From contig JACQBG010000009.1 in the NCBI GenBank assembly GCA_016194585.1, positions 1 through 64,000 on the forward strand: DNA of 64,000 nt, read 5' to 3'. The DNA is from Gemmatimonadota bacterium (GTDB taxonomy: Bacteria > Gemmatimonadota > Gemmatimonadetes > Gemmatimonadales > Gemmatimonadaceae). How positions within the stretch are numbered: position 1 is the first letter of the stretch; every line of letters starts with the position of its first letter. The notes under the pieces were generated by a model. The model had not been told where the DNA came from. It saw nothing but the letters and a program-made list of their open reading frames with translations, and made no database searches. The position numbers and the translations under genes were made by a program. Positions 1-64,000 of the stretch are shown here, one piece after another.

Positions 1-24
1 CTCTACCAACTGAGCTACTCGGGA
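1..24 (-). tRNA. tRNA, 5' part only (cut by window edge)
   Basis: Read on the minus strand, the first 24 bases give a seven-base acceptor arm (TCCCGAG) followed by TA, the D-stem GCTC, the D-loop AGTTGGT and AGAG, which is the standard start of a bacterial tRNA. The anticodon lies outside the window. An acceptor beginning with U is common in tRNA-Asn, so Asn is a guess only. Confidence 0.85.
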
Positions 25-78
25 ATAGCCTGTAAAAAATAGGCCCCCCGGCAGGCTGGGTCAACCGCCGCGGTTACA

Positions 79-927
79 TCACTTCACCGCGTCGATCCCG
101 ATGACGCCGACGTCCGCGTGCCCATGGCCCGCCGCGATGAGCACATCCATCCTGGCGGCGATCCCCGGCAACGCAGCGAGCGGAAGCGGCCCCGCCGTCT
201 CGATCATCAGCTTGAGGTCCTTGCGCGCCATCGCGAGTTCGAAGCTCGGCGTGAACGACCCGGCGGCCATGCTCTTGCCGCGTCCCTGCAGGATCGACGC
301 GGGGTTGAACACCTCCATCACCTTCAGCGCTTCCTCGGGGGTGCAGCCGGCGCCCTTCGCGATGGTGAACACGTCGGCGACGAGCGCGCCCATGCCGAGG
401 AGGAAGGCGTTGCCGAACAGCTTGTACGCGGCCGCGAGGTCGGGGCGCTCGCCGTAGTACTCGAGCTTGCCCGTCATCGTCGCGAGGTCGGCGCGGACGG
501 CGTCGAACAGCGCCTGCGGGCCGGAGACCATCATCGACCCGGTGGCGCCGCGGGCGGCCGCCGGTCCCATGAACACGGGACAATGCAGGTAGCGCACGCC
601 TTCGGCGGCGAGCCGCTTCGCGCGGGCGGCGGTGAGCGCGGGCTGCGTGGTGGTGTGATCGCAGACGATCGTGTTCGGCCCGAGCCCCGGCCGGGCGGCG
701 GCGAGCACCTCCTCCACCGCGGCGTCGTCCTTGAGGATCAGGTGCACGCGATCGACGCCGCGCACGGCGTCGGCCGGCGACGCGGCGAGCGTGACGCCGA
801 ACGCCTCGAGCGGGCGCGCCCGGTCGGGGGTGCGGTTCCATGCGGTGACGGTCCAGCCGCGCTGCGCGGCGGCTTCGGCGAAGCCCGAGCCGAGGAGGCC
901 GGTGCCGAGGATGGCGATGCTTGTCAT
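79..927 (-). CDS. NAD(P)-dependent oxidoreductase, 3-hydroxyisobutyrate dehydrogenase-like
   Basis: This 282-residue protein has the layout of the beta-hydroxyacid dehydrogenase family. An N-terminal Rossmann fold carries GTGLLG at residues 8-13 and an arginine after beta-2 (WNRT), which suggests NADP preference. A helical C-terminal domain follows, with the conserved lysine in the stretch AAYKLFGNAF, the position of the catalytic lysine in this family. Such enzymes oxidise small hydroxy acids or reduce semialdehydes or imines in the cytoplasm; the substrate cannot be read from sequence. It is a single gene downstream of uvrA on the same strand, separated by a 208-base gap that holds a repeat element. 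It ends close to the tRNA. The family call is firm, the substrate unknown. Confidence 0.85.
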   Translation of the reverse strand: MTSIAILGTGLLGSGFAEAAAQRGWTVTAWNRTPDRARPLEAFGVTLAASPADAVRGVDRVHLILKDDAAVEEVLAAARPGLGPNTIVCDHTTTQPALTAARAKRLAAEGVRYLHCPVFMGPAAARGATGSMMVSGPQALFDAVRADLATMTGKLEYYGERPDLAAAYKLFGNAFLLGMGALVADVFTIAKGAGCTPEEALKVMEVFNPASILQGRGKSMAAGSFTPSFELAMARKDLKLMIETAGPLPLAALPGIAARMDVLIAAGHGHADVGVIGIDAVK

Positions 928-960
928 TTGGGGTTCGATGCAGGGTGAGTGTTACGGCTG

Positions 961-1104
961 GCCACGGATCTCACGGATGAACGGCGGATACTCACTGATT
1001 CCCACGAAGAATGGGGAACGACTGCCCGCCGTTCCTGCTGTCGTTCCCCCAGAACGTCGCCGTCATCTGTGACGATCCGGCTGTTTTCCGTTAAAATCCG
1101 TGGC
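961..1104. repeat. 144-bp element with 9-bp terminal inverted repeats (CACGGAT type)
   Basis: The 208-base gap between the oxidoreductase and uvrA is noticeably richer in A and T than its surroundings. It contains GCCACGGAT at 961-969 and the exact reverse complement ATCCGTGGC at 1096-1104. Inside the left end, CACGGAT-like units recur about every 10-11 bases (CACGGATCT, CACGGATGA, GCGGATACT, CACTGATTCC). No open frame is convincing. This resembles a dispersed intergenic repeat, but only one copy is visible here. Confidence 0.55.
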
Positions 1105-1135
1105 TCGGCCGTAGAACGATCCACGTCGCGAACCA

Positions 1136-3964
1136 TCATCGTCGCTCCAGGAGCGGTGCCAGCCAGCGCCCGGTGTGTGAGGCAGGAACGGCCGCGACCT
1201 GCTCCGGCGTTCCCATCGCCACGAGCTTGCCGCCGCCGTCGCCGCCGTCGGGGCCCATGTCGATGATCCAGTCCGCGAGCTTGATGACGTCGAGGTTGTG
1301 CTCGATGAGCACGAGCGTGTGCCCCGCGGCGACGAGCCGGTCGAGCACGCCGGCGAGGCGGCGGATGTCCTCGAGGTGCAGACCGGTCGTCGGCTCGTCC
1401 ATCACGTACAGCTTCTTCCCGCTCTTCTTGCCCGAGTGGATCAGTTCGCGGGCGATCTTGAGGCGTTGCGCCTCGCCGCCGCTGAGGGTCGTCGCCGGCT
1501 GGCCCAGCCGCAGGTAACCGAGTCCCACCTGCTGCACGTGCCAGAGGGCCTGGCCCAGTTTCTCCTCGTGCGGGAAGGCACGGATCGCCTGGTCCACGGT
1601 GAGTTCGAGCACGTCGACGATGCTCCGTCCGCCGACCTTCACCTCGAGCACCTCGGCCTTGAACCGCTGTCCCTCGCACTCCTCGCACGGCACGAAGACG
1701 TCGGCCATGAACACCATCTCGACCTCGAGGTAGCCCGCGCCCTCGCACTTCTCGCACCGCCCGCCCTTCACGTTGAAGCTGAACGTGCTCGCCGTGTATC
1801 GCTTCTGCCGCGCCAGCGGCGACTCGGCGAAGAGGCGGCGGATCTCGTCGAACGCCTTGATGTACGTCACCGGGTTCGAGCGCGGCGACCGGCCGATCGG
1901 CTCCTGGTCGATGAGCACGACGTCGGTGAACGACTCGTAGCCGGCGAGGTCGGTGAGTTCGCCGACGCGCTCGCCGAGGTGCTGCTTGGCGGAGTGCTCC
2001 CCGGTGAGACGCTGCTCGAGCGCGCGGTAGAGCACGTCGTGCACGAGCGTGCTCTTGCCGCTCCCGCTCACCCCGGTGACGACCGTGAGGGCGCCGAGCG
2101 GGAGCTTGATGTCGACGCCGTGGAGGTTGTGGGCGCGCGCGCCGGTGAGGGTGAGCCAGCGTGGCCCGGGTTTGCGCCGCTTGTCGGGGAGCGGGATGGA
2201 GCGCGCGCCGGTGAGATACTGACCGGTGAGCGGGCTCTCGGCGGCGCGCGCGATGGGGCCCGCGAAGACGACGTGGCCGCCCTTCTCGCCGCTCTCGGGG
2301 CCGAGTTCCACCATGTAGTCCGCGGCGCGCATCGCCTCGAGGTCGTGCTCGACGACGATGACGGTGTTGCCGCCGTCGCGCAGCCGCTTCATGAGCGCGA
2401 GCAAGCGGTCCATGTCGCGCGGATGGAGCCCGATGCTCGGCTCGTCGAGCACGTAGGTGGTATCGACGAGCGACGACCCCAGCGAGTTCGCGAGTCCGAT
2501 GCGCTGCGCTTCGCCGCCCGAGAGCGTGCGGGTCGCGCGGTCGAGCGAGAGGTAGGTGAGCCCCACCTCGCACAGGAACCGCACGCGGCTCCGCGCTTCG
2601 CGCAGGATGTGCGCGGCGATCGCCATCTCGGTCGGCGTGAGCACGAGCGTGTCGAGCCACGCGCGGAGGAGGTCGACCGGCATCGCGCTCACGGCCGCGA
2701 TGGTGTGGCCGGCCACCTTCACGTCGAGTGCGTCGGACTGGAGCTTCGCCCCGTGGCACGCGGCGCACGTGCGCGCCGACTGGTACTGCCGCAGGAACAC
2801 GCGGATGTACTGCTTGTACTTCTTGGGTTCGAGCGACTCGAGGTGCTTCACGATGCCGAGGAATCCCTTGGCCTTGCCGTGGAGCAGTTTCTCGTGCTGT
2901 GCGGCGGTGAGGTCGCGCCAGGGGCGGTCGAGGGGGATCCCCTCGCGGCGGCAGAATTCGGCGAGGGCGCGGCGCTTGTTGTCGTAGCGCGGCATCGTCC
3001 ACGGGTCGATCGCGCCGGCGAGGAGGGTGCGGTCGGGGTAGGGGACGATGAGCGCGAGGTCGTACTCGAGCGTGGCGCCGAATCCGTTGCAGGTGGCGCA
3101 CGCGCCGCGCGGATTGTTGAAGGAGAAGAGCTGCGGGGATGGCGCGGGAGCGGTATGGCCGTCGTTGGGGCAGCGGAAGGCGGTCGTGAACGCAAGCGCG
3201 GTGAACGGTCTACCGTCGACGTCGGTCGCAACACCATCCGGCGAACCGATGGCGATCGCCGTCGCGTCGCCGTCCCCCTCGACGAACGCCGTCTCGAATG
3301 CATCGGTGATGCGCGTCCGCTGGTCGGCGGCGACGGCGACGCGGTCGGCCACCACCAGCAGTTCCTTCACCTTCGCGAGATTCGTCTTCGGCGGGAGCTC
3401 GTCGATGTGCAGCACGTCGCCGTTCGCGACGACGCGCACGAACCCCTTGGCGCGCAGGTTCTCGACGATCTGCGCATGCGTCACCTTGCTCGACGCGCGC
3501 AGCGGGAAGGCGATCATCGCGCGTATCCCCGCGGGGAGCGTGAGCACGCGGTCGGCGGCGGACTGGGCGGAGTCGGGCGCCAGTTCGCGGCCGCACACGG
3601 GACATATCGTGCGCCCGACGCGCGCCCAGAGGAGCCGCAGGTAATCGTAGATCTCCGTCGCCGTGCCGACGGTGCTGCGCGAGGTGCGGGTGGGGTTCTT
3701 CTGCTCGATCGCCACCGCGGGCGAGAGCCCGTCGATGAAGTCGACGTCGGGCTTCTTCATCCGCTCGAGGAACTGCCGGGCGTACGCCGACAGCGATTCG
3801 ACGTACCGCCGCTGTCCCTCGGCGTAGATCGTGTCGAAGGCGAGCGACGACTTGCCCGAGCCGGACGGGCCGGTGATGACCGTGATCGCGCGGCGGGGGA
3901 TGTCGAGGTCGATCCCCTTGAGGTTGTGCTGCCTCGCGCCGCGGATCTGGATGCGATCTTTCAC
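1136..3964 (-). CDS. uvrA: Excinuclease ABC subunit A (UvrA)
   Basis: UvrA is the DNA-damage sensor of nucleotide excision repair: a dimeric ATPase that scans DNA with UvrB and loads it at lesions. The 942-residue length fits the family. Two ABC ATPase modules are visible: Walker A GPSGSGKSS at residues 32-40, a second Walker A (GVSGSGKST), and two LSGGEAQR signatures, each followed by a DEP Walker B. Zinc-binding segments include CPVCG, GACATC, CEKCEG and CEEC. The first zinc module reads CPND where many homologues have CPxC or CPEH, so one ligand may differ. The start is GTG, seven bases after a TAGCTT hexamer. It is a single gene, downstream of the barrel protein on the same strand. Confidence 0.98.
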   Translation of the reverse strand: MKDRIQIRGARQHNLKGIDLDIPRRAITVITGPSGSGKSSLAFDTIYAEGQRRYVESLSAYARQFLERMKKPDVDFIDGLSPAVAIEQKNPTRTSRSTVGTATEIYDYLRLLWARVGRTICPVCGRELAPDSAQSAADRVLTLPAGIRAMIAFPLRASSKVTHAQIVENLRAKGFVRVVANGDVLHIDELPPKTNLAKVKELLVVADRVAVAADQRTRITDAFETAFVEGDGDATAIAIGSPDGVATDVDGRPFTALAFTTAFRCPNDGHTAPAPSPQLFSFNNPRGACATCNGFGATLEYDLALIVPYPDRTLLAGAIDPWTMPRYDNKRRALAEFCRREGIPLDRPWRDLTAAQHEKLLHGKAKGFLGIVKHLESLEPKKYKQYIRVFLRQYQSARTCAACHGAKLQSDALDVKVAGHTIAAVSAMPVDLLRAWLDTLVLTPTEMAIAAHILREARSRVRFLCEVGLTYLSLDRATRTLSGGEAQRIGLANSLGSSLVDTTYVLDEPSIGLHPRDMDRLLALMKRLRDGGNTVIVVEHDLEAMRAADYMVELGPESGEKGGHVVFAGPIARAAESPLTGQYLTGARSIPLPDKRRKPGPRWLTLTGARAHNLHGVDIKLPLGALTVVTGVSGSGKSTLVHDVLYRALEQRLTGEHSAKQHLGERVGELTDLAGYESFTDVVLIDQEPIGRSPRSNPVTYIKAFDEIRRLFAESPLARQKRYTASTFSFNVKGGRCEKCEGAGYLEVEMVFMADVFVPCEECEGQRFKAEVLEVKVGGRSIVDVLELTVDQAIRAFPHEEKLGQALWHVQQVGLGYLRLGQPATTLSGGEAQRLKIARELIHSGKKSGKKLYVMDEPTTGLHLEDIRRLAGVLDRLVAAGHTLVLIEHNLDVIKLADWIIDMGPDGGDGGGKLVAMGTPEQVAAVPASHTGRWLAPLLERR

Positions 3965-3971
3965 ACGGGTA

Positions 3972-3977
3972 AAGCTA
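3972..3977 (-). promoter_or_regulatory. -10-like hexamer for uvrA
   Basis: On the minus strand the hexamer TAGCTT ends seven bases before the GTG start of uvrA. No clear -35 box or ribosome binding site is seen, so the transcript may start at or next to the start codon. Confidence 0.4.
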
Positions 3978-3978
3978 G

Positions 3979-4010
3979 CGGGGGCGCGTGGATGTTTCCG
4001 CGCGCCCCCG
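3979..4010 (-). terminator. GC-rich hairpin between barrel protein gene and uvrA
   Basis: The arms GGGGGCGCG (3980-3988) and CGCGCCCCC (4001-4009) are exact complements, extended by one pair, around a 12-base loop. The hairpin lies 21 bases after the stop of the upstream minus-strand gene. There is no strong U-tract, so it may be a weak terminator or an attenuating structure just upstream of the uvrA start. Confidence 0.5.
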
Positions 4011-4030
4011 TGTCGCGCCCAGCCGGCGGC

Positions 4031-5749
4031 TCAGGGCCGCCGGCCGCTCGGCGCTCGGCCGCCCTGCGCCGAGATCCCCATCGCCGTGGCCATCGAGCGC
4101 CAGTCCTCCTCGGTCACCACGTCGGTGACGTCGTCGCGGTACGCCGCGCCGGCCCGCAGGATCTCGGCGCGCTTGCGGTCGCGCGGCACGGCGGGGTTGG
4201 CGAGGATGTCGCTCACCACGTCGTGCATCGAGTGGAGATTGTCGAAGATGATGGAGAGTTCCGGGTAACGCGCCGCGAACGACGGCGCGACCGCTGGCGT
4301 CATCGGCATCACGCTCGGGAAGGCGTTCGGCGGGTCGCGCAGGAATTCGCGGAACCGCGCGACCGTCGCCGCGACCCCTTCCTGCCGCTCGGCCGCGGAA
4401 CGCCCTGCGACGAGCGGCTCGTACAGCCCCATCTGCAGCCAGTGGTACGACCAGATGAGGCCGTTGAATCTCGGGTATCGCGTGCGGAAGGCGAGCGAAT
4501 ACGGCTGGCCTTCCATCAGGTTCATCGACTTCGGCAGGCTGCTGAACGCGAGGTCGCGGCGTGACTTGTAATAGCGCAGCGCGTCGGCGATCTGCGCGTC
4601 GCGCTCCACGGGCGTGAGCCGCTCGTCGGCGAGGATGTCGTACACCTGCCGGTGCAGCAGATGCGCCCAGTCGAACATCGCCTTCGCCTCGGGGGCGAGC
4701 TGGCTGTAGTGCGGTGCGATCGTCTGTTCGGGCATCGGCAGCGATGGCGGCGACACGAGCAGGGTGTCGACGAGGTAGCCGAAGATGCGCTGCTCGAGTG
4801 CGCTGACGGGGGCGCCCGGCGCGTCCCACAGCGTCTCGTAGAGGATCGCGTGCCCGTAGTCGAACGCGTTGAAGAGCCGGTCGGCCGACGGATACCGCTC
4901 GCGGAACTGCCAGTTGTGGCTCGCCGGGAGGTACATCTGGTCGACGGGGAGCCGCGGCGACGCCGCGGTGGACGGCGCGAGCGCGCGCAGACCGAAGGAG
5001 AAGGCGCCTCCCATCGTGACGAACGTGGCGGGCTCGACGCCGCGCCACCGGCGGCCGGCGCCGAGCGCCACCGACCATCGAGGCGCGAGCTGTGCGCGGA
5101 CGCCGATGCTCGAGGTGTACGCCAGATCGCCGCCGGCGTACGGCTGCGCGGCGAACGTCTCGACGCCGACGAGCAGCGAGCGCAGCGGGAGCGCGTGGTC
5201 GAGCCCGACGCCGGCGCTCCACCGGTCGATCGTGCCGAGGTCTTTCGCGGCAGGTGCACCGACCGTGTAGTCGTAGTTCAGGTGGACGCGCACCGGACCG
5301 GAGAACGATCGCGTGATGCGGGCGCCGACGCTGCCGGTCGTATTGGAAGGCCCCGCGGCGCCGGCGGGGAGCCACGCCGAGGCGGCGAGCGCGATCGCCG
5401 GCCAGTGCTCGCGCTCGATCGTGAGGGCGTGCAGCAGCGAGAGGTCGACCCCGGCACCCGAGAACCCGGCGCCGCCGCGCGGCGGCTGAGTGACGAGCGG
5501 CATGCCCACCTCGAGCTGCGTCAGCGCGGCGATCCCATAGGCGAGCGAGGGTTCGATCCCCCACCGCTGCGTGCCCGCGCCGAGTCGCTCGAGGCGCACC
5601 GGCGTGAGTTGCAGGTCGAGCGCGAATCGCTCGAGCGGCGTGGCGTCTTCGATGCGCCAGGGGCGGCCACGGTCGGTGTCGACGTAGTCGCCCTGGGCCC
5701 GCAGAGCGAGCGGGAGCGCGATGCCGGTCAGGAGGAAGAGTCGCCGCAT
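4031..5749 (-). CDS. Secreted protein: beta-barrel-like N-terminal half fused to His-rich helical domain
   Basis: The 572-residue product starts with a signal peptide (MRRLFLLTGIALPLALRAQG). Residues up to about 270 alternate polar and hydrophobic residues like an outer-membrane beta-barrel or OmpA-like transporter, with repeated amphipathic strands. The second half is different in character: mainly helical and rich in conserved-looking aromatic and histidine residues (SHNWQFRERYP, FDYGHAILYE, PHYSQL, WAHLLHRQVYD, NLHSMHDVV). I do not recognise this second domain. The His pattern would allow metal or haem binding, but that is speculation. The start is chosen for the signal peptide; a TATTTT hexamer lies six bases upstream. 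It is divergent from the ABC exporter and upstream of uvrA. Confidence 0.75.
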   Translation of the reverse strand: MRRLFLLTGIALPLALRAQGDYVDTDRGRPWRIEDATPLERFALDLQLTPVRLERLGAGTQRWGIEPSLAYGIAALTQLEVGMPLVTQPPRGGAGFSGAGVDLSLLHALTIEREHWPAIALAASAWLPAGAAGPSNTTGSVGARITRSFSGPVRVHLNYDYTVGAPAAKDLGTIDRWSAGVGLDHALPLRSLLVGVETFAAQPYAGGDLAYTSSIGVRAQLAPRWSVALGAGRRWRGVEPATFVTMGGAFSFGLRALAPSTAASPRLPVDQMYLPASHNWQFRERYPSADRLFNAFDYGHAILYETLWDAPGAPVSALEQRIFGYLVDTLLVSPPSLPMPEQTIAPHYSQLAPEAKAMFDWAHLLHRQVYDILADERLTPVERDAQIADALRYYKSRRDLAFSSLPKSMNLMEGQPYSLAFRTRYPRFNGLIWSYHWLQMGLYEPLVAGRSAAERQEGVAATVARFREFLRDPPNAFPSVMPMTPAVAPSFAARYPELSIIFDNLHSMHDVVSDILANPAVPRDRKRAEILRAGAAYRDDVTDVVTEEDWRSMATAMGISAQGGRAPSGRRP

Positions 5750-5755
5750 GGATGC

Positions 5756-5761
5756 AAAATA
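5756..5761 (-). promoter_or_regulatory. -10-like hexamer for the barrel protein gene
   Basis: TATTTT on the minus strand, six bases before the ATG at 5749, in an otherwise GC-rich 87-base divergent intergenic region. It implies a very short or absent leader. Confidence 0.4.
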
Positions 5762-5823
5762 GCTGGACGGCGCCCGTTCCAGCGGTCGTGGTCGCGGGGC
5801 GTCCGTGCGGGCGGGGACGGCAT

Positions 5824-5829
5824 TAGCAT
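5824..5829 (+). promoter_or_regulatory. -10-like hexamer for the ABC exporter gene
   Basis: TAGCAT lies seven bases before the GTG at 5837. No ribosome binding site is seen in between, so leaderless translation is likely. Confidence 0.35.
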
Positions 5830-5836
5830 TCACGAC

Positions 5837-7654
5837 GTGACCGCGCCCGCCACGCCGCACGAAGAGGAGGCCCTCGGCAAAGCCTTCGACGCTCGCCTCG
5901 CCCGGCGGCTGGTGCGCTACGTGCGCCCGTACGGACGGCTGATGGCCGGGGCGCTGGCGTTCCTCGTCGTCGAGGGGGTGCTGCAGCTCGCCCAGCCCCT
6001 GCTCACGCGGCACGTGATCGACGTCGCCGTCCCCGCCGGCGACACGGCGGCCCTGCGGCGCGACGCGCTGTTCTTCCTCGCCGTGCTCGCGGTACAGTTC
6101 GGCACCGAGTACGGGCAAGTGATGTTCACGACGCTGCTCGGCCAGCGGGTGATGCACGACCTGCGGCGCGAGATCTTCGCGCACCTGCAGCGGCTGCCCA
6201 TCGCGTTCTTCGACCGCAACCCCGTGGGGCGACTCGTCACGCGCGTGACGTCGGACGTCGAATCGCTGAACGAACTGTTCACCTCGGGGGTCGTGGCCGG
6301 ACTCGGCGACCTGTTCACGCTCGCGGCCATCGCGGGGCTGATGTTCAGCAGCGACTGGCGCCTCACGCTCGCCGCATTCGCGGTGGTGCCGTTCATCTAC
6401 CTCGCGTCGCACATCTTCCGCTTGCAGGTGCGGGAGACGTACCGGCAGATCCGCGTGCGGCTGGCGCGCATCAACGCCTTCCTGAACGAGCGGCTCTCCG
6501 GCATCCGCATCGTGCAGCTGTTCGGGCGCGAGCGCTCCGAGGCGGCACGGTTCGCGGCGCTCAACCAGCACCATCTCGACGCCCACCTCCGCTCGGTGAC
6601 GGTGTACGCGCTCTACTTCCCGGTGATCGAGATCCTGACGACGATCGCGCTGGCGAGCCTGATCGTGACGGCGGCGCCGCGGGTCGCCGGGCACGTGCTC
6701 ACCGTCGGCACCGTCGCCGCGTTCCTGCAACTCGCGCGGCGGTTCTTCCAGCCGCTGCAGGACCTCTCCGACAAGTACAACACGCTGCAGCAGGCGATGG
6801 CGAGTTCGGAGCGGATCTTCGCCCTGCTCGATACGCCGGCCGGCCCGGCGGCGACGACGCTCGTGCCGGCCTCGGCCCGCAGCGCCCGGGCCGTGACCGT
6901 GGAGTTCGACCACGTCTGGTTCAGCTACGATCCGCCGGGCACCGCGGAACCCCGCTGGGTGCTCCAGGACGTCAGCTTCGTGGCGCGCCCGGGGCAGACG
7001 GTGGCGATCGTCGGGCACACGGGAGCCGGGAAGACGACCATCATCAACCTGCTCCTCCGGTTCTACGATCCGCAGCGCGGTCACGTGCGCATCGACGGGC
7101 GCGACGCGCGCGACCTGCCGATCGACGAATTGCGCGGCCTCATCGGTTACGTGCAGCAGGACATCTTCCTCTTCGCCGGCGACATCGCGTCGAACATCCG
7201 GCTCTCCAACCCGCTCACGGAAGCGCAGGTCGCGGAGGCGGCGGCACGCGTGGGGGCCGATCGCATCGTCCGCCGTCTGCCCAAGGGGTACGCGCACGAG
7301 CTGGGCGAGCGCGGCGCGAGCGTGAGCGTCGGGGAGCGGCAACTCCTGTCGTTCGCTCGCGCCATCGCCGCCGACCCGGCGCTCCTCCTGCTCGACGAGG
7401 CGACGAGCGCCGTCGACAGCGAGATCGAGGCCGACATCCAGCGGGCGCTCGCCGAACTGATGGCCGGCCGGACGACGATCGCCATCGCGCACCGCCTGAG
7501 CACCATCGTGGACGCCGACGAGATCCTCGTCATGCACCACGGTGAGGTGCGCGAACGGGGGCGTCATCGGGCCCTGTTGGCGGCCGGCGGACTGTACGCC
7601 CGCCTCTATAGGTTGCAAAGCGGCGACTTTCCAGTGGCCGGCGTGACATCGTGA
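5837..7654 (+). CDS. ABC exporter, fused permease and ATPase (MdlB/MsbA-like)
   Basis: This 605-residue half-transporter has the type IV (exporter) fold. About six membrane segments lie in residues 30-320, with a cytoplasmic coupling region (AFFDRNPVGRLVTRVTSDVE). The ATPase domain follows: Walker A GHTGAGKTT near residue 393, signature VSVGERQLLSFARAI near 495, Walker B LLLLDEATSAVD and switch His in IAIAHRLST. The SVGERQ form of the signature is typical of MdlA/MdlB-type lipid or drug exporters. It would work as a dimer in the inner membrane; the substrate is unknown. The GTG start fits the membrane-anchor position and the nearby -10-like sequence. It is a single gene divergent from the barrel protein and followed by the FHA-PP2C set. 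Confidence 0.93.
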   Translation: MTAPATPHEEEALGKAFDARLARRLVRYVRPYGRLMAGALAFLVVEGVLQLAQPLLTRHVIDVAVPAGDTAALRRDALFFLAVLAVQFGTEYGQVMFTTLLGQRVMHDLRREIFAHLQRLPIAFFDRNPVGRLVTRVTSDVESLNELFTSGVVAGLGDLFTLAAIAGLMFSSDWRLTLAAFAVVPFIYLASHIFRLQVRETYRQIRVRLARINAFLNERLSGIRIVQLFGRERSEAARFAALNQHHLDAHLRSVTVYALYFPVIEILTTIALASLIVTAAPRVAGHVLTVGTVAAFLQLARRFFQPLQDLSDKYNTLQQAMASSERIFALLDTPAGPAATTLVPASARSARAVTVEFDHVWFSYDPPGTAEPRWVLQDVSFVARPGQTVAIVGHTGAGKTTIINLLLRFYDPQRGHVRIDGRDARDLPIDELRGLIGYVQQDIFLFAGDIASNIRLSNPLTEAQVAEAAARVGADRIVRRLPKGYAHELGERGASVSVGERQLLSFARAIAADPALLLLDEATSAVDSEIEADIQRALAELMAGRTTIAIAHRLSTIVDADEILVMHHGEVRERGRHRALLAAGGLYARLYRLQSGDFPVAGVTS

Positions 7655-7660
7655 CGGTGC

Positions 7661-7689
7661 TTGCCACCCCCGTTTTCGGGGCGTAGTTT
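7661..7689 (+). promoter_or_regulatory. Sigma70-like promoter for the FHA-PP2C operon
   Basis: TTGCCA at 7661-7666 and TAGTTT at 7684-7689 are separated by 17 bases. The -10 box ends only 10 bases before the ATG at 7700, leaving almost no leader. A short GC hairpin (CCCCCG, TTTT, CGGGG) sits in the spacer and could also end transcription from the ABC exporter gene. Confidence 0.6.
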
Positions 7690-7699
7690 CCGACCCCAG

Positions 7700-9196
7700 A
7701 TGCCTTACATCCAGTTCAACGACCAGCAGTTAGCGCTGGGTCCGACGGATCTCGCCATCGGCACGCACGATGGGGCGGCCTTGCGCCTCCCCGGCGACGA
7801 TCCGGCGGCGCGCGCCCTGGTGCGCATCGGGGCGGACGGCACGGGGATCATCGCCAAGGGCGCCCCCGACGCGGTCGTGCTGGTGAACGGGGTGCACGTC
7901 GGGGTGGAGCCGAGTCCGCTGCTCCACGGCGACAAGGTGGAGATCGGCGGCCACGCCCTCCGCTACGCCGACGACCAGAAAGGGGGGAGCACCCAGTTCG
8001 TCTCGGCCGCGGAGATCGCGCAGCATCTCCAGGGGAAGGCCGGGGCGCCGAAGAAGCCGACCAGCGCCAGCGGCGGACGGCTCGTCTCGCTCGTGGATGG
8101 ACGCGAATACGCGGTGGGCGCCGGCGTCACCTTCGGGCGCGAGGCCGGAAACGACATCGTCGTCGCGTCGACCGAGGTGTCGCGCAAGCACGCGTCGATC
8201 GCGCCGAATGCCGACGGCTACGAGCTGCACGACCTGAGCACGAATGGCGTGTTCGTGAACGGGAGCCGTGTCGAGGGAGCGCAGGTGCTGGGCCGGGGCG
8301 ACGTGATCAAGGTCGGTCCGGAGGAGTTCCGCTTCTACGCCGACGCTGCCAAGCCGGCCGCGGCCCCGGCGCCTGTCGTCGCGGCGAGCGCGCCCCCGCC
8401 GGAGCCAGTACCCGAGGCTCCCGCGCCCGCCGCGGCCAGTGCGCCGGCCGATGTGCCGCTCGAACTCGACATGATCGAGCTCGAGGACGCGATGGCCGCG
8501 GCGACCGCGCCGTCGACCCCCGAGCCGGCCCCTGCGCCGGTCGCGGCCGCGCCGCCGGCTCCGGCCGCTCCAGCCGCTCCAGCCGTTCCCGCCGCTCCAG
8601 CCGCTCCAGCCGCGCCCGTTGCGCCCGTTGCCGCAGCGCCGCCGGCGCCGAAGGGTGCCCCGGCCGTCCCGCCGCTCGCCACCCTCGAGGTGATCAACGA
8701 GGGGCCGATGAAGGGGACGAAGTGGGAGATCCACTCGCCGCTCACCAACGTCGGCCGCGGCCCGCACAACGACATCGTCATCGCGGAGGAGAGCCTGTCG
8801 GGCTCCCACGCGAAGATCCTCAAGCGTGACGGCGCCTGGTGGGTGGTCGACCAGGGCTCGACGAACGGCACCTACGTTGGCGGCCGTCGCGTGCAGGGCG
8901 AACAGCAGCTCACGGGCGCGCCCGACCTGCGGTTCGGCAGCATCAAGGTGATCTTCCGCCCCGCGGCCGAAGGTTCGGCGGCGGACGGCACCGGCACGCG
9001 GGCGATCGCCGCGGTGCACGTCGATGCCGCGCGGAAGGTGGCCGCCAAACCGCGGGCCGCGGCGCCCGCCGCGCCCGAGGGCGCCAAGGTTCCCGCCGAG
9101 AAGAAGAAGGGGTGTGCGGCCATGATCGCGTTCCTGCTCACGATGGCCGCCGCCGGCGTCACCGGCATCGTCTTCCTGTTCACGACACGAGGCTGA
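7700..9196 (+). CDS. FHA-domain protein with C-terminal membrane anchor
   Basis: This 498-residue protein carries phosphothreonine-reading FHA domains. Residues 1-95 form a diverged FHA-like domain. Residues 126-215 form a canonical one (GRE 146-148, SRKH 161-164, TNG 181-183). A long Ala/Pro linker follows, with tandem Pro-Ala repeats at the DNA level near 8560-8640. A second canonical FHA lies around residues 335-425 (GRG, SGSHAKI, STNGTYVGG). One membrane segment (AMIAFLLTMAAAGVTGIVFL) ends the protein, so the FHA domains should face the cytoplasm from a tail anchor. The PP2C gene starts two bases after its stop. Together they should read and erase Ser/Thr phosphorylation; no kinase gene is adjacent. 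Confidence 0.9.
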   Translation: MPYIQFNDQQLALGPTDLAIGTHDGAALRLPGDDPAARALVRIGADGTGIIAKGAPDAVVLVNGVHVGVEPSPLLHGDKVEIGGHALRYADDQKGGSTQFVSAAEIAQHLQGKAGAPKKPTSASGGRLVSLVDGREYAVGAGVTFGREAGNDIVVASTEVSRKHASIAPNADGYELHDLSTNGVFVNGSRVEGAQVLGRGDVIKVGPEEFRFYADAAKPAAAPAPVVAASAPPPEPVPEAPAPAAASAPADVPLELDMIELEDAMAAATAPSTPEPAPAPVAAAPPAPAAPAAPAVPAAPAAPAAPVAPVAAAPPAPKGAPAVPPLATLEVINEGPMKGTKWEIHSPLTNVGRGPHNDIVIAEESLSGSHAKILKRDGAWWVVDQGSTNGTYVGGRRVQGEQQLTGAPDLRFGSIKVIFRPAAEGSAADGTGTRAIAAVHVDAARKVAAKPRAAAPAAPEGAKVPAEKKKGCAAMIAFLLTMAAAGVTGIVFLFTTRG

Positions 9197-9198
9197 TC

Positions 9199-9954
9199 GT
9201 GCAACTCGCGGTTGGCGCGCGTTCCGACGTCGGGATGATCCGGTCCGGGAACGAGGACAACTTCTTCGCGGAAGCGAACGAGCGGCGCGGGGTGTTCGTC
9301 GTCGCCGACGGGATGGGCGGGCACGCGGCCGGCGAGGTCGCGAGCGAGATGGCCGTGCAGATCGTCGCGCGCCACCTGCTGCCGATGGCGAGCGTGCTCG
9401 ACACCGACGCGGCCGACCGCATCGTGCAGTCGCTGCGCGACGCCAACCGCGCGATCTACGAGCGGATGCTCGCCGAGGTCGACAAGCAGGGGATGGGGAC
9501 GACGGCGAGCGTGCTCGTGCTGTCGGACGACCAGTTCCTCATCGGACAGATCGGCGACTCGCGCATCTACCTGCTGCGCGACGGCGCCCTGAAGCAGGTG
9601 ACGAAGGACCACTCCTACGTGCAGGAGCAGGTCGACGCCGGGCTGCTGACGCCGGAGCAGGCGCGTTATCACCCGTACAGCAACGTCATCACCCGCTGCG
9701 TGGGCGCGAGCGAGACGGTCGACGCCGACGTGTACCGCGGCCAGGTGTTCCCCGGCGACGTGTTCCTCGTGGCGAGCGACGGGCTCACGGGGATGGTCGA
9801 CGACCGCCGGCTGCAACAGCTGCTCCTCGCGCGCAGCGGTCCGGGGCGGATCGTCGACGCGCTCATCGCCGAAGCCAACGGACGCGGCGGACTCGACAAC
9901 ATCACGGCGATCGTCGTGCAGGTGGCCGCGGTGGACGCGCAGGCGAATGGCTGA
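9199..9954 (+). CDS. PP2C-type Ser/Thr protein phosphatase (Stp1/PrpC family)
   Basis: A 251-residue cytoplasmic phosphatase of the bacterial PPM family. The metal-coordinating motifs are all present: RSGNED near residues 15-20, ADGMGG, MGTTASVLV, GDSRIYLLR, ASDGLTG and GLDNIT. The length matches the minimal Stp1/PrpC type, which dephosphorylates substrates of eukaryotic-like kinases. The GTG start is placed two bases after the FHA gene stop, and its 3' end overlaps the next small gene by eight bases, so the three genes are probably translated together from the promoter at 7661. Confidence 0.95.
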   Translation: MQLAVGARSDVGMIRSGNEDNFFAEANERRGVFVVADGMGGHAAGEVASEMAVQIVARHLLPMASVLDTDAADRIVQSLRDANRAIYERMLAEVDKQGMGTTASVLVLSDDQFLIGQIGDSRIYLLRDGALKQVTKDHSYVQEQVDAGLLTPEQARYHPYSNVITRCVGASETVDADVYRGQVFPGDVFLVASDGLTGMVDDRRLQQLLLARSGPGRIVDALIAEANGRGGLDNITAIVVQVAAVDAQANG

Positions 9955-10132
9955 CGACACGCCGACCGTCGGATCGGTCGCCGGTCTCTTCCTCGGCAAC
10001 ATCCTGTACGCGCTCGAGCGGTGCGCGCTCTCGCTCGAGGGGGAAGGGAAGCCCGACGACGCGGCGTTCTACCGCGGCATCGGACGGGAGCTCGCGGAGG
10101 CGCGGGGACGGGAGAAGGGCAACCGCGAGTGA
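9947..10132 (+). CDS. Small 61-residue protein coupled to the PP2C gene
   Basis: A short charged, mostly helical protein (MADDTPTVGSVAGLFLGNIL at the start, then an Ala/Glu/Arg helix containing CALSLEGEGKPDDAAFYRGI). No family is recognised. The case for its being real is the eight-base overlap with the phosphatase stop, a good ATG, codon use like its neighbours, and its position as last gene of the FHA-PP2C transcript before a convergent repeat/terminator. It could be a regulatory partner of the phosphatase, but nothing in the sequence proves that. Confidence 0.65.
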   Translation: MADDTPTVGSVAGLFLGNILYALERCALSLEGEGKPDDAAFYRGIGRELAEARGREKGNRE

Positions 10133-10170
10133 ACGGTGTGCCGTGCACGGTTCACCGTGAGCCGTGCACC
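10129..10170. repeat. Three tandem copies of the 14-bp palindromic repeat
   Basis: Three back-to-back 14-mers (10129-10142, 10143-10156, 10157-10170) match the pattern GTGNACGGTNCACC or its inverse, with the first overlapping the stop of the 61-residue gene. They fill the space between two convergent genes and can fold into hairpins, so they may act as a bidirectional terminator. Related arrays occur near 32.9 kb and 44.8 kb. Confidence 0.7.
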
Positions 10171-10174
10171 TGGT

Positions 10175-11359
10175 TCAGCAGTTCTCCAGCACTCGCAAGA
10201 CCACGGCGCGCTCCGCCACCGTCCGCCGCGCCGTGAAGACGCGCAGGTAGCGCGCCGAGCGGTACAGCTGGTCGGCCATGCGCGGCAGGTCGATCGCGCC
10301 CGGAAGCCCTTCGTGCGTGAGGTGCCGCACGCTGCCGTCGCGCGCGACGACGGGCAAGTCGAGCCCGAGCATCTGGGTCTTGGCGGGGAAGTCGAGCAGC
10401 AGTTCGCCGCGCGGCACCTTGAGTTCGCCGGCGAGCGCCTCTTCGGCGCGCCGCGTGCGCGGCCGGTCGTCGCTGATCCACTCGAGCCGTTCCATGGGGA
10501 TGTGCGCGGCCGGCGCCTCGAAGGCGCGCTTGTGGAGCCGTCGCCGCCGCAGCGCGTCGAGCAGCCCGTGCGCCTCGGCGCTGGACCCGCTCTCGAGCGC
10601 GTGGAGCAGTCCCTCGTCGGTGTACCCCGCGACCTCGTCCACGCGCACCGACCCGTCGGCGACGGCGAGTTCGACGAGGCGCTTGTACATCGCCGTCGCC
10701 GAGCGGCAGGCGTGGTGCCAGTAGACGTTGCGGTACATCTGGTACTTGGCGAAGAGCAGCGACTCGATGGCCGAGAGCCCCTTGTCGCGCACGCCGATGC
10801 GGCGCCGCCCCGTGTTCGGGTCGTCGACGAGCACCATCGCGTGGATGAGGCGGTCCTCGTCGATCTCCCCGTACGGCACGCCGCACATGAGCGCGTCGCG
10901 CTTGAGGTAGTCGATCTTGTCGAGGTCCACGGAGCCGGAGATGAGCCCGGCGAGCGGGCTCGCGCTGAGGCCGCAGATGAGGAGGTGCACGCGCGCCGGG
11001 GCATCGGGGCCGATCCCGCTCCGCAGCACCTCGGCCACCTCTCCCTCCGTCACGAGCGGGCGCGCCACCACTTCGTGGTTCGGCACGCCGATCTCCTCGA
11101 GCGCGTGGGAGAAGGGGTAGTGGCCGACGTCGTGGAGGAGCGCCGCGGCGGCGACGACCGCCGGATCGTCCCCCGCGTCGGCGTCGAGCTGGCCGCTCTC
11201 GCGGAGGCTGCGCAGGGCGCGCAGCGCCAGGTGGTGCGCGCCGAGGGCGTGCTCGAACCGGCTATGCGTGGCGCCGGGGTAGACGAGGTGCGCCAGCCCG
11301 AGCTGGCGCACGTATCGCAGTCGCTGCACGACGGCGGTGTCGAGCAGGCGCTCGGCCAC
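10175..11359 (-). CDS. HD-domain phosphohydrolase (dGTPase-like)
   Basis: A 394-residue member of the HD superfamily. The metal-binding residues are visible: RFEHALGAHHL, then the HD pair in ALLHDVGHYPFSHALE, and a later Asp in GSVDLDKIDYLKRDA. The organisation resembles the YdhJ/SAMHD1-like group, which hydrolyses nucleotides (often dNTPs) in the cytoplasm. The GTG at 11359 is used here. However, codons upstream in frame encode LTFIRDPLWNNIRIDAV, which matches the usual N-terminus of this group, so the true start may be a CTG at 11407, five bases past the pckA stop. It is the last gene of a maeB-pckA-HD run. Confidence 0.88.
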   Translation of the reverse strand: MAERLLDTAVVQRLRYVRQLGLAHLVYPGATHSRFEHALGAHHLALRALRSLRESGQLDADAGDDPAVVAAAALLHDVGHYPFSHALEEIGVPNHEVVARPLVTEGEVAEVLRSGIGPDAPARVHLLICGLSASPLAGLISGSVDLDKIDYLKRDALMCGVPYGEIDEDRLIHAMVLVDDPNTGRRRIGVRDKGLSAIESLLFAKYQMYRNVYWHHACRSATAMYKRLVELAVADGSVRVDEVAGYTDEGLLHALESGSSAEAHGLLDALRRRRLHKRAFEAPAAHIPMERLEWISDDRPRTRRAEEALAGELKVPRGELLLDFPAKTQMLGLDLPVVARDGSVRHLTHEGLPGAIDLPRMADQLYRSARYLRVFTARRTVAERAVVLRVLENC

Positions 11360-11411
11360 CGCGTCGATGCGGATGTTGTTCCAGAGCGGGTCGCGGATGA
11401 ACGTCAGGCGT

Positions 11412-13022
11412 TCACCCCTTCGGTCCCGCCGCGACGATCTCCGCCGGCACCGCGCTCCCGAACTTCGCGATGTTCTCGCGGAACATCGCGGCGAGCTTGG
11501 CCGCCTGCGCGTCGTAGGCCGCAGCGTCCTTCCACGTGCCGCGCGCGTCGAGCACCTCGTCGGGCACCCCTTCGATCCCCTGCGGCACGGCGAGACCGAA
11601 CACGCCGTCGACCTTCACCGGCGCGTGGTCGAGCTTGCCGGCGAGGGCGGCGCGCACCATGGCGCGGGTGTGCCAGAGCCGCATGCGCTGGCCGACGCCG
11701 TAGCCGCCGCCGCTCCAGCCGGTGTTGATGAGCCACACTTTGGCGTCGTGCCTGGTGAGCAGCTCGCCGAGCATCGTCGCGTACTTCGTCGGATGCCACA
11801 CGAGGAACACGGCGCCGAAGCACGAGCTGAACGTCGCCTGCGGCTCGGTCACCCCCCGCTCGGTGCCGGCGACCTTGGCCGTGTAGCCCGAGAGGAAATA
11901 GTACATCGCCTGTTCGCGCGAGAGCCGCGCGATGGGCGGGAGCACGCCGAACGCGTCGGCGGTGAGGAAGACGACGTTCTTCGGGTGGCCGCCGCGCCCG
12001 CTCGGGACGTGGTTGCGGATGTAGTGCAGCGGGTACGAGGCGCGCGTGTTCTCGGTGATCGACTGGCTCTCGAACTTCACCTTCCGGGTGACCGGGTCGA
12101 GCTCGACGTTCTCGAGGATCGTGCCGAACATCTGCGTGGTGGCGAAGATGTCGGGTTCCTGCTCCATCGAGAGGTTGATGACCTTCGCGTAGCAGCCGCC
12201 CTCGAAGTTGAAGGTGCCGTGCTCGCTCCAGCCGTGCTCGTCGTCGCCGATGAGGAAGCGGTCGGGGTCGGCGGAGAGCGTCGTCTTGCCCGTGCCGGAG
12301 AGGCCGAAGAACAGCGCCGTGTCGCCGTCCTTGCCGATGTTCGCCGAGCAGTGCATCGAGAGCACGCCCTGCTTGGGCATCAGGTAGTTCATGACGGTGA
12401 ACATCGCCTTCTTCAGCTCGCCGGCGTAGCGCGTGCCGCCGATGAGGATCATCCGCTTGGCGAGGTGCAGCACGATGAACGTGCTCGTGCGCGTGCCGTG
12501 CCGCGCCGGGTCGGCCTGGAACTCGGGGGCGTGGAGGATGCTGAAGTTCGGCGCGAACGCCGCCAGTTCGGCGACGTCGGGGCGGATGAACATGTTCCGC
12601 ACGAAGTTCGCGTGCCACGCGTTGGGCGTGACGTAGCGGCAGCTCAGCCGGTAGCTCGCGTCGGCGCCGCAGTAGAGGTCCTGCACGAACAGCTCGTGCC
12701 GCTCGTTCAGGTAGCCGCGCACGTCGGCGACGAGCGCGTCGAAGTGCGCCTCGGTCATCGGCTGGTTGACGTTGCCCCAGTCGACGTCGGCCTGCGACGA
12801 CGGTTCCTGCACGACGAACTTGTCCTTCGGCGAGCGGCCCGTGTGGGGCGTCGTCACGGCGACGAACGGTCCCATGTCGGCGAAGACGCCCTCGGCCCGG
12901 CGCGCGGCGGCCTGCGCGAGTTCGGGCGCGACGAGGTTCCAGTGCACGGTGCCGGTGGCGGCAAGTCCCTGGGCCCCGAGGCCGTGCGCGCTCTCGCGAG
13001 AGGGCGGAGTAGCTGTTGCCAT
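11412..13022 (-). CDS. pckA: ATP-dependent phosphoenolpyruvate carboxykinase
   Basis: PckA converts oxaloacetate and ATP to phosphoenolpyruvate, CO2 and ADP, the entry step of gluconeogenesis. The 536-residue length and motifs identify the ATP type: the PEPCK-specific kinase-1a loop GLSGTGKTTLS at residues 240-250, the arginine motif TGRSPKDKF near 61-69, and the metal/substrate region around KRMILIGGTRYAGELKK and MHCSANIG. The ATG at 13022 is preceded by AAAGGA very close to the start. Thirty bases separate it from the maeB stop, and the HD gene follows at once, suggesting an operon for C4-to-C3 carbon flow. Confidence 0.98.
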   Translation of the reverse strand: MATATPPSRESAHGLGAQGLAATGTVHWNLVAPELAQAAARRAEGVFADMGPFVAVTTPHTGRSPKDKFVVQEPSSQADVDWGNVNQPMTEAHFDALVADVRGYLNERHELFVQDLYCGADASYRLSCRYVTPNAWHANFVRNMFIRPDVAELAAFAPNFSILHAPEFQADPARHGTRTSTFIVLHLAKRMILIGGTRYAGELKKAMFTVMNYLMPKQGVLSMHCSANIGKDGDTALFFGLSGTGKTTLSADPDRFLIGDDEHGWSEHGTFNFEGGCYAKVINLSMEQEPDIFATTQMFGTILENVELDPVTRKVKFESQSITENTRASYPLHYIRNHVPSGRGGHPKNVVFLTADAFGVLPPIARLSREQAMYYFLSGYTAKVAGTERGVTEPQATFSSCFGAVFLVWHPTKYATMLGELLTRHDAKVWLINTGWSGGGYGVGQRMRLWHTRAMVRAALAGKLDHAPVKVDGVFGLAVPQGIEGVPDEVLDARGTWKDAAAYDAQAAKLAAMFRENIAKFGSAVPAEIVAAGPKG

Positions 13023-13051
13023 GTCCTTTGGATCCCTGATGATGGAAGAGG

Positions 13052-15364
13052 TCAGTTGGTCTCGGCGAACGCCGCTTCGGCGCTCTCGCCCGAGACGCGG
13101 GCCTTGCCGTTGCCGCGCACACGCCACTGCGCGTCGATGACGGCCACGGCCGCCATGTTCACGATCTCCTGCACGTCGGCGCCCTGCTCGAGCACGTGCA
13201 CGGGATGCGCCATGCCGACGAGGATCGGACCGATCGCCGTCGCCCCGCCCAGCTTGGCGAGCAGTTTGTACGCGATGTTGCCGGCGCTCAGGTTCGGGAA
13301 GATGAGCACGTTCGCCTCTTCCTTGAGCTTGCTGAACGGATAGCGCGACGCGAGGATCTCCGGGCTGAACGCGGTGTCGGCCTGCATCTCGCCGTCGACG
13401 ACGAGCTCCGGCCGCCGCTCGCGCAGGATCTGCACGGCGCGCGCCATCTTCTCCGCCTCGGGGTGCTTCACCGACCCGAAGTTCGAGAACGAGAGCATCG
13501 CCACCTTCGGGATCTGCCCGAAGTTGGTGACGAGCCCCGCCGCCGAGATGGCGATCTGCGCCAGCTGCTCGGCCTTCGGCTCGATGTTCACCGTCGTGTC
13601 ACCGCAGAAGATCACGTGCTTGTCGAACACGAGCATGTACAGCCCGCTCGCGAGCCCGACGTTCGGGTGCGCGCCGATCACCTCGAGCGCGGGCCGGATC
13701 GTCTCGGGGTAGTGCTTGCCCAATCCGCCGACGATCGCGTCGGCGTCGCCGACGGCGACCATCACGCTGCCGAAGTAGATCCCCTTGTAGAGCCGCTGAT
13801 GCGCCTCGGCGAGGGAGAGTCCCTTCCGCTGCCGCAGCTGCCAGAGGTACTGCGCGTAGCGGTCGCGCTGCTTCGACGTCGCCGGGTCCTCGATGCGGAT
13901 GCCGGTGAGCGGCACGCCGCCCGCTTCGGCGAGCTCTCGGATGGTGCCCTCGCGGCCGAGCAGCACCGGCTGCGCGATCCCCTCGTCGACGAGGATCTGC
14001 GCGGCGCGGATGATCTTGAGGTCCTCCCCCTCGGGGAAGACGACGCGCTTGGGGTCGTGATGGGCGCGGTTCATGATGCCGCGCATGATGCCGCGCGCGC
14101 GGCCCAGGCGCCCTTCGAGCTGCTCGCGGTAGTCGTCGTGGTCGAACACGTGGTTCGCGACGCCACTGGCGATCGCCGCCCACGCGACGGCCGGCGCCAC
14201 CCAGAGGAGCACGCGCGGGTCGAAGGGGAACGGGATCAGGTACTCGGGGCCGAACTTCACGCTCTTGAGGCCGTAGAGCTGCGAGACGGCGTCGGGGACG
14301 TCCTCCTTGGCGAGGGCGGCGAGGGCCCTCGTCGCCGCCATCTTCATCTCCTCGTTGATCGTCGTGGCACGCACGTCGAGCGCGCCACGGAAGATGAACG
14401 GGAAGCAGAGGACGTTGTTGATCTGGTTGGCGTAGTCGCTGCGGCCGGTGGCGATGATGGCGTCGCTCCGCACGGCGCGCACCTCGTGCGGGAGGATCTC
14501 CGGCACCGGGTTGGCGAGGGCGAAGATGATCGGCTTGTCGGCCATCTTCTTCACCATCTCCCCCGTCACCGCGCCGGCGGCCGACAGGCCGACGAACACG
14601 TCGGCGCCCTCGAGCGCCTCGGCGAGGGTGCGCTGCGTGAACTTGCCGGCGAAGCGCGCCTTGTAGGGGTCCATGTGCTTGGTGGGGCGCCCCTCGTAGA
14701 TCACCCCTTCGCGGTCGCACATGATGATGTGCTCGCGCGTGACGCCGAGGCGGATGTAGTGCTCCGCCGTGCTGATCGCGGCCGCGCCGGCACCCGAGAA
14801 CACGACCCGGATCTTCGCGAGGTCCTTCCCCACGACCTCGACGGCGTTCAGCAGCGCGGCGCCGCTGATGATGGCCGTGCCGTGCTGGTCGTCGTGGAAC
14901 ACGGGGATCTTGAGCGTCTTGCGGAGTTCCTCCTCGACGTAGAAGCAGTCGGGGGCCTTGATGTCCTCGAGGTTGATGCCGCCCACCGTGGGCTCGAGCA
15001 GCTGGCAGAACTTCACCACGTCCTTGGGGTCCTCGGACCCGACCTCGAGGTCGAAGACGTCGATGTCGGCGAAGGTCTTGAAGAGGTTCCCCTTGCCCTC
15101 CATGACGGGCTTGCCGGCGAGCGCCCCGATGTTGCCGAGGCCGAGCACGGCGGTGCCGTTGGTGACGACGGCGACGAGGTTCCCCTTGGCGGTGTAGCGG
15201 TAGGCGTCTTCGGGGGTCTTCTGGATGTCGAGGCAGGGTTCGGCGACACCTGGGGAGTATGCGAGCGCGAGGTCGCGCTGGTTCCCAAGCGGCTTCGTGG
15301 GGACGACGGCGATCTTCCCCGGACGGCCCTTGGCGTGATAATCGAGAGCGTCTTGGCGTTTCAT
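13052..15364 (-). CDS. maeB: NADP-type malic enzyme fused to a phosphotransacetylase-like domain (MaeB)
   Basis: This 770-residue protein has the MaeB layout. The malic enzyme part (about residues 1-425) carries YSPGVAEP, the lysine region [18 protein letters not shown], the acidic metal site in FHDDQHGT and a Rossmann turn FSGAGAAA. A phosphotransacetylase-like part follows from about residue 430 ([19 protein letters not shown]). It oxidatively decarboxylates malate to pyruvate; in MaeB proteins the second domain is usually regulatory (acetyl-CoA sensing) rather than catalytic. It is first in a run with pckA and the HD gene, so the transcript joins two exits from the TCA cycle. A TATCTT hexamer sits eight bases before its ATG. 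Confidence 0.97.
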
Positions 15365-15372
15365 AGAACTGA

Positions 15373-15378
15373 AAGATA
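15373..15378 (-). promoter_or_regulatory. -10-like hexamer for maeB
   Basis: TATCTT on the minus strand, eight bases before the ATG at 15364. The stretch from this box to the ATG closely resembles that before typA (TATCTTTC, then a few bases, then CTATG). No ribosome binding site is seen. Confidence 0.45.
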
Positions 15379-15424
15379 GTTGCTGAGAGAGGCGATGGCC
15401 TGCGGGTGGTTCGGGGTTTATTCA

Positions 15425-15625
15425 GGGGGAGGGAAAGGGGGAGGGGGAGGGAAAGGGAGAGGGGGAGGGAGCGACTTGAGGACACAGACGACAGCGAAAG
15501 AGGGCTCAGGGACGACGAGGGGGAGCCGATCGCTCACCCCTCCCTCTCCCTGAGCCCTCTCCTGCTGTCCGCTCGCCCCTGTAGTGATCCCCTCCCCCTC
15601 CCCCTTTCCCTCGCCCTTCCCCCTC
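15425..15625. repeat. 200-bp nested inverted repeat with G-rich arms, after czcA
   Basis: A purine tract of GGGGGA and GGGAAA hexamers (15425-15470) faces a complementary pyrimidine tract (15589-15625). Nested inside, 15490-15512 and 15547-15569 are near-perfect reverse complements (20 of 23, sharing AGAGGGCTCAGGGA) around a 34-base loop. The whole region could fold into one long imperfect hairpin. It begins right at the czcA stop and ends before the maeB promoter, so it probably stops czcA transcription. The G runs could also form quadruplexes. This is the largest member of a family seen again at 23.74 and 52.59 kb. Confidence 0.8.
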
Positions 15626-18600
15626 ACACTTCCAGATGATCCCCCACCCGCGCCGTCATCTGGTACAGCACCGGCATGAGCAGCACGCTGATGAGGAGGC
15701 GCGAGAAGAGCCCGCCGACGATGACGAGGGCGAACGGGCGCTGCGAGTCCGCGCCGACGCCGCTCGCGAACGCCGCCGGGAGGAGGCCGAACGCGGCGAC
15801 GAGCGCCGTCATCATGATCGGGCGCAGCCGGCGCAGGGCCGCTTCGCGCGTCGCCTCCACCACGCCGTATCCCGAGAGCCGCAGCTCGTTCGCGTACGAG
15901 ATGTAGACCACCGCCGTCTGTACCGAGACGCCGAAGAGGGCGAGGAACCCGATGCCCGACGATACCGAGAACGGCGTTCCCGTGATGGCGAGCATCGCGA
16001 GGCCGCCGAGCGGTGCCGACAGCAGCACGCCGACGACGGTGATGATCGGGAACTTGAAGTTGTGGTAGAGGAAGAACAGCAGGAGGAAGATCAGGGCGAT
16101 CGTGATGGGCAGCACGATCTGCAGCTGCGCGCGCGAGGCGTTGTACTCCTCGAACTCGCCGCCGAACACGGCGCGATAGCCCGTCGGCAGGTGCACCGAC
16201 TTCGCGACGGCCGCCTGCGCCTCCTTGACGGCGCTGGCGAGGTCACGCCCTTCGACCGAGTACTGCACGCCGATGTAGCGCGAGTTGTCCTGCCGGTAGA
16301 TGAGCGCGGCGCCGTTGCTCACCTCGATCTTCGCGACCTCGCGGAGCGGGATCTGGCTCCCGGTGGGGGTCGCGAGCAGGATGTTCCCGATCGCCTCGGG
16401 GGTCTCCCGGTACTGCGGCTGCAGTCGCACGACGAGGTCGAACGTCTCCTCGCCCTGCACGACCGTGGAGGCGGCGCTCCCGCCGATGGCCGCCTGGATG
16501 AGGCTGTTGATGGTCGCCGCGCTCAGCCCATACCGCGCGAGGCGAGCGCGATCGACGGTGATCGTGAGCGCGGGCTGGCCGAGTTCCTGCACGAGCGTGA
16601 CATGCGCGATGCCGGGGACCTTCTCGATGGTGTGCTTCACCTCGAGCCCCTTCTCCTGCAGCTTCGCGAGGTCGGAGCCGAACACCTTCACGTCGAGCGA
16701 GCTCTTGAGGCCGGTCTCGGCTTCCTGCACCGCGTCGTTCGCCGGTTGCGAGAAGTTGATGATCACGCCCGGGAAGGCCGACAGCTTGGCGTCGATGGCG
16801 TCGATGAGCGCTTTCTTGTCGTGGTAGGCGCCGTGCCATTCCGAGTACGGCTTGAGGCCGACGTAGAATTCGGCGTTGTAGAAGCCGGTCGGGTCGGTGG
16901 CGTCGTCGTCGCGCCCGTGTTCCGACGCGACGTCGGTCACCTCGGGGAACGACTTGAGGATCGCGCGGATCTTCGGCACGAGCTTCGACGACTCCTCCAG
17001 GGAGATCGTGTACGGCATCGTGGCGCGCACCCACAGGGCGCCCTCATCGAGCGTGGGCATGAACTCGGCGCCGATCGTCAGGGCGAGCGCGAGCGACGCG
17101 CCGAGGCCGGCGATGCTCCCCCAGAGGACGGTCTTCGGATGCGCCAGCGACCAGTCGAGCGAAGTCTCGTAGCGGGCGCGCAGCCAGTCGAAGGCCACGT
17201 TGCGCCGCTCGACCACGCCGCCGCGGAACACCCACACGCAGAGCACGGGGATGACCGTCAGCGTGAGCACGAGGGCGCCGATGAGCGCGAAGATCGTCGT
17301 GTCGGCCATCGGGTTGAAAAGGCGCCCCGACGGACCCGAGAGGACGTAGATGGGGAGGAACCCCGCGACGATCACCGCCACCGCATAGACGATCGGCCGG
17401 TCGACCTCGGCGGCGGCGTCGGTCACGATCTCCCGGATCGAGAAATTCGTGCCGTGTCGCTCGGCGAGCTGGCGGTACACGTTCTCGACCATCACCACGG
17501 CGCCGTCGACGAGGATGCCGAAATCGATGGCCCCGATCGAGAGGAGGTTCGCGGGGATGTTCTTGAGGTCGAGGCAGACGAACGCGAAGAGCAGCGCGAG
17601 CGGGATCGTCGCCGCGACGATGAGCCCGGACCGGAAGTTGAAGAGGAAGAAGATGAGCACGATCACCACGAGCACGATGCCGCGCAGGAGGTTGTCCTCC
17701 ACCGTGCGCGTCGTGAGCGAGACGAGGTCGCTCCGGTCGTAGTAGGCGTGCACCTTCACGTCCTTCGGCAGGATCGAGTCGTTCAGCTGGCGCGTCTTGG
17801 CTTCCACGCGCTTCAGCACCGTCTGTGCCTGCTCGCCCTTGCGCATGAGGACGATCCCTTCGACGGCGTCGTCGCGGTCGTTGAACCCGAACTGGCCGAG
17901 GCGCGGCGCGTACCCGATCTCGACGCTGGCGACGTCCTTGACGAGGACCGGGATGCCGTTCTTGTTCGCGATGACGACGTTGCCGATGTCGGCGAGGGTG
18001 CCGACGCGCGCCAGCCCGCGCACGTAGTAGAACTGCCCGCCCTCGGAGTAGAAGCCGCCGCCGGTGTTGTCGTTGTTCGCGCCCAGCGCCGCGGTGACGT
18101 CGCTCACGGCGAGGCCGGCGCCGGCGAGCTTCGTGGGATCGACGAGCACCTGGTACTGCATCGTCTTGCCGCCGAGCATCGCGAGGTCGGCGACGCCGGG
18201 CACGCTCTTGTATTGCTTCGAGAGGAGCCAGTTATTGATGACCTTGAGCTCCATCGTGCTCCGGTCGGGACTCTCGACGACGTAGCGGTAGACGAGCCCC
18301 GACGGCGCGAACAACGGCGCCATGCCGGCGCTCACTCCGGGAGGGAGCGAGATGTTGGGCAGGTGCTCCAGCACACGCTGCCGGGCGAAGTAGGGGTCGG
18401 TGCCGTCGGTGAAGGTGATGCGCACGTCGGAGAGGCCGTAGAGCGAGATCGAGCGAACGACCTTCACCCGCTCGACGCCGTTCATCTCCTTCTCGATCGG
18501 CACCGTGACGAGCTGCTCGACCTCCTCGGCCGCGATGCCCGGCCACTGCGTGCTGATCTCGACCATCGTCGGCGAGAGGTCTGGATACGCGTCGACAGGG

Positions 18601-18755
18601 AGCCGCAAGAACGACCAGGCGCCGACGCCGATGATCGTGACGGCGAAGATGGCGACGAGGAACGGCTGGTTGAGCGACGCGCGGACGACGCGGTTCGCGA
18701 GCGACGGCGGGCCGTGGTGCGTGTTCGGCTCCGGCGCGGAGTGGGGTGCGGTCAC
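15624..18755 (-). CDS. czcA: Heavy-metal RND efflux pump, inner-membrane subunit (CzcA family)
   Basis: A 1043-residue RND transporter of the heavy-metal class, the proton-driven inner-membrane trimer of a tripartite pump. Twelve membrane segments and two large periplasmic loops are evident. The TM4 signature DFGILVDGAVVMVEN matches the Co/Zn/Cd/Ni-type DFG-D-E pattern rather than the copper/silver CusA pattern. The N-terminal stretch SLANRVVRASLNQPFLVAIF and the motif WPGIAAEEVEQLVTVPIE are typical. The GTG start overlaps the stop of the adaptor gene by four bases (GTGA). Its 3' end runs into the G-rich hairpin. The metal is inferred from the signature only. Confidence 0.95.
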   Translation of the reverse strand: MTAPHSAPEPNTHHGPPSLANRVVRASLNQPFLVAIFAVTIIGVGAWSFLRLPVDAYPDLSPTMVEISTQWPGIAAEEVEQLVTVPIEKEMNGVERVKVVRSISLYGLSDVRITFTDGTDPYFARQRVLEHLPNISLPPGVSAGMAPLFAPSGLVYRYVVESPDRSTMELKVINNWLLSKQYKSVPGVADLAMLGGKTMQYQVLVDPTKLAGAGLAVSDVTAALGANNDNTGGGFYSEGGQFYYVRGLARVGTLADIGNVVIANKNGIPVLVKDVASVEIGYAPRLGQFGFNDRDDAVEGIVLMRKGEQAQTVLKRVEAKTRQLNDSILPKDVKVHAYYDRSDLVSLTTRTVEDNLLRGIVLVVIVLIFFLFNFRSGLIVAATIPLALLFAFVCLDLKNIPANLLSIGAIDFGILVDGAVVMVENVYRQLAERHGTNFSIREIVTDAAAEVDRPIVYAVAVIVAGFLPIYVLSGPSGRLFNPMADTTIFALIGALVLTLTVIPVLCVWVFRGGVVERRNVAFDWLRARYETSLDWSLAHPKTVLWGSIAGLGASLALALTIGAEFMPTLDEGALWVRATMPYTISLEESSKLVPKIRAILKSFPEVTDVASEHGRDDDATDPTGFYNAEFYVGLKPYSEWHGAYHDKKALIDAIDAKLSAFPGVIINFSQPANDAVQEAETGLKSSLDVKVFGSDLAKLQEKGLEVKHTIEKVPGIAHVTLVQELGQPALTITVDRARLARYGLSAATINSLIQAAIGGSAASTVVQGEETFDLVVRLQPQYRETPEAIGNILLATPTGSQIPLREVAKIEVSNGAALIYRQDNSRYIGVQYSVEGRDLASAVKEAQAAVAKSVHLPTGYRAVFGGEFEEYNASRAQLQIVLPITIALIFLLLFFLYHNFKFPIITVVGVLLSAPLGGLAMLAITGTPFSVSSGIGFLALFGVSVQTAVVYISYANELRLSGYGVVEATREAALRRLRPIMMTALVAAFGLLPAAFASGVGADSQRPFALVIVGGLFSRLLISVLLMPVLYQMTARVGDHLEV

Positions 18756-19897
18756 TGGCTCTCCGCGAACTGGATGAACAGCGCGCCGTCGGCGACCACC
18801 TTGTCACCCACCGCGAGCCCGCCGGTGATCTCGTATCTCTGGTCGACGTGCGTGCCGAGCGTCACGCGCCGGCGCGCGAAGCTGCCCTCGGCCGCGGCGA
18901 GGAACACGAAGGGAAGGTTCTCGTCGTCGCGCAGCACCGCCGCTGACGGCACGAGGATCCCCTTCCGCTCGGTCGCCGAGTGGATGCGCAGCTGCACGAA
19001 GAGGTCGCGCTTCAGACGCTGTCCCGGATTCTCGGCGACGACGCGTACCGTCGTCGCCTTGGTGCCCGGGTCGACGATCGGCGCGACGTAATCGACGTGC
19101 GCGCGCACCGGGGTGGTCGTGCCGTCGGTGAACACGTCCACGGGCATCCCCGCGCGCACGATCGCGGCGTCGGCGCCGTAGACGCTGGCGATCACCCACA
19201 TCGTCGAGAGGTCGGCCACGGTGAACGTCACCGTGGTGCCGGCCTGCAGCAACTGCCCGGGATTGATGAGCCGCTCGACGACCGTGCCGCTGATCGGCGC
19301 GCGGATCGCCGCCTCGAGGGGGGTCGTCTGCCGTCCTTCGCGCACGGCGGCGATGGTCGCGTCGTCGACGCCGAGGGAGCGCAGCGTGAGCACGGCGGCT
19401 TCGCGGTCGGCGGCCGCCGACGCCGCATCGGTGCGCGCCTGTTCGAGGTCGGCGCGGGCGAGCGCATCGTTCTGGAACAACGCTTCGGCGCGCGCCGCGA
19501 TGCGCGCCGTGTTGGTCGCGGAGGCTTCGGCCTTGCGCAGCGCGGCGACGGCGGCGGCGAAGTCGGGGGAGCTCACGCTCGCGAGGAGCTGCCCCGGCGT
19601 CACCTGGGCGCCGAGCGGCGCCACCAGCCGGGCGACGGGACCGGAGATCGGGGAGAGCACCTGCGTCGACTTGTCGCCGTTGAAGGCGACGGTGCCGGTC
19701 ACCTCGAGCACCGGATGGAACGACGTCACGGCCACGGTCTGGATGGTGAGTCGCGCCCGCTGCGTGTCGGTGAGCTTGAACGTCGTCGCGGTGGTCTCGT
19801 GCGCGCCCGCGGCCGGGGTCTTGTTGCAGCCCGCGAGCGCGAGCAGCGCGGCCGACGCGATGACGAGTGCGGCGCGCGCGGAAACGTGCTTATTCAC
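18752..19897 (-). CDS. czcB: Efflux RND periplasmic adaptor lipoprotein (CzcB family)
   Basis: The membrane-fusion subunit linking CzcA to the outer-membrane channel. The 381-residue product has a lipoprotein signal peptide with lipobox LALAGC (Cys 24), a barrel-sandwich (lipoyl-like) domain around SPISGPVARLVAPLGAQVTPG, an alpha-hairpin of Ala/Glu-rich heptads, a second lipoyl half (IRAPISGTVVERLINPGQLL) and a beta-barrel domain. No extra N-terminal metal-chaperone domain is seen. The GTG at 19897 is chosen for the signal peptide; it overlaps the czcC stop by eight bases, and the 3' end overlaps czcA by four, giving a tightly coupled CBA unit. Confidence 0.93.
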   Translation of the reverse strand: MNKHVSARAALVIASAALLALAGCNKTPAAGAHETTATTFKLTDTQRARLTIQTVAVTSFHPVLEVTGTVAFNGDKSTQVLSPISGPVARLVAPLGAQVTPGQLLASVSSPDFAAAVAALRKAEASATNTARIAARAEALFQNDALARADLEQARTDAASAAADREAAVLTLRSLGVDDATIAAVREGRQTTPLEAAIRAPISGTVVERLINPGQLLQAGTTVTFTVADLSTMWVIASVYGADAAIVRAGMPVDVFTDGTTTPVRAHVDYVAPIVDPGTKATTVRVVAENPGQRLKRDLFVQLRIHSATERKGILVPSAAVLRDDENLPFVFLAAAEGSFARRRVTLGTHVDQRYEITGGLAVGDKVVADGALFIQFAESQ

Positions 19898-21173
19898 GTG
19901 GTGCTCCAGGGATGGTAGCGAGCGGCGCGCCGGCGGCACGCTCGAGGTCGGACCGCGCCGAGTTGGCGGCGGCGAGGGCATCGGCATACTGGCGCTGCGC
20001 GTCGAGCAGGGCGCGGCGCGCATCGAGCACCTCGAGCGCCGAGAGGCCGCCGAGGTCGTAGCTCACCGTCGCGACGCGGAACGCCTCGCGCGTCGACGGC
20101 AACAGCTGGTCACGGATGAACACGGCCTGGCGCAGCGCGGCGTCGGCGGTCGCCCACGCGGCGCGGACGTCCTGTCCCACCCCGGCCCGCGCGTCGCGCA
20201 GCGTCGCCGCGAGTTCGAGCACGCGATGCCGCGATTCGGCGAAGTCGCCTTTCGTATGCAGCGGATAGAACAGCGGGAGCGGCATCGAGATGCCGATCTG
20301 GTAGGTGAAGAGGGGGTCGGCGGCCATGTCGCGGAACGCCCCCATCACGATGTCGGGCGCGATCGCCGACTCCCGCACGAGCGTCACGTTCGCCTGCGCG
20401 CCGCGCAGCTGCGCCTCGAGCGACGTGATCTCGGGGCGGACGCGCAGCGCCACCTGCTCGACCGCGTCGAGGTCGGGGAGGGGGGCCGGCGTGGCGAGCG
20501 AGTCGGTCGGCGCGAGCGGCAGAGCGAGCGGGCGCCCGAGCACGCGGTTGAGGGCCGCGTCGGCGTTGGCCACGTCGCGCGAGTTGGCGATGAGGTCGTT
20601 CTCCGACTGGGCGACGTCGACCTGCGCCTTGATGACGTCGAGCTTCGGCACGCTCCCGGCGTTGAACCGCGCCTGGGCGCGTTTCAGGAAGGCGTTCGCG
20701 AGATCGCGCGCCTCGAGCAGGTCGCGCCGGTGCTGCCGCGTCACGAGCACGGAGTCGTACGCGCGCCCCGCGGCCGACGCGATAGTCTGTTGTTGTAGCC
20801 GGAACGCCGACTCCGACGACTTGATGTTCTCGAGCCCGATGCGGTTACGCAATCGCAACTTGTCGGGAAAGGGCACCGTGATGCCGAGCGAGACGGGGCG
20901 CATGGGCGCCGAGCCGACGTTGCGCAGCGCGGACAACGAGTCGAACGATGCGCTCAGCGATGGATCGGGGATGCCGAGTCCCTCGACGCGCTGCGCGCGC
21001 ACCTGCGCCGTCTGTTCGCGGGCGACGTCGAGCTGCGGGTTGGCGAGCAGCGCGCTCGCGACCGCCTGCCGCCGCGACAGGCGGAGCGTGTCGGTCGCGT
21101 GCGATGATGGCTGTTGAGCGGATGCCGCGCTGGCCAATGACGCCAGCGCCAACATCAGGACTGATGGACGCAT
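19890..21173 (-). CDS. czcC: Outer-membrane efflux channel (TolC/CzcC family)
   Basis: A 427-residue TolC-like protein that forms the outer-membrane exit duct. A signal peptide (MRPSVLMLALASLASAASAQ) is followed by two repeats of the outer-membrane efflux domain, with long amphipathic coiled-coil helices and the typical phrases SLGITVPFPDKLRLRNR and NAGSVPKLDVIKAQVDVAQS. The ATG at 21173 is set by the signal peptide. It is first of the czcCBA run. An 89-base gap separates it from the small Cys/His gene upstream, in which no strong promoter was recognised. Confidence 0.92.
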   Translation of the reverse strand: MRPSVLMLALASLASAASAQQPSSHATDTLRLSRRQAVASALLANPQLDVAREQTAQVRAQRVEGLGIPDPSLSASFDSLSALRNVGSAPMRPVSLGITVPFPDKLRLRNRIGLENIKSSESAFRLQQQTIASAAGRAYDSVLVTRQHRRDLLEARDLANAFLKRAQARFNAGSVPKLDVIKAQVDVAQSENDLIANSRDVANADAALNRVLGRPLALPLAPTDSLATPAPLPDLDAVEQVALRVRPEITSLEAQLRGAQANVTLVRESAIAPDIVMGAFRDMAADPLFTYQIGISMPLPLFYPLHTKGDFAESRHRVLELAATLRDARAGVGQDVRAAWATADAALRQAVFIRDQLLPSTREAFRVATVSYDLGGLSALEVLDARRALLDAQRQYADALAAANSARSDLERAAGAPLATIPGAPRE

Positions 21174-21262
21174 GGGATTCCTTGCTGGGAGCTGGGATCC
21201 ACGGCGCCGTGGAGCGGCGCGCGGGACGTGACGCGAATGCCGGCGGCGACGCCGGCGGAGGC

Positions 21263-21616
21263 TCAGCCCAGCTGCGGCGGCGCGCGCGTACGCTTGCCGG
21301 GGGCGAGGTCGCGTCCGCGCCCGAGTTCGAACACGCCGGCGGGAGCCGCGTGCTGGTGCACCCCTGCATGGAGGAGATAGTCCGGCGCCGAGGGCGCCGA
21401 GTCGAGCAGCCGCCATTGGCAGACGGCGCACGTCGCGTCGTCGTGCACGTCCAGATGACGCGCCCCGCTTTCCTCGATGTGCGTGACCGGCGTGACCGTG
21501 CTCGCCGGCTCCCACATGGGGGCCAGCACCAGCGCGCCCTGCAGCACCAGCAGCGCGAGGGCGGCGAAGCGACGGGTGGCCGGCGACAGCCGGCGCAGGT
21601 GGCCGAACACGGACAT
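21263..21616 (-). CDS. Small membrane-anchored Cys/His protein upstream of czcCBA (DUF2946-like)
   Basis: A 117-residue protein with one hydrophobic N-terminal segment (FAALALLVLQGALVLAPMW), then a likely periplasmic part with clustered potential metal ligands: HLDVHDDATCAVCQW and LLHAGVHQHAAP. The CxxC with flanking histidines resembles DUF2946-type small proteins often found beside metal-efflux operons. A role in periplasmic metal binding or sensing is inferred from position and ligands only. A TACTCT hexamer lies seven bases before the ATG, so it may start the transcript leading into czcCBA. The DUF2946 match is tentative. Confidence 0.65.
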   Translation of the reverse strand: MSVFGHLRRLSPATRRFAALALLVLQGALVLAPMWEPASTVTPVTHIEESGARHLDVHDDATCAVCQWRLLDSAPSAPDYLLHAGVHQHAAPAGVFELGRGRDLAPGKRTRAPPQLG

Positions 21617-21623
21617 CCGGAAG

Positions 21624-21629
21624 AGAGTA
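21624..21629 (-). promoter_or_regulatory. -10-like hexamer before the small Cys/His gene
   Basis: TACTCT on the minus strand, seven bases before the ATG at 21616 and within the 71-base gap after the porin gene. It could start a metal-responsive transcript; no operator palindrome was recognised. Confidence 0.35.
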
Positions 21630-21687
21630 CGCGAGTCGGGGGTTAAACGCCAGAGAGGCGCCCGATGGGTTGTGCTACCCCGGAGGG

Positions 21688-22884
21688 CTAGAAGCGGTGC
21701 GGGCGGTGCGGGCCCAGCGCGAAGGCGCCCGCGAAGAGGATCCGGTCCTCCCCCCGGCGCCCGTCGACCTGCCGGCGCTCGTAGCTCGCCAGCACCTTCG
21801 CCGACGGCACGGGGAACCACTCGAATACGGCGGAACCGGCGTTGAGCCGGGCACCGAGCGCGGTGGGATCCTGCACGGAGTCGAACCGGCCGCCGGCGTA
21901 CCAGCGTTCCGACAGCTGCCACCGCGCGTAGACGTAGCCGCCGTCATAGTCCCGGATGACCGGGGCGGCCGCCGCCTGCGGGTTCACCAGCCAGCTCCGG
22001 TCGTTGAGTTGCCGCATCAGCTCGCCCTGCAGCAGGAACGAGCGTGGGCGCGCCGGGTCGGCCGATCGCCAGCGGAGCGTCGCGTCCGCGCCGACGACGG
22101 TCTGCCTCGCGTTCACCGCGTCGACGCCGTGCGGATCGGTGAACCCCGTGCTCGTCGGACGGCGCCCGGTGACGGCGCTCCCAGACAGTTCGAAGTCGGC
22201 GTCGCGCGCGAGCGTCCAGTAGTTGCGCAGCCGCGCCGCGTATCCCATCCCGTCGACGTACCGGCTGGCAGGCTCGCGCGTCGTGAGGGAGTCGATGGCG
22301 TCGCCGAACCGGTCGACCCAACTGACCGTCAACTCCTGCTGGAACCCGAACGGCGCGAACGCTTTGCTCGCGGCGATGCCGGTGCCCCGGAGACCGTCGG
22401 CCTGCAGGAAACGCTGCACCACGTACGGGTACTCGACGGTGTGCAGGTCGTGCCGGTGCTCGGTGTTCTCCTTGCCGACCGGCATGAGGGCGCGACCGAG
22501 GCGCAGCCGCACTCCCCAAGGCAGCGCGTCGGTGCCGAGCGTCGCCTCGTCGATCGTCACCCGTTGCCGGTCGTTCGCGCTCACGAAGATGGTGGCGCGC
22601 AGCCGGCGTTCGAGCGTCGACTGCAGCCCCAGTTCGACCGTTCGTACGCCGAATCGCGCGCTGTCGGGCTGCGTGCTGCCGTCGGGCGACAGGTCGGCGA
22701 CGAGCTCCCCCACGGCGCTGATGGCGGGCCGCCCGCCATCGGCCGGCAGCGCGGGCGCGCCGAGCTGCGGCGTGAACGTGAGCGAGTCCGCGCCGTGCCG
22801 CGGGGCGCGGGCGGGACGTTGCGCCCCGGCCGCCGAGAGGGCGAATGCGAGCGCTGACGCGCCGAGCAGGAAGGGCCGATGCAT
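21688..22884 (-). CDS. Outer-membrane porin-like protein
   Basis: A 398-residue protein with a signal peptide (MHRPFLLGASALAFALSAAG) and an alternating-strand barrel pattern to the end. The phrases VRLRLGRALMPVGKENTEHR and HTVEYPYVVQRFL resemble phosphate/zinc porin-like proteins, where this region gives the membrane level and a His-containing loop. It ends in aromatic/His residues (GPHRPHRF), as expected for an outer-membrane barrel. It starts eight bases after the nfo stop and precedes the metal-efflux genes. A metal or anion channel role is inference. The start was chosen for the signal peptide. Confidence 0.75.
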   Translation of the reverse strand: MHRPFLLGASALAFALSAAGAQRPARAPRHGADSLTFTPQLGAPALPADGGRPAISAVGELVADLSPDGSTQPDSARFGVRTVELGLQSTLERRLRATIFVSANDRQRVTIDEATLGTDALPWGVRLRLGRALMPVGKENTEHRHDLHTVEYPYVVQRFLQADGLRGTGIAASKAFAPFGFQQELTVSWVDRFGDAIDSLTTREPASRYVDGMGYAARLRNYWTLARDADFELSGSAVTGRRPTSTGFTDPHGVDAVNARQTVVGADATLRWRSADPARPRSFLLQGELMRQLNDRSWLVNPQAAAAPVIRDYDGGYVYARWQLSERWYAGGRFDSVQDPTALGARLNAGSAVFEWFPVPSAKVLASYERRQVDGRRGEDRILFAGAFALGPHRPHRF

Positions 22885-22892
22885 GCGCAGGT

Positions 22893-23993
22893 CTACCCGT
22901 TGGCGAAGGCGCGGAGCTTCTCGAGCGCGCGACGGTCGTTGGTCACCATGTCGTCGCCCTTGGGCGTCTCCAGCAGCTTGGGCACGGCGGCGAGTCTCGC
23001 GTCGGTCATCAGGCGCCGGAACGGCTCGTCGCCGAGCGCGCCGGCGCCGATCTCCTCGTGGCGGTCCTTCTTCGAGCCAAGTGGCGCCTTCGAGTCGTTG
23101 AGATGGATGAGGCCGAGACTCTCGTAGCCGAGGACGTCGGCGAAGCGCGCCCAGACGCCGTCGTAATCGCCTCGCAGATCGTACCCTGCCGCGAAGACAT
23201 GCGCGGTGTCGAGGCAGACGCCGATGCGCGCCCGCATTCGGGCGGGGATCAAGTGGAGCAACTCGGCCATCTCCTCGAACGTCGACCCGATCACGGTGCC
23301 CTGGCCGGCCGTCAGTTCCATGAGCAGTCGCGTCGGGCCGAGCTCCTGTTCGAGCGCCTGCGCGATGGCGTCGGCGTTGCGGGCGATGCCGCTCGCGCGG
23401 TCGTCCATGAAGTTGCCGGGGTGGCTCACGAGCGCATCGAGTCCTAGCGCGTGACACCGCCGCAACTCGGCAGCGAACGACGCGATGGACCGTTCACGCA
23501 GCGCCGCATCGGGCGAGGCGAGGTTGATGAGATAGCTGTCGTGCGCATTGGTGAAGCGCACGCCGCTCGCCGCGAGCGCCGTGCGGAAGGCCGTCGCTTC
23601 GTCAGCACCCACCTCGCGTTCGGCCCACCGGTTCCCCTGCTTGGTAAAGATCTGCATCGCGGTCGCGCCGATGAGGTCGGCGCGGGGCGGGGCTTCGGGG
23701 GTGCCGCCGGCGGTGGAGATGTGGGCTCCTAATGGAGCAGGGGGAGGGGGAGGGAAAGGGGGAGGGGGAGGGGCTTGGACCTTCGACCCTTCCCTCTGCC
23801 CTCTCTCCTCGCTCGCCGAGCGGACCTTCGCGAGGCGCGACGTCGCGGGCGTCCGCGCGGCCGCGTTCGCGGGCGGGTTCGCCATCTTCTTCGCGCGCTG
23901 CGTCTTCGCGTTCTTCTGCTTCGCGCCCTTCTTGTTCGCGCTCTTCTTCTTCGCGCTCTTCTTGGCCGCGCCCATCCTCTTCTTCGCGGTCAT
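22893..23993 (-). CDS. nfo: Endonuclease IV (Nfo) with unusual Lys-rich and polyproline N-terminal extension
   Basis: Endonuclease IV cuts DNA at abasic sites and trims blocked 3' ends in base excision repair. The TIM-barrel core starts near residue 88 (LGAHISTAGG) and holds the zinc-ligand motifs: HDSYLINLA, SHPGNFMDD, LMELTAGQG, CLDTAHVFAAGYD, HLNDSK, DRHEEIGAG and ETPKG. Typical Nfo is about 280 residues; this is 366. Residues 1-36 are Lys/Ala-rich like a histone H1 tail, residues 37-73 are a spacer, and residues 75-86 are almost pure proline, encoded by the G-rich repeat. The ATG at 23993 forms an ATGA overlap with the zinc-ribbon stop, which supports this long form. Confidence 0.92.
   Translation of the reverse strand: MTAKKRMGAAKKSAKKKSANKKGAKQKNAKTQRAKKMANPPANAAARTPATSRLAKVRSASEERGQREGSKVQAPPPPPFPPPPPAPLGAHISTAGGTPEAPPRADLIGATAMQIFTKQGNRWAEREVGADEATAFRTALAASGVRFTNAHDSYLINLASPDAALRERSIASFAAELRRCHALGLDALVSHPGNFMDDRASGIARNADAIAQALEQELGPTRLLMELTAGQGTVIGSTFEEMAELLHLIPARMRARIGVCLDTAHVFAAGYDLRGDYDGVWARFADVLGYESLGLIHLNDSKAPLGSKKDRHEEIGAGALGDEPFRRLMTDARLAAVPKLLETPKGDDMVTNDRRALEKLRAFANG
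23740..23773. repeat. G-rich hexamer repeat inside nfo
   Basis: GGGGGA and GGGAAA units on the plus strand, the same family as at 15.4 and 52.6 kb, lie inside the nfo reading frame. Read on the minus strand they encode polyproline with one phenylalanine. The bases just after it (about 23785-23813, TTCCCTCTGCCCTCTCTCC) resemble the inner arm of the 15.5 kb element, so this looks like a half copy. Confidence 0.75.
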
Positions 23994-24196
23994 TCGACGT
24001 CGTCCGCGCGGCCGCGCAGCCGGCGGCCGCAGCGTGGGCAGTACATCTCGTCGTGCTGCACCGCCAGCGCGTAGTCGAACCAGCGGCCGCACCGGCACTC
24101 CGCCTCGAGCGTCTCGTGCCCGCAGGTGACGCAGAAACGGTCGTCGTCGAGATACGTGTGGAAGCGGCCGCAGGTCGCGCAGCGCTTGATGATCAT
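23990..24196 (-). CDS. Small double zinc-ribbon protein
   Basis: A 68-residue cytoplasmic protein with four CxC/CxxC knuckles: CATCG, CVTCG, CRCG and CPRCG, which should bind two zinc ions. The ATG at 24196 forms an ATGA overlap with the stop of the envC-like gene, and its own stop overlaps the nfo start in the same way. An upstream ATG at 24214 is possible but less likely. Function is unknown; double zinc ribbons often bind nucleic acid or proteins, and its tight coupling to nfo suggests a DNA-related role, though this is only positional evidence. Confidence 0.75.
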   Translation of the reverse strand: MIIKRCATCGRFHTYLDDDRFCVTCGHETLEAECRCGRWFDYALAVQHDEMYCPRCGRRLRGRADDVE

Positions 24197-25431
24197 TTGC
24201 GACTCCGCAGCCATTCCAGCGGATCGACCGCCTGCCGGCCGTCGGGGCGGATCTCGAAGTGGAGGTGCGGGCCGAGTTCGGGGTCGGTGGTGCCGACCGT
24301 GCCGAGGATCTGCCCCTTCGCGATCTTCGCCCCCTTGGTGACGCTGATCTGCCCCAGCGAGCTGTAGATCGAGTAGGCGCCGGCGCCGTGCTGCAGCACC
24401 ACCGTCGGACCGTAGGTGCCGAACGACTGGAGCACTTCGGCCACCGAGCCGGCGGCGACGGCGCGCACGGCCGTGCCCGCGGGGGCGCCGATGCCGACGC
24501 CGTTCCAGCGGATGGCGGTGTTGTTCGGGTTGACGGCGCGCCCGAAGCGATAGAGGATCTCGCCCTCGACCGGCCAGTCGAGGCGGCCGATGTCGGTCGT
24601 GCGGAGGGTGCTCGTCGTCGGGATCGAGCTGCCCGCGCGGCCGGCGGCGCGGCGCCGTTCCGTCTCGAGGGCGAGCACGATGTCGGTGAGGCGCTTCTCG
24701 TCCTTGCCGATCTGCTGCAGCCGCTGCTCGGTCGCCTTCTGCCGGGCCTGCGCCTGCGCGAGACTCCGACCGCGCTGCTCCTCGAGCGTGCGCAGCCGCT
24801 TCTCCTCCTCGGCCTTCTCCTGGCGCGAGAGCTCCACGTCGCCGCGCAGCCGCAGCAACGACTGCCGCTGCCGGTCGATGAGCATGCCGAGCGTCTCGAC
24901 GCGCAGCACGAGCGCGCGGTCGCGCTGCGCGACGAGGTGCAGGTACTTGTAGCGCGCGATGAGTTCGCCGAACGACTGCGCCGAGAGCAGCGCCTCCGCC
25001 GAGTACATCGGACCGCGCTTGTAGATCTCCTTCACGCGGTGCTCGAGCGCGGCGCGCTTGATGGCGAGCTCGTCCTGGGCATGCACGAGGTCGGCCGTGG
25101 TGCCGTGCTCCTCCTCGCCGAGCGAGGAGATCTGGGCGTCGAGCGAACGCACGGCGCGCGCCGTCGCGTCGCGCTGCCGCTCGATGTTCGTGCGCTCCTC
25201 GGAGAGGTCGTGCACCGTGCCCTGCAGCTCGCGCATGCGTTTCTGGAGGTCGGCGCGCTCGTTGCGGATGCGGTCGAGCTCCTCGCGCTGCGCGCGGAGC
25301 TTCTCGTTGGCGTTCTGGGCGTTCTGGGCGTTCTGCGCGCTTGGCGGCGGGGGCGGCTGCTGGGCGGCGAGCGGCGCCGCCACGCCGAGCCAGACCGCGC
25401 CGGCGGCCAGCCGCAGCCGGCGGCCAGCCAC
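24193..25431 (-). CDS. EnvC-like murein hydrolase activator (coiled coil plus degenerate LytM domain)
   Basis: A 412-residue secreted protein. A signal peptide (cleavage near APLAAQQ) is followed by about 220 residues of coiled coil, then a LytM/M23 domain. The distal motif HLHFEI is intact, but where active LytM enzymes have HxGxD this protein has WNGVG, so two zinc ligands are missing. EnvC of enterobacteria has the same kind of defect and acts by activating amidases under FtsEX control. Because the gene directly follows ftsE and ftsX, the same role in septal peptidoglycan splitting is likely. The GTG at 25431 starts two bases after the ftsX stop. Confidence 0.88.
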   Translation of the reverse strand: MAGRRLRLAAGAVWLGVAAPLAAQQPPPPPSAQNAQNAQNANEKLRAQREELDRIRNERADLQKRMRELQGTVHDLSEERTNIERQRDATARAVRSLDAQISSLGEEEHGTTADLVHAQDELAIKRAALEHRVKEIYKRGPMYSAEALLSAQSFGELIARYKYLHLVAQRDRALVLRVETLGMLIDRQRQSLLRLRGDVELSRQEKAEEEKRLRTLEEQRGRSLAQAQARQKATEQRLQQIGKDEKRLTDIVLALETERRRAAGRAGSSIPTTSTLRTTDIGRLDWPVEGEILYRFGRAVNPNNTAIRWNGVGIGAPAGTAVRAVAAGSVAEVLQSFGTYGPTVVLQHGAGAYSIYSSLGQISVTKGAKIAKGQILGTVGTTDPELGPHLHFEIRPDGRQAVDPLEWLRSRK

Positions 25432-25433
25432 CG

Positions 25434-26282
25434 TCAGACGTCCCTCAGGTGCCGTCCCACGCTCAGCAGGCTGCCGAGCAGCCCGATGAGCGCGCCCGCC
25501 AGCACGCCGAGCACGGAGAGCCGCACGTCGAAGAAGTCGGCGCGGAACACGTAGCGTCCGATCACCGCGTTGGCGCTCCAGGCGAGCAGGAGCGCGAGCA
25601 GCCCGCCGAGGAATCCCTTGAGCGCCCCTTCGATGAGGAACGGGCTGCGCACGAACGAGTCGGTCGCGCCGACGAGCCGCATGATCGCGATCTCCCGCGC
25701 TCGCGCGAGCACGGCCATGCGGATCGTCGACCCGATGATGATGATGGCGACGGCGGCGAAGGTGAGGCCGAGGAGCATGCCGGCGAGCGTCGACAGCGTG
25801 CGGATGCGGTAGAGCTTCTGCACCCATTCCTCGCCGTACCGCACGTCGTCGATGAAGTCGTAGGTCTTCATCCGGTCGGCGACGGCCTTCACGGTGGCCG
25901 GGTCGCGGAAGCCCTCCTTGAGCCGGACGTCGAGCGAGGCCGGGAGGATGCCGGGGTCGAACACGTCCTTGAACTCGCCGAGTTCGCGGCGGGCCCGCTC
26001 GAGGGCGGCCTCGGGGGTGACCATCGTCACCGAGGCGACCTCGGGGAACGCCCGCACGTCGGCGATCGCGGCGCCCGTCTGTTCGGCCGTCGTGCCGTCG
26101 ACGATGAACGCGCGCACCTCCACGCGGTCCTCGACCTCGGTGAGCGCCTTGCGGATGTTGAGCGCGACGAGCCCGAACAGCCCGAACGCGAAGAGCGAGA
26201 AGGCGATCGTCGTCACGCTGAGGGCGCTCAGCATCGGCGCGCGCCGGAAGGCGAGGAGGGCCTCGCGCCAGGCGAGTCTCAT
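25434..26282 (-). CDS. ftsX: Cell-division ABC transporter permease FtsX
   Basis: FtsX is the membrane half of the FtsEX complex, which passes an ATPase signal through the inner membrane to periplasmic peptidoglycan hydrolases. The 282-residue protein has the expected shape: an N-terminal membrane segment (SALSVTTIAFSLFAFGLFGL), a periplasmic domain of about 120 residues, then three more membrane segments in a FtsX/MacB domain (IIIIGSTIRMAVLARAREIA). The start forms an ATGA overlap with ftsE, and the envC-like gene begins two bases after its stop. Confidence 0.95.
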   Translation of the reverse strand: MRLAWREALLAFRRAPMLSALSVTTIAFSLFAFGLFGLVALNIRKALTEVEDRVEVRAFIVDGTTAEQTGAAIADVRAFPEVASVTMVTPEAALERARRELGEFKDVFDPGILPASLDVRLKEGFRDPATVKAVADRMKTYDFIDDVRYGEEWVQKLYRIRTLSTLAGMLLGLTFAAVAIIIIGSTIRMAVLARAREIAIMRLVGATDSFVRSPFLIEGALKGFLGGLLALLLAWSANAVIGRYVFRADFFDVRLSVLGVLAGALIGLLGSLLSVGRHLRDV

Positions 26283-26977
26283 GCGTCGTCCCCTACGGCG
26301 GCGGCCGGCGCCGGCGCGCCCGAGTCGAACACGAGCTGACCGTGGTTGAGCTCGATCGTGCGGAACTTCGCCTGCCGCACCAGTTCGAGGTCGTGCGTCG
26401 CCATCAGCACCGCGGTGCCCGCGGCGTTGATGTCGCGGAGGAGCTGGAACACGCCGCGCGTGGCGCGCTCGTCGAGGTTGCCGGTGGGCTCGTCGGCGAC
26501 GATGAGCATGGGGTCGTTGGCGAGCGCGCGGGCGATCGCCACGCGCTGCTGCTCGCCGCCGGAGAGTTCGCGAGGGAGCGCCATCCCCTTCGACGCGAGG
26601 CCGACCTGGGTGAGCAGCTTGCCGACGCGCGACGCGATGCCGGTCGACGGCGCGCCGGTGACCTCGAGGGCGAACGCGATGTTCTCCTCGACGCTGCGGT
26701 CCTCGAGCAGCCGGAAATCCTGGAAGATGATGCCGAGCTTGCGGCGCAGCTTCGGCACGTCGCGGCCGGTGATCGTCACCGAGCTCGTCCCCGCGACCTT
26801 CACTTCGCCCGACGTGGGACGCTCGTCGAGGTAGGAGAGCTTGAGGATCGTGCTCTTCCCGGCGCCGCTCGGCCCCGTGAGGAAGGCGAACTCGCCGCGG
26901 GCGAGATGGAACGACACGTCCCGCAGCGCGAAGCCGGTGCGGGGGAACTCCTTCGTGACGTGCGTGAAGCGGATCAT
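26279..26977 (-). CDS. ftsE: Cell-division ATP-binding protein FtsE
   Basis: The cytoplasmic ATPase of FtsEX. At 232 residues it has Walker A GPSGAGKST (residues 35-43), a Q-loop (GIIFQDFRLL), signature LSGGEQQRVAIARAL, Walker B LIVADEPTGNLD and switch His (MATHD). Compared with E. coli FtsE it has a slightly longer C-terminal tail rich in Ala and Pro. It lies three bases after the transsulfuration enzyme gene and overlaps ftsX by four bases. Confidence 0.97.
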   Translation of the reverse strand: MIRFTHVTKEFPRTGFALRDVSFHLARGEFAFLTGPSGAGKSTILKLSYLDERPTSGEVKVAGTSSVTITGRDVPKLRRKLGIIFQDFRLLEDRSVEENIAFALEVTGAPSTGIASRVGKLLTQVGLASKGMALPRELSGGEQQRVAIARALANDPMLIVADEPTGNLDERATRGVFQLLRDINAAGTAVLMATHDLELVRQAKFRTIELNHGQLVFDSGAPAPAAAVGDDA

Positions 26978-26980
26978 CCG

Positions 26981-28138
26981 TTACTTGAGCGCCTGTTCGA
27001 TGTCGGCGATGATGTCGTCGGCGTCCTCGATGCCGATCGAGAGGCGCAGGAAGCCGTCGGGGATGCCCAGCTTGGCCCGCTCCTCGCTCGTCATCGAGGC
27101 GTGCGAACTGTAGCGCGGCTCGCTCACGAGGCTGTCGACGCCGCCGAGGCTCGCGGCGTGCTGGATGAGCTTGAGCCGGCGGAGGAACCGCTCGGCCGCC
27201 TTGCCGCCTCCCGTGAGCTCGATCGCCATCATGCCCCCGAAGCCGTCGAGCATGGCGCGCGCGATCTCGTGGTCGGCGTGGTCGGAGAGCCCCGGGTAGT
27301 GCACCCGCTTGATCTCCTTCCGGTCGGCGCACCAGTTGGCGATGCGCATCGCGTTGTCGTTCTGCCGGCGCACGCGCACGTCGAGCGTCTTGAGCCCGCG
27401 CTCGAGCAGCCAGAGCGCGAACGGGTCGGGGGCCTGCCCCCACACCATCATCTTCTGCAGCACTTCCTGGATGTACGGCTCGGTGCCGCAGACGACGCCC
27501 GCCATCGCGTCGTGGTGCCCGTTCAGGTACTTCGTGGCCGAATGGATGACGACGTCGGCGCCGTGCTCGATGGGGCGGAAGTTCACGGGGCTCGCGAACG
27601 TCGAATCGACGACGAGGGCGAGGCCGATCTCCTTGGTGAGGTACGAGATCGGGCGGAGGTCGAGCACGCGGCAGCTCGGGTTCACGGGCGACTCGACGAA
27701 GATCGCCCGCGTCTCCTTGCGCAGCCGCTTCCGCCAGGCGCGCGGCTCGAGCGGGTCGACGAGCGTCACGTCGATCCCCATGCGCACGAACTCCTCGGTG
27801 AACAACCGGAACGTGCCGCCGTAGATGTACGAGCTCGACAGGAGGTGGTCGCCGGGACGCAGGAGGGCGAGCATCGCGCACGCCGTCGCGCCCATCCCGC
27901 TCCCCAGCACGAGCGACGATTCCGCGCCGTCGAGCAACGCCAGGCGCTTCTGCAGCCGCTCCGAGTTCGGCGTGTTGCCGTAGCGCGTGTACTTGAGCCC
28001 GGCGCCGGTGCCGATCTCCTGAATGTAGTTCACCGACTGCACGAGCGGCGGCGCGACGGGGTCGCCCGGCTGATGGCGTTCGGCGGCGCCATGGATGGCG
28101 ACCGTCGCGAGCCCGTGCGACGTCTTCTTCTTGCTCAT
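26981..28138 (-). CDS. PLP-dependent transsulfuration enzyme (cystathionine gamma-synthase/lyase family)
   Basis: A 385-residue member of the Cys/Met metabolism PLP family. The PLP-binding lysine is in HSATKYLNGH, the ring-stacking and phosphate region in GSGMGATACAM, and the substrate arginine region near DGFLRLSIGIED. Enzymes of this family make or break cystathionine, homocysteine or methionine; the exact reaction cannot be fixed by eye. The ATG at 28138 (MSKKKTSHG) is preferred over an upstream extension that would overlap the previous gene. It is tightly packed between the STAS/HATPase cassette (seven bases) and ftsE (three bases). Confidence 0.92.
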   Translation of the reverse strand: MSKKKTSHGLATVAIHGAAERHQPGDPVAPPLVQSVNYIQEIGTGAGLKYTRYGNTPNSERLQKRLALLDGAESSLVLGSGMGATACAMLALLRPGDHLLSSSYIYGGTFRLFTEEFVRMGIDVTLVDPLEPRAWRKRLRKETRAIFVESPVNPSCRVLDLRPISYLTKEIGLALVVDSTFASPVNFRPIEHGADVVIHSATKYLNGHHDAMAGVVCGTEPYIQEVLQKMMVWGQAPDPFALWLLERGLKTLDVRVRRQNDNAMRIANWCADRKEIKRVHYPGLSDHADHEIARAMLDGFGGMMAIELTGGGKAAERFLRRLKLIQHAASLGGVDSLVSEPRYSSHASMTSEERAKLGIPDGFLRLSIGIEDADDIIADIEQALK

Positions 28139-28145
28139 GGGCGGG

Positions 28146-28448
28146 TCACCGTTTGACGAAGGGGATCTGGTGCGTGCGTTCGGCATCCACTTTCACGAGG
28201 TGCACGACGTCGGTGAGCACGATGCCCGCGAGGTCGCGCACCACCACGCCGCCCTTGGGCAGCGTGTCGTCGATCTCCACCGGGGCGAGCTCATGCCGCT
28301 TCGGGCCATAGACCCACACCAGCTCGCCGGCGGCGACGGCGCGGAGCCGCGCGTCGTCCGCCCGCAGGCGCAGCAGCGGGCCCCGCTCCGCGTCCGACAC
28401 CCGCGTCGCGATGTAGCCGACCACCTGCAACGGCGGGTTGTACGCCAC
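28146..28448 (-). CDS. Small barrel-like protein in the STAS/HATPase cassette
   Basis: A 100-residue cytoplasmic protein without a signal peptide or cysteines. Its pattern of short beta strands with Gly/Pro turns (VVGYIATRV, GELVWVYGPKR, TLPKGGVVVRDLAG) resembles a double-psi beta-barrel such as a molybdopterin dinucleotide-binding or aspartate-decarboxylase-like domain, but this is only a visual fold guess. The GTG start shares one base with the TAG stop of the STAS-like gene, a strong sign of coupled translation. Function unknown. Confidence 0.6.
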   Translation of the reverse strand: MAYNPPLQVVGYIATRVSDAERGPLLRLRADDARLRAVAAGELVWVYGPKRHELAPVEIDDTLPKGGVVVRDLAGIVLTDVVHLVKVDAERTHQIPFVKR

Positions 28449-28999
28449 TAGTGATGGGCCACGTTCGGGGCGGAATACGACTCGCCGTCGAACCGCAGCA
28501 GCCGCCGGCGGTGCAGGGCGCCGAGCAACTCGGCGATCACCTCCGGTTCGCTCCCCGCCGCGCGCGCCACGTCGGCCGCACCGGCCGCGCCGAGCGCCCG
28601 CACGTGCTCCCACGTCTCCCGCTCGTCGTCGCTCACCGCGCCCACCAGCCGCGCCGCGCCGTCGGCGAAGTGCACCACCAGCGCCAGCCCGTGATGGTGC
28701 AGCACGTCCTCGATCGCCTCGAGGTGCGCGTCGGTGATGCCGTGGAACACCACGTAGCCGAGGTCGGCGTCGCGGTGCTTGTAGGCGAGCAGCAGCTTCG
28801 CCACCACCTCGTCGGCGCACGAGTAGTCCATCATGCCGATCTGCGAGAAGTCGAGTAACGCGACGTCGCCGCGATGCAGCCCCTCGAGCTCCCGCTCGAT
28901 GCACTGCCGCACCGCCGCGCCCGTCGGCCGCGTCACGAGGTCCGCGTACGGCAGGTTCGCGGAATGCCGCAGCACCGAGCCCACGTCGATGCGCGTCAT
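28448..28999 (-). CDS. STAS-like (DUF4325-type) protein with winged-helix-like C-terminus
   Basis: A 183-residue protein. Residues about 25-120 look like a STAS-type fold: DVALLDFSQIGMMDYSCADE carries a serine where anti-sigma-factor antagonists are phosphorylated. The last 50 residues (AADVARAAGSEPEVIAELLG, then LHRRRLLRFDGESY) read like a small winged-helix unit. Its start overlaps the HATPase gene stop as ATGA, and its stop overlaps the next start, so it is likely made in a fixed ratio with the HATPase protein, presumably as its partner in a phosphorylation switch. Substrate and output are unknown. Confidence 0.75.
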   Translation of the reverse strand: MTRIDVGSVLRHSANLPYADLVTRPTGAAVRQCIERELEGLHRGDVALLDFSQIGMMDYSCADEVVAKLLLAYKHRDADLGYVVFHGITDAHLEAIEDVLHHHGLALVVHFADGAARLVGAVSDDERETWEHVRALGAAGAADVARAAGSEPEVIAELLGALHRRRLLRFDGESYSAPNVAHH

Positions 29000-29886
29000 G
29001 CCGTCTTCCCCACGTTCTCGGGGATGGTGATCTGCAGCTGCGCGCCGGGGAAGTTGGGGAGGTTGTCGCGCCGCGGCACGTCGTCGTCCCAGGCGGGCAC
29101 GATCGCGATGCGCGCCGTGCCGCTCCGCACCGCGAGCTTGCCGCCGCGACGGCCGATGTACCCGCGGATCCCCTTGATCCCCTGGCCGCGCCCCGGGTCG
29201 GAGTACCGGCTCACGCCGTTCACCACGGCGAGCTCGAGCGCCGCGCCGTCGCTCCACCGGTCGGTCACGGGGCGGCGCTGGCCGTTCTCGAGCGACTTCC
29301 GGAAGCCGATCCCCGCGTCGCACACGGCGATCTCCGCCGCCCAGCGGCCGAGCCGCTTGCGATAGTGATAGGCCTGCACCATCACCCAGCCGCCACGCCC
29401 CGCGTGCTCGACGATGTTCTGGCACGATTCCGACAGCGCCATCGAGAAACCCATCATGGCCCGCGGTTCGAGGTGCAGCTTGTTCGTGAGGATGACTTCG
29501 GCCTGCTTCTGGATGCGCTCGACCACGTCGTGCACGTCCTGGCTCCGATTCACCGGGGTGACCTCGAGCAGCACGTCACTCTCTCCGGACGACCGGGCGC
29601 GCGGGACGTTACCCTGCAGGTCGTACAGCTCCTCGGCGTACTTGAAGAATCCCGCCCGCACCCAGTAGGAGGACTTGTCCGTGTCCTCCGGGGTGAGGAA
29701 GGTCGGCTTCTCCTGCCGCGTCTGGGCCAGCGTCAGCAGCGCCGTCAGCCCGTACGGCGACGCCCACGTGCAGTGACGCGCGTCGAGGATCACCTTCTCC
29801 TCCGGCGGGTGGGGCGCCAGCTGCTCGAGGACCTGCTCAAACGTCAGGTCGTTGAGCGAGGATGGAAGGGTGATGACGGCCGTCAC
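28996..29886 (-). CDS. STAS-like domain fused to a GHKL (anti-sigma-type) ATPase
   Basis: A 296-residue protein. Residues 1-100 resemble a STAS-like domain (EKVILDARHCTWASPYGLTA). A GHKL ATPase follows with all three boxes: N box ALSESCQNIVEHA, G1 VCDAGIGF and G2 GRGQGIKGIRGYI. There is no membrane segment and no histidine phosphotransfer domain, so it looks like a SpoIIAB/RsbW-type serine kinase or ATP-binding regulator rather than a sensor kinase. Having antagonist-like and ATPase domains in one chain is uncommon. It overlaps both neighbours by four bases (ATGA), next to the PfkB-like kinase and the STAS-like gene. The target sigma factor, if any, is not in the window. Confidence 0.8.
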   Translation of the reverse strand: MTAVITLPSSLNDLTFEQVLEQLAPHPPEEKVILDARHCTWASPYGLTALLTLAQTRQEKPTFLTPEDTDKSSYWVRAGFFKYAEELYDLQGNVPRARSSGESDVLLEVTPVNRSQDVHDVVERIQKQAEVILTNKLHLEPRAMMGFSMALSESCQNIVEHAGRGGWVMVQAYHYRKRLGRWAAEIAVCDAGIGFRKSLENGQRRPVTDRWSDGAALELAVVNGVSRYSDPGRGQGIKGIRGYIGRRGGKLAVRSGTARIAIVPAWDDDVPRRDNLPNFPGAQLQITIPENVGKTA

Positions 29887-30863
29887 GCGCTGAGCTCTCC
29901 GCGCAGGTAATGGGCGAGTCCCGTGGCGCCACGGTGCTCGACGTTGCGCGCGGCCGCCTCGTGCGCGGCACGCATCGCGTCGGTGAATCTATCACCCGCG
30001 ACCAGCCTTGAGTAATAGGTCGCGCCCCACACGTCGCCACACCCCGTGGGGTCGCCGTCGGCGATGCGCGCCAAGCTCGGCGGCACCAGCGCCGTCTGGA
30101 TCGCGCCCCCCATCGCGGCGCGCGACGTCACCGGTGGGTCGCGCCGGATGTCCGACAGCCGCGCGAAGTCGGGCGCCGCGAAATAGGCCGCGCCACGCTG
30201 CCCGAGCGTGACCGTCAGATGCTGCACGCCGTTCGCGAGCGCTGTGGCGGCAAGCGCCATCGGATCGCTCGCCATCATCGCCATCTCCTCCTCGTTCACC
30301 TGCACGAGGTCGAAGCAGCGACACCACAGCGCCACGTCGGGAAGCGGACGCAGCGTGCGCAACCCGTCAGGCTGCACCGCCAGCACCAGCGAATGCAGGT
30401 CGCAGTAGATCGGGCCCCGGAAATGCTGCCGGAGCAACTGCGCCGTCTCGAGATCGAGCTCGAAACCGCTGATCAGGTTCACGTAGAGCGCGTCCAGGTC
30501 ACGGACGAGCGGCGCAAGCCCGATCCAACTCCACCCGGGGATGCCTCCCGAGAGCACTTCACTGCGCCGTTCCGCGTCGGTGTAGAAGAGTTCGACGCGG
30601 TTATTCCGGTAGGGCACTACAATAGGATGCGCATCGGGCGCGATCCGGCGCAGCCGCCGCAGGAAGTCGCCCGCCTTGGAGGCGAGATCCTCGCCCACCT
30701 TCACCAGCGGGACCAACTCCCAGTCCTCGGGGAGCGCGGCGTCGAACGCGCTGAGCGCGTACGTGATTCCGCCCCACTCCTCCACGGGCGAGCGCGCCGG
30801 GTCGCGGCCGTGGATGACGTCCCACACGAAGGTGCCGATCACCCCCATGCGCTTGCGGCGCAT
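29883..30863 (-). CDS. PfkB-family carbohydrate/nucleoside kinase-like protein
   Basis: A 326-residue ribokinase-like protein. The PfkB C-terminal signature is present as GDPTGCGDVWGA, with the catalytic-base aspartate in GCGD and anion-hole glycines. The N-terminal signature region is diverged (EWGGITYALSAFDAALP). It should transfer phosphate from ATP to a sugar, nucleoside or similar alcohol in the cytoplasm; the substrate cannot be told. Its stop overlaps the HATPase gene start by four bases, and it follows the ROK kinase by six bases, so two sugar kinases precede the regulatory pair. Confidence 0.85.
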   Translation of the reverse strand: MRRKRMGVIGTFVWDVIHGRDPARSPVEEWGGITYALSAFDAALPEDWELVPLVKVGEDLASKAGDFLRRLRRIAPDAHPIVVPYRNNRVELFYTDAERRSEVLSGGIPGWSWIGLAPLVRDLDALYVNLISGFELDLETAQLLRQHFRGPIYCDLHSLVLAVQPDGLRTLRPLPDVALWCRCFDLVQVNEEEMAMMASDPMALAATALANGVQHLTVTLGQRGAAYFAAPDFARLSDIRRDPPVTSRAAMGGAIQTALVPPSLARIADGDPTGCGDVWGATYYSRLVAGDRFTDAMRAAHEAAARNVEHRGATGLAHYLRGELSA

Positions 30864-30869
30864 GGCGCG

Positions 30870-31886
30870 CTACGCGGGCTGCTGCGACATGAACGTCGCG
30901 ACCGCTCCTACCATCCCCGCGTTGCCCCCCAGCGCGCCGGGCACGATGCGGCAGGCGTCCACCGCCGGCTTGAACGCGCGGCGCTTCACTTCGGCCCTCA
31001 GCGGGCCGAACAGGTCCTCGCCGGCCTGCGCAACGCCGCCGGCCAGCACCACGACGTCGGGGTTGAACACGTTCAGCAGGTTGGCGATCCCCGTGCCGAT
31101 GTAGCGCGCCGTCTCGCGCACGACTTCGCTGGCGATCCGGTCGCCCGTCTTCGCCGCCTCGTACACGGTCTGCGCGGTGACCTTCGAGAGGTCGCCCCCC
31201 GCCATCACCAGCAACGCCGACGGCTCGCCCCCGGCGAGGGCCTCGCGCGCCCGCTCGCCGATCGCCGTGCCCGAGGCGTAGGCCTCGAGACAGCCGTAGT
31301 TGCCGCACTTGCAGCGGCGTCCCTGCGTGTCGATGGTCGTGTGCCCGATCTCGCCGGCCACGTCGCTCGACCCGTGATACAGCTTGCCGTCGAGGATGAG
31401 CCCGCCGCCGATGCCCGTGCCGATCGTCATGCCGACGACGTTCCGCCCCCCCTGCGCAGCGCCGATCCACCACTCGCCGACCGTCGCGCAGTTGGCGTCG
31501 TTGTCGAGCGTCGCCGTCAATCCGGTCGCGGCCACGATCCGGTCGCGCAACGGATAGTCGTTCCAGCCGAGGTTGGGTGCCACGATCACCAGTCCGGCGT
31601 CGCGGTCGAGCGGCCCCGGTGCGCCGAGCCCGACCCCCCAGAACTGCTTCCGCGTCGCGCCGGTCTTCGCGATCGTCTCGGCGATCACCGTCTCGATGGC
31701 CGCGGCGATGCGCGCCGTGACGCCGTCGGCGCCGTCGGCGGCGTTCGTCGGCTCGGTCACCTGGGCGACGATGGCGCTGCCGTCGGCGGGCATGACGCCG
31801 GCCGAGATCTTGGTGCCTCCGAGGTCGACCCCGATCACGTAGCGCGTGTTGGACACGACATTCCTCTCGCTGGGAGTGGCACTCAC
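30870..31886 (-). CDS. ROK-family sugar kinase (glucokinase-like)
   Basis: A 338-residue ROK protein. An ATP-binding DLGGTK motif lies near residue 21, the catalytic Asp in LDNDANCATVGEW, a second phosphate motif in IGTGIGGGLI, and the zinc site is complete (CKCGNYGCLEAYASG, after EIGHTTID). No N-terminal helix-turn-helix is present, so it is an enzyme rather than a repressor, most likely a glucokinase. The GTG at 31886 forms a GTGA overlap with the heptosyltransferase stop; a GTG 10 codons in (VSNTRYVIG) is an alternative start. Part of the long minus-strand operon. Confidence 0.94.
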   Translation of the reverse strand: MSATPSERNVVSNTRYVIGVDLGGTKISAGVMPADGSAIVAQVTEPTNAADGADGVTARIAAAIETVIAETIAKTGATRKQFWGVGLGAPGPLDRDAGLVIVAPNLGWNDYPLRDRIVAATGLTATLDNDANCATVGEWWIGAAQGGRNVVGMTIGTGIGGGLILDGKLYHGSSDVAGEIGHTTIDTQGRRCKCGNYGCLEAYASGTAIGERAREALAGGEPSALLVMAGGDLSKVTAQTVYEAAKTGDRIASEVVRETARYIGTGIANLLNVFNPDVVVLAGGVAQAGEDLFGPLRAEVKRRAFKPAVDACRIVPGALGGNAGMVGAVATFMSQQPA

Positions 31887-32920
31887 GGGTGGAGCAGCGC
31901 GTGCACGGCGCCCTCAATATGGCTCACGTCGAGGTCGCGCATACAGCGCCAGTGGCCGAGCGGGCACACCGCCGGGCCGTGCGAGTCGCAGGGGCGGCAC
32001 GCCAACCCTTCCACGCCCGCCGTGTCATGCCGCGGGGCCAGCGGCCCGAACCCGAACGCCGGCACCGTCGGGCCGAAGAGGGTGAGCGTCGGCGTGCCGA
32101 CGGCGCTGGCCAGGTGCTGCGGCGCCGAATCGTTGGTGACGAGCGCGGCGCACCGCGCGAGCAGTTCGGCGCTCGCCAGGAGCGTGAGCTCGCCGGTGGC
32201 ATCGACGATCCGCTCCGAGCCCGCCGCGGCGGCGATCTCGGCGGCGAGCGGGGCGTCGTCCGCTCCCCCCACGACGATGATGCGGTAGACCGGCGCCATC
32301 CGCTTCGCGAGGGCGGGGAAGTGCGGCCACCGCTTCGTTCCCCAGATGCTCCCGGGCGCGAGCGCGAGGTAGGGTGCGCCATCGCGCGGGACGTCGCGCA
32401 GCAACCGGTCGACGCTCGCGCGTTCGGCCTCGCCCGGGTACAGCCGTGGCGCGATGGCGCCGGCCGGTGCCTCGCCCGCGCGCGCGCCGAGCGTCCAGAG
32501 GCGCTCGGCGTGGTGCCGGTCCTTGGCGTAGCGCACGCGGCGCGTGTACAGGAAGCGCCCCGCGCTCGTGTTGAACCCGACGATCTCACGGATCCCCGCG
32601 AGCACCACGAGCGCGGCCGACCGCACGGAGCCCTGCGCCATGTACGCGGCGTCGTACCGGCCAGCGCGCAACGTGCGCGCCATGCGCCAGAGTCCGCCGA
32701 ACCCCGCGTCGGCGCGTCGCTTGTCGTACACGATCACGCGGCGTACGGCCGGGTGGTTCGCCAGCAGCGGCGCCCCCGCGGGGGTCGTCACGACGTCCAC
32801 CGCGCCACGCTCGGCGAGCGACGCGATCAGCGGCGTCGTGAGGACGAGGTCGCCGAGGAAGGAGGTCTGGACGACGAGGAAGGACAAGGGCGGGTGAACG
32901 CTGGACGGTGGACGGTACAC
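31883..32920 (-). CDS. Lipopolysaccharide heptosyltransferase-like glycosyltransferase, family 9 (WaaF-like)
   Basis: A GT9 glycosyltransferase that would add heptose to the LPS inner core at the cytoplasmic face. It shows the N-terminal Rossmann region (LVVQTSFLGDLVLTTPL), the sugar-nucleotide region LALAPGSIWGTKRWP, the motif VTNDSAPQHLASAVGTPT and a C-terminal CPLGHWRCMRDL, typical of WaaF-type proteins. The frame opens at a GTG (32920), giving 345 residues, but its first codons lie in the 14-bp repeat array. A TTG at 32887 gives the usual short N-terminus (SFLVVQTSFLGD) and may be the true start. It begins the coupled run down to the porin gene. Confidence 0.88.
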   Translation of the reverse strand: MYRPPSSVHPPLSFLVVQTSFLGDLVLTTPLIASLAERGAVDVVTTPAGAPLLANHPAVRRVIVYDKRRADAGFGGLWRMARTLRAGRYDAAYMAQGSVRSAALVVLAGIREIVGFNTSAGRFLYTRRVRYAKDRHHAERLWTLGARAGEAPAGAIAPRLYPGEAERASVDRLLRDVPRDGAPYLALAPGSIWGTKRWPHFPALAKRMAPVYRIIVVGGADDAPLAAEIAAAAGSERIVDATGELTLLASAELLARCAALVTNDSAPQHLASAVGTPTLTLFGPTVPAFGFGPLAPRHDTAGVEGLACRPCDSHGPAVCPLGHWRCMRDLDVSHIEGAVHALLHP

Positions 32921-33012
32921 CGTGAACGTACTTGGCTTGAGGCGCGCCGGCGAGCGAATGCGTGCGGGCCGCTGCGGCGCAGCAGTGAACCGTTCACCGT
33001 GAACCGTTCACC
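32894..33012. repeat. Two arrays of the 14-bp palindromic repeat between lepA and the heptosyltransferase
   Basis: Two perfect tandem copies of GTGAACCGTTCACC occupy 32985-33012, just after the lepA stop. A second array with variant units lies at 32894-32921 (GTGAACGCTGGACG, GTGGACGGTACACC), with a partial unit beyond. Each unit is itself nearly palindromic (GTGAAC/GTTCAC). The first array is placed to terminate lepA; the second overlaps the possible 5' end of the heptosyltransferase gene. Confidence 0.75.
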
Positions 33013-33030
33013 GCACGTTCGCGGTCGCCG

Positions 33031-34827
<1,797 letters not shown>

Positions 34828-34865
34828 GGATGGACCAGGTTCGGGACGGTTTGGCGTAGCCTTTC

Positions 34866-34871
34866 AATATA
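34866..34871 (-). promoter_or_regulatory. -10-like hexamer for lepA
   Basis: TATATT on the minus strand, 38 bases before the lepA ATG, in the 95-base divergent region with the DUF58 gene. It is the only -10-like box noted in the window that leaves a leader of ordinary length. Confidence 0.45.
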
Positions 34872-34881
34872 GTTGCCGTAG

Positions 34882-34910
34882 CTGCCAATCCGAACGCCCG
34901 GCGCTAACTT
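34882..34910 (+). promoter_or_regulatory. Promoter for the DUF58-BatA operon
   Basis: CTGCCA (34882-34887) and TAACTT (34905-34910) are spaced by 17 bases, closely like the FHA operon promoter (TTGCCA, 17, TAGTTT). The -10 box ends 12 bases before the ATG at 34923. Confidence 0.5.
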
Positions 34911-34922
34911 TCCCTCCCCTCC

Positions 34923-35834
34923 ATGGCTCTCTCCCGTTCCCGCGCCGACCAGATCGATCCCGCCTCGCTGGCGGCCCTCGGGCGCATCGAGATCATCGCG
35001 CGCTGGGTGGTCGAGGGGTTCCTCACGGGACTGCATAAATCGCCCAAGAAAGGGTTCTCCGTCGAGTTCGCGGAGCACCGCGCCTACCAGCCGGGCGACG
35101 ACCTGCGCTACCTCGACTGGAAAGTCGTCGCGCGCGCCGACAAGTGGCTCATCAAGCAGTTCGAGGAGGAGACGAACCTCCGCGCCACGATCGTGCTCGA
35201 CGTGAGCAAGTCGATGGCATGGACCGGCGACCCGGCGCGCCTCACCAAGCTCGCGTATGCCGAGCTCGTCGCCGCCGCCGTGGCGTGGCTGCTCCTCCGT
35301 CAGCGCGACGGCGTCGGCCTCATCCGCTTCGACGACGAGGTGCGCACCGTCATCCCGCCGCGCGGGCGCAGCGCGCAGTGGCGCCGCATCGTCGGCGCGC
35401 TCGACGATCCGGGCGCCGGCGCGGGATCCGACGCGAAGAGCGCGATCCTCCAGGCGGCGCAGCTCGTGTCACGCCCGGGCATGGTCGTCATCATCAGCGA
35501 CCTCCTCGTCGAGGAGCAGGCGATGACCGACGCCGTCTCGGTGTTGCGCGCCGTCGGCCACGACGTGACCGTGCTGCACGTGCTCGACCCCGTGGAGCGC
35601 GACCTGGGCCTCGCCGCGAACGAGGTCGAGCTCGTCGACACCGAGGGCCCCGCGTCGGTGCACGCCACGGTGAGCGAGATGCGCGAGGCGTACCGCGACA
35701 CCGTCGACGAGGCGATCGAGGAATGGCGCGGCCGGCTCGCCGCGAGCGGCGCGTCGTACATGCCGATCTACACGAACCAGCCCTTCGGCGTGCCGCTGCG
35801 CGCGGCGTTCGCGGCGCGCCAGGCGCTGCCGTGA
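34923..35834 (+). CDS. DUF58 domain protein (von Willebrand A-like)
   Basis: A 303-residue cytoplasmic protein with the DUF58 hallmark FAEHRAYQPGDDLRYLDWKV near residues 48-67, followed by a vWA-like domain with a MIDAS-type start DVSKSMAW. DUF58 proteins are usually encoded with MoxR ATPases and BatA/BatB membrane proteins and are thought to help assemble or protect envelope or metal complexes. Here the BatA-like gene follows with a GTGA overlap, but no MoxR gene is in the window. The promoter at 34882 drives the pair. Confidence 0.93.
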   Translation: MALSRSRADQIDPASLAALGRIEIIARWVVEGFLTGLHKSPKKGFSVEFAEHRAYQPGDDLRYLDWKVVARADKWLIKQFEEETNLRATIVLDVSKSMAWTGDPARLTKLAYAELVAAAVAWLLLRQRDGVGLIRFDDEVRTVIPPRGRSAQWRRIVGALDDPGAGAGSDAKSAILQAAQLVSRPGMVVIISDLLVEEQAMTDAVSVLRAVGHDVTVLHVLDPVERDLGLAANEVELVDTEGPASVHATVSEMREAYRDTVDEAIEEWRGRLAASGASYMPIYTNQPFGVPLRAAFAARQALP

Positions 35835-37645
35835 GTTTCCTCTCCCCGTTCGCGCTGCTGCTCGCCTCGGCGGCGGCCGTGCCGCTGCTGCTGCACCTGC
35901 TGCGCCACCGCACCGGCGAGCGCATCGAATTCCCGGCCGTGCGCTACATGCTGCGCGCCGAGCGTGAGCACTCGCGCGAGCTGAAGATCCGCAACCTGCT
36001 GCTGATGGTGCTGCGCGTCGCGATCGTCCTCGCGCTCGCGCTCGCCGCGTCGCGCCCCATCGGCCGGCTGTGGGGCGGGAGCCACGCGCCGACGGCGCTC
36101 GCGATCGTGCTCGACAATTCGCTCAGCACCTCGGTCGTCGTCGACGGAGCGCCCGTGCTCGCACGGCTCAAGGACGCCGCGCGCGGCGTCGCGGGGCGCG
36201 CCGCCACGGGCGACCGCGTGTGGCTCGTCACCGCCGACGCGCACGTCGCCGGGAACTCGCCCGCTGTGGTGCGCAACGCGGTCGACCGCGCCGAGCCGCT
36301 CGCCGGCGCGGGCGACCTCGCCGCCGCCGTGGCGCGCGCCGTGCAGCTCGTGAAGGCGTCCGGGATCCCGGCGCAGCAGGTCGCGATCGTCACGGATGGG
36401 CAGGCGACGAGCTGGTCCTCCGCCGTCGATCTCGACGGCGTGACGGCGACCGTGCTCGCGCCCGCGCTGAAGCCGCCGCGCAACCGCGCCGTCGTGCGCG
36501 CCGACGCCGAGCCGCCGCACTGGACGCCGCGTGGCGCCGTGCGCGCGGCCACGTCGGCCACCGACTCGGTCACGTTCCGCATCGCCGTGGGCACGCGCGC
36601 CACGGCGCGCGGCACTGCGGCGCCGGGGAGCGACATCGTCGTGCGGCTCGAGCCGCCCGAGCGCGGCTGGCTCGCCGGCACGGTCGAACTCGAACCCGAC
36701 GAACTGCGCGGCGACGACCAGCGGTTCTTCGCCGTGCACGTCGGCGCGGCGCCGGCCGTCGTCGCCGAAGCGGGCGCCGGCGCGTTCGCGCGCACGGCGG
36801 TCGACGCGCTCGCGCAGTCGGGACGCATCGCCAAGGGCGCCGACATCGCCGTCACCGGCGCCGAGTCGGCGCGCAAGCCGGCCGTGCTCTTCGCGCCGCT
36901 CGATGCGGTGCAACTGGGCGCCGCCAACCGCGCGCTCGAGCGCGCCGGTATCCCGTGGCGCTTCGCCGCGGCGCGCACCGGTCCCGCGCCCGTACGCGGC
37001 AACGGACTCGTCAACGTCACGGCGACGCGCTGGTTCGCGCTCGAGACGCGCGGCACGATCGAGGCGGGCTCCGTCGACACGCTCGCCCTCGTCGGCGGCG
37101 AACCATGGGCGGTGGCCGGCGACGGCTACGTGCTCGTGGCGTCGCCCCTCGCCGCCGATGCCACCGACTTGCCGCTGCGCGCGAGCTGGGTGCCCTGGCT
37201 CGGCGCCGCCATCGCCGACCGCCTCGCCGGCGACGCCGGCGGCGTGACCGAGGCCGCGCCCGGCGCGACCGTCGCCCGCCCGGCATGGGCGCGCGAACTC
37301 GAGGCGCCCGACGGCTCCCTGCGCGAGGTGCGCGCGGCGCGCATCGAGGTGCCGTCGCGCGCCGGCGTCTACTTCTGGCGTCGTGGTTCGGCGCGCGCCG
37401 GTGCCGTCGTCGTGAATCCCGAGGCCGCCGAGAGCGACCTCGCGCGCCTCCCGATCGAACAGCTGAAGGCGCGCTTCACGGGGGGCGATGTGACCGCCGT
37501 CGCCGACGCGTCGCGCTGGGTGGCGAGTGCCTTCACCGTGTCGGGGCGGCGCACGCTCGACGCGGCGTTCCTCTGGCTCGCCCTCCTCCTGCTCGCCGCC
37601 GAAGCCGTCGTCGCGCGCGCGCCGACCGAGCGGCGCGCGGAATAG
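35831..37645 (+). CDS. BatA-like membrane protein with vWA domain
   Basis: A 604-residue protein. The N-terminal aerotolerance-type segment (FLSPFALLLASAAAVPLLLH, then LRHRTGERIEFPAVRYML) holds the first membrane helix, followed by a second (LLLMVLRVAIVLALALAASR) and a von Willebrand A domain (ALAIVLDNSLSTSV) in the periplasm. A last membrane helix (FLWLALLLLAAEAVVA) is at the C-terminus. The MIDAS reads DNSLS rather than DxSxS, so metal binding may be changed. The GTG start overlaps the DUF58 stop by four bases; mfd begins two bases after its stop. Confidence 0.87.
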   Translation: MSFLSPFALLLASAAAVPLLLHLLRHRTGERIEFPAVRYMLRAEREHSRELKIRNLLLMVLRVAIVLALALAASRPIGRLWGGSHAPTALAIVLDNSLSTSVVVDGAPVLARLKDAARGVAGRAATGDRVWLVTADAHVAGNSPAVVRNAVDRAEPLAGAGDLAAAVARAVQLVKASGIPAQQVAIVTDGQATSWSSAVDLDGVTATVLAPALKPPRNRAVVRADAEPPHWTPRGAVRAATSATDSVTFRIAVGTRATARGTAAPGSDIVVRLEPPERGWLAGTVELEPDELRGDDQRFFAVHVGAAPAVVAEAGAGAFARTAVDALAQSGRIAKGADIAVTGAESARKPAVLFAPLDAVQLGAANRALERAGIPWRFAAARTGPAPVRGNGLVNVTATRWFALETRGTIEAGSVDTLALVGGEPWAVAGDGYVLVASPLAADATDLPLRASWVPWLGAAIADRLAGDAGGVTEAAPGATVARPAWARELEAPDGSLREVRAARIEVPSRAGVYFWRRGSARAGAVVVNPEAAESDLARLPIEQLKARFTGGDVTAVADASRWVASAFTVSGRRTLDAAFLWLALLLLAAEAVVARAPTERRAE

Positions 37646-37647
37646 CG

Positions 37648-40600
37648 ATGGCGCTCCCGTCGCTCGTCGAACGCCTCTCGGCGCTGCCGGCGTTCACGCA
37701 GTTGGTCGCGACGCTCCCCACCCGGGCGGGCGTGCAGCGCGTGTCGGGGCTCGTCGGCTCCAGCGACGCCGTGCTCGTGTCGGCGCTCGCGGCCCGCGAC
37801 CCGAACCGGCTGCTCGTCGTCGTCGCCGACCAGCTGCCCGAGGCGGAGCGGCTCCTCGCCGACATCCAGAGCGTGTTCGGCGACGGCGCCGCGGCGCTCT
37901 ACCCGCCGCGCGAGGGGTTCGGCGAGGTCGAACCGCACGCCGAGATCGCCGGCGAGCGCGTGGAGACGCTCGAGCGGATGACGCGCGGCGACGTGCGCCT
38001 CCTCGTGACGACGGCGCGCGCCCTGCTCGAGCGCACGCGCCTCCCGGCCGCGCTCGCCGCCTCGCGGCTCGAACTGCGACGCGGCGACGTGTGGCGCCTC
38101 GACGCGCTCGGCGCGCACCTCGACGCCGTCGGTTTCGAGAAGGTGCCGCTCGTCGAGGACGTCGCGCAGTACTCGGTGCGCGGCGGCATCGTCGACGTGT
38201 ACGGCTTCGGCATGGCCGAACCGGTGCGCCTCGAGTTCTGGGGCGACGAGATCGCCGAGCTCCGCCACTTCGACCTGCTCACGCAGCGCACGACGCGTCC
38301 GGCCGAGATGGCCCTCGTGCTCCCCGTCGACGCCGGCGCGCCGGCCGACGACGAGGCCGTGGTCGCGCGCACGACGCTCGCCGCGCTCTGGCCGGCGAGC
38401 ACGCTCGTCGTCGTGCCGCGCGGCGTGCACCTCGCGCCCGAGATGCGGCGCACGTGGGACGAGGCGGCGCACCATCTCGAACTCGCGCGCCGCCGTGGCG
38501 AGGACGTCACGCGGCGCGAGGAGCTGTTCGCCGCCCCCGACGACACGCTGCGCGCCCTCGCCGCCTTCCCGACGCTCGAGCTGCACGAGGGGGACGACGC
38601 GCCCGGCGCGCTCGTCTTCCCGCTGCGCCGCGCCGAGCCGATCGACCGCGACATGAAGCGGCTCGCCGCGCTCGTGCGCGACGGGATGCCGACGATCATC
38701 CTCTGCGACAACTCCGGCCAGGCCGAGCGACTCGACGAGCTCCTCTCGAACGGACCGGGCTATCCCTCGCCGGCCGGACTCGTCATCGGCGTGCTGGGGG
38801 GCGGCTTCGTCATCCCGCCCCCCGCGGGGCGGGAGCGCGACGAGGGGCTGCGCGTCCTCACCGACCACGAGATCTTCCGGCGCGAACGGCGCATCCGCCG
38901 CGCACGCCGCTACGCCGCCGGCACGGCGCTCGAGGCCGTCACCGCGCTCAAGCCCGGCGACTTCGTCGTGCACCTCGAGCACGGCGTCGGCATCTACCGC
39001 GGCCTAAGCACCATCTTCGCCGGCGAGACGTCGGTGGAGGTGTGCGTCATCGAGTACGAGGGCGGCGACCGACTGAACGTGCCGCTCTACCGCATCGACC
39101 AGGTGGAGCGCTACCGCTCCGCCGGCGACGTGAGCGAGGACGCGCCCCCGCCGCGGCTGCACAAGCTCGGCGGCGGCCGGTGGAAGGCGCAGCGCGACAA
39201 GACGCGCGCCGCCATCCAGGAGATGACGGTCGAGCTGCTCGACCTCTACGCGCGCCGCAAGATCGCCAGCCGCCCGCCGCATCATCCCGACTCGGCGTGG
39301 CAGCGGCAGCTCGAATCGAGCTTCCTCTTCGAGGACACCCCCGACCAGCGCACCGCGACCGACGACGTCAAGCGCGACATGGAAGGGCCGCGCCCGATGG
39401 ACCGCCTGCTCGTCGGCGACGTGGGCTACGGCAAGACCGAGATCGCCGTGCGCGCCGCCTTCAAGGCCGTGCAGAGCGAGCGGCAGGTGGCGGTGCTCGT
39501 GCCGACGACCGTGCTCGCCGAGCAGCACGCGCGCACGTTCGGCGAGCGGTTCGCCGATTTTCCCGTGCGCATCGAGGTGATGAGCCGCTTCCAGACGCAC
39601 AAGGCGCAGAAGGAGGTGCTCGAAGCGCTCAAGGCGAAGAAGGTCGACATCGTCATCGGCACGCACCGGCTCCTCTCGGCCGACGTGGAGTTCGCCGCGC
39701 TCGGACTGATCATCGTCGACGAGGAGCACCGGTTCGGCGTGAAGCACAAGGAGCGGCTCAAGCAGCTCAAGCTCGAGACCGACGTGCTGACGCTCACCGC
39801 GACGCCGATCCCGCGCACGCTCCACCTCTCGCTCGCCGGGCTGCGCGACATGACGCTCATGCAGACGCCGCCGCGCGACCGCTCCCCCGTGCTCACCTTC
39901 GTCGAGCCGTGGGACGACGGGCTCATCGAGGAGGGGATCTCGCGCGAGCTCGACCGCGGCGGGCAGGTGTTCTTCGTGCACAACCGCATCGAGACGATCG
40001 AGGCCGTGAGCGACCACATCCGGCGCATCGTGCCGCGCGCCCGCGTCGCCGTCGCGCACGGCCAGATGCGCGAACACCAACTCGAGAAGGTGATGTCGGC
40101 CTTCGTCGGCGGGGAGATCGACGTGCTCGTCTCGACGCTCATCGTCGAGAGCGGACTCGACGTGCCGAACGCGAACACGATGTTCGTGAACCGCGCCGAC
40201 CACCTCGGCCTCGCCCAGCTCTACCAGCTGCGCGGCCGCGTGGGGCGCTCGCATCGCCGCGCCTTCTGCTATCTGATGGTGCCCGACCAGGTCGACGACG
40301 ACGCGGAACGCCGGCTGAAGGTGCTCGAGCACCACACGGAGCTGGGCGCCGGCTACCGGGTGGCGCTCAAGGACATGGAGATGCGCGGGGCGGGGAACCT
40401 CCTCGGCCCCGAGCAGTCGGGGTTCGTGCACGCGGTGGGCTTCGACCTCTACCTGCGGATGCTCGAGGAGACGGTCAAGCGGGTGATGCGTGGCGACAAG
40501 GCGCCGCCACCGCCACCGGCCGACGTGTCACTCGATGCCCCCGCGTTCCTCCCGGACGACTACATCCCGAGCCACGAGGCCAAGCTCGACCTGTACCGCC

Positions 40601-40959
40601 GCCTCACGACGCTCGACGAGCAGCCCGCCATCGCCGCGGTGCGCGACGAGGTGCGCGACCGGTTCGGGCCGCTCCCGCCGGCGGCGGAGGCGTACTTCCA
40701 GGTGGCCCAGCTCCGGGTGCTCGGCGCGAAGCTCGGCATCGAGGGAATCCTTGTGCGGGGGGAGGAAGCCCGTGTTACCTTTAGAGATTCTGCCCTACCG
40801 CGCATGAAACCGCTGTCCGCCGCCTTCCGCGACGTGCAGTTCCAGGTCGATGTGCGGCGCGTGCAGCCGCTGTCGCTCAAGCTCACGCGCCTGGGCGGGT
40901 CTCCCATCCTCGAGGGACTCACCCGCGCGCTGCGAACCATCGCCCCAGACCCCGGGTAG
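37648..40959 (+). CDS. mfd: Transcription-repair coupling factor (Mfd)
   Basis: Mfd removes RNA polymerase stalled at lesions and recruits UvrA. The 1103-residue protein has the UvrB-homology module at its N-terminus (TLPTRAGVQRVSGLVGSSDA, PPREGFGEVEPHAEI), the RNA-polymerase interacting domain (GDFVVHLEHGVGIYRGL), the RecG-like translocase with Walker A GDVGYGKTE (residues 590-598) and DEEH box (near 691), the QLRGRVGRSHRRAF motif, and the TRCF C-terminal domain. The ATG lies two bases after the BatA-like stop. It completes, with uvrA and nfo, a set of DNA repair genes in the window. Confidence 0.98.
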   Translation: MALPSLVERLSALPAFTQLVATLPTRAGVQRVSGLVGSSDAVLVSALAARDPNRLLVVVADQLPEAERLLADIQSVFGDGAAALYPPREGFGEVEPHAEIAGERVETLERMTRGDVRLLVTTARALLERTRLPAALAASRLELRRGDVWRLDALGAHLDAVGFEKVPLVEDVAQYSVRGGIVDVYGFGMAEPVRLEFWGDEIAELRHFDLLTQRTTRPAEMALVLPVDAGAPADDEAVVARTTLAALWPASTLVVVPRGVHLAPEMRRTWDEAAHHLELARRRGEDVTRREELFAAPDDTLRALAAFPTLELHEGDDAPGALVFPLRRAEPIDRDMKRLAALVRDGMPTIILCDNSGQAERLDELLSNGPGYPSPAGLVIGVLGGGFVIPPPAGRERDEGLRVLTDHEIFRRERRIRRARRYAAGTALEAVTALKPGDFVVHLEHGVGIYRGLSTIFAGETSVEVCVIEYEGGDRLNVPLYRIDQVERYRSAGDVSEDAPPPRLHKLGGGRWKAQRDKTRAAIQEMTVELLDLYARRKIASRPPHHPDSAWQRQLESSFLFEDTPDQRTATDDVKRDMEGPRPMDRLLVGDVGYGKTEIAVRAAFKAVQSERQVAVLVPTTVLAEQHARTFGERFADFPVRIEVMSRFQTHKAQKEVLEALKAKKVDIVIGTHRLLSADVEFAALGLIIVDEEHRFGVKHKERLKQLKLETDVLTLTATPIPRTLHLSLAGLRDMTLMQTPPRDRSPVLTFVEPWDDGLIEEGISRELDRGGQVFFVHNRIETIEAVSDHIRRIVPRARVAVAHGQMREHQLEKVMSAFVGGEIDVLVSTLIVESGLDVPNANTMFVNRADHLGLAQLYQLRGRVGRSHRRAFCYLMVPDQVDDDAERRLKVLEHHTELGAGYRVALKDMEMRGAGNLLGPEQSGFVHAVGFDLYLRMLEETVKRVMRGDKAPPPPPADVSLDAPAFLPDDYIPSHEAKLDLYRRLTTLDEQPAIAAVRDEVRDRFGPLPPAAEAYFQVAQLRVLGAKLGIEGILVRGEEARVTFRDSALPRMKPLSAAFRDVQFQVDVRRVQPLSLKLTRLGGSPILEGLTRALRTIAPDPG

Positions 40960-40998
40960 AACTCCACGGGTCCGTCACTCGCCCTTCCAACCACTGTC

Positions 40999-42528
40999 AT
41001 GACCCGCCTTCGCTTCCGCGCCACAGCGCTCATCGCCGTCCTCGCCCTCTCCGCTTGCGCCGGCCTCAGGGACGCGCTGACCGCGCACGTCGACCTCGTC
41101 GCCAAGGCGGGCTCGCAGGAACTCTCCGTCAAGCGCCTCGCCGAGATGATGGCGGCCGCCCAGGTGCCGCCGCGCAAGGACGTCGCGCTCGCGATCAGCA
41201 ACCTCTGGGTGAACTACCAACTCCTCGCGCAGTCCGCCGCGACGGGCGACACCTTCACCGACGCCGCCGTCGACGAGGCGATGTGGGCGCAGATCGCCCA
41301 GATCAAGTCGAAGAAGTACTACGACCAGGTGTCGAAGTCCTTCCCGCACCCCGACTCGTCGCAGTACGAGGCCAAGTACAACGCCGGCGAGATGCTCGCG
41401 GCGCGCCACATCCTGTTCATGGCGAGCACCGCGCCGGGTTCGCCCAACGCGATGAAGCCCGCCCAGGTCGACTCGGTGCGCCGGGAAGCGGAGAAGGTGC
41501 TCAAGATGGTGAACGCGAAGAACTTCGCCGAGATGGCCAAGAAGTACAGCAAGGACGGCTCGGCGGCCCAGGGCGGCGACCTCGGCGTGTTCCCCAAGGG
41601 CGCGATGGTGCCGGAGTTCGAGAAGGGGGTCCTCGCCCTCAAGCCGGGCGAAGTCTCCGGGCTCGTGCAGTCGCAGTTCGGCTTCCACATCATCGAGCGC
41701 GAGTCGTGGGCCGAGGCCAAGGACAAGTTCACCGCCGAGTACGCCAAGACGGCCATGCGCGGCGCCGACAGCGCCTTCATGGCGAACCTCGAGAAGTCGG
41801 CGAACGTCGAGGTGAAGCCGTCGGTCGCCAAGACCATCAAGAGCGTGGCCGAGGACGTCGACGCCTTCCGTGACGACAACACCGTGATCGCCACGTCGCG
41901 CAGCGGCAACCTCACGGCGGGCCGCCTCGCCAAGTGGATCGCCGCCTTCCCGGCCCAGATGCGCATCCGCGAGCAGATCGCCTCGGCGCCCGACTCGGCG
42001 ATGCCGTACTTCGTGAAGAACGTCATGCGCAACGAGATCATCCTGCACGCCGCCGACTCGGCCAAGATCGGCGTCGATTCGACGGACGCGGCCGGCATCC
42101 GCAACGCGTTCCGGTCGTCGCTCGCCAACACGCTGACGGCGCTCAAGATCACGGCGAAGGACCTTGCCGACAGCGCCAAGACGTCGTCGGAGCGGGAGCG
42201 CCTCGCGGCAAGCCGCGTCGAAGCGTATCTCGACAAGCTGCTGAAGAATCAGACGCAGTTCGTCGACGTGAGCGAGCCGGTGGCGATCGCGCTGCGCAAG
42301 AAGTTCGACGCGCGGGTGGTGCAGGCCGGCATCGACCGCGCCGTGACCGAGAGCGGGAAGCTGAAGGCCGCCGCCGATTCGGCGAAGGCCGCGAACCTGC
42401 CGAAGTCGGTCGTGCCGATCCCCGGCGCGGCGGCAGCGCCGGGTGCGGCCGCCGCACCCGCCACGCCGGCGCCCGCGCCGGCCGCGAAGGCCGACACCGC
42501 CAAGCCCACCGCCAAGAAGCCGAATTGA
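40999..42528 (+). CDS. Parvulin-type peptidyl-prolyl isomerase lipoprotein (PrsA/PpiC-like)
   Basis: A 509-residue periplasmic lipoprotein: signal peptide with lipobox LSAC (Cys 20), a helical SurA/PrsA-like N-terminal region, one parvulin domain (ARHILFMAS, GGDLGVFPKGAMVPEFEKGV, FGFHIIE), a long helical C-terminal part and an Ala/Pro/Lys tail (about the last 45 residues) of low complexity. It should help fold outer-membrane or secreted proteins. It is followed by the surA-like gene, whose ATG shares the final base of this TGA, so the two chaperones are translated together. Confidence 0.92.
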   Translation: MTRLRFRATALIAVLALSACAGLRDALTAHVDLVAKAGSQELSVKRLAEMMAAAQVPPRKDVALAISNLWVNYQLLAQSAATGDTFTDAAVDEAMWAQIAQIKSKKYYDQVSKSFPHPDSSQYEAKYNAGEMLAARHILFMASTAPGSPNAMKPAQVDSVRREAEKVLKMVNAKNFAEMAKKYSKDGSAAQGGDLGVFPKGAMVPEFEKGVLALKPGEVSGLVQSQFGFHIIERESWAEAKDKFTAEYAKTAMRGADSAFMANLEKSANVEVKPSVAKTIKSVAEDVDAFRDDNTVIATSRSGNLTAGRLAKWIAAFPAQMRIREQIASAPDSAMPYFVKNVMRNEIILHAADSAKIGVDSTDAAGIRNAFRSSLANTLTALKITAKDLADSAKTSSERERLAASRVEAYLDKLLKNQTQFVDVSEPVAIALRKKFDARVVQAGIDRAVTESGKLKAAADSAKAANLPKSVVPIPGAAAAPGAAAAPATPAPAPAAKADTAKPTAKKPN

Positions 42529-43898
42529 TGATGCGTCGCGCCGTCCTCTCGCTCTCGCTGGTCATCGGGGTCGCGGCGAACGCCGCGGCCCAGGTGACGC
42601 CGCCGCGGCTGCCGCAGAAGCCCGCGGCGGCCCAGGCGTCCACGGAACCCCGGGCCAACCCGGTCGACCGCATCGTCGCGGTCGTCGGGACCAAGCCCAT
42701 CCTGTGGAGCGAGGTGTTGGAGGTGATCTACTCGCAGGCGGCCGGCAAACCGCTTCCGACCGATTCGGCGGAAGCGCTCGCGCTCGCCCGTACCACGCTC
42801 GACGGCATGATCGACCAGGAAGTGCTCATCGCCTCGGCGAAGCAGTTCAAGATCGACGTGCCCGACGCCGACCTGCAGGACCAGGTCGACAAGCGGTACA
42901 AGGACGTGCGCACGAAGTACAAGACCGACGCCGAGCTGCGCGAGGCGCTGCGCGGCAGCGGTTTCGGCACCGAGACGGAGTTCCGCAAGTTCATGCTCGA
43001 CCAGGCGCGCCGCGAGGAGCTGCAGCGGCGTGCCGTCGACTCGCTGCGCGCGCGCGGCCGCCTCTCGGCGCCGGTCGCCGTGACCGAGGACGAGATCAGC
43101 GAATCGTTCGACCGTCGGAAGGCCGACCTCCCGAAACGTCCCGCGTCGGTGGCGTTCCGGCAGATCGTCGTGCGCGCCGAGGCGAAGCCTGGCCCGCTCA
43201 AGGAGGCGCGCGAGCACGCCGAGTCGCTCATCGTCGAGCTCGGGCGCAAGGGCGTCGATTTCGAGACGGTGGCCAAGCGCGAGTCGATGGATCCCACGAC
43301 GAAGGACGTCGGCGGCGACCTCGGCTGGAACCGCCGTGGCGTGATGGTCCCCGAGTTCGACCGCGTGATGTTCGCGCTCCCGCCCGGTGTCATCAGCCCG
43401 TATCCCGTGGAGACGTCGTTCGGCTTCCACATCATCCGCGTCGACCGCGTGCAGCCCGGCGAGGTCAAGGCGCGGCACATCCTCATCATCCCGAAGATCG
43501 ACTCCGAGGACGTCGCGATCGCCAAGCTGCGCGCCGACACCGTCCTCATGAAGTGGAAGGCGCACGTCCCCTTCGACACGCTGGTCGCGCGTTACCACGA
43601 CCCCGCCGAACTCCGTAGTCAGCTCGAAGGGGTGGCGGTCGACCAGATGCCGGCGGAGTACAAGGCCGCCCTCGGCGACGCCAAGAAGGGGGACTTCGTG
43701 GGACCGTTCGCTATCCCCGACCCGCGCAGCGGACACCCGAAGTACGTCGTGATGGAAGTGATCGAACGCACCGACGCCGGCGAGTACACCGTCGCCGACC
43801 TGCGCGACCGCATCCGGCAGAACCTCAAGGAAGAGAAGCAGTACCGCCGCCTCATCGACCAGCTGCGCAAGGAACAGTTCGTGCAGATCAAGTTCTAG
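42528..43898 (+). CDS. SurA-like periplasmic chaperone/isomerase
   Basis: A 456-residue secreted protein. The signal peptide is followed by a SurA_N-type chaperone domain (PVDRIVAVVGTKPILWSEVL, LDGMIDQEVLIASAKQ), a clear first parvulin domain (VAFRQIVVRA, GGDLGWNRRGVMVPEFDRVM, FGFHIIRV) and a second, weaker parvulin domain (KARHILIIP). In E. coli SurA the second domain is the active one; here the first looks better conserved. It escorts outer-membrane proteins. ATGATG gives two possible starts, the first overlapping the previous stop. pdxA follows two bases after its stop, as surA-pdxA do in E. coli. Confidence 0.93.
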   Translation: MMRRAVLSLSLVIGVAANAAAQVTPPRLPQKPAAAQASTEPRANPVDRIVAVVGTKPILWSEVLEVIYSQAAGKPLPTDSAEALALARTTLDGMIDQEVLIASAKQFKIDVPDADLQDQVDKRYKDVRTKYKTDAELREALRGSGFGTETEFRKFMLDQARREELQRRAVDSLRARGRLSAPVAVTEDEISESFDRRKADLPKRPASVAFRQIVVRAEAKPGPLKEAREHAESLIVELGRKGVDFETVAKRESMDPTTKDVGGDLGWNRRGVMVPEFDRVMFALPPGVISPYPVETSFGFHIIRVDRVQPGEVKARHILIIPKIDSEDVAIAKLRADTVLMKWKAHVPFDTLVARYHDPAELRSQLEGVAVDQMPAEYKAALGDAKKGDFVGPFAIPDPRSGHPKYVVMEVIERTDAGEYTVADLRDRIRQNLKEEKQYRRLIDQLRKEQFVQIKF

Positions 43899-43900
43899 CG

Positions 43901-44797
43901 ATGGCGCGGGCACGGCTCGCGGTCACGCTGGGCGACCCCCGCGGCATCGGAGCGGAGGTGGTGGCGAAGGCGCTCGCGACGGAGTCGGTGCGCGCCGCGT
44001 GCGACGCGGTGGTCGTCGGGCCCACGGGGCTAGCCGTCGCGCCCGATGTCGCCATCGGCGCCTGGACCGCCGGCGACGACGAAGCCCACGCCGGCCGGCT
44101 CGCGGGGCTCGCCATCGAGCGCGCCGTCGCGATGGCGATGGCCGGCGAGGTGCAGGGGATCGTCACCGCCCCCATCGACAAGCACGCCCTGCTCGCCGGC
44201 GGGTTCGATTTCCCCGGCCACACCGAGATGCTCGCCGCGCTCACGAAGAGCGACACGGCGATGATGCTCGCCTCCGACCAGTTGCGCGTGGTGCTCGCGA
44301 CCACCCACATCGCGCTGCGCGACGTGCCGGCCGCCGTCACCGCCCAGGCGATCGAGCGCGCGGCGACGATCACTCGCGACGGGCTGCGCCACTGGTTCGG
44401 GATCGCCGAGCCGCGGCTCGCGCTCTGCGCGATGAACCCGCACGCCGGCGACCATGGCCGCTTCGGCGACGAGGACGACCGCGTGCTCGCCCCCGTGGCA
44501 CGCGCGCTCGGCCTCGCCGGCCCGCTCAGCGCCGACACCGTGTTCGTGCGCGCCATGCGCGGCGCCTTCGACGCCGTCATCGCTCCGTACCACGACGTGG
44601 GGATGACCGCCATCAAGGTGGCGAGCTTCGGCAGCGCCGTGAACGTGACACTCGGGCTGCCGTTCCCGCGCACGAGCCCCGATCATGGCACGGCGCTGGA
44701 CATCGCGGGGCAGGGAGTGGCCGACGTGGGGTCGATGGTGGCAGCGATGCTCTGTGCCGCGGCGATGGTGAGAACGACCACGGCGAGTGGGCGGTGA
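43901..44797 (+). CDS. pdxA: 4-hydroxythreonine-4-phosphate dehydrogenase (PdxA)
   Basis: PdxA oxidises 4-phosphohydroxy-L-threonine in the DXP-dependent pyridoxal phosphate pathway. The 298-residue protein starts VTLGDPRGIGAEV and has the substrate loop TAPIDKHALLAGG and FPGHTEML, and the three metal-binding histidines in NPHAGDHG, APYHDVGMTAIK and SPDHGTALDIAG. It is about 30 residues shorter than E. coli PdxA. The surA-pdxA order is conserved in many proteobacteria. Its stop overlaps the first 14-bp repeat unit that separates it from the convergent CorC-like gene. Confidence 0.96.
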   Translation: MARARLAVTLGDPRGIGAEVVAKALATESVRAACDAVVVGPTGLAVAPDVAIGAWTAGDDEAHAGRLAGLAIERAVAMAMAGEVQGIVTAPIDKHALLAGGFDFPGHTEMLAALTKSDTAMMLASDQLRVVLATTHIALRDVPAAVTAQAIERAATITRDGLRHWFGIAEPRLALCAMNPHAGDHGRFGDEDDRVLAPVARALGLAGPLSADTVFVRAMRGAFDAVIAPYHDVGMTAIKVASFGSAVNVTLGLPFPRTSPDHGTALDIAGQGVADVGSMVAAMLCAAAMVRTTTASGR

Positions 44798-44821
44798 ACG
44801 GTCCACGGTGAACGGTCCACC
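44794..44821. repeat. Two tandem 14-bp palindromic repeats between pdxA and the CorC-like gene
   Basis: GTGAACGGTCCACG (44794-44807) and GTGAACGGTCCACC (44808-44821) are back to back and overlap the pdxA stop codon. They fill most of the gap between two convergent genes and can form a hairpin, so a bidirectional terminator role is likely. Confidence 0.7.
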
Positions 44822-44830
44822 GACCACCGC

Positions 44831-46138
44831 TCACTTGGCTTTGTCTTTCTCCACCGCGACCGACTCGATCCGTCGCCCATCCATCGCCCGAACGACGAAA
44901 CTGGCCCCGCCCCCGTTCACCCGGTCGCCCACCGCGGGGAGCCGGCCGAGCAGCCCGAACACGTAGCCGCCGACGGTCGTGTACCCGTGCTCCGGCACGG
45001 CGAGTCCGTACGCCTCGTTGAGCTCGTCGATGTCCATCGCCCCCGGCACGATCAGCTCCCCCGACTTGGCCGTGACGGGCTGCGGCGCGACCCCCTCGTC
45101 GTACTCGTCGAGGATCTCGCCGACGATCTCCTCGAGCAGGTCTTCCATCGTGACGAGCCCGGCCGTGCCGCCGTACTCGTCGAGCACGATCGCGAGGTGC
45201 TCCTTGAGCCGCTTGAAGTCGGCGAGCACGTCCTCGACCTCGCGCGAGCCCGGCACGAAGTGCACGCGTCGCAGGATCGTGCGCAGCGAGAAGGCGTCTC
45301 CCGGCGTGCGGCGATGGAGCACGCGCAGCAGGTCCTTGGCGTGCACCATCCCCACGATGTTGTCGATCGTGTCGTCGTACACGGGATAGCGGGAGAACCC
45401 GGCCTCGTCGACGGTCTCCACGGCCGCGTCGAGCGAGGCGTCGACGTCGAGCGAGACCATCTCGGTGCGCGGCGTCATCACCTCGCGCGCGTTCTTCTCC
45501 GAGAACTCGAACACGGCGTCGATGAGCTCGGCGTCGGAGCTCTCGAGCGCCCCCTGCTCCTCGCTCTGCTCGACGAGCATCCGCAGTTCGTCGGGCGAGT
45601 GCACGGCTTCGTGGCCGACGTCGGTGCGCTGGCCGAGCGCCCGAACGACCAGCGTCGCCGAGGCGTGGAGCACGCTGATGAACGGCTTGGCGAGCCAGGC
45701 GAACGCGAGGAGGGGGGGCGCGAGCCACTTGGCCGCGACCTCGGGTTGTGCCAGCGCGATGGCCCGCGGCGCCAGCTCCCCGAACACCACGTGCAGGTAG
45801 GTGATGGCGAGCAGCGCCACCATGGCGCCGATGCTCACCCGGAGCGATTGTTCGATGGCCATCGGGAGCACGGCCAGCACGCCGTCGAGGGCATGGCCAA
45901 GCGCCGATTCGGCCGCCCAGCCCAGCCCCAGGGAGGCCAGGGTGATCCCCAACTGGCTGGCGGAGAGGACGCGGGCGAGATTACCTGAGGCGGAGAGCGC
46001 GAAATGGGCGATCGGATCGCCGGCGCGCACCATCGCCAGGAGGCGCGTGCGGCGACTCCGCACGAGCGCGAACTCCACCGCCACGAAATAGCCGTTGAGG
46101 ACGAGCAGGACGACGATGAGCGAGATGCGGGCGAGCAC
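44831..46138 (-). CDS. CNNM/CorC family membrane protein (DUF21, CBS pair, CorC domain)
   Basis: A 435-residue inner-membrane protein. The DUF21/CNNM transmembrane domain covers residues 1-190 (four helices, starting MLARISLIVVLLVLNGYFVA, with SASQLGITLASLGLGW). Two CBS domains follow (AREVMTPRTEMVSLD, FSRYPVYDDTIDNIVGMVHA, FKRLKEHLAIVLDEYGGTAG), then a CorC_HlyC domain. The family is linked to magnesium or cobalt efflux and membrane repair. It is divergent from the CDF transporter; the two start regions overlap by 14 bases as annotated. The gene ends next to the 14-bp repeats. Confidence 0.93.
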   Translation of the reverse strand: MLARISLIVVLLVLNGYFVAVEFALVRSRRTRLLAMVRAGDPIAHFALSASGNLARVLSASQLGITLASLGLGWAAESALGHALDGVLAVLPMAIEQSLRVSIGAMVALLAITYLHVVFGELAPRAIALAQPEVAAKWLAPPLLAFAWLAKPFISVLHASATLVVRALGQRTDVGHEAVHSPDELRMLVEQSEEQGALESSDAELIDAVFEFSEKNAREVMTPRTEMVSLDVDASLDAAVETVDEAGFSRYPVYDDTIDNIVGMVHAKDLLRVLHRRTPGDAFSLRTILRRVHFVPGSREVEDVLADFKRLKEHLAIVLDEYGGTAGLVTMEDLLEEIVGEILDEYDEGVAPQPVTAKSGELIVPGAMDIDELNEAYGLAVPEHGYTTVGGYVFGLLGRLPAVGDRVNGGGASFVVRAMDGRRIESVAVEKDKAK

Positions 46139-47123
46139 GGAGCCAAGTTACGCCGATTGTCCGGCGCCACGCCAGCGCGGGCGGGCTGGCCACGGCCACG
46201 ACCACGACCACGGCGAGCACGCGCACGGGCATCATCATCACCATGCAGCCGGTTCGCGCGGCCTCAAGGGCGCGCTCGCCATCACGGCCGTGTTCTTCGT
46301 CATCGAGGTCGTCGGCGGCTTCGCCTCGAACTCGCTCACCCTGCTCGCCGACGCGGGGCACAACCTCACCGACGTCGCCGCGCTCGCCTTCTCGCTCTTC
46401 GTCGCCTGGCTCGCCCAGAAGCCGTCGACCCCCGAGAAGACGTACGGCTACCTCCGCTGGGAGATCCTCGCCGCCTTCCTGAACGGCGCGACGCTCCTGT
46501 TCATCTCCTTCGCCATCATCTACGAGGCCGTCCAGCGGTTCCGGTCGCCGGAGCCCGTGCAGACGGGGCTGATGCTCGTCGTCGCCGCGGCGGGACTGGT
46601 CGCGAACCTCGTCGCCGCGTACCTGCTGCACGCGGGGTCCAAGGACTCGCTCAACGTTCGCGGCGCCTACCTGCACATGATCGCCGACCTGCTCGGCTCG
46701 GTGGCGGCGGTGATCGCCGCGCTGTTCATCCGGTTCAAGGGATGGACGCTCGCCGACCCCATCGCCTCGGTGGTGATGACGCTGCTCATCCTCCGCGGCA
46801 GCTGGTCGCTGGTGAAGGAGAGCGTCGACGTGCTGCTCGAGGCGACGCCGTCGCACATCGACCTCGGCGACGTGCGCGCCAAACTCGAGGCGGTGCCGCA
46901 CGTCGCGTCGGTGCACGACCTGCACGTCTGGACGCTCACCTCCGGCGTCGTCGCGATGAGCGCCCACGCGCTCGTCCCCGACCCGGCGCTGCACCAGGCC
47001 GCGCTCGAGGAGATGAACGCCGTGCTCGGGCGCCTCGACATCCACCACGTCACGATCCAGATCGAGGGGCGGGCGCTCGCCGACTGCGCGCCCGGCACCC
47101 TCGTCCACTCGCACGCGAACTAA
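46125..47123 (+). CDS. Cation diffusion facilitator, zinc-type, with His-rich N-terminus
   Basis: A 332-residue CDF exporter that swaps protons for Zn2+ or similar ions. The N-terminal tail has a His/Asp run (GHGHDHDHGEHAHGHHHHH) likely to buffer metal. Six membrane segments follow, with the metal site DAGHNLTD in TM2 and HMIADLLGS in TM5 (HxxxD in both, typical of zinc/cadmium CDFs), then a cytoplasmic dimerisation domain (VPHVASVHDLHVWTLTSGVV). No start codon exists after the CorC-like start, so translation must begin inside the overlap; ATG 46125 is one of several in-frame choices (46095, 46116). pilT follows after 12 bases. Confidence 0.93.
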   Translation: MRASTEPSYADCPAPRQRGRAGHGHDHDHGEHAHGHHHHHAAGSRGLKGALAITAVFFVIEVVGGFASNSLTLLADAGHNLTDVAALAFSLFVAWLAQKPSTPEKTYGYLRWEILAAFLNGATLLFISFAIIYEAVQRFRSPEPVQTGLMLVVAAAGLVANLVAAYLLHAGSKDSLNVRGAYLHMIADLLGSVAAVIAALFIRFKGWTLADPIASVVMTLLILRGSWSLVKESVDVLLEATPSHIDLGDVRAKLEAVPHVASVHDLHVWTLTSGVVAMSAHALVPDPALHQAALEEMNAVLGRLDIHHVTIQIEGRALADCAPGTLVHSHAN

Positions 47124-47135
47124 CGGACCGCCCCC

Positions 47136-48746
47136 ATGGCACAACTGGACCGCCTGCTCAGCGTGATGATCAGCAACCGCGCCGACGAACTCGTGCTCCG
47201 CGAGGACGACGCCGCGAACCTCAAGGTCGACGGCCAGTCGCGCCCCGTGACGAAGGCCCTCGCCGGCCCGCAGGTGGTGGCGCTCCTCCGCGAGATCGCG
47301 AACCCGGCCGTCGCCCAGCAGCTCGACGCGAAGGCCCCCGTCAAGTTCCGCTACGAGTGCCCCGACGGCGTCTTCTCGGTGCGCGCGATGATCGCGGGCG
47401 ACAAGTGGAACGTTTCCATCGTCGTCGACGACAAGGGGGAGTTCCAGCGCCGCACGGGGATGTTCACGCCGATGAACCTCCCGCCGGAGGAGGCGGTGAC
47501 GCGGCCCGTGGCGCGCAAGAGCGTGAAGATGGCGGCGGCCAACCCCGAGGAGGCGCGCAGCGCCATGGAGCGGCTGCTGCGCACGCTCGTCGCCGAGGGT
47601 GCGTCCGACCTGCACTTGCGCGTGAGCGAGCCCCCGATCCTGCGCAAGCACGGCGAGATGCACCGCATCGAAGCCGAGGGCAAGCTCGCGAACGACGAAC
47701 TCGAGCGGCTGCTCTTCGCCATCATGCCGGAGCGCAACCTCAAGGAGTACGGCGAGCACGCCGACACCGACTTCGCCTACGAGATCGCCGGCGTCGCGCG
47801 GTTCCGCGCCAACGTGCTCAAGGACCGCAAGGGGATCGCGGCGGTGTTCCGCGTGATCCCGAGCACCATCGTCACCGCCGACCAGCTCGGCGTGACGCAG
47901 GAGGTGCAGAACCTCTGCTACCTCACGAAGGGACTCGTGCTCGTCACCGGGCCCACCGGCTCGGGCAAGTCGACCACGCTGTGCGCCCTCGTCGACCTCG
48001 TGAACCGGTCGCGTTCCGACCACGTCATCACGATCGAGGACCCGATCGAGTTCGTGCACGAGAACAAGAACTGCATCATCACGCAGCGGCAGGTGGGGGT
48101 GCACACCGACTCGTTCAAGAGCGCGCTCCGCGCCGCGCTGCGCGAGGACCCCGACATCATCCTCGTCGGCGAGTTGCGCGACCTCGAGACGGTGGCGATC
48201 GCCATCGAAACGGCCGAGACGGGGCATCTTGTCTTCGGGACGTTGCATACGACCACGGCGGCAAGCACGATCGACCGCCTCATCGACCAGTTCCCGGCCG
48301 ACCGGCAGGAACAGGTGCGCACGATGCTCTCCGAGTCGCTCAAGGGGGTCGTCAGCCAGGTGCTGTGCAAGAAGATCGGCGGCGGCCGCGTCGCGGCGCG
48401 CGAGATCCTCCTCGTCACGCCGGCCGTGTCGAACCTCATCCGCGAGGGGAAGACGTTCCAGATCCCCAGCATCATGCAGACGTCCAAGCGCATCGGCATG
48501 ATCACGATGAACGACACGCTGCTCGACCTCGTGGAGCAGCGGCTCGTCGAGCCCAAGGAGGCCTACATGAAGTCGGTCGACAAGGGTTCGTTCGTGGCGA
48601 TGCTGAAGGCGAAGGGGCACGACGTCAGCTTCCAGGAGACCGACCCGCTCAAGGATCCAGCCGGCGGCACGCCCGCGGCCGGCACGACGAAACCCGGCGG
48701 CACGACGCCGGTGGGCGGGGCGAAGCCGGGCGGCGCGCGCCGCTGA
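47136..48746 (+). CDS. pilT: PilT/VirB11-family type IV pilus retraction ATPase with extra N-terminal domain
   Basis: A 536-residue hexameric ATPase. The core from about residue 140 is Pil[15 protein letters not shown], Walker [10 protein letters not shown] (about 272-280), Asp box [10 protein letters not shown], Walker [11 protein letters not shown], His box [15 protein letters not shown]. Typical PilT is about 350 residues. Residues 1-130 add a second, smaller domain ([18 protein letters not shown]) that itself resembles a PilT N-terminal (N1D) fold, and the C-terminus has a Gly/Pro/Thr tail. No other pilus genes are nearby. The exact subfamily (PilT or PilU) is not certain. Confidence 0.9.
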
Positions 48747-48756
48747 CGCCCAGACC

Positions 48757-48777
48757 GCGCGCCAGCGCTCGGCGCGC
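48757..48777. terminator. Hairpin between convergent pilT and membrane protein gene
   Basis: GCGCGCC (48757-48763) pairs with GGCGCGC (48771-48777) around a seven-base loop in the 34-base gap between two convergent genes. There is no U-tract on either strand. Confidence 0.4.
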
Positions 48778-48780
48778 CCG

Positions 48781-49626
48781 CTAGCCCTCGCCGCGCTCGG
48801 CGCGGAGCTCCGCGGCCACCTGCGGGTAGTGCAGCGCGGTGCACTCGGGGCACACGCCGTGCGAGAAGTCGGCGTCGCTGTGGTCGCGCACGTACTGCTC
48901 GAGCTGCTGCCAGTCGCCGACCTCCGTGCGGATCTTGCGGCAGTGCGAGCAGATCGGCACGACGCCGCGCAGCACCCGGAGCTCGGAGAGCGTCCGTTCG
49001 AGGGCGCTCCGTGCGTCCTGCTCGGCCCGCCAGAGCCGCGCCTCGCTCGCATAGAGCCGGTCGCGCCGCCGAGCGACGACGACCCCCATGACGTTCGCGA
49101 GGACGAGGATCATCGGCACGAGCACGCGGTCGGCGGCGCTCACGTGCGACGGGCGCAGGGCGAGGATCGCCGACGTGGTGATGCTGAGCGTCACCGCCGG
49201 GATGAGCTGGAGGATCATCCGGTTGGGGAACACGACGTACATCCCGACGACGGCGAGCATCGCGAAGCGCACGATCGCCTGGCTGTCGGGAGGGCGGATC
49301 CACTGGAGGAACAGCACCGAGACGACCGTGCAGAGCGCGAGGACGAACACCTCGCGTTCGAACGCCGGCCGCGACGGCGCGCGGCGGAAGCGCCGGATGA
49401 AGAGGAGCAGCCCGAGCACGAAGGCGATGCGGACCAGCACGAACGGCTCGAGCGCCGACGGTGAGCGGGTCATCATCGCGTCGGTGCCGAGGGTGAGCAC
49501 CGTCGGCACGAGGTTCACGAGGAGCATCGTGCGGACGAGCCGGCGGTCGCTCTCGAGGCGGAGGGCGTCGAGCGAGGCGACGGTGTCGACGGCGGGCGCG
49601 CCGGTCGGGACGGGGGCGGACGTCAC
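48781..49626 (-). CDS. Six-helix membrane protein with C-terminal Cys-rich output motif
   Basis: A 281-residue protein. About six membrane segments cover residues 30-185 ([58 protein letters not shown]), a short coiled coil follows, and the end carries [20 protein letters not shown] with [19 protein letters not shown]. This CxxC/SHGxCPxC tail is often seen at the ends of bacterial sensory proteins with PAS or receiver domains and probably binds zinc. No kinase or cyclase domain is present. Start GTG 49626 is preferred. Function unknown; it may be a membrane sensor. Confidence 0.75.
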
Positions 49627-49707
49627 GGTGCAGAAATACCGCCTCACCCGCCCCCGGCGCAATCGGCCGGTACCCCCCGCCGGCCGCTTTTCGGGCCGCA
49701 ATTGGGT

Positions 49708-49713
49708 TATCTT
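49708..49713 (+). promoter_or_regulatory. -10-like hexamer for typA
   Basis: TATCTT ends eight bases before the ATG at 49722, within TTATCTTTCGATGCTATG, very like the maeB start region. No ribosome binding site is visible. Confidence 0.45.
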
Positions 49714-49721
49714 TCGATGCT

Positions 49722-51557
<1,836 letters not shown>

Positions 51558-51639
51558 CTTGCAGGCGGCGGGGAACACAGTCCGCGACGGCCGGTCGCGG
51601 ACCGCGCATCAGGTGCACCATCTCACGGAGAACGGGACC

Positions 51640-52032
51640 ATGTCGGGCAGTATGGCGTCGACGGCGACGGAAGACTTCGAGGTCTTCGCGTTCGAAGCCG
51701 GCGATCCCTTCGAAGGATTCGCGTCGACGGAGCGCGCCTGGCGGATGGCGCGGGTCGACGACGACAAGGACCCGGAAGACGAGCCGCTCGACGACGACCT
51801 CGATGACGACGAGGACGACGACGAGTTCGGCGACGACGACCTCGACGAGGACGACGACCTCGGCGACGACGCGGACGACGCGGATGAGGACGACCTCGAC
51901 GAGGACGAAGCCGACCTCGACGACGACGAGTTCGAGGACCTGGACGACGAGCTGATCGACCTCGATGACGAATACGACGCCACGGACGACGAGGACCGCC
52001 CGCACCCCGGGCACGAGCGCTTCACGGAATAG
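51640..52032 (+). CDS. Asp/Glu-rich low-complexity protein
   Basis: A 130-residue very acidic protein. Residues 1-40 are of ordinary composition (EDFEVFAFEAGDPFEGFAST, then ERAWRMARV); the remainder is almost wholly Asp, Glu, Leu and Phe in a loose DDDxLDDD pattern, encoded by GAC/GAG repeats. It is likely disordered and could bind cations, basic proteins or ribosomes, but nothing proves a role. The ATG at 51640 has a GGAG nine bases upstream. Its last 68 bases are also read in another frame as the start of the lipoprotein gene. Codon periodicity is strong, and I think the gene is real. Confidence 0.6.
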   Translation: MSGSMASTATEDFEVFAFEAGDPFEGFASTERAWRMARVDDDKDPEDEPLDDDLDDDEDDDEFGDDDLDEDDDLGDDADDADEDDLDEDEADLDDDEFEDLDDELIDLDDEYDATDDEDRPHPGHERFTE

Positions 52033-52591
52033 CCGGGCGGCGCGCGCGGCGTGGCTCGCCGCGTTCCTCGCGCTCGGCTGTTCGAAGGTGGGGGGCATCG
52101 ACGCGACCTCGGCCACGGTGAGCAACGACGACGCCGTGTCGACGCTCAGTTACCTGTGGAACGGCACGCGCGAGGCGATCAGCGGGGCGAAGGAGAGCCC
52201 GAACGCGACGTTCACGATCCCGCTCAAGCTGAGCGGCGCCTGCTCCGGCGGCGGCACGCGCAACTACACCGGCACGCTCACCGGCACGGCGTCGAACGGC
52301 TCCGGCTCGGCGACGGTGAACATGACGGCGGCGCTGGCCAATTGCGGGTACGACCAGACGAGCAAGATCACGACGATCACGGCCGCGTCGGCGACGATCA
52401 CGGGGACGATCGCGATCACGAACGACGCGTTCGGCGCGACGACGCTGACGCTGACGGCGCCGGTGGTGACGGTGAACGGGGTGGACTGCACTGGGGGGAT
52501 CACCATGCAGTTGACGGCGTCGAGTCCGTTGGCGCAGCCCGTGGCGACGGGGACGATGTGCGGGCGGACGGGGGCAATACCGGTTCCGTAA
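51965..52591 (+). CDS. Putative lipoprotein overlapping the Asp-rich gene
   Basis: A 208-residue protein with a lipoprotein signal: hydrophobic stretch AAWLAAFLALGC with Cys 39, preceded by a long Thr/Arg-rich n-region. The mature part is Thr/Ser/Ala-rich with even beta-strand spacing (SATVNMTAALANCGYDQTSK, TLTAPVVTVNG) and four cysteines that could form disulfides. No family is recognised. The only ATG upstream of the signal is at 51965, inside the Asp-rich gene in another frame; the long unusual n-region is what the GAC-repeat DNA encodes in this frame. The G-rich tandem repeat begins two bases after its stop. Confidence 0.65.
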   Translation: MTNTTPRTTRTARTPGTSASRNSRAARAAWLAAFLALGCSKVGGIDATSATVSNDDAVSTLSYLWNGTREAISGAKESPNATFTIPLKLSGACSGGGTRNYTGTLTGTASNGSGSATVNMTAALANCGYDQTSKITTITAASATITGTIAITNDAFGATTLTLTAPVVTVNGVDCTGGITMQLTASSPLAQPVATGTMCGRTGAIPVP

Positions 52592-52593
52592 GA

Positions 52594-52662
52594 GGGGGAG
52601 GGGGAGGGAAAGGGGGAGGGGGAGGGAAAGGGGGAGGGGGAGGGAAAGGGGGAGGGGGAGGG
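52594..52662. repeat. Four tandem 18-bp G-rich repeats
   Basis: The unit GGGGGAGGGGGAGGGAAA is repeated almost perfectly four times (the last copy lacks AAA), starting two bases after the lipoprotein stop. It is the same motif as in the 15.4 kb and 23.7 kb tracts. The regular G runs could form several quadruplexes on the coding strand and may act as a terminator or polymerase block. The next 58 bases, up to tRNA-Ile, hold no gene; a promoter for the tRNA is expected there but not obvious. Confidence 0.85.
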
Positions 52663-52720
52663 CGCCGGTCGATCGGTTTGATTGACTGAGGGTCGTCGGG
52701 TGGTTTTATTTAGAGGCTCG

Positions 52721-52794
<74 letters not shown>

Positions 52795-52822
52795 CTTGCT
52801 GGTAAACCCTGGTAAACCATTG

Positions 52823-52851
52823 CCCCGTTGGCGCTTCACGCGCTGGCGGGG
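52823..52851 (+). terminator. Hairpin downstream of tRNA-Ile
   Basis: CCCCGTTGGCGC (52823-52834) pairs with GCGCTGGCGGGG (52840-52851) with three G-T wobbles, loop TTCAC, followed by a weak T-containing stretch (CCATGTGTTTG). It is placed 28 bases after the tRNA. Just before it, the 10-mer CTGGTAAACC occurs twice in tandem (52799-52818). Confidence 0.55.
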
Positions 52852-52920
52852 CCATGTGTTTGCTAGGCGACGCGGCCCGTGGTGTCAATTCGTGCGTCGA
52901 TCGAGTCGGACACCTCGCGC

Positions 52921-53181
52921 CTACCGCCGGTAGACCTCACGGCGGTTGCCGACGCGCACGACGGTCACGATCAGTTCCGCATCGACGATCTCATACAGAA
53001 TACGGTAGTCGCCCTGACGGATCCGGTACTTGTCGTCGCCGCTCAGTTTCTCGGCCCCCGCGGGACGCGGGTTCTCGGCGAGCGCTGCGATCCGCGTGAC
53101 GATGCGCTGACGATCCTTGGTCGGCACGCGCTCCACTTCCTTCGCGGCCGACTTCGTCAGCAGGATGCTATAGCTTGCCAC
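52921..53181 (-). CDS. RelE/ParE-family toxin
   Basis: An 86-residue RelE-fold protein: SYSILLTKSAAKEVERVPTK at the N-terminus, NPRPAGAEKLSGDDKYRIRQ with GDYRILYEIVD, and a C-terminal Arg-rich strand VVRVGNRREVYRR. RelE toxins cut mRNA in the ribosomal A site; ParE members instead poison gyrase. The retained basic residues (K, R and the final Tyr-Arg-Arg) are compatible with RelE activity. The GTG start overlaps the antitoxin gene by 14 bases, so the toxin is made second and coupled to it. Confidence 0.92.
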   Translation of the reverse strand: MASYSILLTKSAAKEVERVPTKDRQRIVTRIAALAENPRPAGAEKLSGDDKYRIRQGDYRILYEIVDAELIVTVVRVGNRREVYRR

Positions 53182-53398
53182 GCTTCTTCAGATCGCGGAC
53201 GACCGCCTCGAAGCTCACCCGAGGTTCCTTCGCGCGCTCACGGAAGGCTGTCAGGTCATCCGCGTCCTCGGCGAGGCTGCGCCGTACGGCGGCGTTCACG
53301 AGTTCGGACACGCTGGAGTCCGTCTCCGCGGACTTGAGGCGCAAGGCACGGTGTATCGGCGCGTCGAAATAGACGGTCGCTCGTTTGGTCGGTGGCAT
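53168..53398 (-). CDS. Ribbon-helix-helix antitoxin
   Basis: A 76-residue protein with an N-terminal ribbon-helix-helix DNA-binding unit (KRATVYFDAPIHRALRLKSA, then TDSSVSELVNAAV) and a C-terminal tail (TAFRERAKEPRVSFEAVVRD) that should wrap the RelE-like toxin. As first gene of the pair it should repress its own promoter; ATGACG half-sites lie 18-43 bases upstream of its ATG. The antitoxin-first order with an overlap is typical of type II systems. Confidence 0.92.
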   Translation of the reverse strand: MPPTKRATVYFDAPIHRALRLKSAETDSSVSELVNAAVRRSLAEDADDLTAFRERAKEPRVSFEAVVRDLKKRGKL

Positions 53399-53410
53399 GA
53401 GTGAAGGATG

Positions 53411-53441
53411 AAGATATGACGCTATGACGTCAAGTCGTCAT
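53411..53441 (-). promoter_or_regulatory. Promoter/operator region of the toxin-antitoxin pair
   Basis: ATGACG occurs directly repeated at 53416-53421 and 53424-53429, and inverted (CGTCAT) at 53436-53441. On the minus strand a TATCTT box (53411-53416) lies 12 bases before the antitoxin ATG, overlapping the first half-site. This arrangement suits binding of a ribbon-helix-helix dimer to shut off the promoter. Confidence 0.5.
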
Positions 53442-54341
53442 GGTCGTCCTGCCTCTCCCACCCAGGCGGCGTCGGCCGGGTCCGCCGATGGCCGCCGCCT
53501 CGCGTGGAACGTCCACCGGAGTGGACTGGTCGGCGACATCGCCATCAAGCAACTCGCCGTGATGCCGTTCGCCCTCACGCCGCTCACGTTCGATGGGGAC
53601 AACTCCAACCCCGTCTGGACCGCGGACGGGCAGTCGATCTTGTACAGTGCGAACAGGGGAGACTACGCCGCTGGGACATGGCTCATCCGGCGTCGCGCCG
53701 ATGGAACGGGCGTCACGGACACGCTCGCGCGCTCGGTGGGTGGCCGCGAGATCATGGAGGTCGAGCCCACGCGCGACACTGCGCAGTTCATCCTGCGCTT
53801 GCAGTCGGGAGGGCCGACGCGCGATCTCATGCTGCAGCGACTTGGTGACGGAACCTTCACTCCGCTGGTCGCGGATTCGACCTTCGCCGAGGTGTTTCCT
53901 GCCCTGTCGCCGGACGGGCGCTGGCTCGCGTACGCGTCCAACGAGACCGGACACTTCGAGGTGTACGTGCGGCCGTTCCCCGACGTGAACGCGCGCCGCG
54001 TGCAGGTGTCGCAAGCCGGGGGAACGGAACCACGCTGGGCGCACAGCGGGAAGGAACTGTTCTTCCGGAACGGCACGGGCGCGCTCGTCGCCGCGACGGT
54101 GGTGCCGGCTGCGACGTTCGCGCTCGGCGCGCAAACCGTGCTCTTCGATGGAGGTCAGTTCTACAGTGTCGGCAATCAGGAAGCGAGGTCGTACGACGTC
54201 GCGCCGGGCGACCAGCGGTTCGTGTTCATGCGCACGGTCGCGCCGGTGGGTCCGTCGGCCGCGACCCTCGATAAACTCGTCCAGGTGACGAACTGGGCGG
54301 CCGAGGTACAGAGGAAGCTCGCGGGGACGGCGCTCCGATAG
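53424..54341 (+). pseudogene. Truncated PD40/TolB-like beta-propeller, probable remnant of a Ser/Thr kinase gene
   Basis: The 305-codon frame encodes PD40-type repeats (NSNPVWTADGQSILYSA, FPALSPDGRWLAYASNETGH, FEVYVRPFPD, GGTEPRWAHSGKELFF, DQRFVFMRTV) and ends NWAAEVQRKLAGT. This sequence of motifs is the usual C-terminal third of PknB-type kinases with a WD40/PD40 domain in Gemmatimonadota and Acidobacteriota. The kinase domain, membrane segment and first propeller blades are missing. The apparent ATG lies inside the toxin-antitoxin operator, and the first 35 codons read like unrelated DNA. It could still be a short expressed protein, but a truncated remnant is more likely. Confidence 0.6.
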
Positions 54342-54414
54342 CTCGGCCGTGGCGTCCCTTCAGGCGCGCAACGTCATGGGCGAACGAGCCTGCATGTTCG
54401 TGGCCTCGCTCCCG

Positions 54415-55422
54415 CTATTGATGCGGATTCGAGCGACGATCCGTCCCTGAACGCCGCTCGTTCTTGCGGCGATCCTCCCCGCGACGCCGTTCGACGCCCT
54501 TCCAGTCCGCCTGCGGTTTGCGACGATCCGCCACACGGCGATCCTTGCCCGACCGCCTCGTGCCAACGATCGCCGGCACGGGCAATCTCTTCGCATGGAG
54601 TTGCCGCTCGATGTCTGCACCGAGACGCGCGGTCTCGGCCGATGGCTGGCTGCCGAACTCGGCGAGAAGCGACTTCTGCAGACCGTGGAACGCCCGCATC
54701 GCACCGGCGAGATCGCGCACGCGCACCAACAGCCGGAGCAAGCGCTGCACTTCCGATTCACTGAACGGCGAAAGGGCCAGCGCGCGTTTGCCCCAGAATG
54801 CCGCTCCCTGCAGCTCGCTCCGTGCCTCGCACTCCGCCGACAGGTCCCACGCGGCTTTGGCCGCTCGCCGGCTGAGGTGATGGCGCCGGGCGTCCAGCCA
54901 TTCCTCGAAGGCGATCGTGCCTCCCCCATGGAATCCGGGCAGCAACTCGCCTTCGTAGATGCCCAGTGCCTCCTCCTTGCGGTTCGCGTCGAGCAGTTCC
55001 TCGAACCGCAGCGCATCGCACATCACGGTCTCGGCCACGGCGACGCCATGCGCGCCGATGCTGAGGATGGCCTGGTCGCCGAGGCACGTGCGGAGGAATG
55101 AGAGCGCCTGCCGGAGCGAATTGCGCGCCCGCGCTGAATCCGACTCGGGCCAGAAGGTGCCGACGATCTGGTCGCGCGACACCGAACCGCCGCGCTGCGA
55201 CATCAGCACGTAGATCAGAAGCGCCGCGCGTTTCGGCTGGCTGAGCAGCCGCGTGGCTTCGGCACTCCCCACCCCGACGAAACCGAGCCGGCCGAGCGTG
55301 ACCACGGTCGGCGGGTTGATGCTGGCAGGTGGCGGTCGGATCAATCCGCGTCGGGTGCGGGAATGCAGGGACTCGGTGCGGCACGAGTCCGCACAACGAT
55401 GAAATTCGCGCCGAGGAACCAT
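54415..55422 (-). CDS. SARP-like transcriptional regulator with BTAD domain and basic tail
   Basis: A 335-residue protein. Residues about 35-110 give a winged-helix OmpR/SARP-type DNA-binding domain (TLGRLGFVGVGSAEATRLLS, ALLIYVLMSQRGGSVSRDQI, RNSLRQALSFLRTCLG). A bacterial transcriptional activator (BTAD) TPR-like domain follows (RFEELLDANRKEEALGIYEG). The last 45 residues are highly charged with four spaced RR pairs (GKDRRVADRR, GVERRRGEDRRKNERRSGTD). There is no NB-ARC ATPase, so it is a short SARP. ATG 55422 is used; a TTG three codons upstream is possible. It is convergent with the PD40 remnant; targets unknown. Confidence 0.82.
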   Translation of the reverse strand: MVPRREFHRCADSCRTESLHSRTRRGLIRPPPASINPPTVVTLGRLGFVGVGSAEATRLLSQPKRAALLIYVLMSQRGGSVSRDQIVGTFWPESDSARARNSLRQALSFLRTCLGDQAILSIGAHGVAVAETVMCDALRFEELLDANRKEEALGIYEGELLPGFHGGGTIAFEEWLDARRHHLSRRAAKAAWDLSAECEARSELQGAAFWGKRALALSPFSESEVQRLLRLLVRVRDLAGAMRAFHGLQKSLLAEFGSQPSAETARLGADIERQLHAKRLPVPAIVGTRRSGKDRRVADRRKPQADWKGVERRRGEDRRKNERRSGTDRRSNPHQ

Positions 55423-55751
55423 GGGCCGCAAGCACTTGCGGGATGCGATTTGTCCCTACGTACGATTCCCTAACCGATCATCAGGTAACGGGTGGATAAC
55501 GCTGGGCGTGTAAGCTCTCCTCTCGCCCGGACGAGTAACCTCCGCCCCGGCGACGAGATCCGAGGTGCTCAATTCCAGACATCCATCGAGTGCGCTCGGT
55601 CGTACCCGCAGTTCGCCGTCGCAAAGCGACGTAGCTCGATGGCTGTGTGCAGGCTGCTCCCCCCGTTTTGGGTCCGATACGGTCCCAGGAGTCCGTAGAT
55701 GAAGCGCCGCGGCATCGCGTCACCCACCCACACTGCCGGAGACCTGGTACG
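55423..55751. other. Divergent intergenic region, SARP gene and Ig-repeat lipoprotein gene
   Basis: This 329-base stretch separates two divergent genes and must hold both promoters. A clear inverted repeat, CCATCGAG (55580s) and CTCGATGG (about 55635), encloses a smaller hairpin (GTCGC, AAA, GCGAC). A GGAG lies 14 bases before the lipoprotein ATG. A 144-codon minus-strand frame crosses it but has no protein-like features. No confident promoter was found. Confidence 0.4.
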
Positions 55752-57491
55752 ATGAAAGTCCTGTCCTCGCTCGCGTCGATCGCGATGGTCGCGATCGCCG
55801 CCACAGCCTGTTCCCGCGACGCGCGAACGCCTGTCGCACCGGACGCGCCAAGTCTCGTCGCGACGCACAAGACGTCCAACGCGACATTCTCGCCGGTGAT
55901 CTTCACGCGCACCACCGCGACTGGTGAACAATTCGCACCCTACTCGGCGACCTTCACGCCCACGGCGACCGGCAACTACACGCTCGGCTTCAACCTCACG
56001 GCCGGCGGCCCCTCGGGTGACAACTCGATCTTCATCGACGCCGTGAATGTCACGAGCGATGCGTCGACCGTGTTCTCGGACGGCTTTGAGAACCCCGCCT
56101 TGTCGGCGAACACCGGCGTGTCGGCCAACGGAGGCTCGGCGACGTTCGGCGCGTGGGCGTTCACCAACTACGGCGGCATTCTCAACGGATCTCCGCCGCA
56201 CTGGGGTCTGGCTGGGCCGGCGTCTCTCGGCGGAGGGTCCGGTGCGTTCACGCTCGCGTCCGCGGATGGAACGCATCAATACGCGTACCTCCAGGCCGTC
56301 GCCGGGACGTTGGGAGCGATGCAAGCCGTCAACACGCTGCCTTTGGTCGCGGGCACGACCTACACGGTCTTCTTCTATCAGGCCTCCCGCTACGATTTCG
56401 GCGGCACGACCACGTACACGGTGACGCTCACGCCAGTACAGGCGCCCACGACGACCACGGTGGGCTTCGGCGCGGGTCCGTTCGTATACACGGGCTCGGC
56501 CTTCAGCGCAACGGCATCGGTGAGCGGCGGCGGCATCGGCGCGAGCGCGACCGTCGCCTACTCCGGCGACTGCACGAACGCCGGCAACACCTGTACCGCG
56601 ACGGCCACGTACGCGGGCGACGCGACGCACGCTCCGAGCAGCGCGACGGCGAGCATCACCATCACCAAGGCGCCGACGACGACCACGGTGAGCTTCGGCG
56701 CGGGTCCGTTCGTCTACACGGGCTCGGCCTTCACCGCGACGGCGACCGTCAGCCCGGCCGGCACGGCGGCGATCACGTACACCGGCGACTGCACGAATGC
56801 CGGCAGCACGTGCACGGCGACGGCCGCGTACGCCGGCGATGCGAATCACACGGGCAGCACCTCGGCGCCCACGACTATCACCATCGCCAAGGCGCCGAGT
56901 ACGACCACGGTGAGCTTCGGCGCGGGTCCGTTCGTATACACGGGCTCGGCCTTCACCGCGACGGCGAGCGTGACGCCGAGTGGCACGGCGGCCATCAGCT
57001 ACGCCGGCGACTGCGTGAACGGCGGGACGACCTGCACGGCGACGGCGACCTATGGTGGTGATGCCAACCACAACGGGAGCAGCGGCAGCGCCTCGATCAC
57101 GATCACGTACGCGATCTGCGCCGCCAATGACGAGGATGGCGGCGAGCATCGCTACAACATCGAGGGGGGCAGCACCCTGGTGGCGCGGGTCCGCGTGTGC
57201 AACGCCGCGGGCAAGAGCATCGGTTCGCGCACCATCGCCGTGAAGGCCGTCGGCGTGAGCCCCACGGGCTCGCTCCTCGCCTCGGCCAAGCGGAATCCGG
57301 GATACCTGTTCAGACTCGACGACGGCTCGTACCAGTTCGAGTTGAGCACGAAGGGCTTCGGAAGCGGGAGCTATACGCTGGATTACACGGTCGGCAACGA
57401 CCCGACGGTCCACCACTACGCGTTCAGCATCCGCACGTCGAAGGGCGAAGGCGACGGCAAGGACGGCAAGGACGGCAAGGACGGCATTTAG
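55752..57491 (+). CDS. Surface lipoprotein with three Ig-like (MBG-type) repeats and PxKF-like C-terminus
   Basis: A 579-residue exported protein. Signal peptide with lipobox (IAATAC, Cys 19). Residues 30-225 form a jelly-roll-like carbohydrate-binding or adhesin-type domain (FSDGFENPALSAN, AGTTYTVFFYQASRYDFGG). Three Ig-like repeats of about 75 residues follow (TTTTVSFGAGPFVYTGSAFT, ending YAGDANHTGS and TITIAKAP), each with a conserved Cys pair (GDCTNAGSTC). The last 125 residues resemble PxKF-type ends (DDGSYQFELSTKGFGSGSY), finishing with (GKD)x3. It is probably cell-surface exposed and adhesive; ligand unknown. A strong hairpin terminator follows. Confidence 0.8.
   Translation: MKVLSSLASIAMVAIAATACSRDARTPVAPDAPSLVATHKTSNATFSPVIFTRTTATGEQFAPYSATFTPTATGNYTLGFNLTAGGPSGDNSIFIDAVNVTSDASTVFSDGFENPALSANTGVSANGGSATFGAWAFTNYGGILNGSPPHWGLAGPASLGGGSGAFTLASADGTHQYAYLQAVAGTLGAMQAVNTLPLVAGTTYTVFFYQASRYDFGGTTTYTVTLTPVQAPTTTTVGFGAGPFVYTGSAFSATASVSGGGIGASATVAYSGDCTNAGNTCTATATYAGDATHAPSSATASITITKAPTTTTVSFGAGPFVYTGSAFTATATVSPAGTAAITYTGDCTNAGSTCTATAAYAGDANHTGSTSAPTTITIAKAPSTTTVSFGAGPFVYTGSAFTATASVTPSGTAAISYAGDCVNGGTTCTATATYGGDANHNGSSGSASITITYAICAANDEDGGEHRYNIEGGSTLVARVRVCNAAGKSIGSRTIAVKAVGVSPTGSLLASAKRNPGYLFRLDDGSYQFELSTKGFGSGSYTLDYTVGNDPTVHHYAFSIRTSKGEGDGKDGKDGKDGI
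56441..57110 (+). repeat. Three direct repeats of about 225 bp within the lipoprotein gene
   Basis: Units start at 56441, 56669 and 56891 (spacings 228 and 222), each opening with GGCGCC, a few bases, then ACGACCACGG. The first 60 or so bases of each unit are nearly identical while the middles differ, which suggests recent duplication or gene conversion at the DNA level. Confidence 0.85.
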
Positions 57492-57537
57492 CGAGTAGCG
57501 ACTGCCGAGGCGTTCCAGCGCTGACGTGGATCGCAAG

Positions 57538-57572
57538 AGCGCCCCGCACCGACTTGTTCGGTGCGGGGCGCT
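57538..57572 (+). terminator. Strong hairpin terminator after the Ig-repeat gene
   Basis: AGCGCCCCGCACC (57538-57550) and GGTGCGGGGCGCT (57560-57572) form a perfect 13-bp stem with a nine-base loop, 47 bases after the stop. The tail (CGGTCTTCG) is only weakly T-rich. The other roughly 190 bases between this gene and lpxD hold no further clear signal; the lpxD promoter should lie there. Confidence 0.8.
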
Positions 57573-57732
57573 CGGTCTTCGCGCCGTGCGTCCGGCGCGT
57601 GGGCCACGCATTCGGGGTTCGCGACGCCAAATGACGTGGTCGCCGTCAGACCAAGACCGCGACTTGCGACATCCACGCCACCGAGCCATGGTTTCATGCT
57701 CCGACGGTGGATCGCTCTCACAGCACACGCCT

Positions 57733-58815
57733 ATGACCTACACCGCTGCCCGCATCGCCGAACACCTCGAAGGCGAGGTCGTCGGCGACGGTAACGTCGC
57801 CCTCACCGGCTTCAGTTCCGCCGACCGGGCGGGTCCCGGCGACCTGATCTTCGCGGAGAAGGACACCCACTTCGCCGCCGCCGATGCGAGCGCGGCATCC
57901 GCCGTGCTCGTGTCCGGTCCGTACTCCTCGACCACCAAAGTCGTCATTCGCGTGCGGAACGCCCGCGTGGCCGCGGCCCGCGTGCTGCCGCTCTTCTTCC
58001 CCCCGCAGGAGTTCGCGCCCGGCATCCACCCGAGCGCGAGCGTCGCCCCATCCGCCGACGTGCACGTCTCGGCGCACGTGGGCCCCGGCTGCGTGGTCGG
58101 TGAAGGGGTCACCATCGGCGCCCGAACGGCGCTGCTTGGCGGGAACCACGTCGGTCGCGATTGCCAGATCGGCGACGACGTGCGGCTCTTCCCGAACGTC
58201 GTGCTGTACCATGACGTGCGGATCGGACACCGCGTCGTGATCCACGCCGGCACCGTCGTCGGGTCGGACGGCTACGGCTACGTCTTCGACCAGGGGCGCC
58301 ACCGCAAGGTGCTGCAGATCGGCAGCGTGCGCGTCGAGGACGACGTGGAGATCGGGGCGAACTCCGCGATCGACCGCGCGGCGCTGGGCTGCACGGTGAT
58401 CGGCGCCGGCACGAAGATCGACAACCTCGTGCATGTCGCCCACAACGTCGAGTTCGGGAAGCACTGCCTCATCATGGGCCAGTGCGGCTTCGCCGGCAGC
58501 ACGACGTTCGGCGACTACTGCGTGATCGCGTCCCAGTCGGGCGTCGCGGGGCACCTCACCATCGGGAGTCAGGTCACCATCGGCGGGAAGTCGGGAGTCA
58601 CCCGCGACGTCCCGGACAAGCAGACCGTGCTCGGCTATCCCGCGGTGCCCGACAAGCAGGCCAAGCGGCAATGGATCGGCGTGCAACAGCTGCCGGAGCT
58701 CATCGTGCGGATGCGCGAACTCGAGCGGCAGGTCGCTGAGCTCACGGCCAGCCGCGCGTCCGTGCCCGTGAGTGCGCCAAGTGACACGGCGGTCGCTGGC
58801 GAGGTGGCGAACTGA
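57733..58815 (+). CDS. lpxD: UDP-3-O-(3-hydroxyacyl)glucosamine N-acyltransferase (LpxD)
   Basis: LpxD adds the second hydroxyacyl chain in lipid A synthesis, using acyl-ACP. The 360-residue protein has the N-terminal uridine-binding domain (residues 1-100), a left-handed beta-helix of hexapeptide repeats ([20 protein letters not shown], then [16 protein letters not shown]) and a C-terminal helix. The catalytic His lies in [12 protein letters not shown]. No other lipid A genes are next to it, so it stands apart from the usual lpxD-fabZ-lpxA cluster. It is convergent with katG across 29 bases. The ATG at 57733 fits the family. Confidence 0.96.
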
Positions 58816-58844
58816 GGACTCTCAGCTCGCCCCTCGCGCCGGAC

Positions 58845-61363
<2,519 letters not shown>

Positions 61364-62515
61364 GTGACCACGGCGCACGCCAGCGCGCAGGCCGAGATCC
61401 GTCGCGACGGCGAGGGGTTCGTCGCCGTGGTCTCGGGTGACTGGAATCTGGAGCGGGCGGCGCCACACTTCGCCGCCCTGATGGAAGCGGCGCTGGCGAG
61501 CGCGCCGCCCAGTGCGTCCGACGCGCGCGCCGTCACCGTCGATGCCAGCGCACTCGGCGCGTGGGACAGCAGTCTCCTGATCTTCCTGCGGCAAGCGCAG
61601 GATTACTGTGACGCGCATGCGCTCCGGTTCGCGACGGACGGCCTCCCCGAACGCATCGCGAGTCTGCTCGCGCTCGCTCATGTGGTGCCTGAGCGGGTCG
61701 CGGAGCGCGACGAGCCGCGCCCGTCGCCGATCGCGCGGTTCGGGCTCGCCGGCCTCGCCACCTGGGATGTGGCCACGGACGCGCTCTCCTTCGCCGGCGA
61801 GGTGGCGCTACGTGGCGCCCTGTTGCTCCGCGGGCGCGTGCGCATGCGGTGGCGCGAGTTCTGGGTCGTCGTGCAGGCGAACGCGTCGGGGGCGCTTCCC
61901 ATCGTGACGCTGATCGCGCTGCTCGTCGGCGTGATCATCGCGTTCCTCGGTGTCGTCGTGCTCAAGCGTTTCGGCGCGGGCTACTACGTCTCGTACCTCG
62001 TCGGGTTCGGGATGCTCCGGGAGATGGGCGCGCTCATGACCGGCATCATCATGGCGGGCCGCACCGGCGCCGGGTTCGCCGCCGAGCTGGGCAGCATGAA
62101 GATCACCGAGGAGATCGACGCGCTCACGACGCTCGGGATCTCCCCCGTCGATCATCTCGTGCTGCCGCGCGTGCTCGGCCTCTTCGTGATGATGCCGCTC
62201 CTCGTGCTCTACGCCGATCTCGTGGGCATCGCCGGCGGCATGGCCGTCGCCGTGGGGATGCTCGACCTCACGGCGCGGCAGTTCGTGAACGGGATGCTCA
62301 CGGCCGTCGAGCTCTCCGACACGCTGCTCGGCCTGTTCAAGGCGACGGTCTACGGCCTGATCATCGGCATGGCGGGCACCATGAAGGGCTTGCGGACCGG
62401 ATCCGATGCCGGCGCGGTGGGTCGTTCCGCGACGTCGGCCGTCGTCGTCGGCATCACGTTCATCATCCTCTCGAACGCCGTGATCGACTGGCTCGCGGCC
62501 CTCCTGCAGCTATGA
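61364..62515 (+). CDS. mlaE: Lipid-transport ABC permease MlaE with N-terminal STAS domain
   Basis: The inner-membrane permease of the Mla system, which moves phospholipids between the inner and outer membrane. The C-terminal 260 residues are MlaE: membrane helices GALPIVTLIALLVGVIIAFL, the conserved LREMGALMTGIIMAGRTGAGF, and ITEEIDALTTLGISPVDHLV. Residues 1-110 form a STAS-like domain (RAVTVDASALGAWDSSLLIF), a role played by the separate protein MlaB in E. coli, so permease and MlaB are fused here. GTG 61364 follows GGAG by three bases; the start is not certain. mlaF overlaps its stop as ATGA. Confidence 0.93.
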   Translation: MTTAHASAQAEIRRDGEGFVAVVSGDWNLERAAPHFAALMEAALASAPPSASDARAVTVDASALGAWDSSLLIFLRQAQDYCDAHALRFATDGLPERIASLLALAHVVPERVAERDEPRPSPIARFGLAGLATWDVATDALSFAGEVALRGALLLRGRVRMRWREFWVVVQANASGALPIVTLIALLVGVIIAFLGVVVLKRFGAGYYVSYLVGFGMLREMGALMTGIIMAGRTGAGFAAELGSMKITEEIDALTTLGISPVDHLVLPRVLGLFVMMPLLVLYADLVGIAGGMAVAVGMLDLTARQFVNGMLTAVELSDTLLGLFKATVYGLIIGMAGTMKGLRTGSDAGAVGRSATSAVVVGITFIILSNAVIDWLAALLQL

Positions 62516-63300
62516 CGCACGCCGCGCTCACCACGGGCCCCGGCGACGTGTCGCCGATCGACGTGCGCGGACTGACCATGCGCTACGGCACGCGCGTCGT
62601 GATGCACGACCTCGACTTCGCGGTGAAGCGCGGCGAAGTGTTCGTGATCATGGGCGGCAGCGGCAGCGGCAAGAGCACGCTGCTCAAGCACCTCATCGGG
62701 CTCAAGGCGCCGTCCGAGGGGACGATCCTGATGGACGGCGAGGACTTCGGCGCCGCAAGCGAGGAGACTCGCAAGCAGGTGCTGCGGCGCATGGGGGTGC
62801 TCTACCAGAACGGCGCGCTCTGGAGCGGGCTGACGCTGGCGGAGAACGTGGCCCTGCCGTTGACGGAATTCACGACGTTGGGCCGCGACGCCATCGGCGA
62901 GATCGTCCAGCTCAAGCTCGCGCTGGTCGGGCTGCGCGGGTTCGAGGAGTTCTACCCCGCGGCGATCAGCGGCGGGATGCGCAAACGGGCGGCGCTGGCC
63001 CGGGCGATCGCGCTCGATCCGGAGCTGCTGTTCTTCGACGAACCGTCGTCCGGTCTCGACCCCGTGAGCGCCAGCCGCCTCGACGACCTGATCCTGCAGA
63101 TCAAGGCGAGCTTCGGCACGACGATCGTCGTGGTGAGCCACGACCTGGCCAGCATCTACCGGATCGCCGACCGCGCCCTCTTCCTCGACATCGACCAGAA
63201 GACCATGACCGCGCTCGGCAGTCCCGCCGACCTGCGCGACCGGCCGCCGAACGACGCGGTCCACCGTTTCCTCACCCGCAGCAGCGAAGGCGTCACGTGA
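62512..63300 (+). CDS. mlaF: Lipid-transport ABC ATPase MlaF
   Basis: The cytoplasmic ATPase of the Mla complex. At 262 residues it has Walker A GGSGSGKST (about residues 48-56), the Q-loop GVLYQNGALWSGL with the GALW form typical of MlaF, signature ISGGMRKRAALARAI, Walker B LLFFDEPSSGLDP and switch His (VVSHDLAS). The ATG overlaps the mlaE stop by four bases, and the mlaD start overlaps its own stop (GTGA). Confidence 0.97.
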   Translation: MTHAALTTGPGDVSPIDVRGLTMRYGTRVVMHDLDFAVKRGEVFVIMGGSGSGKSTLLKHLIGLKAPSEGTILMDGEDFGAASEETRKQVLRRMGVLYQNGALWSGLTLAENVALPLTEFTTLGRDAIGEIVQLKLALVGLRGFEEFYPAAISGGMRKRAALARAIALDPELLFFDEPSSGLDPVSASRLDDLILQIKASFGTTIVVVSHDLASIYRIADRALFLDIDQKTMTALGSPADLRDRPPNDAVHRFLTRSSEGVT

Positions 63301-64000
63301 GCATCCGCGCGAATCCCACGTCCATCGGTCTGTTCCTGGTCGGCGCGATCGTCATCGCCGTGGCCGGCACCGCGATGCTCGCCGGCCAGTCGTGGTTCCG
63401 CAACAAGACCACGTTCGTCAGCTATTTCCGTGAATCGGTAAACGGCCTCGAGGACGGCGCGCCGGTGAAGTTCCAGGGGGCACCGGTCGGCAAAGTGACC
63501 AAGATGCTCATCCAGATCGACGAGCACGACAAGACCTTCCAGGTGCCGGTGGAATACGAGATCGACATCAAGCGCCTCCGCACGGAGCAGGGCACGTACG
63601 TCGACCTGGGCGAGGATCTCGTGCTCAAGCAGCAGATCGCCAACGGATTGCGGGCGCAGCTCCAGATGGAGAGCATCGTCACGGGCCAGCTGTACATCGA
63701 GTTGAGCTACAGCAAGGATGTGAAGCCACCGAAGCTCGAGCCGCGCGAGACCCTCTGGCCCGAGATCCCGACCACACCGTCGCTCATGGCCGCGCTCGGC
63801 ACCGACGCGGGGAGCATCGTGGCCGACATGGTGAAGGTGCTGTACAAGGTCAACGAGATGCTCGCGGCCATCGACATGCCGGCCATCAACAAGGCGGTCG
63901 TCGGGTCCGCGCAGTCGGTGCAGCGGCTGGTCGATGCGCCGGAGCTCCGCGCGACGCTGAAGGAGCTGCCCGCCATGACCGCGCAGTTGAGCCGCACGCT
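63297..64000 (+). CDS. mlaD: MCE-domain lipid carrier MlaD (cut by window edge)
   Basis: The frame opens at GTG 63297 (GTGA overlap with mlaF) and runs to the window end with no stop, giving 234 visible residues. One N-terminal membrane segment (SIGLFLVGAIVIAVAGTAML) is followed by an MCE domain (FRESVNGLEDGAPVKFQGAP, VGKVTKMLIQID). After this come helical segments (DMVKVLYKVNEMLAAID). MlaD forms a hexameric ring that carries phospholipid across the periplasm. The visible part is already longer than E. coli MlaD (183 residues), so this is the longer MlaD/Mce type. Confidence 0.93.
   Translation, partial: MSIRANPTSIGLFLVGAIVIAVAGTAMLAGQSWFRNKTTFVSYFRESVNGLEDGAPVKFQGAPVGKVTKMLIQIDEHDKTFQVPVEYEIDIKRLRTEQGTYVDLGEDLVLKQQIANGLRAQLQMESIVTGQLYIELSYSKDVKPPKLEPRETLWPEIPTTPSLMAALGTDAGSIVADMVKVLYKVNEMLAAIDMPAINKAVVGSAQSVQRLVDAPELRATLKELPAMTAQLSRT

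Follow-up and report, generated by a model that had tools for sequence, protein, structure and literature searches.

Switches composed of a GHKL kinase and a STAS protein have long been regarded as controllers of sigma factors. With the CapK/CapS and VapKSC systems of 2026 such switches were found to drive immune operons and a toxin as well. CapK, a STAS-GHKL serine kinase, and CapS, a repressor composed of a STAS domain and a winged helix (wHTH), were characterised in June 2026 as a DNA-damage switch of bacterial immune systems, in which CapK phosphorylates Ser54 of CapS (PMC13373217; Chambers et al., EMBO J 2026). The HTH of CapK is dispensable and VapK has none; the aromatic residue stacking on ssDNA is W68 in CapK and F54 in VapK (PMC13373217). 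CapS contacts DNA through Asn145, Lys151 and a GG wing, and its operator lies either between the kinase and substrate genes or between CapS and the next gene (PMC13373217). VapS inhibits the neighbouring VapC, so that the substrate controls an adjoining enzyme by contact, and VapK action on VapS Ser48 was deduced (PMC13373217). Crystal structures of CapS are deposited as PDB 9z71-9z73.

The locus described here is part of a 64,000-nucleotide stretch of a Gemmatimonadota contig (hereafter the window), of which positions 28146-30863 contain four open reading frames on the minus strand, all of them open at the coordinates given below. They encode a PfkB-family carbohydrate kinase (P0001, 29883-30863), a protein of 296 amino acid residues with a GTG start, SHK (P0002, 28996-29886), a protein of 183 residues, STAS2 (P0003, 28448-28999), and a small β-barrel protein of 100 residues (P0004, 28146-28448). 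In gene order, PfkB and SHK share four bases (GTGA), SHK and STAS2 four bases (ATGA), and STAS2 and the small protein a one-base stop/start overlap. The four genes and their overlaps are thus as in the preliminary description, except that it had read the first junction as ATGA. A ROK-family glucokinase-like sugar kinase (P0006, 30870-31886, minus strand; Pfam ROK 3e-71) is the constant upstream neighbour. Downstream lies a Cys/Met-metabolism PLP enzyme resembling cystathionine gamma-synthase (26981-28138, minus strand; Pfam 8.9e-123), a frequent but not constant neighbour. Further neighbours of SHK are LepA, a heptosyltransferase, FtsE/X and an M23 peptidase. As already reported from the sequence, neither a sigma factor nor a phosphatase occurs among the neighbours of SHK and STAS2 in the window; nor does a PIN/VapC-like toxin gene. 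A promoter scan, which is uninformative for this GC-rich phylum, returned no sigma-70-like promoter in 24000-35100.

SHK consists of a STAS domain (residues ~1-93) and a GHKL/Bergerat serine-kinase-like ATPase domain (~104-290), an architecture resembling that of CapK and VapK. In fold searches residues 1-93 matched STAS antagonists (Z 8.6) and residues 104-265 matched RsbW/SpoIIAB (Z 9-9.9), the GHKL half of the predicted model being of low confidence. The N, G1 and G2 boxes, earlier described as complete, are so in all 68 aligned SHK proteins, with E153, N157 (N box), D190, G192, G194 (G1), R233, G234 and G236 (G2) conserved at 100%. The STAS domain carries Tyr, Phe, Ala or Asn at the position of SpoIIAA Ser58 and has lost its phospho-acceptor. 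Pfam assigned HATPase_c and HATPase_c_2 to 26/26 SHK members and STAS_2 to 10/26; the SHK of the window itself remained under the gathering cut-offs. Pfam, NCBIfam and PADLOC on their own yielded sub-threshold names. A PADLOC match of SHK to DrmA covers the GHKL region only and was not accepted as a defence assignment.

STAS2 combines a STAS-like domain with a C-terminal winged-helix-like domain (residues ~121-180). Its serine at the phosphorylation position, Ser60, is invariant (72/72) within the motif D58-x-S60-C-A-D-E; counted in the translation frame downwards from 28999, its codon lies at ~28820-28822 on the minus strand. Positions 29020-29022 (minus strand) fall near the 3' end of SHK and were rejected as a separate feature. 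A TRxTGxAVR motif is also present. The winged helix, put forward as possible in the preliminary description, is predicted with a pLDDT of 90-97, and wHTH proteins, MarR-type and others, filled the fold search (VIA Z 9-10.6); the crystallised CapS (9z71-9z73) was absent from its matches. Prephenate dehydrogenase was discarded as an affiliation of STAS2, its weak matches being located on the stretch preceding the wHTH. DUF4325 was likewise discarded as a family, its match being marginal (E 0.009-0.13) and a literature search on it having yielded no useful lead. A pair of the SHK/STAS2 type is not described in the eLife 2020 paper on conflict systems.

By profile comparison, SHK and STAS2 are nearest to CapK and CapS. 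SHK aligned with CapK over 273 columns (hhalign E 1.3e-13) and its HMM matched the characterised CapK at E 1.8e-8. STAS2 aligned with CapS including the wHTH at E 7.2e-5 and a probability of 63%, a weak sequence match taken alone; its HMM matched CapS at E 8.7e-4, with decoys at 28 or above. The matches are full-length, and in both systems a STAS-GHKL kinase gene comes first with the gene for its known or putative STAS-wHTH substrate directly downstream. The kinases share the N-box Asn, their STAS-wHTH partners an invariant Ser in D-x-S: Ser60, Asp58, Glu64 and Gly27 of STAS2, each present in 72/72, correspond to S54, D52, E58 and G21 of CapS. A switch that had seemed not of the usual kind therefore has a precedent, since the same domain pair has been known from 2026 as CapK/CapS and VapK/VapS. 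Unlike CapK, SHK has no N-terminal HTH, the STAS domain coming first in all 68 members, and lacks Trp68; most SHK proteins carry Ser/Thr (position 10) and Leu (position 11) in its place, and 13/68 have Phe11 (alignment-dependent). An aromatic and basic patch (Y173, W/Y/F175, R176-R178, R181) is conserved where CapK has Y236-K237-K239. In the winged helix of STAS2 the CapS residues N145 and K151 are not conserved, and 43/72 have Asp/Glu at the latter position; none of the 72 has the GG wing, and the recognition helix has an average net charge of -1.4. Moreover, the overlapping SHK and STAS2 genes leave no operator space, and they occupy a fixed housekeeping locus, in contrast to the immune operons of CapK/CapS.

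With VapK/VapS/VapC, of which VapK and VapS were compared by description, the locus shares an HTH-less STAS-GHKL kinase and a STAS substrate with a conserved Ser/Thr; it differs in having no VapC/PIN gene, in the whole winged-helix domain kept by STAS2 and in its sugar-kinase neighbours. RsbW/RsbV and SpoIIAB/SpoIIAA likewise pair a GHKL serine kinase with a STAS substrate bearing Ser at the equivalent position. However, in SHK/STAS2 a STAS domain is fused to the kinase, the substrate carries a winged helix, and no sigma factor is linked. The same genome holds a separate canonical RsbV-RsbW-SpoIIE operon, with SpoIIE domains at C23 and at position 9700 of the window. Against its own genome, the SHK profile reached RsbW at E 27 and the STAS2 profile did not place RsbV above decoys (hhalign 0.07 and 0.19). 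SHK/STAS2 is no canonical RsbW/RsbV pair. The top Foldseek match by E-value was LvrC of Leptospira (9qih, PMC13269768), in which an alpha/beta regulatory domain likewise precedes an anti-sigma-type GHKL domain. In LvrC this is a receiver domain instead of STAS, phosphorylation is by a histidine kinase, and a STAS-wHTH partner gene is missing (PMC13269768). We regard SHK/STAS2 as a branch of the CapK/CapS/VapKSC lineage that is chromosomal and core and stands apart from immune operons.

Among 200 genomes of the main Gemmatimonadota class, SHK was detected in 190 and STAS2 in 191. SHK adjoins both PfkB and STAS2 in 88/90 loci, the remaining two stopping at a contig edge, an adjacency far beyond chance; the four-base PfkB/SHK overlap recurs in 48/65. 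The sugar-type kinase recorded beside the switch is hence a class-wide linkage. The ROK kinase is tied as tightly as PfkB, and the small barrel protein is confined to family f1 (20/20 loci, 0/39 loci of other pair-carrying families); the four genes of the original cassette are therefore not the unit, and the core conserved across the class comprises ROK kinase, PfkB kinase, SHK and STAS2. Nor is the suggested division link upheld: ftsE-ftsX-envC adjoin only in families f1-f3 and in no locus of f4-f7 and f9. The outcomes named in advance as contrary, genes rarely together and HMMs devoid of a STAS/HATPase relationship, did not occur. The non-immune neighbours are identical across families, forming a fixed housekeeping neighbourhood and no defence island. 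In family f8, a single lineage of two genomes, SHK and STAS2 are both absent while the order ROK-PfkB-PLP enzyme is retained; PfkB and ROK diverge there more than LepA. The rates of SHK and STAS2 covary (0.38-0.46 given LepA), which puts them near the top of the tested pairs, and those of PfkB and STAS2 practically do not (-0.01 to -0.11 given LepA). SHK and STAS2 are lost or gained as one unit. Beyond the Gemmatimonadota the range was judged from collections of plasmids and phages and from a single scan of genome contigs with a degenerate pattern, whose 12 matches were all from Gemmatimonadota; a Nostoc plasmid carries an intermediate pair matching both proteins (E 3.7e-23 and 1.5e-7). Present once in nearly all genomes of the class, linked to sugar kinases and altered in the residues that sense and grip DNA, such a relative would show the module running a housekeeping function as well, and would provide a first entry point into the signalling of a phylum that has hardly been studied.

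Building on the homology, architecture, residue conservation, class-wide synteny and joint loss or gain established in this analysis, we propose, with a probability of roughly 0.62, that SHK and STAS2 are the two proteins of a serine phosphoswitch within the CapK/CapS/VapKSC lineage, whose phosphorylation, direction, signal and effector we infer. The STAS domain of SHK is probably its regulatory or ligand-sensing half. Activated SHK would most likely phosphorylate STAS2 at Ser60, breaking a STAS2 contact in a homodimer or with a partner, by analogy with CapK on CapS Ser54 and VapK on VapS Ser48; a sigma factor would take no part. Because Trp68 is absent, CapK-type ligand sensing is unlikely and the activating ligand is probably sensed otherwise. 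Protein contact would be a likelier output of STAS2 than operator binding of the CapS type, since the winged helix has lost the residues with which CapS touches DNA, and these positions are largely reversed in charge. STAS2 could still bind DNA through other residues, its predicted winged-helix fold being well kept. The changed damage-sensing and DNA-gripping parts probably mean a different, everyday job.

This bears on two readings closer to CapK/CapS proper. STAS2 might truly bind DNA as a repressor, acting on its own operon or on genes elsewhere until phosphorylation lifts the repression, as its CapS-like architecture and the fold matches to MarR-type repressors suggest; the altered contact residues, the missing wing, the negative recognition helix and the lack of room at either CapS-type operator site make this rather unlikely. 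That the pair is an ssDNA-activated, DNA-damage-responsive regulator of a defence function agrees with its family membership and with the patch at the CapK Y236-K237-K239 location, but the Ser/Leu (occasionally Phe11) in place of Trp68, the fixed housekeeping locus and a DrmA match restricted to the GHKL region render it improbable.

An anti-sigma/antagonist pair acting in trans, with SHK sequestering an unlinked sigma factor that STAS2 frees, would suit the RsbW/SpoIIAB-like structure of the GHKL half, and unlinked sigma partners have been proposed for LvrC (PMC13269768). This is improbable: the window neighbours include neither sigma factor nor phosphatase, the sequences are closer to CapK/CapS than to the RsbW/RsbV of the same genome, and antagonists lack a winged helix. 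Alternatively, STAS2 may directly bind and inhibit the adjacent PfkB (or ROK), a hold that phosphorylation by SHK would undo; this would be the metabolic counterpart of VapS on VapC (PMC13373217). The constant adjacency and frequent overlap of PfkB and SHK, and the divergence of both sugar kinases beyond that of LepA in the two f8 genomes, are in its favour; yet f8 keeps PfkB without the pair, and the near-zero covariation of PfkB and STAS2 speaks against PfkB as the direct partner, which leaves this an unlikely mechanism. For the phosphoswitch proposed above, control of sugar phosphorylation by the neighbouring ROK and PfkB kinases is plausible, with synteny as its sole basis. A tentative extension would see in SHK/STAS2 a pair that became, or had always been, a core, vertically inherited metabolic phosphoswitch, sensing a metabolite instead of ssDNA in its STAS-GHKL groove and acting by protein contact on the sugar kinases or some other enzyme of housekeeping. 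On that view the immune systems CapK/CapS and VapKSC would represent one branch of an older general-purpose switch.

The PfkB-family kinase has its catalytic GxGD motif (GCGD, 274-277) intact, as well as its substrate and Mg motifs with the NxxE Mg/ATP motif, and GCGD, D15, G31-G32, N190, E193 and D277 are 100% conserved. Its Pfam PfkB match was 2.3e-9 and its profile matched ribokinases; for its substrate, no equivalog model came near its cut-off. A separate PfkA in the genome rules it out as the sole phosphofructokinase of the cell. The ROK kinase scored 249 bits against TIGR00744 (cut-off 260). The small protein matched Pfam Molydop_binding at 4.7e-4, under the cut-off, and its family profile reached TMAO/DMSO reductases at E 4.5e-6, in their molybdopterin-dinucleotide-binding barrel, in agreement with the barrel-like character first ascribed to it.

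The four minus-strand genes named in the preliminary description are present in the window. PfkB, a sugar-kinase-family protein (29883-30863), overlaps SHK, a STAS-GHKL kinase-like protein (28996-29886), by GTGA; SHK overlaps STAS2, a STAS-winged-helix protein (28448-28999), by ATGA; and STAS2 has one base in common with the gene for a small barrel-like protein (28146-28448). The overlaps reported earlier hold at all three junctions, the first being GTGA rather than ATGA. With start codons chosen mechanically, four-base overlaps were found at 48 of 65 loci for PfkB/SHK and at 37 of 67 for SHK/STAS2. A ROK sugar kinase (30870-31886) lies 6 bases upstream of PfkB, with a family 9 heptosyltransferase-type glycosyltransferase and LepA further upstream; downstream are a Cys/Met PLP enzyme (26981-28138) and, beyond it, FtsE, FtsX and an M23/EnvC-like peptidase. 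Elsewhere in the window, on the plus strand, a SpoIIE-like phosphatase domain (9700-9924, about 18 kb from the cassette) reached 25.2 bits with neighbouring pieces, barely above the cut-off, and a STAS_2-like stretch in a 485-aa open frame (61469-61678) scored 28.4 bits, slightly under the cut-off.

SHK occurs in 190 and STAS2 in 191 of 200 genomes of the phylum Gemmatimonadota, to which the window belongs; neither occurs in the two members of family f8 or in any of the six members sampled from a different class (f10). Both STAS2 and PfkB flank SHK at 88 of the 90 loci examined, the remaining two stopping at a contig edge. Across 59 loci from eight families, PfkB, SHK and STAS2 were each found 59 times and ROK 58 times, the single locus without ROK stopping at a contig edge. 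Family f1 has the small protein at 20/20 loci, against 0/39 in the other families, the PLP enzyme is a neighbour in f1, f2, f3 and f5, and the FtsE-FtsX-EnvC neighbourhood is limited to f1-f3. Given this distribution by family, ROK-PfkB-SHK-STAS2 is the conserved unit, and the link to division proposed earlier is a local accident. At one locus only (L081, 6702-7175, minus strand; G052, the sole f6 genome examined) a gene separates SHK from STAS2; read from its sequence, it encodes a cyclophilin-type peptidyl-prolyl isomerase. In one genome of the same genus, a contig end carries a second SHK piece, 57% identical (L103, G168:C51:3917-4492), which is either a second copy or contamination.

The domain assignments of the preliminary description, a STAS-GHKL fusion followed by a STAS-like protein with a serine and a possible winged helix, were borne out. 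SHK residues 1-93 adopt a STAS fold (4hyl, Z 8.6; 4xs5, Z 8.1) and residues 104-265 a GHKL fold (RsbW 6m36, Z 9.9, rmsd 2.4 over 95 residues; SpoIIAB 1th8, Z 9.3), in a structure model with good confidence in the STAS half and poor confidence beyond it. The kinase boxes are invariant across aligned members. SHK's own STAS domain has no conserved acceptor in the 68 sequences examined, the position of SpoIIAA Ser58 being Tyr in 45, Phe in 7, Ala in 6, Asn in 5 and Ser in 2. The STAS-like half of STAS2 carries an invariant Ser60 within D-x-S-C-A-D/E-E and a TRxTGxAVR motif, and its C-terminal winged helix is predicted with pLDDT 90-97.

The family was reached through weak plasmid matches, leading from SHK to a Nostoc plasmid protein, to Vibrio plasmid proteins and to the 2026 paper on CapK/CapS (PMC13373217). 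The Nostoc match is followed by a STAS-wHTH protein, and this pair aligns along its length with the window families (E 3.7e-23 and 1.5e-7; negative control 0.14); the Nostoc substrate matches Vibrio plasmid proteins located behind an HTH-STAS-GHKL protein. The sequences of the characterised Enterobacter roggenkampii pair (WP_001567866.1 and WP_001567865.1) were taken from a plasmid. SHK matched the CapK alignment over 273 columns (E 1.3e-13) and STAS2 the CapS alignment over 138 columns, winged helix included (E 7.2e-5). HMMs built from 68 SHK and 72 STAS2 sequences scored CapK_Er at E 1.8e-8 and CapS_Er at 8.7e-4, versus 27 for RsbW of the same genome and 26-28 for the best shuffled decoys. 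By sequence, therefore, SHK/STAS2 is closer to CapK/CapS than it is to RsbW/RsbV. At another site (G000:C23:121036-123053; locus L143, 3031-5093), the same genome encodes the ordinary partner-switch counterpart, a canonical RsbV-RsbW-SpoIIE operon. The Nostoc linckia NIES-25 pair (AP018224.1; L123, 6004-7524) is CapK/CapS-like and lacks an N-terminal HTH; it is carried by a conjugative plasmid, with unnamed genes as neighbours, and its substrate retains a basic recognition helix. The CapK/CapS pair of a Vibrio atlanticus plasmid (L124, 4821-6489) has a type I restriction gene and a SprT-type metalloprotease close by. Gene 32 of Gordonia phage Phishy (MW862986.1, 28304-28939), which bears the annotation 'histidine kinase', shares 27% identity with SHK across 75% of its length (E 4e-3).

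Four differences set SHK/STAS2 apart from CapK/CapS proper. In CapK, ssDNA stacks on Trp68, beside Lys237/Lys239, and CapS contacts DNA through Asn145, Lys151 and a Gly-Gly wing (PMC13373217). The Trp68 position in SHK, alignment-dependent at low identity, holds Ser, Thr or Leu, with Phe in 13/68, whereas the Y-K-G-K place is taken by an aromatic-basic Y173-x-[W/Y/F]175-[R/K]-[R/K]-R-L-G-R181; the SHK groove may therefore bind something, though not in the CapK manner. In STAS2, Lys151 is replaced by Asp/Glu in 43/72 and Asn145 is not retained, a comparison likewise alignment-dependent at low identity; the wing is shorter and without Gly-Gly in 72/72, and the recognition helix has a mean net charge of -1.4. 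CapS operators sit between genes, whereas the overlaps at the SHK/STAS2 locus leave no such space. Because of these differences in residues and operator space, DNA repression of the CapS type by STAS2 is unlikely.

A signal bound in the STAS-GHKL groove would lead SHK to phosphorylate STAS2 Ser60, which would break a STAS2 contact. This phosphorylation step has been demonstrated for CapK/CapS and deduced for VapK/VapS (PMC13373217), and it probably takes place here too, as homology and conservation suggest. In VapKSC, the STAS protein holds a neighbouring enzyme (PMC13373217); by analogy with the published description of VapK and VapS, the effector of STAS2 may be a protein. PfkB and ROK are the obvious candidates. 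Rate covariation corrected for LepA was 0.38-0.46 for SHK-STAS2 and about zero for PfkB-STAS2, and PfkB is therefore not put forward here as the target. The PfkB catalytic residues are all present, and the genome also encodes a normal PfkA.

In the two f8 genomes sampled (94-95% complete), the order LepA, ROK, PfkB, PLP enzyme is retained and neither SHK nor STAS2 is at its usual place within it. This joint absence from the exact site argues that SHK and STAS2 belong together and that PfkB can exist without them. Identity of f8 ROK to the rest is 37%, versus 54-60% between other families, and that of f8 PfkB 34%, versus 40-52%, whereas LepA is not unusually divergent (66% versus 65-72%). In this one lineage, the divergence of ROK and PfkB is consistent with altered constraint after loss of the switch. 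The faster divergence of ROK and PfkB relative to LepA is seen at both f8 loci (L141 and L142), where PfkB has Met and Leu in place of two Trp residues that are otherwise nearly invariant.
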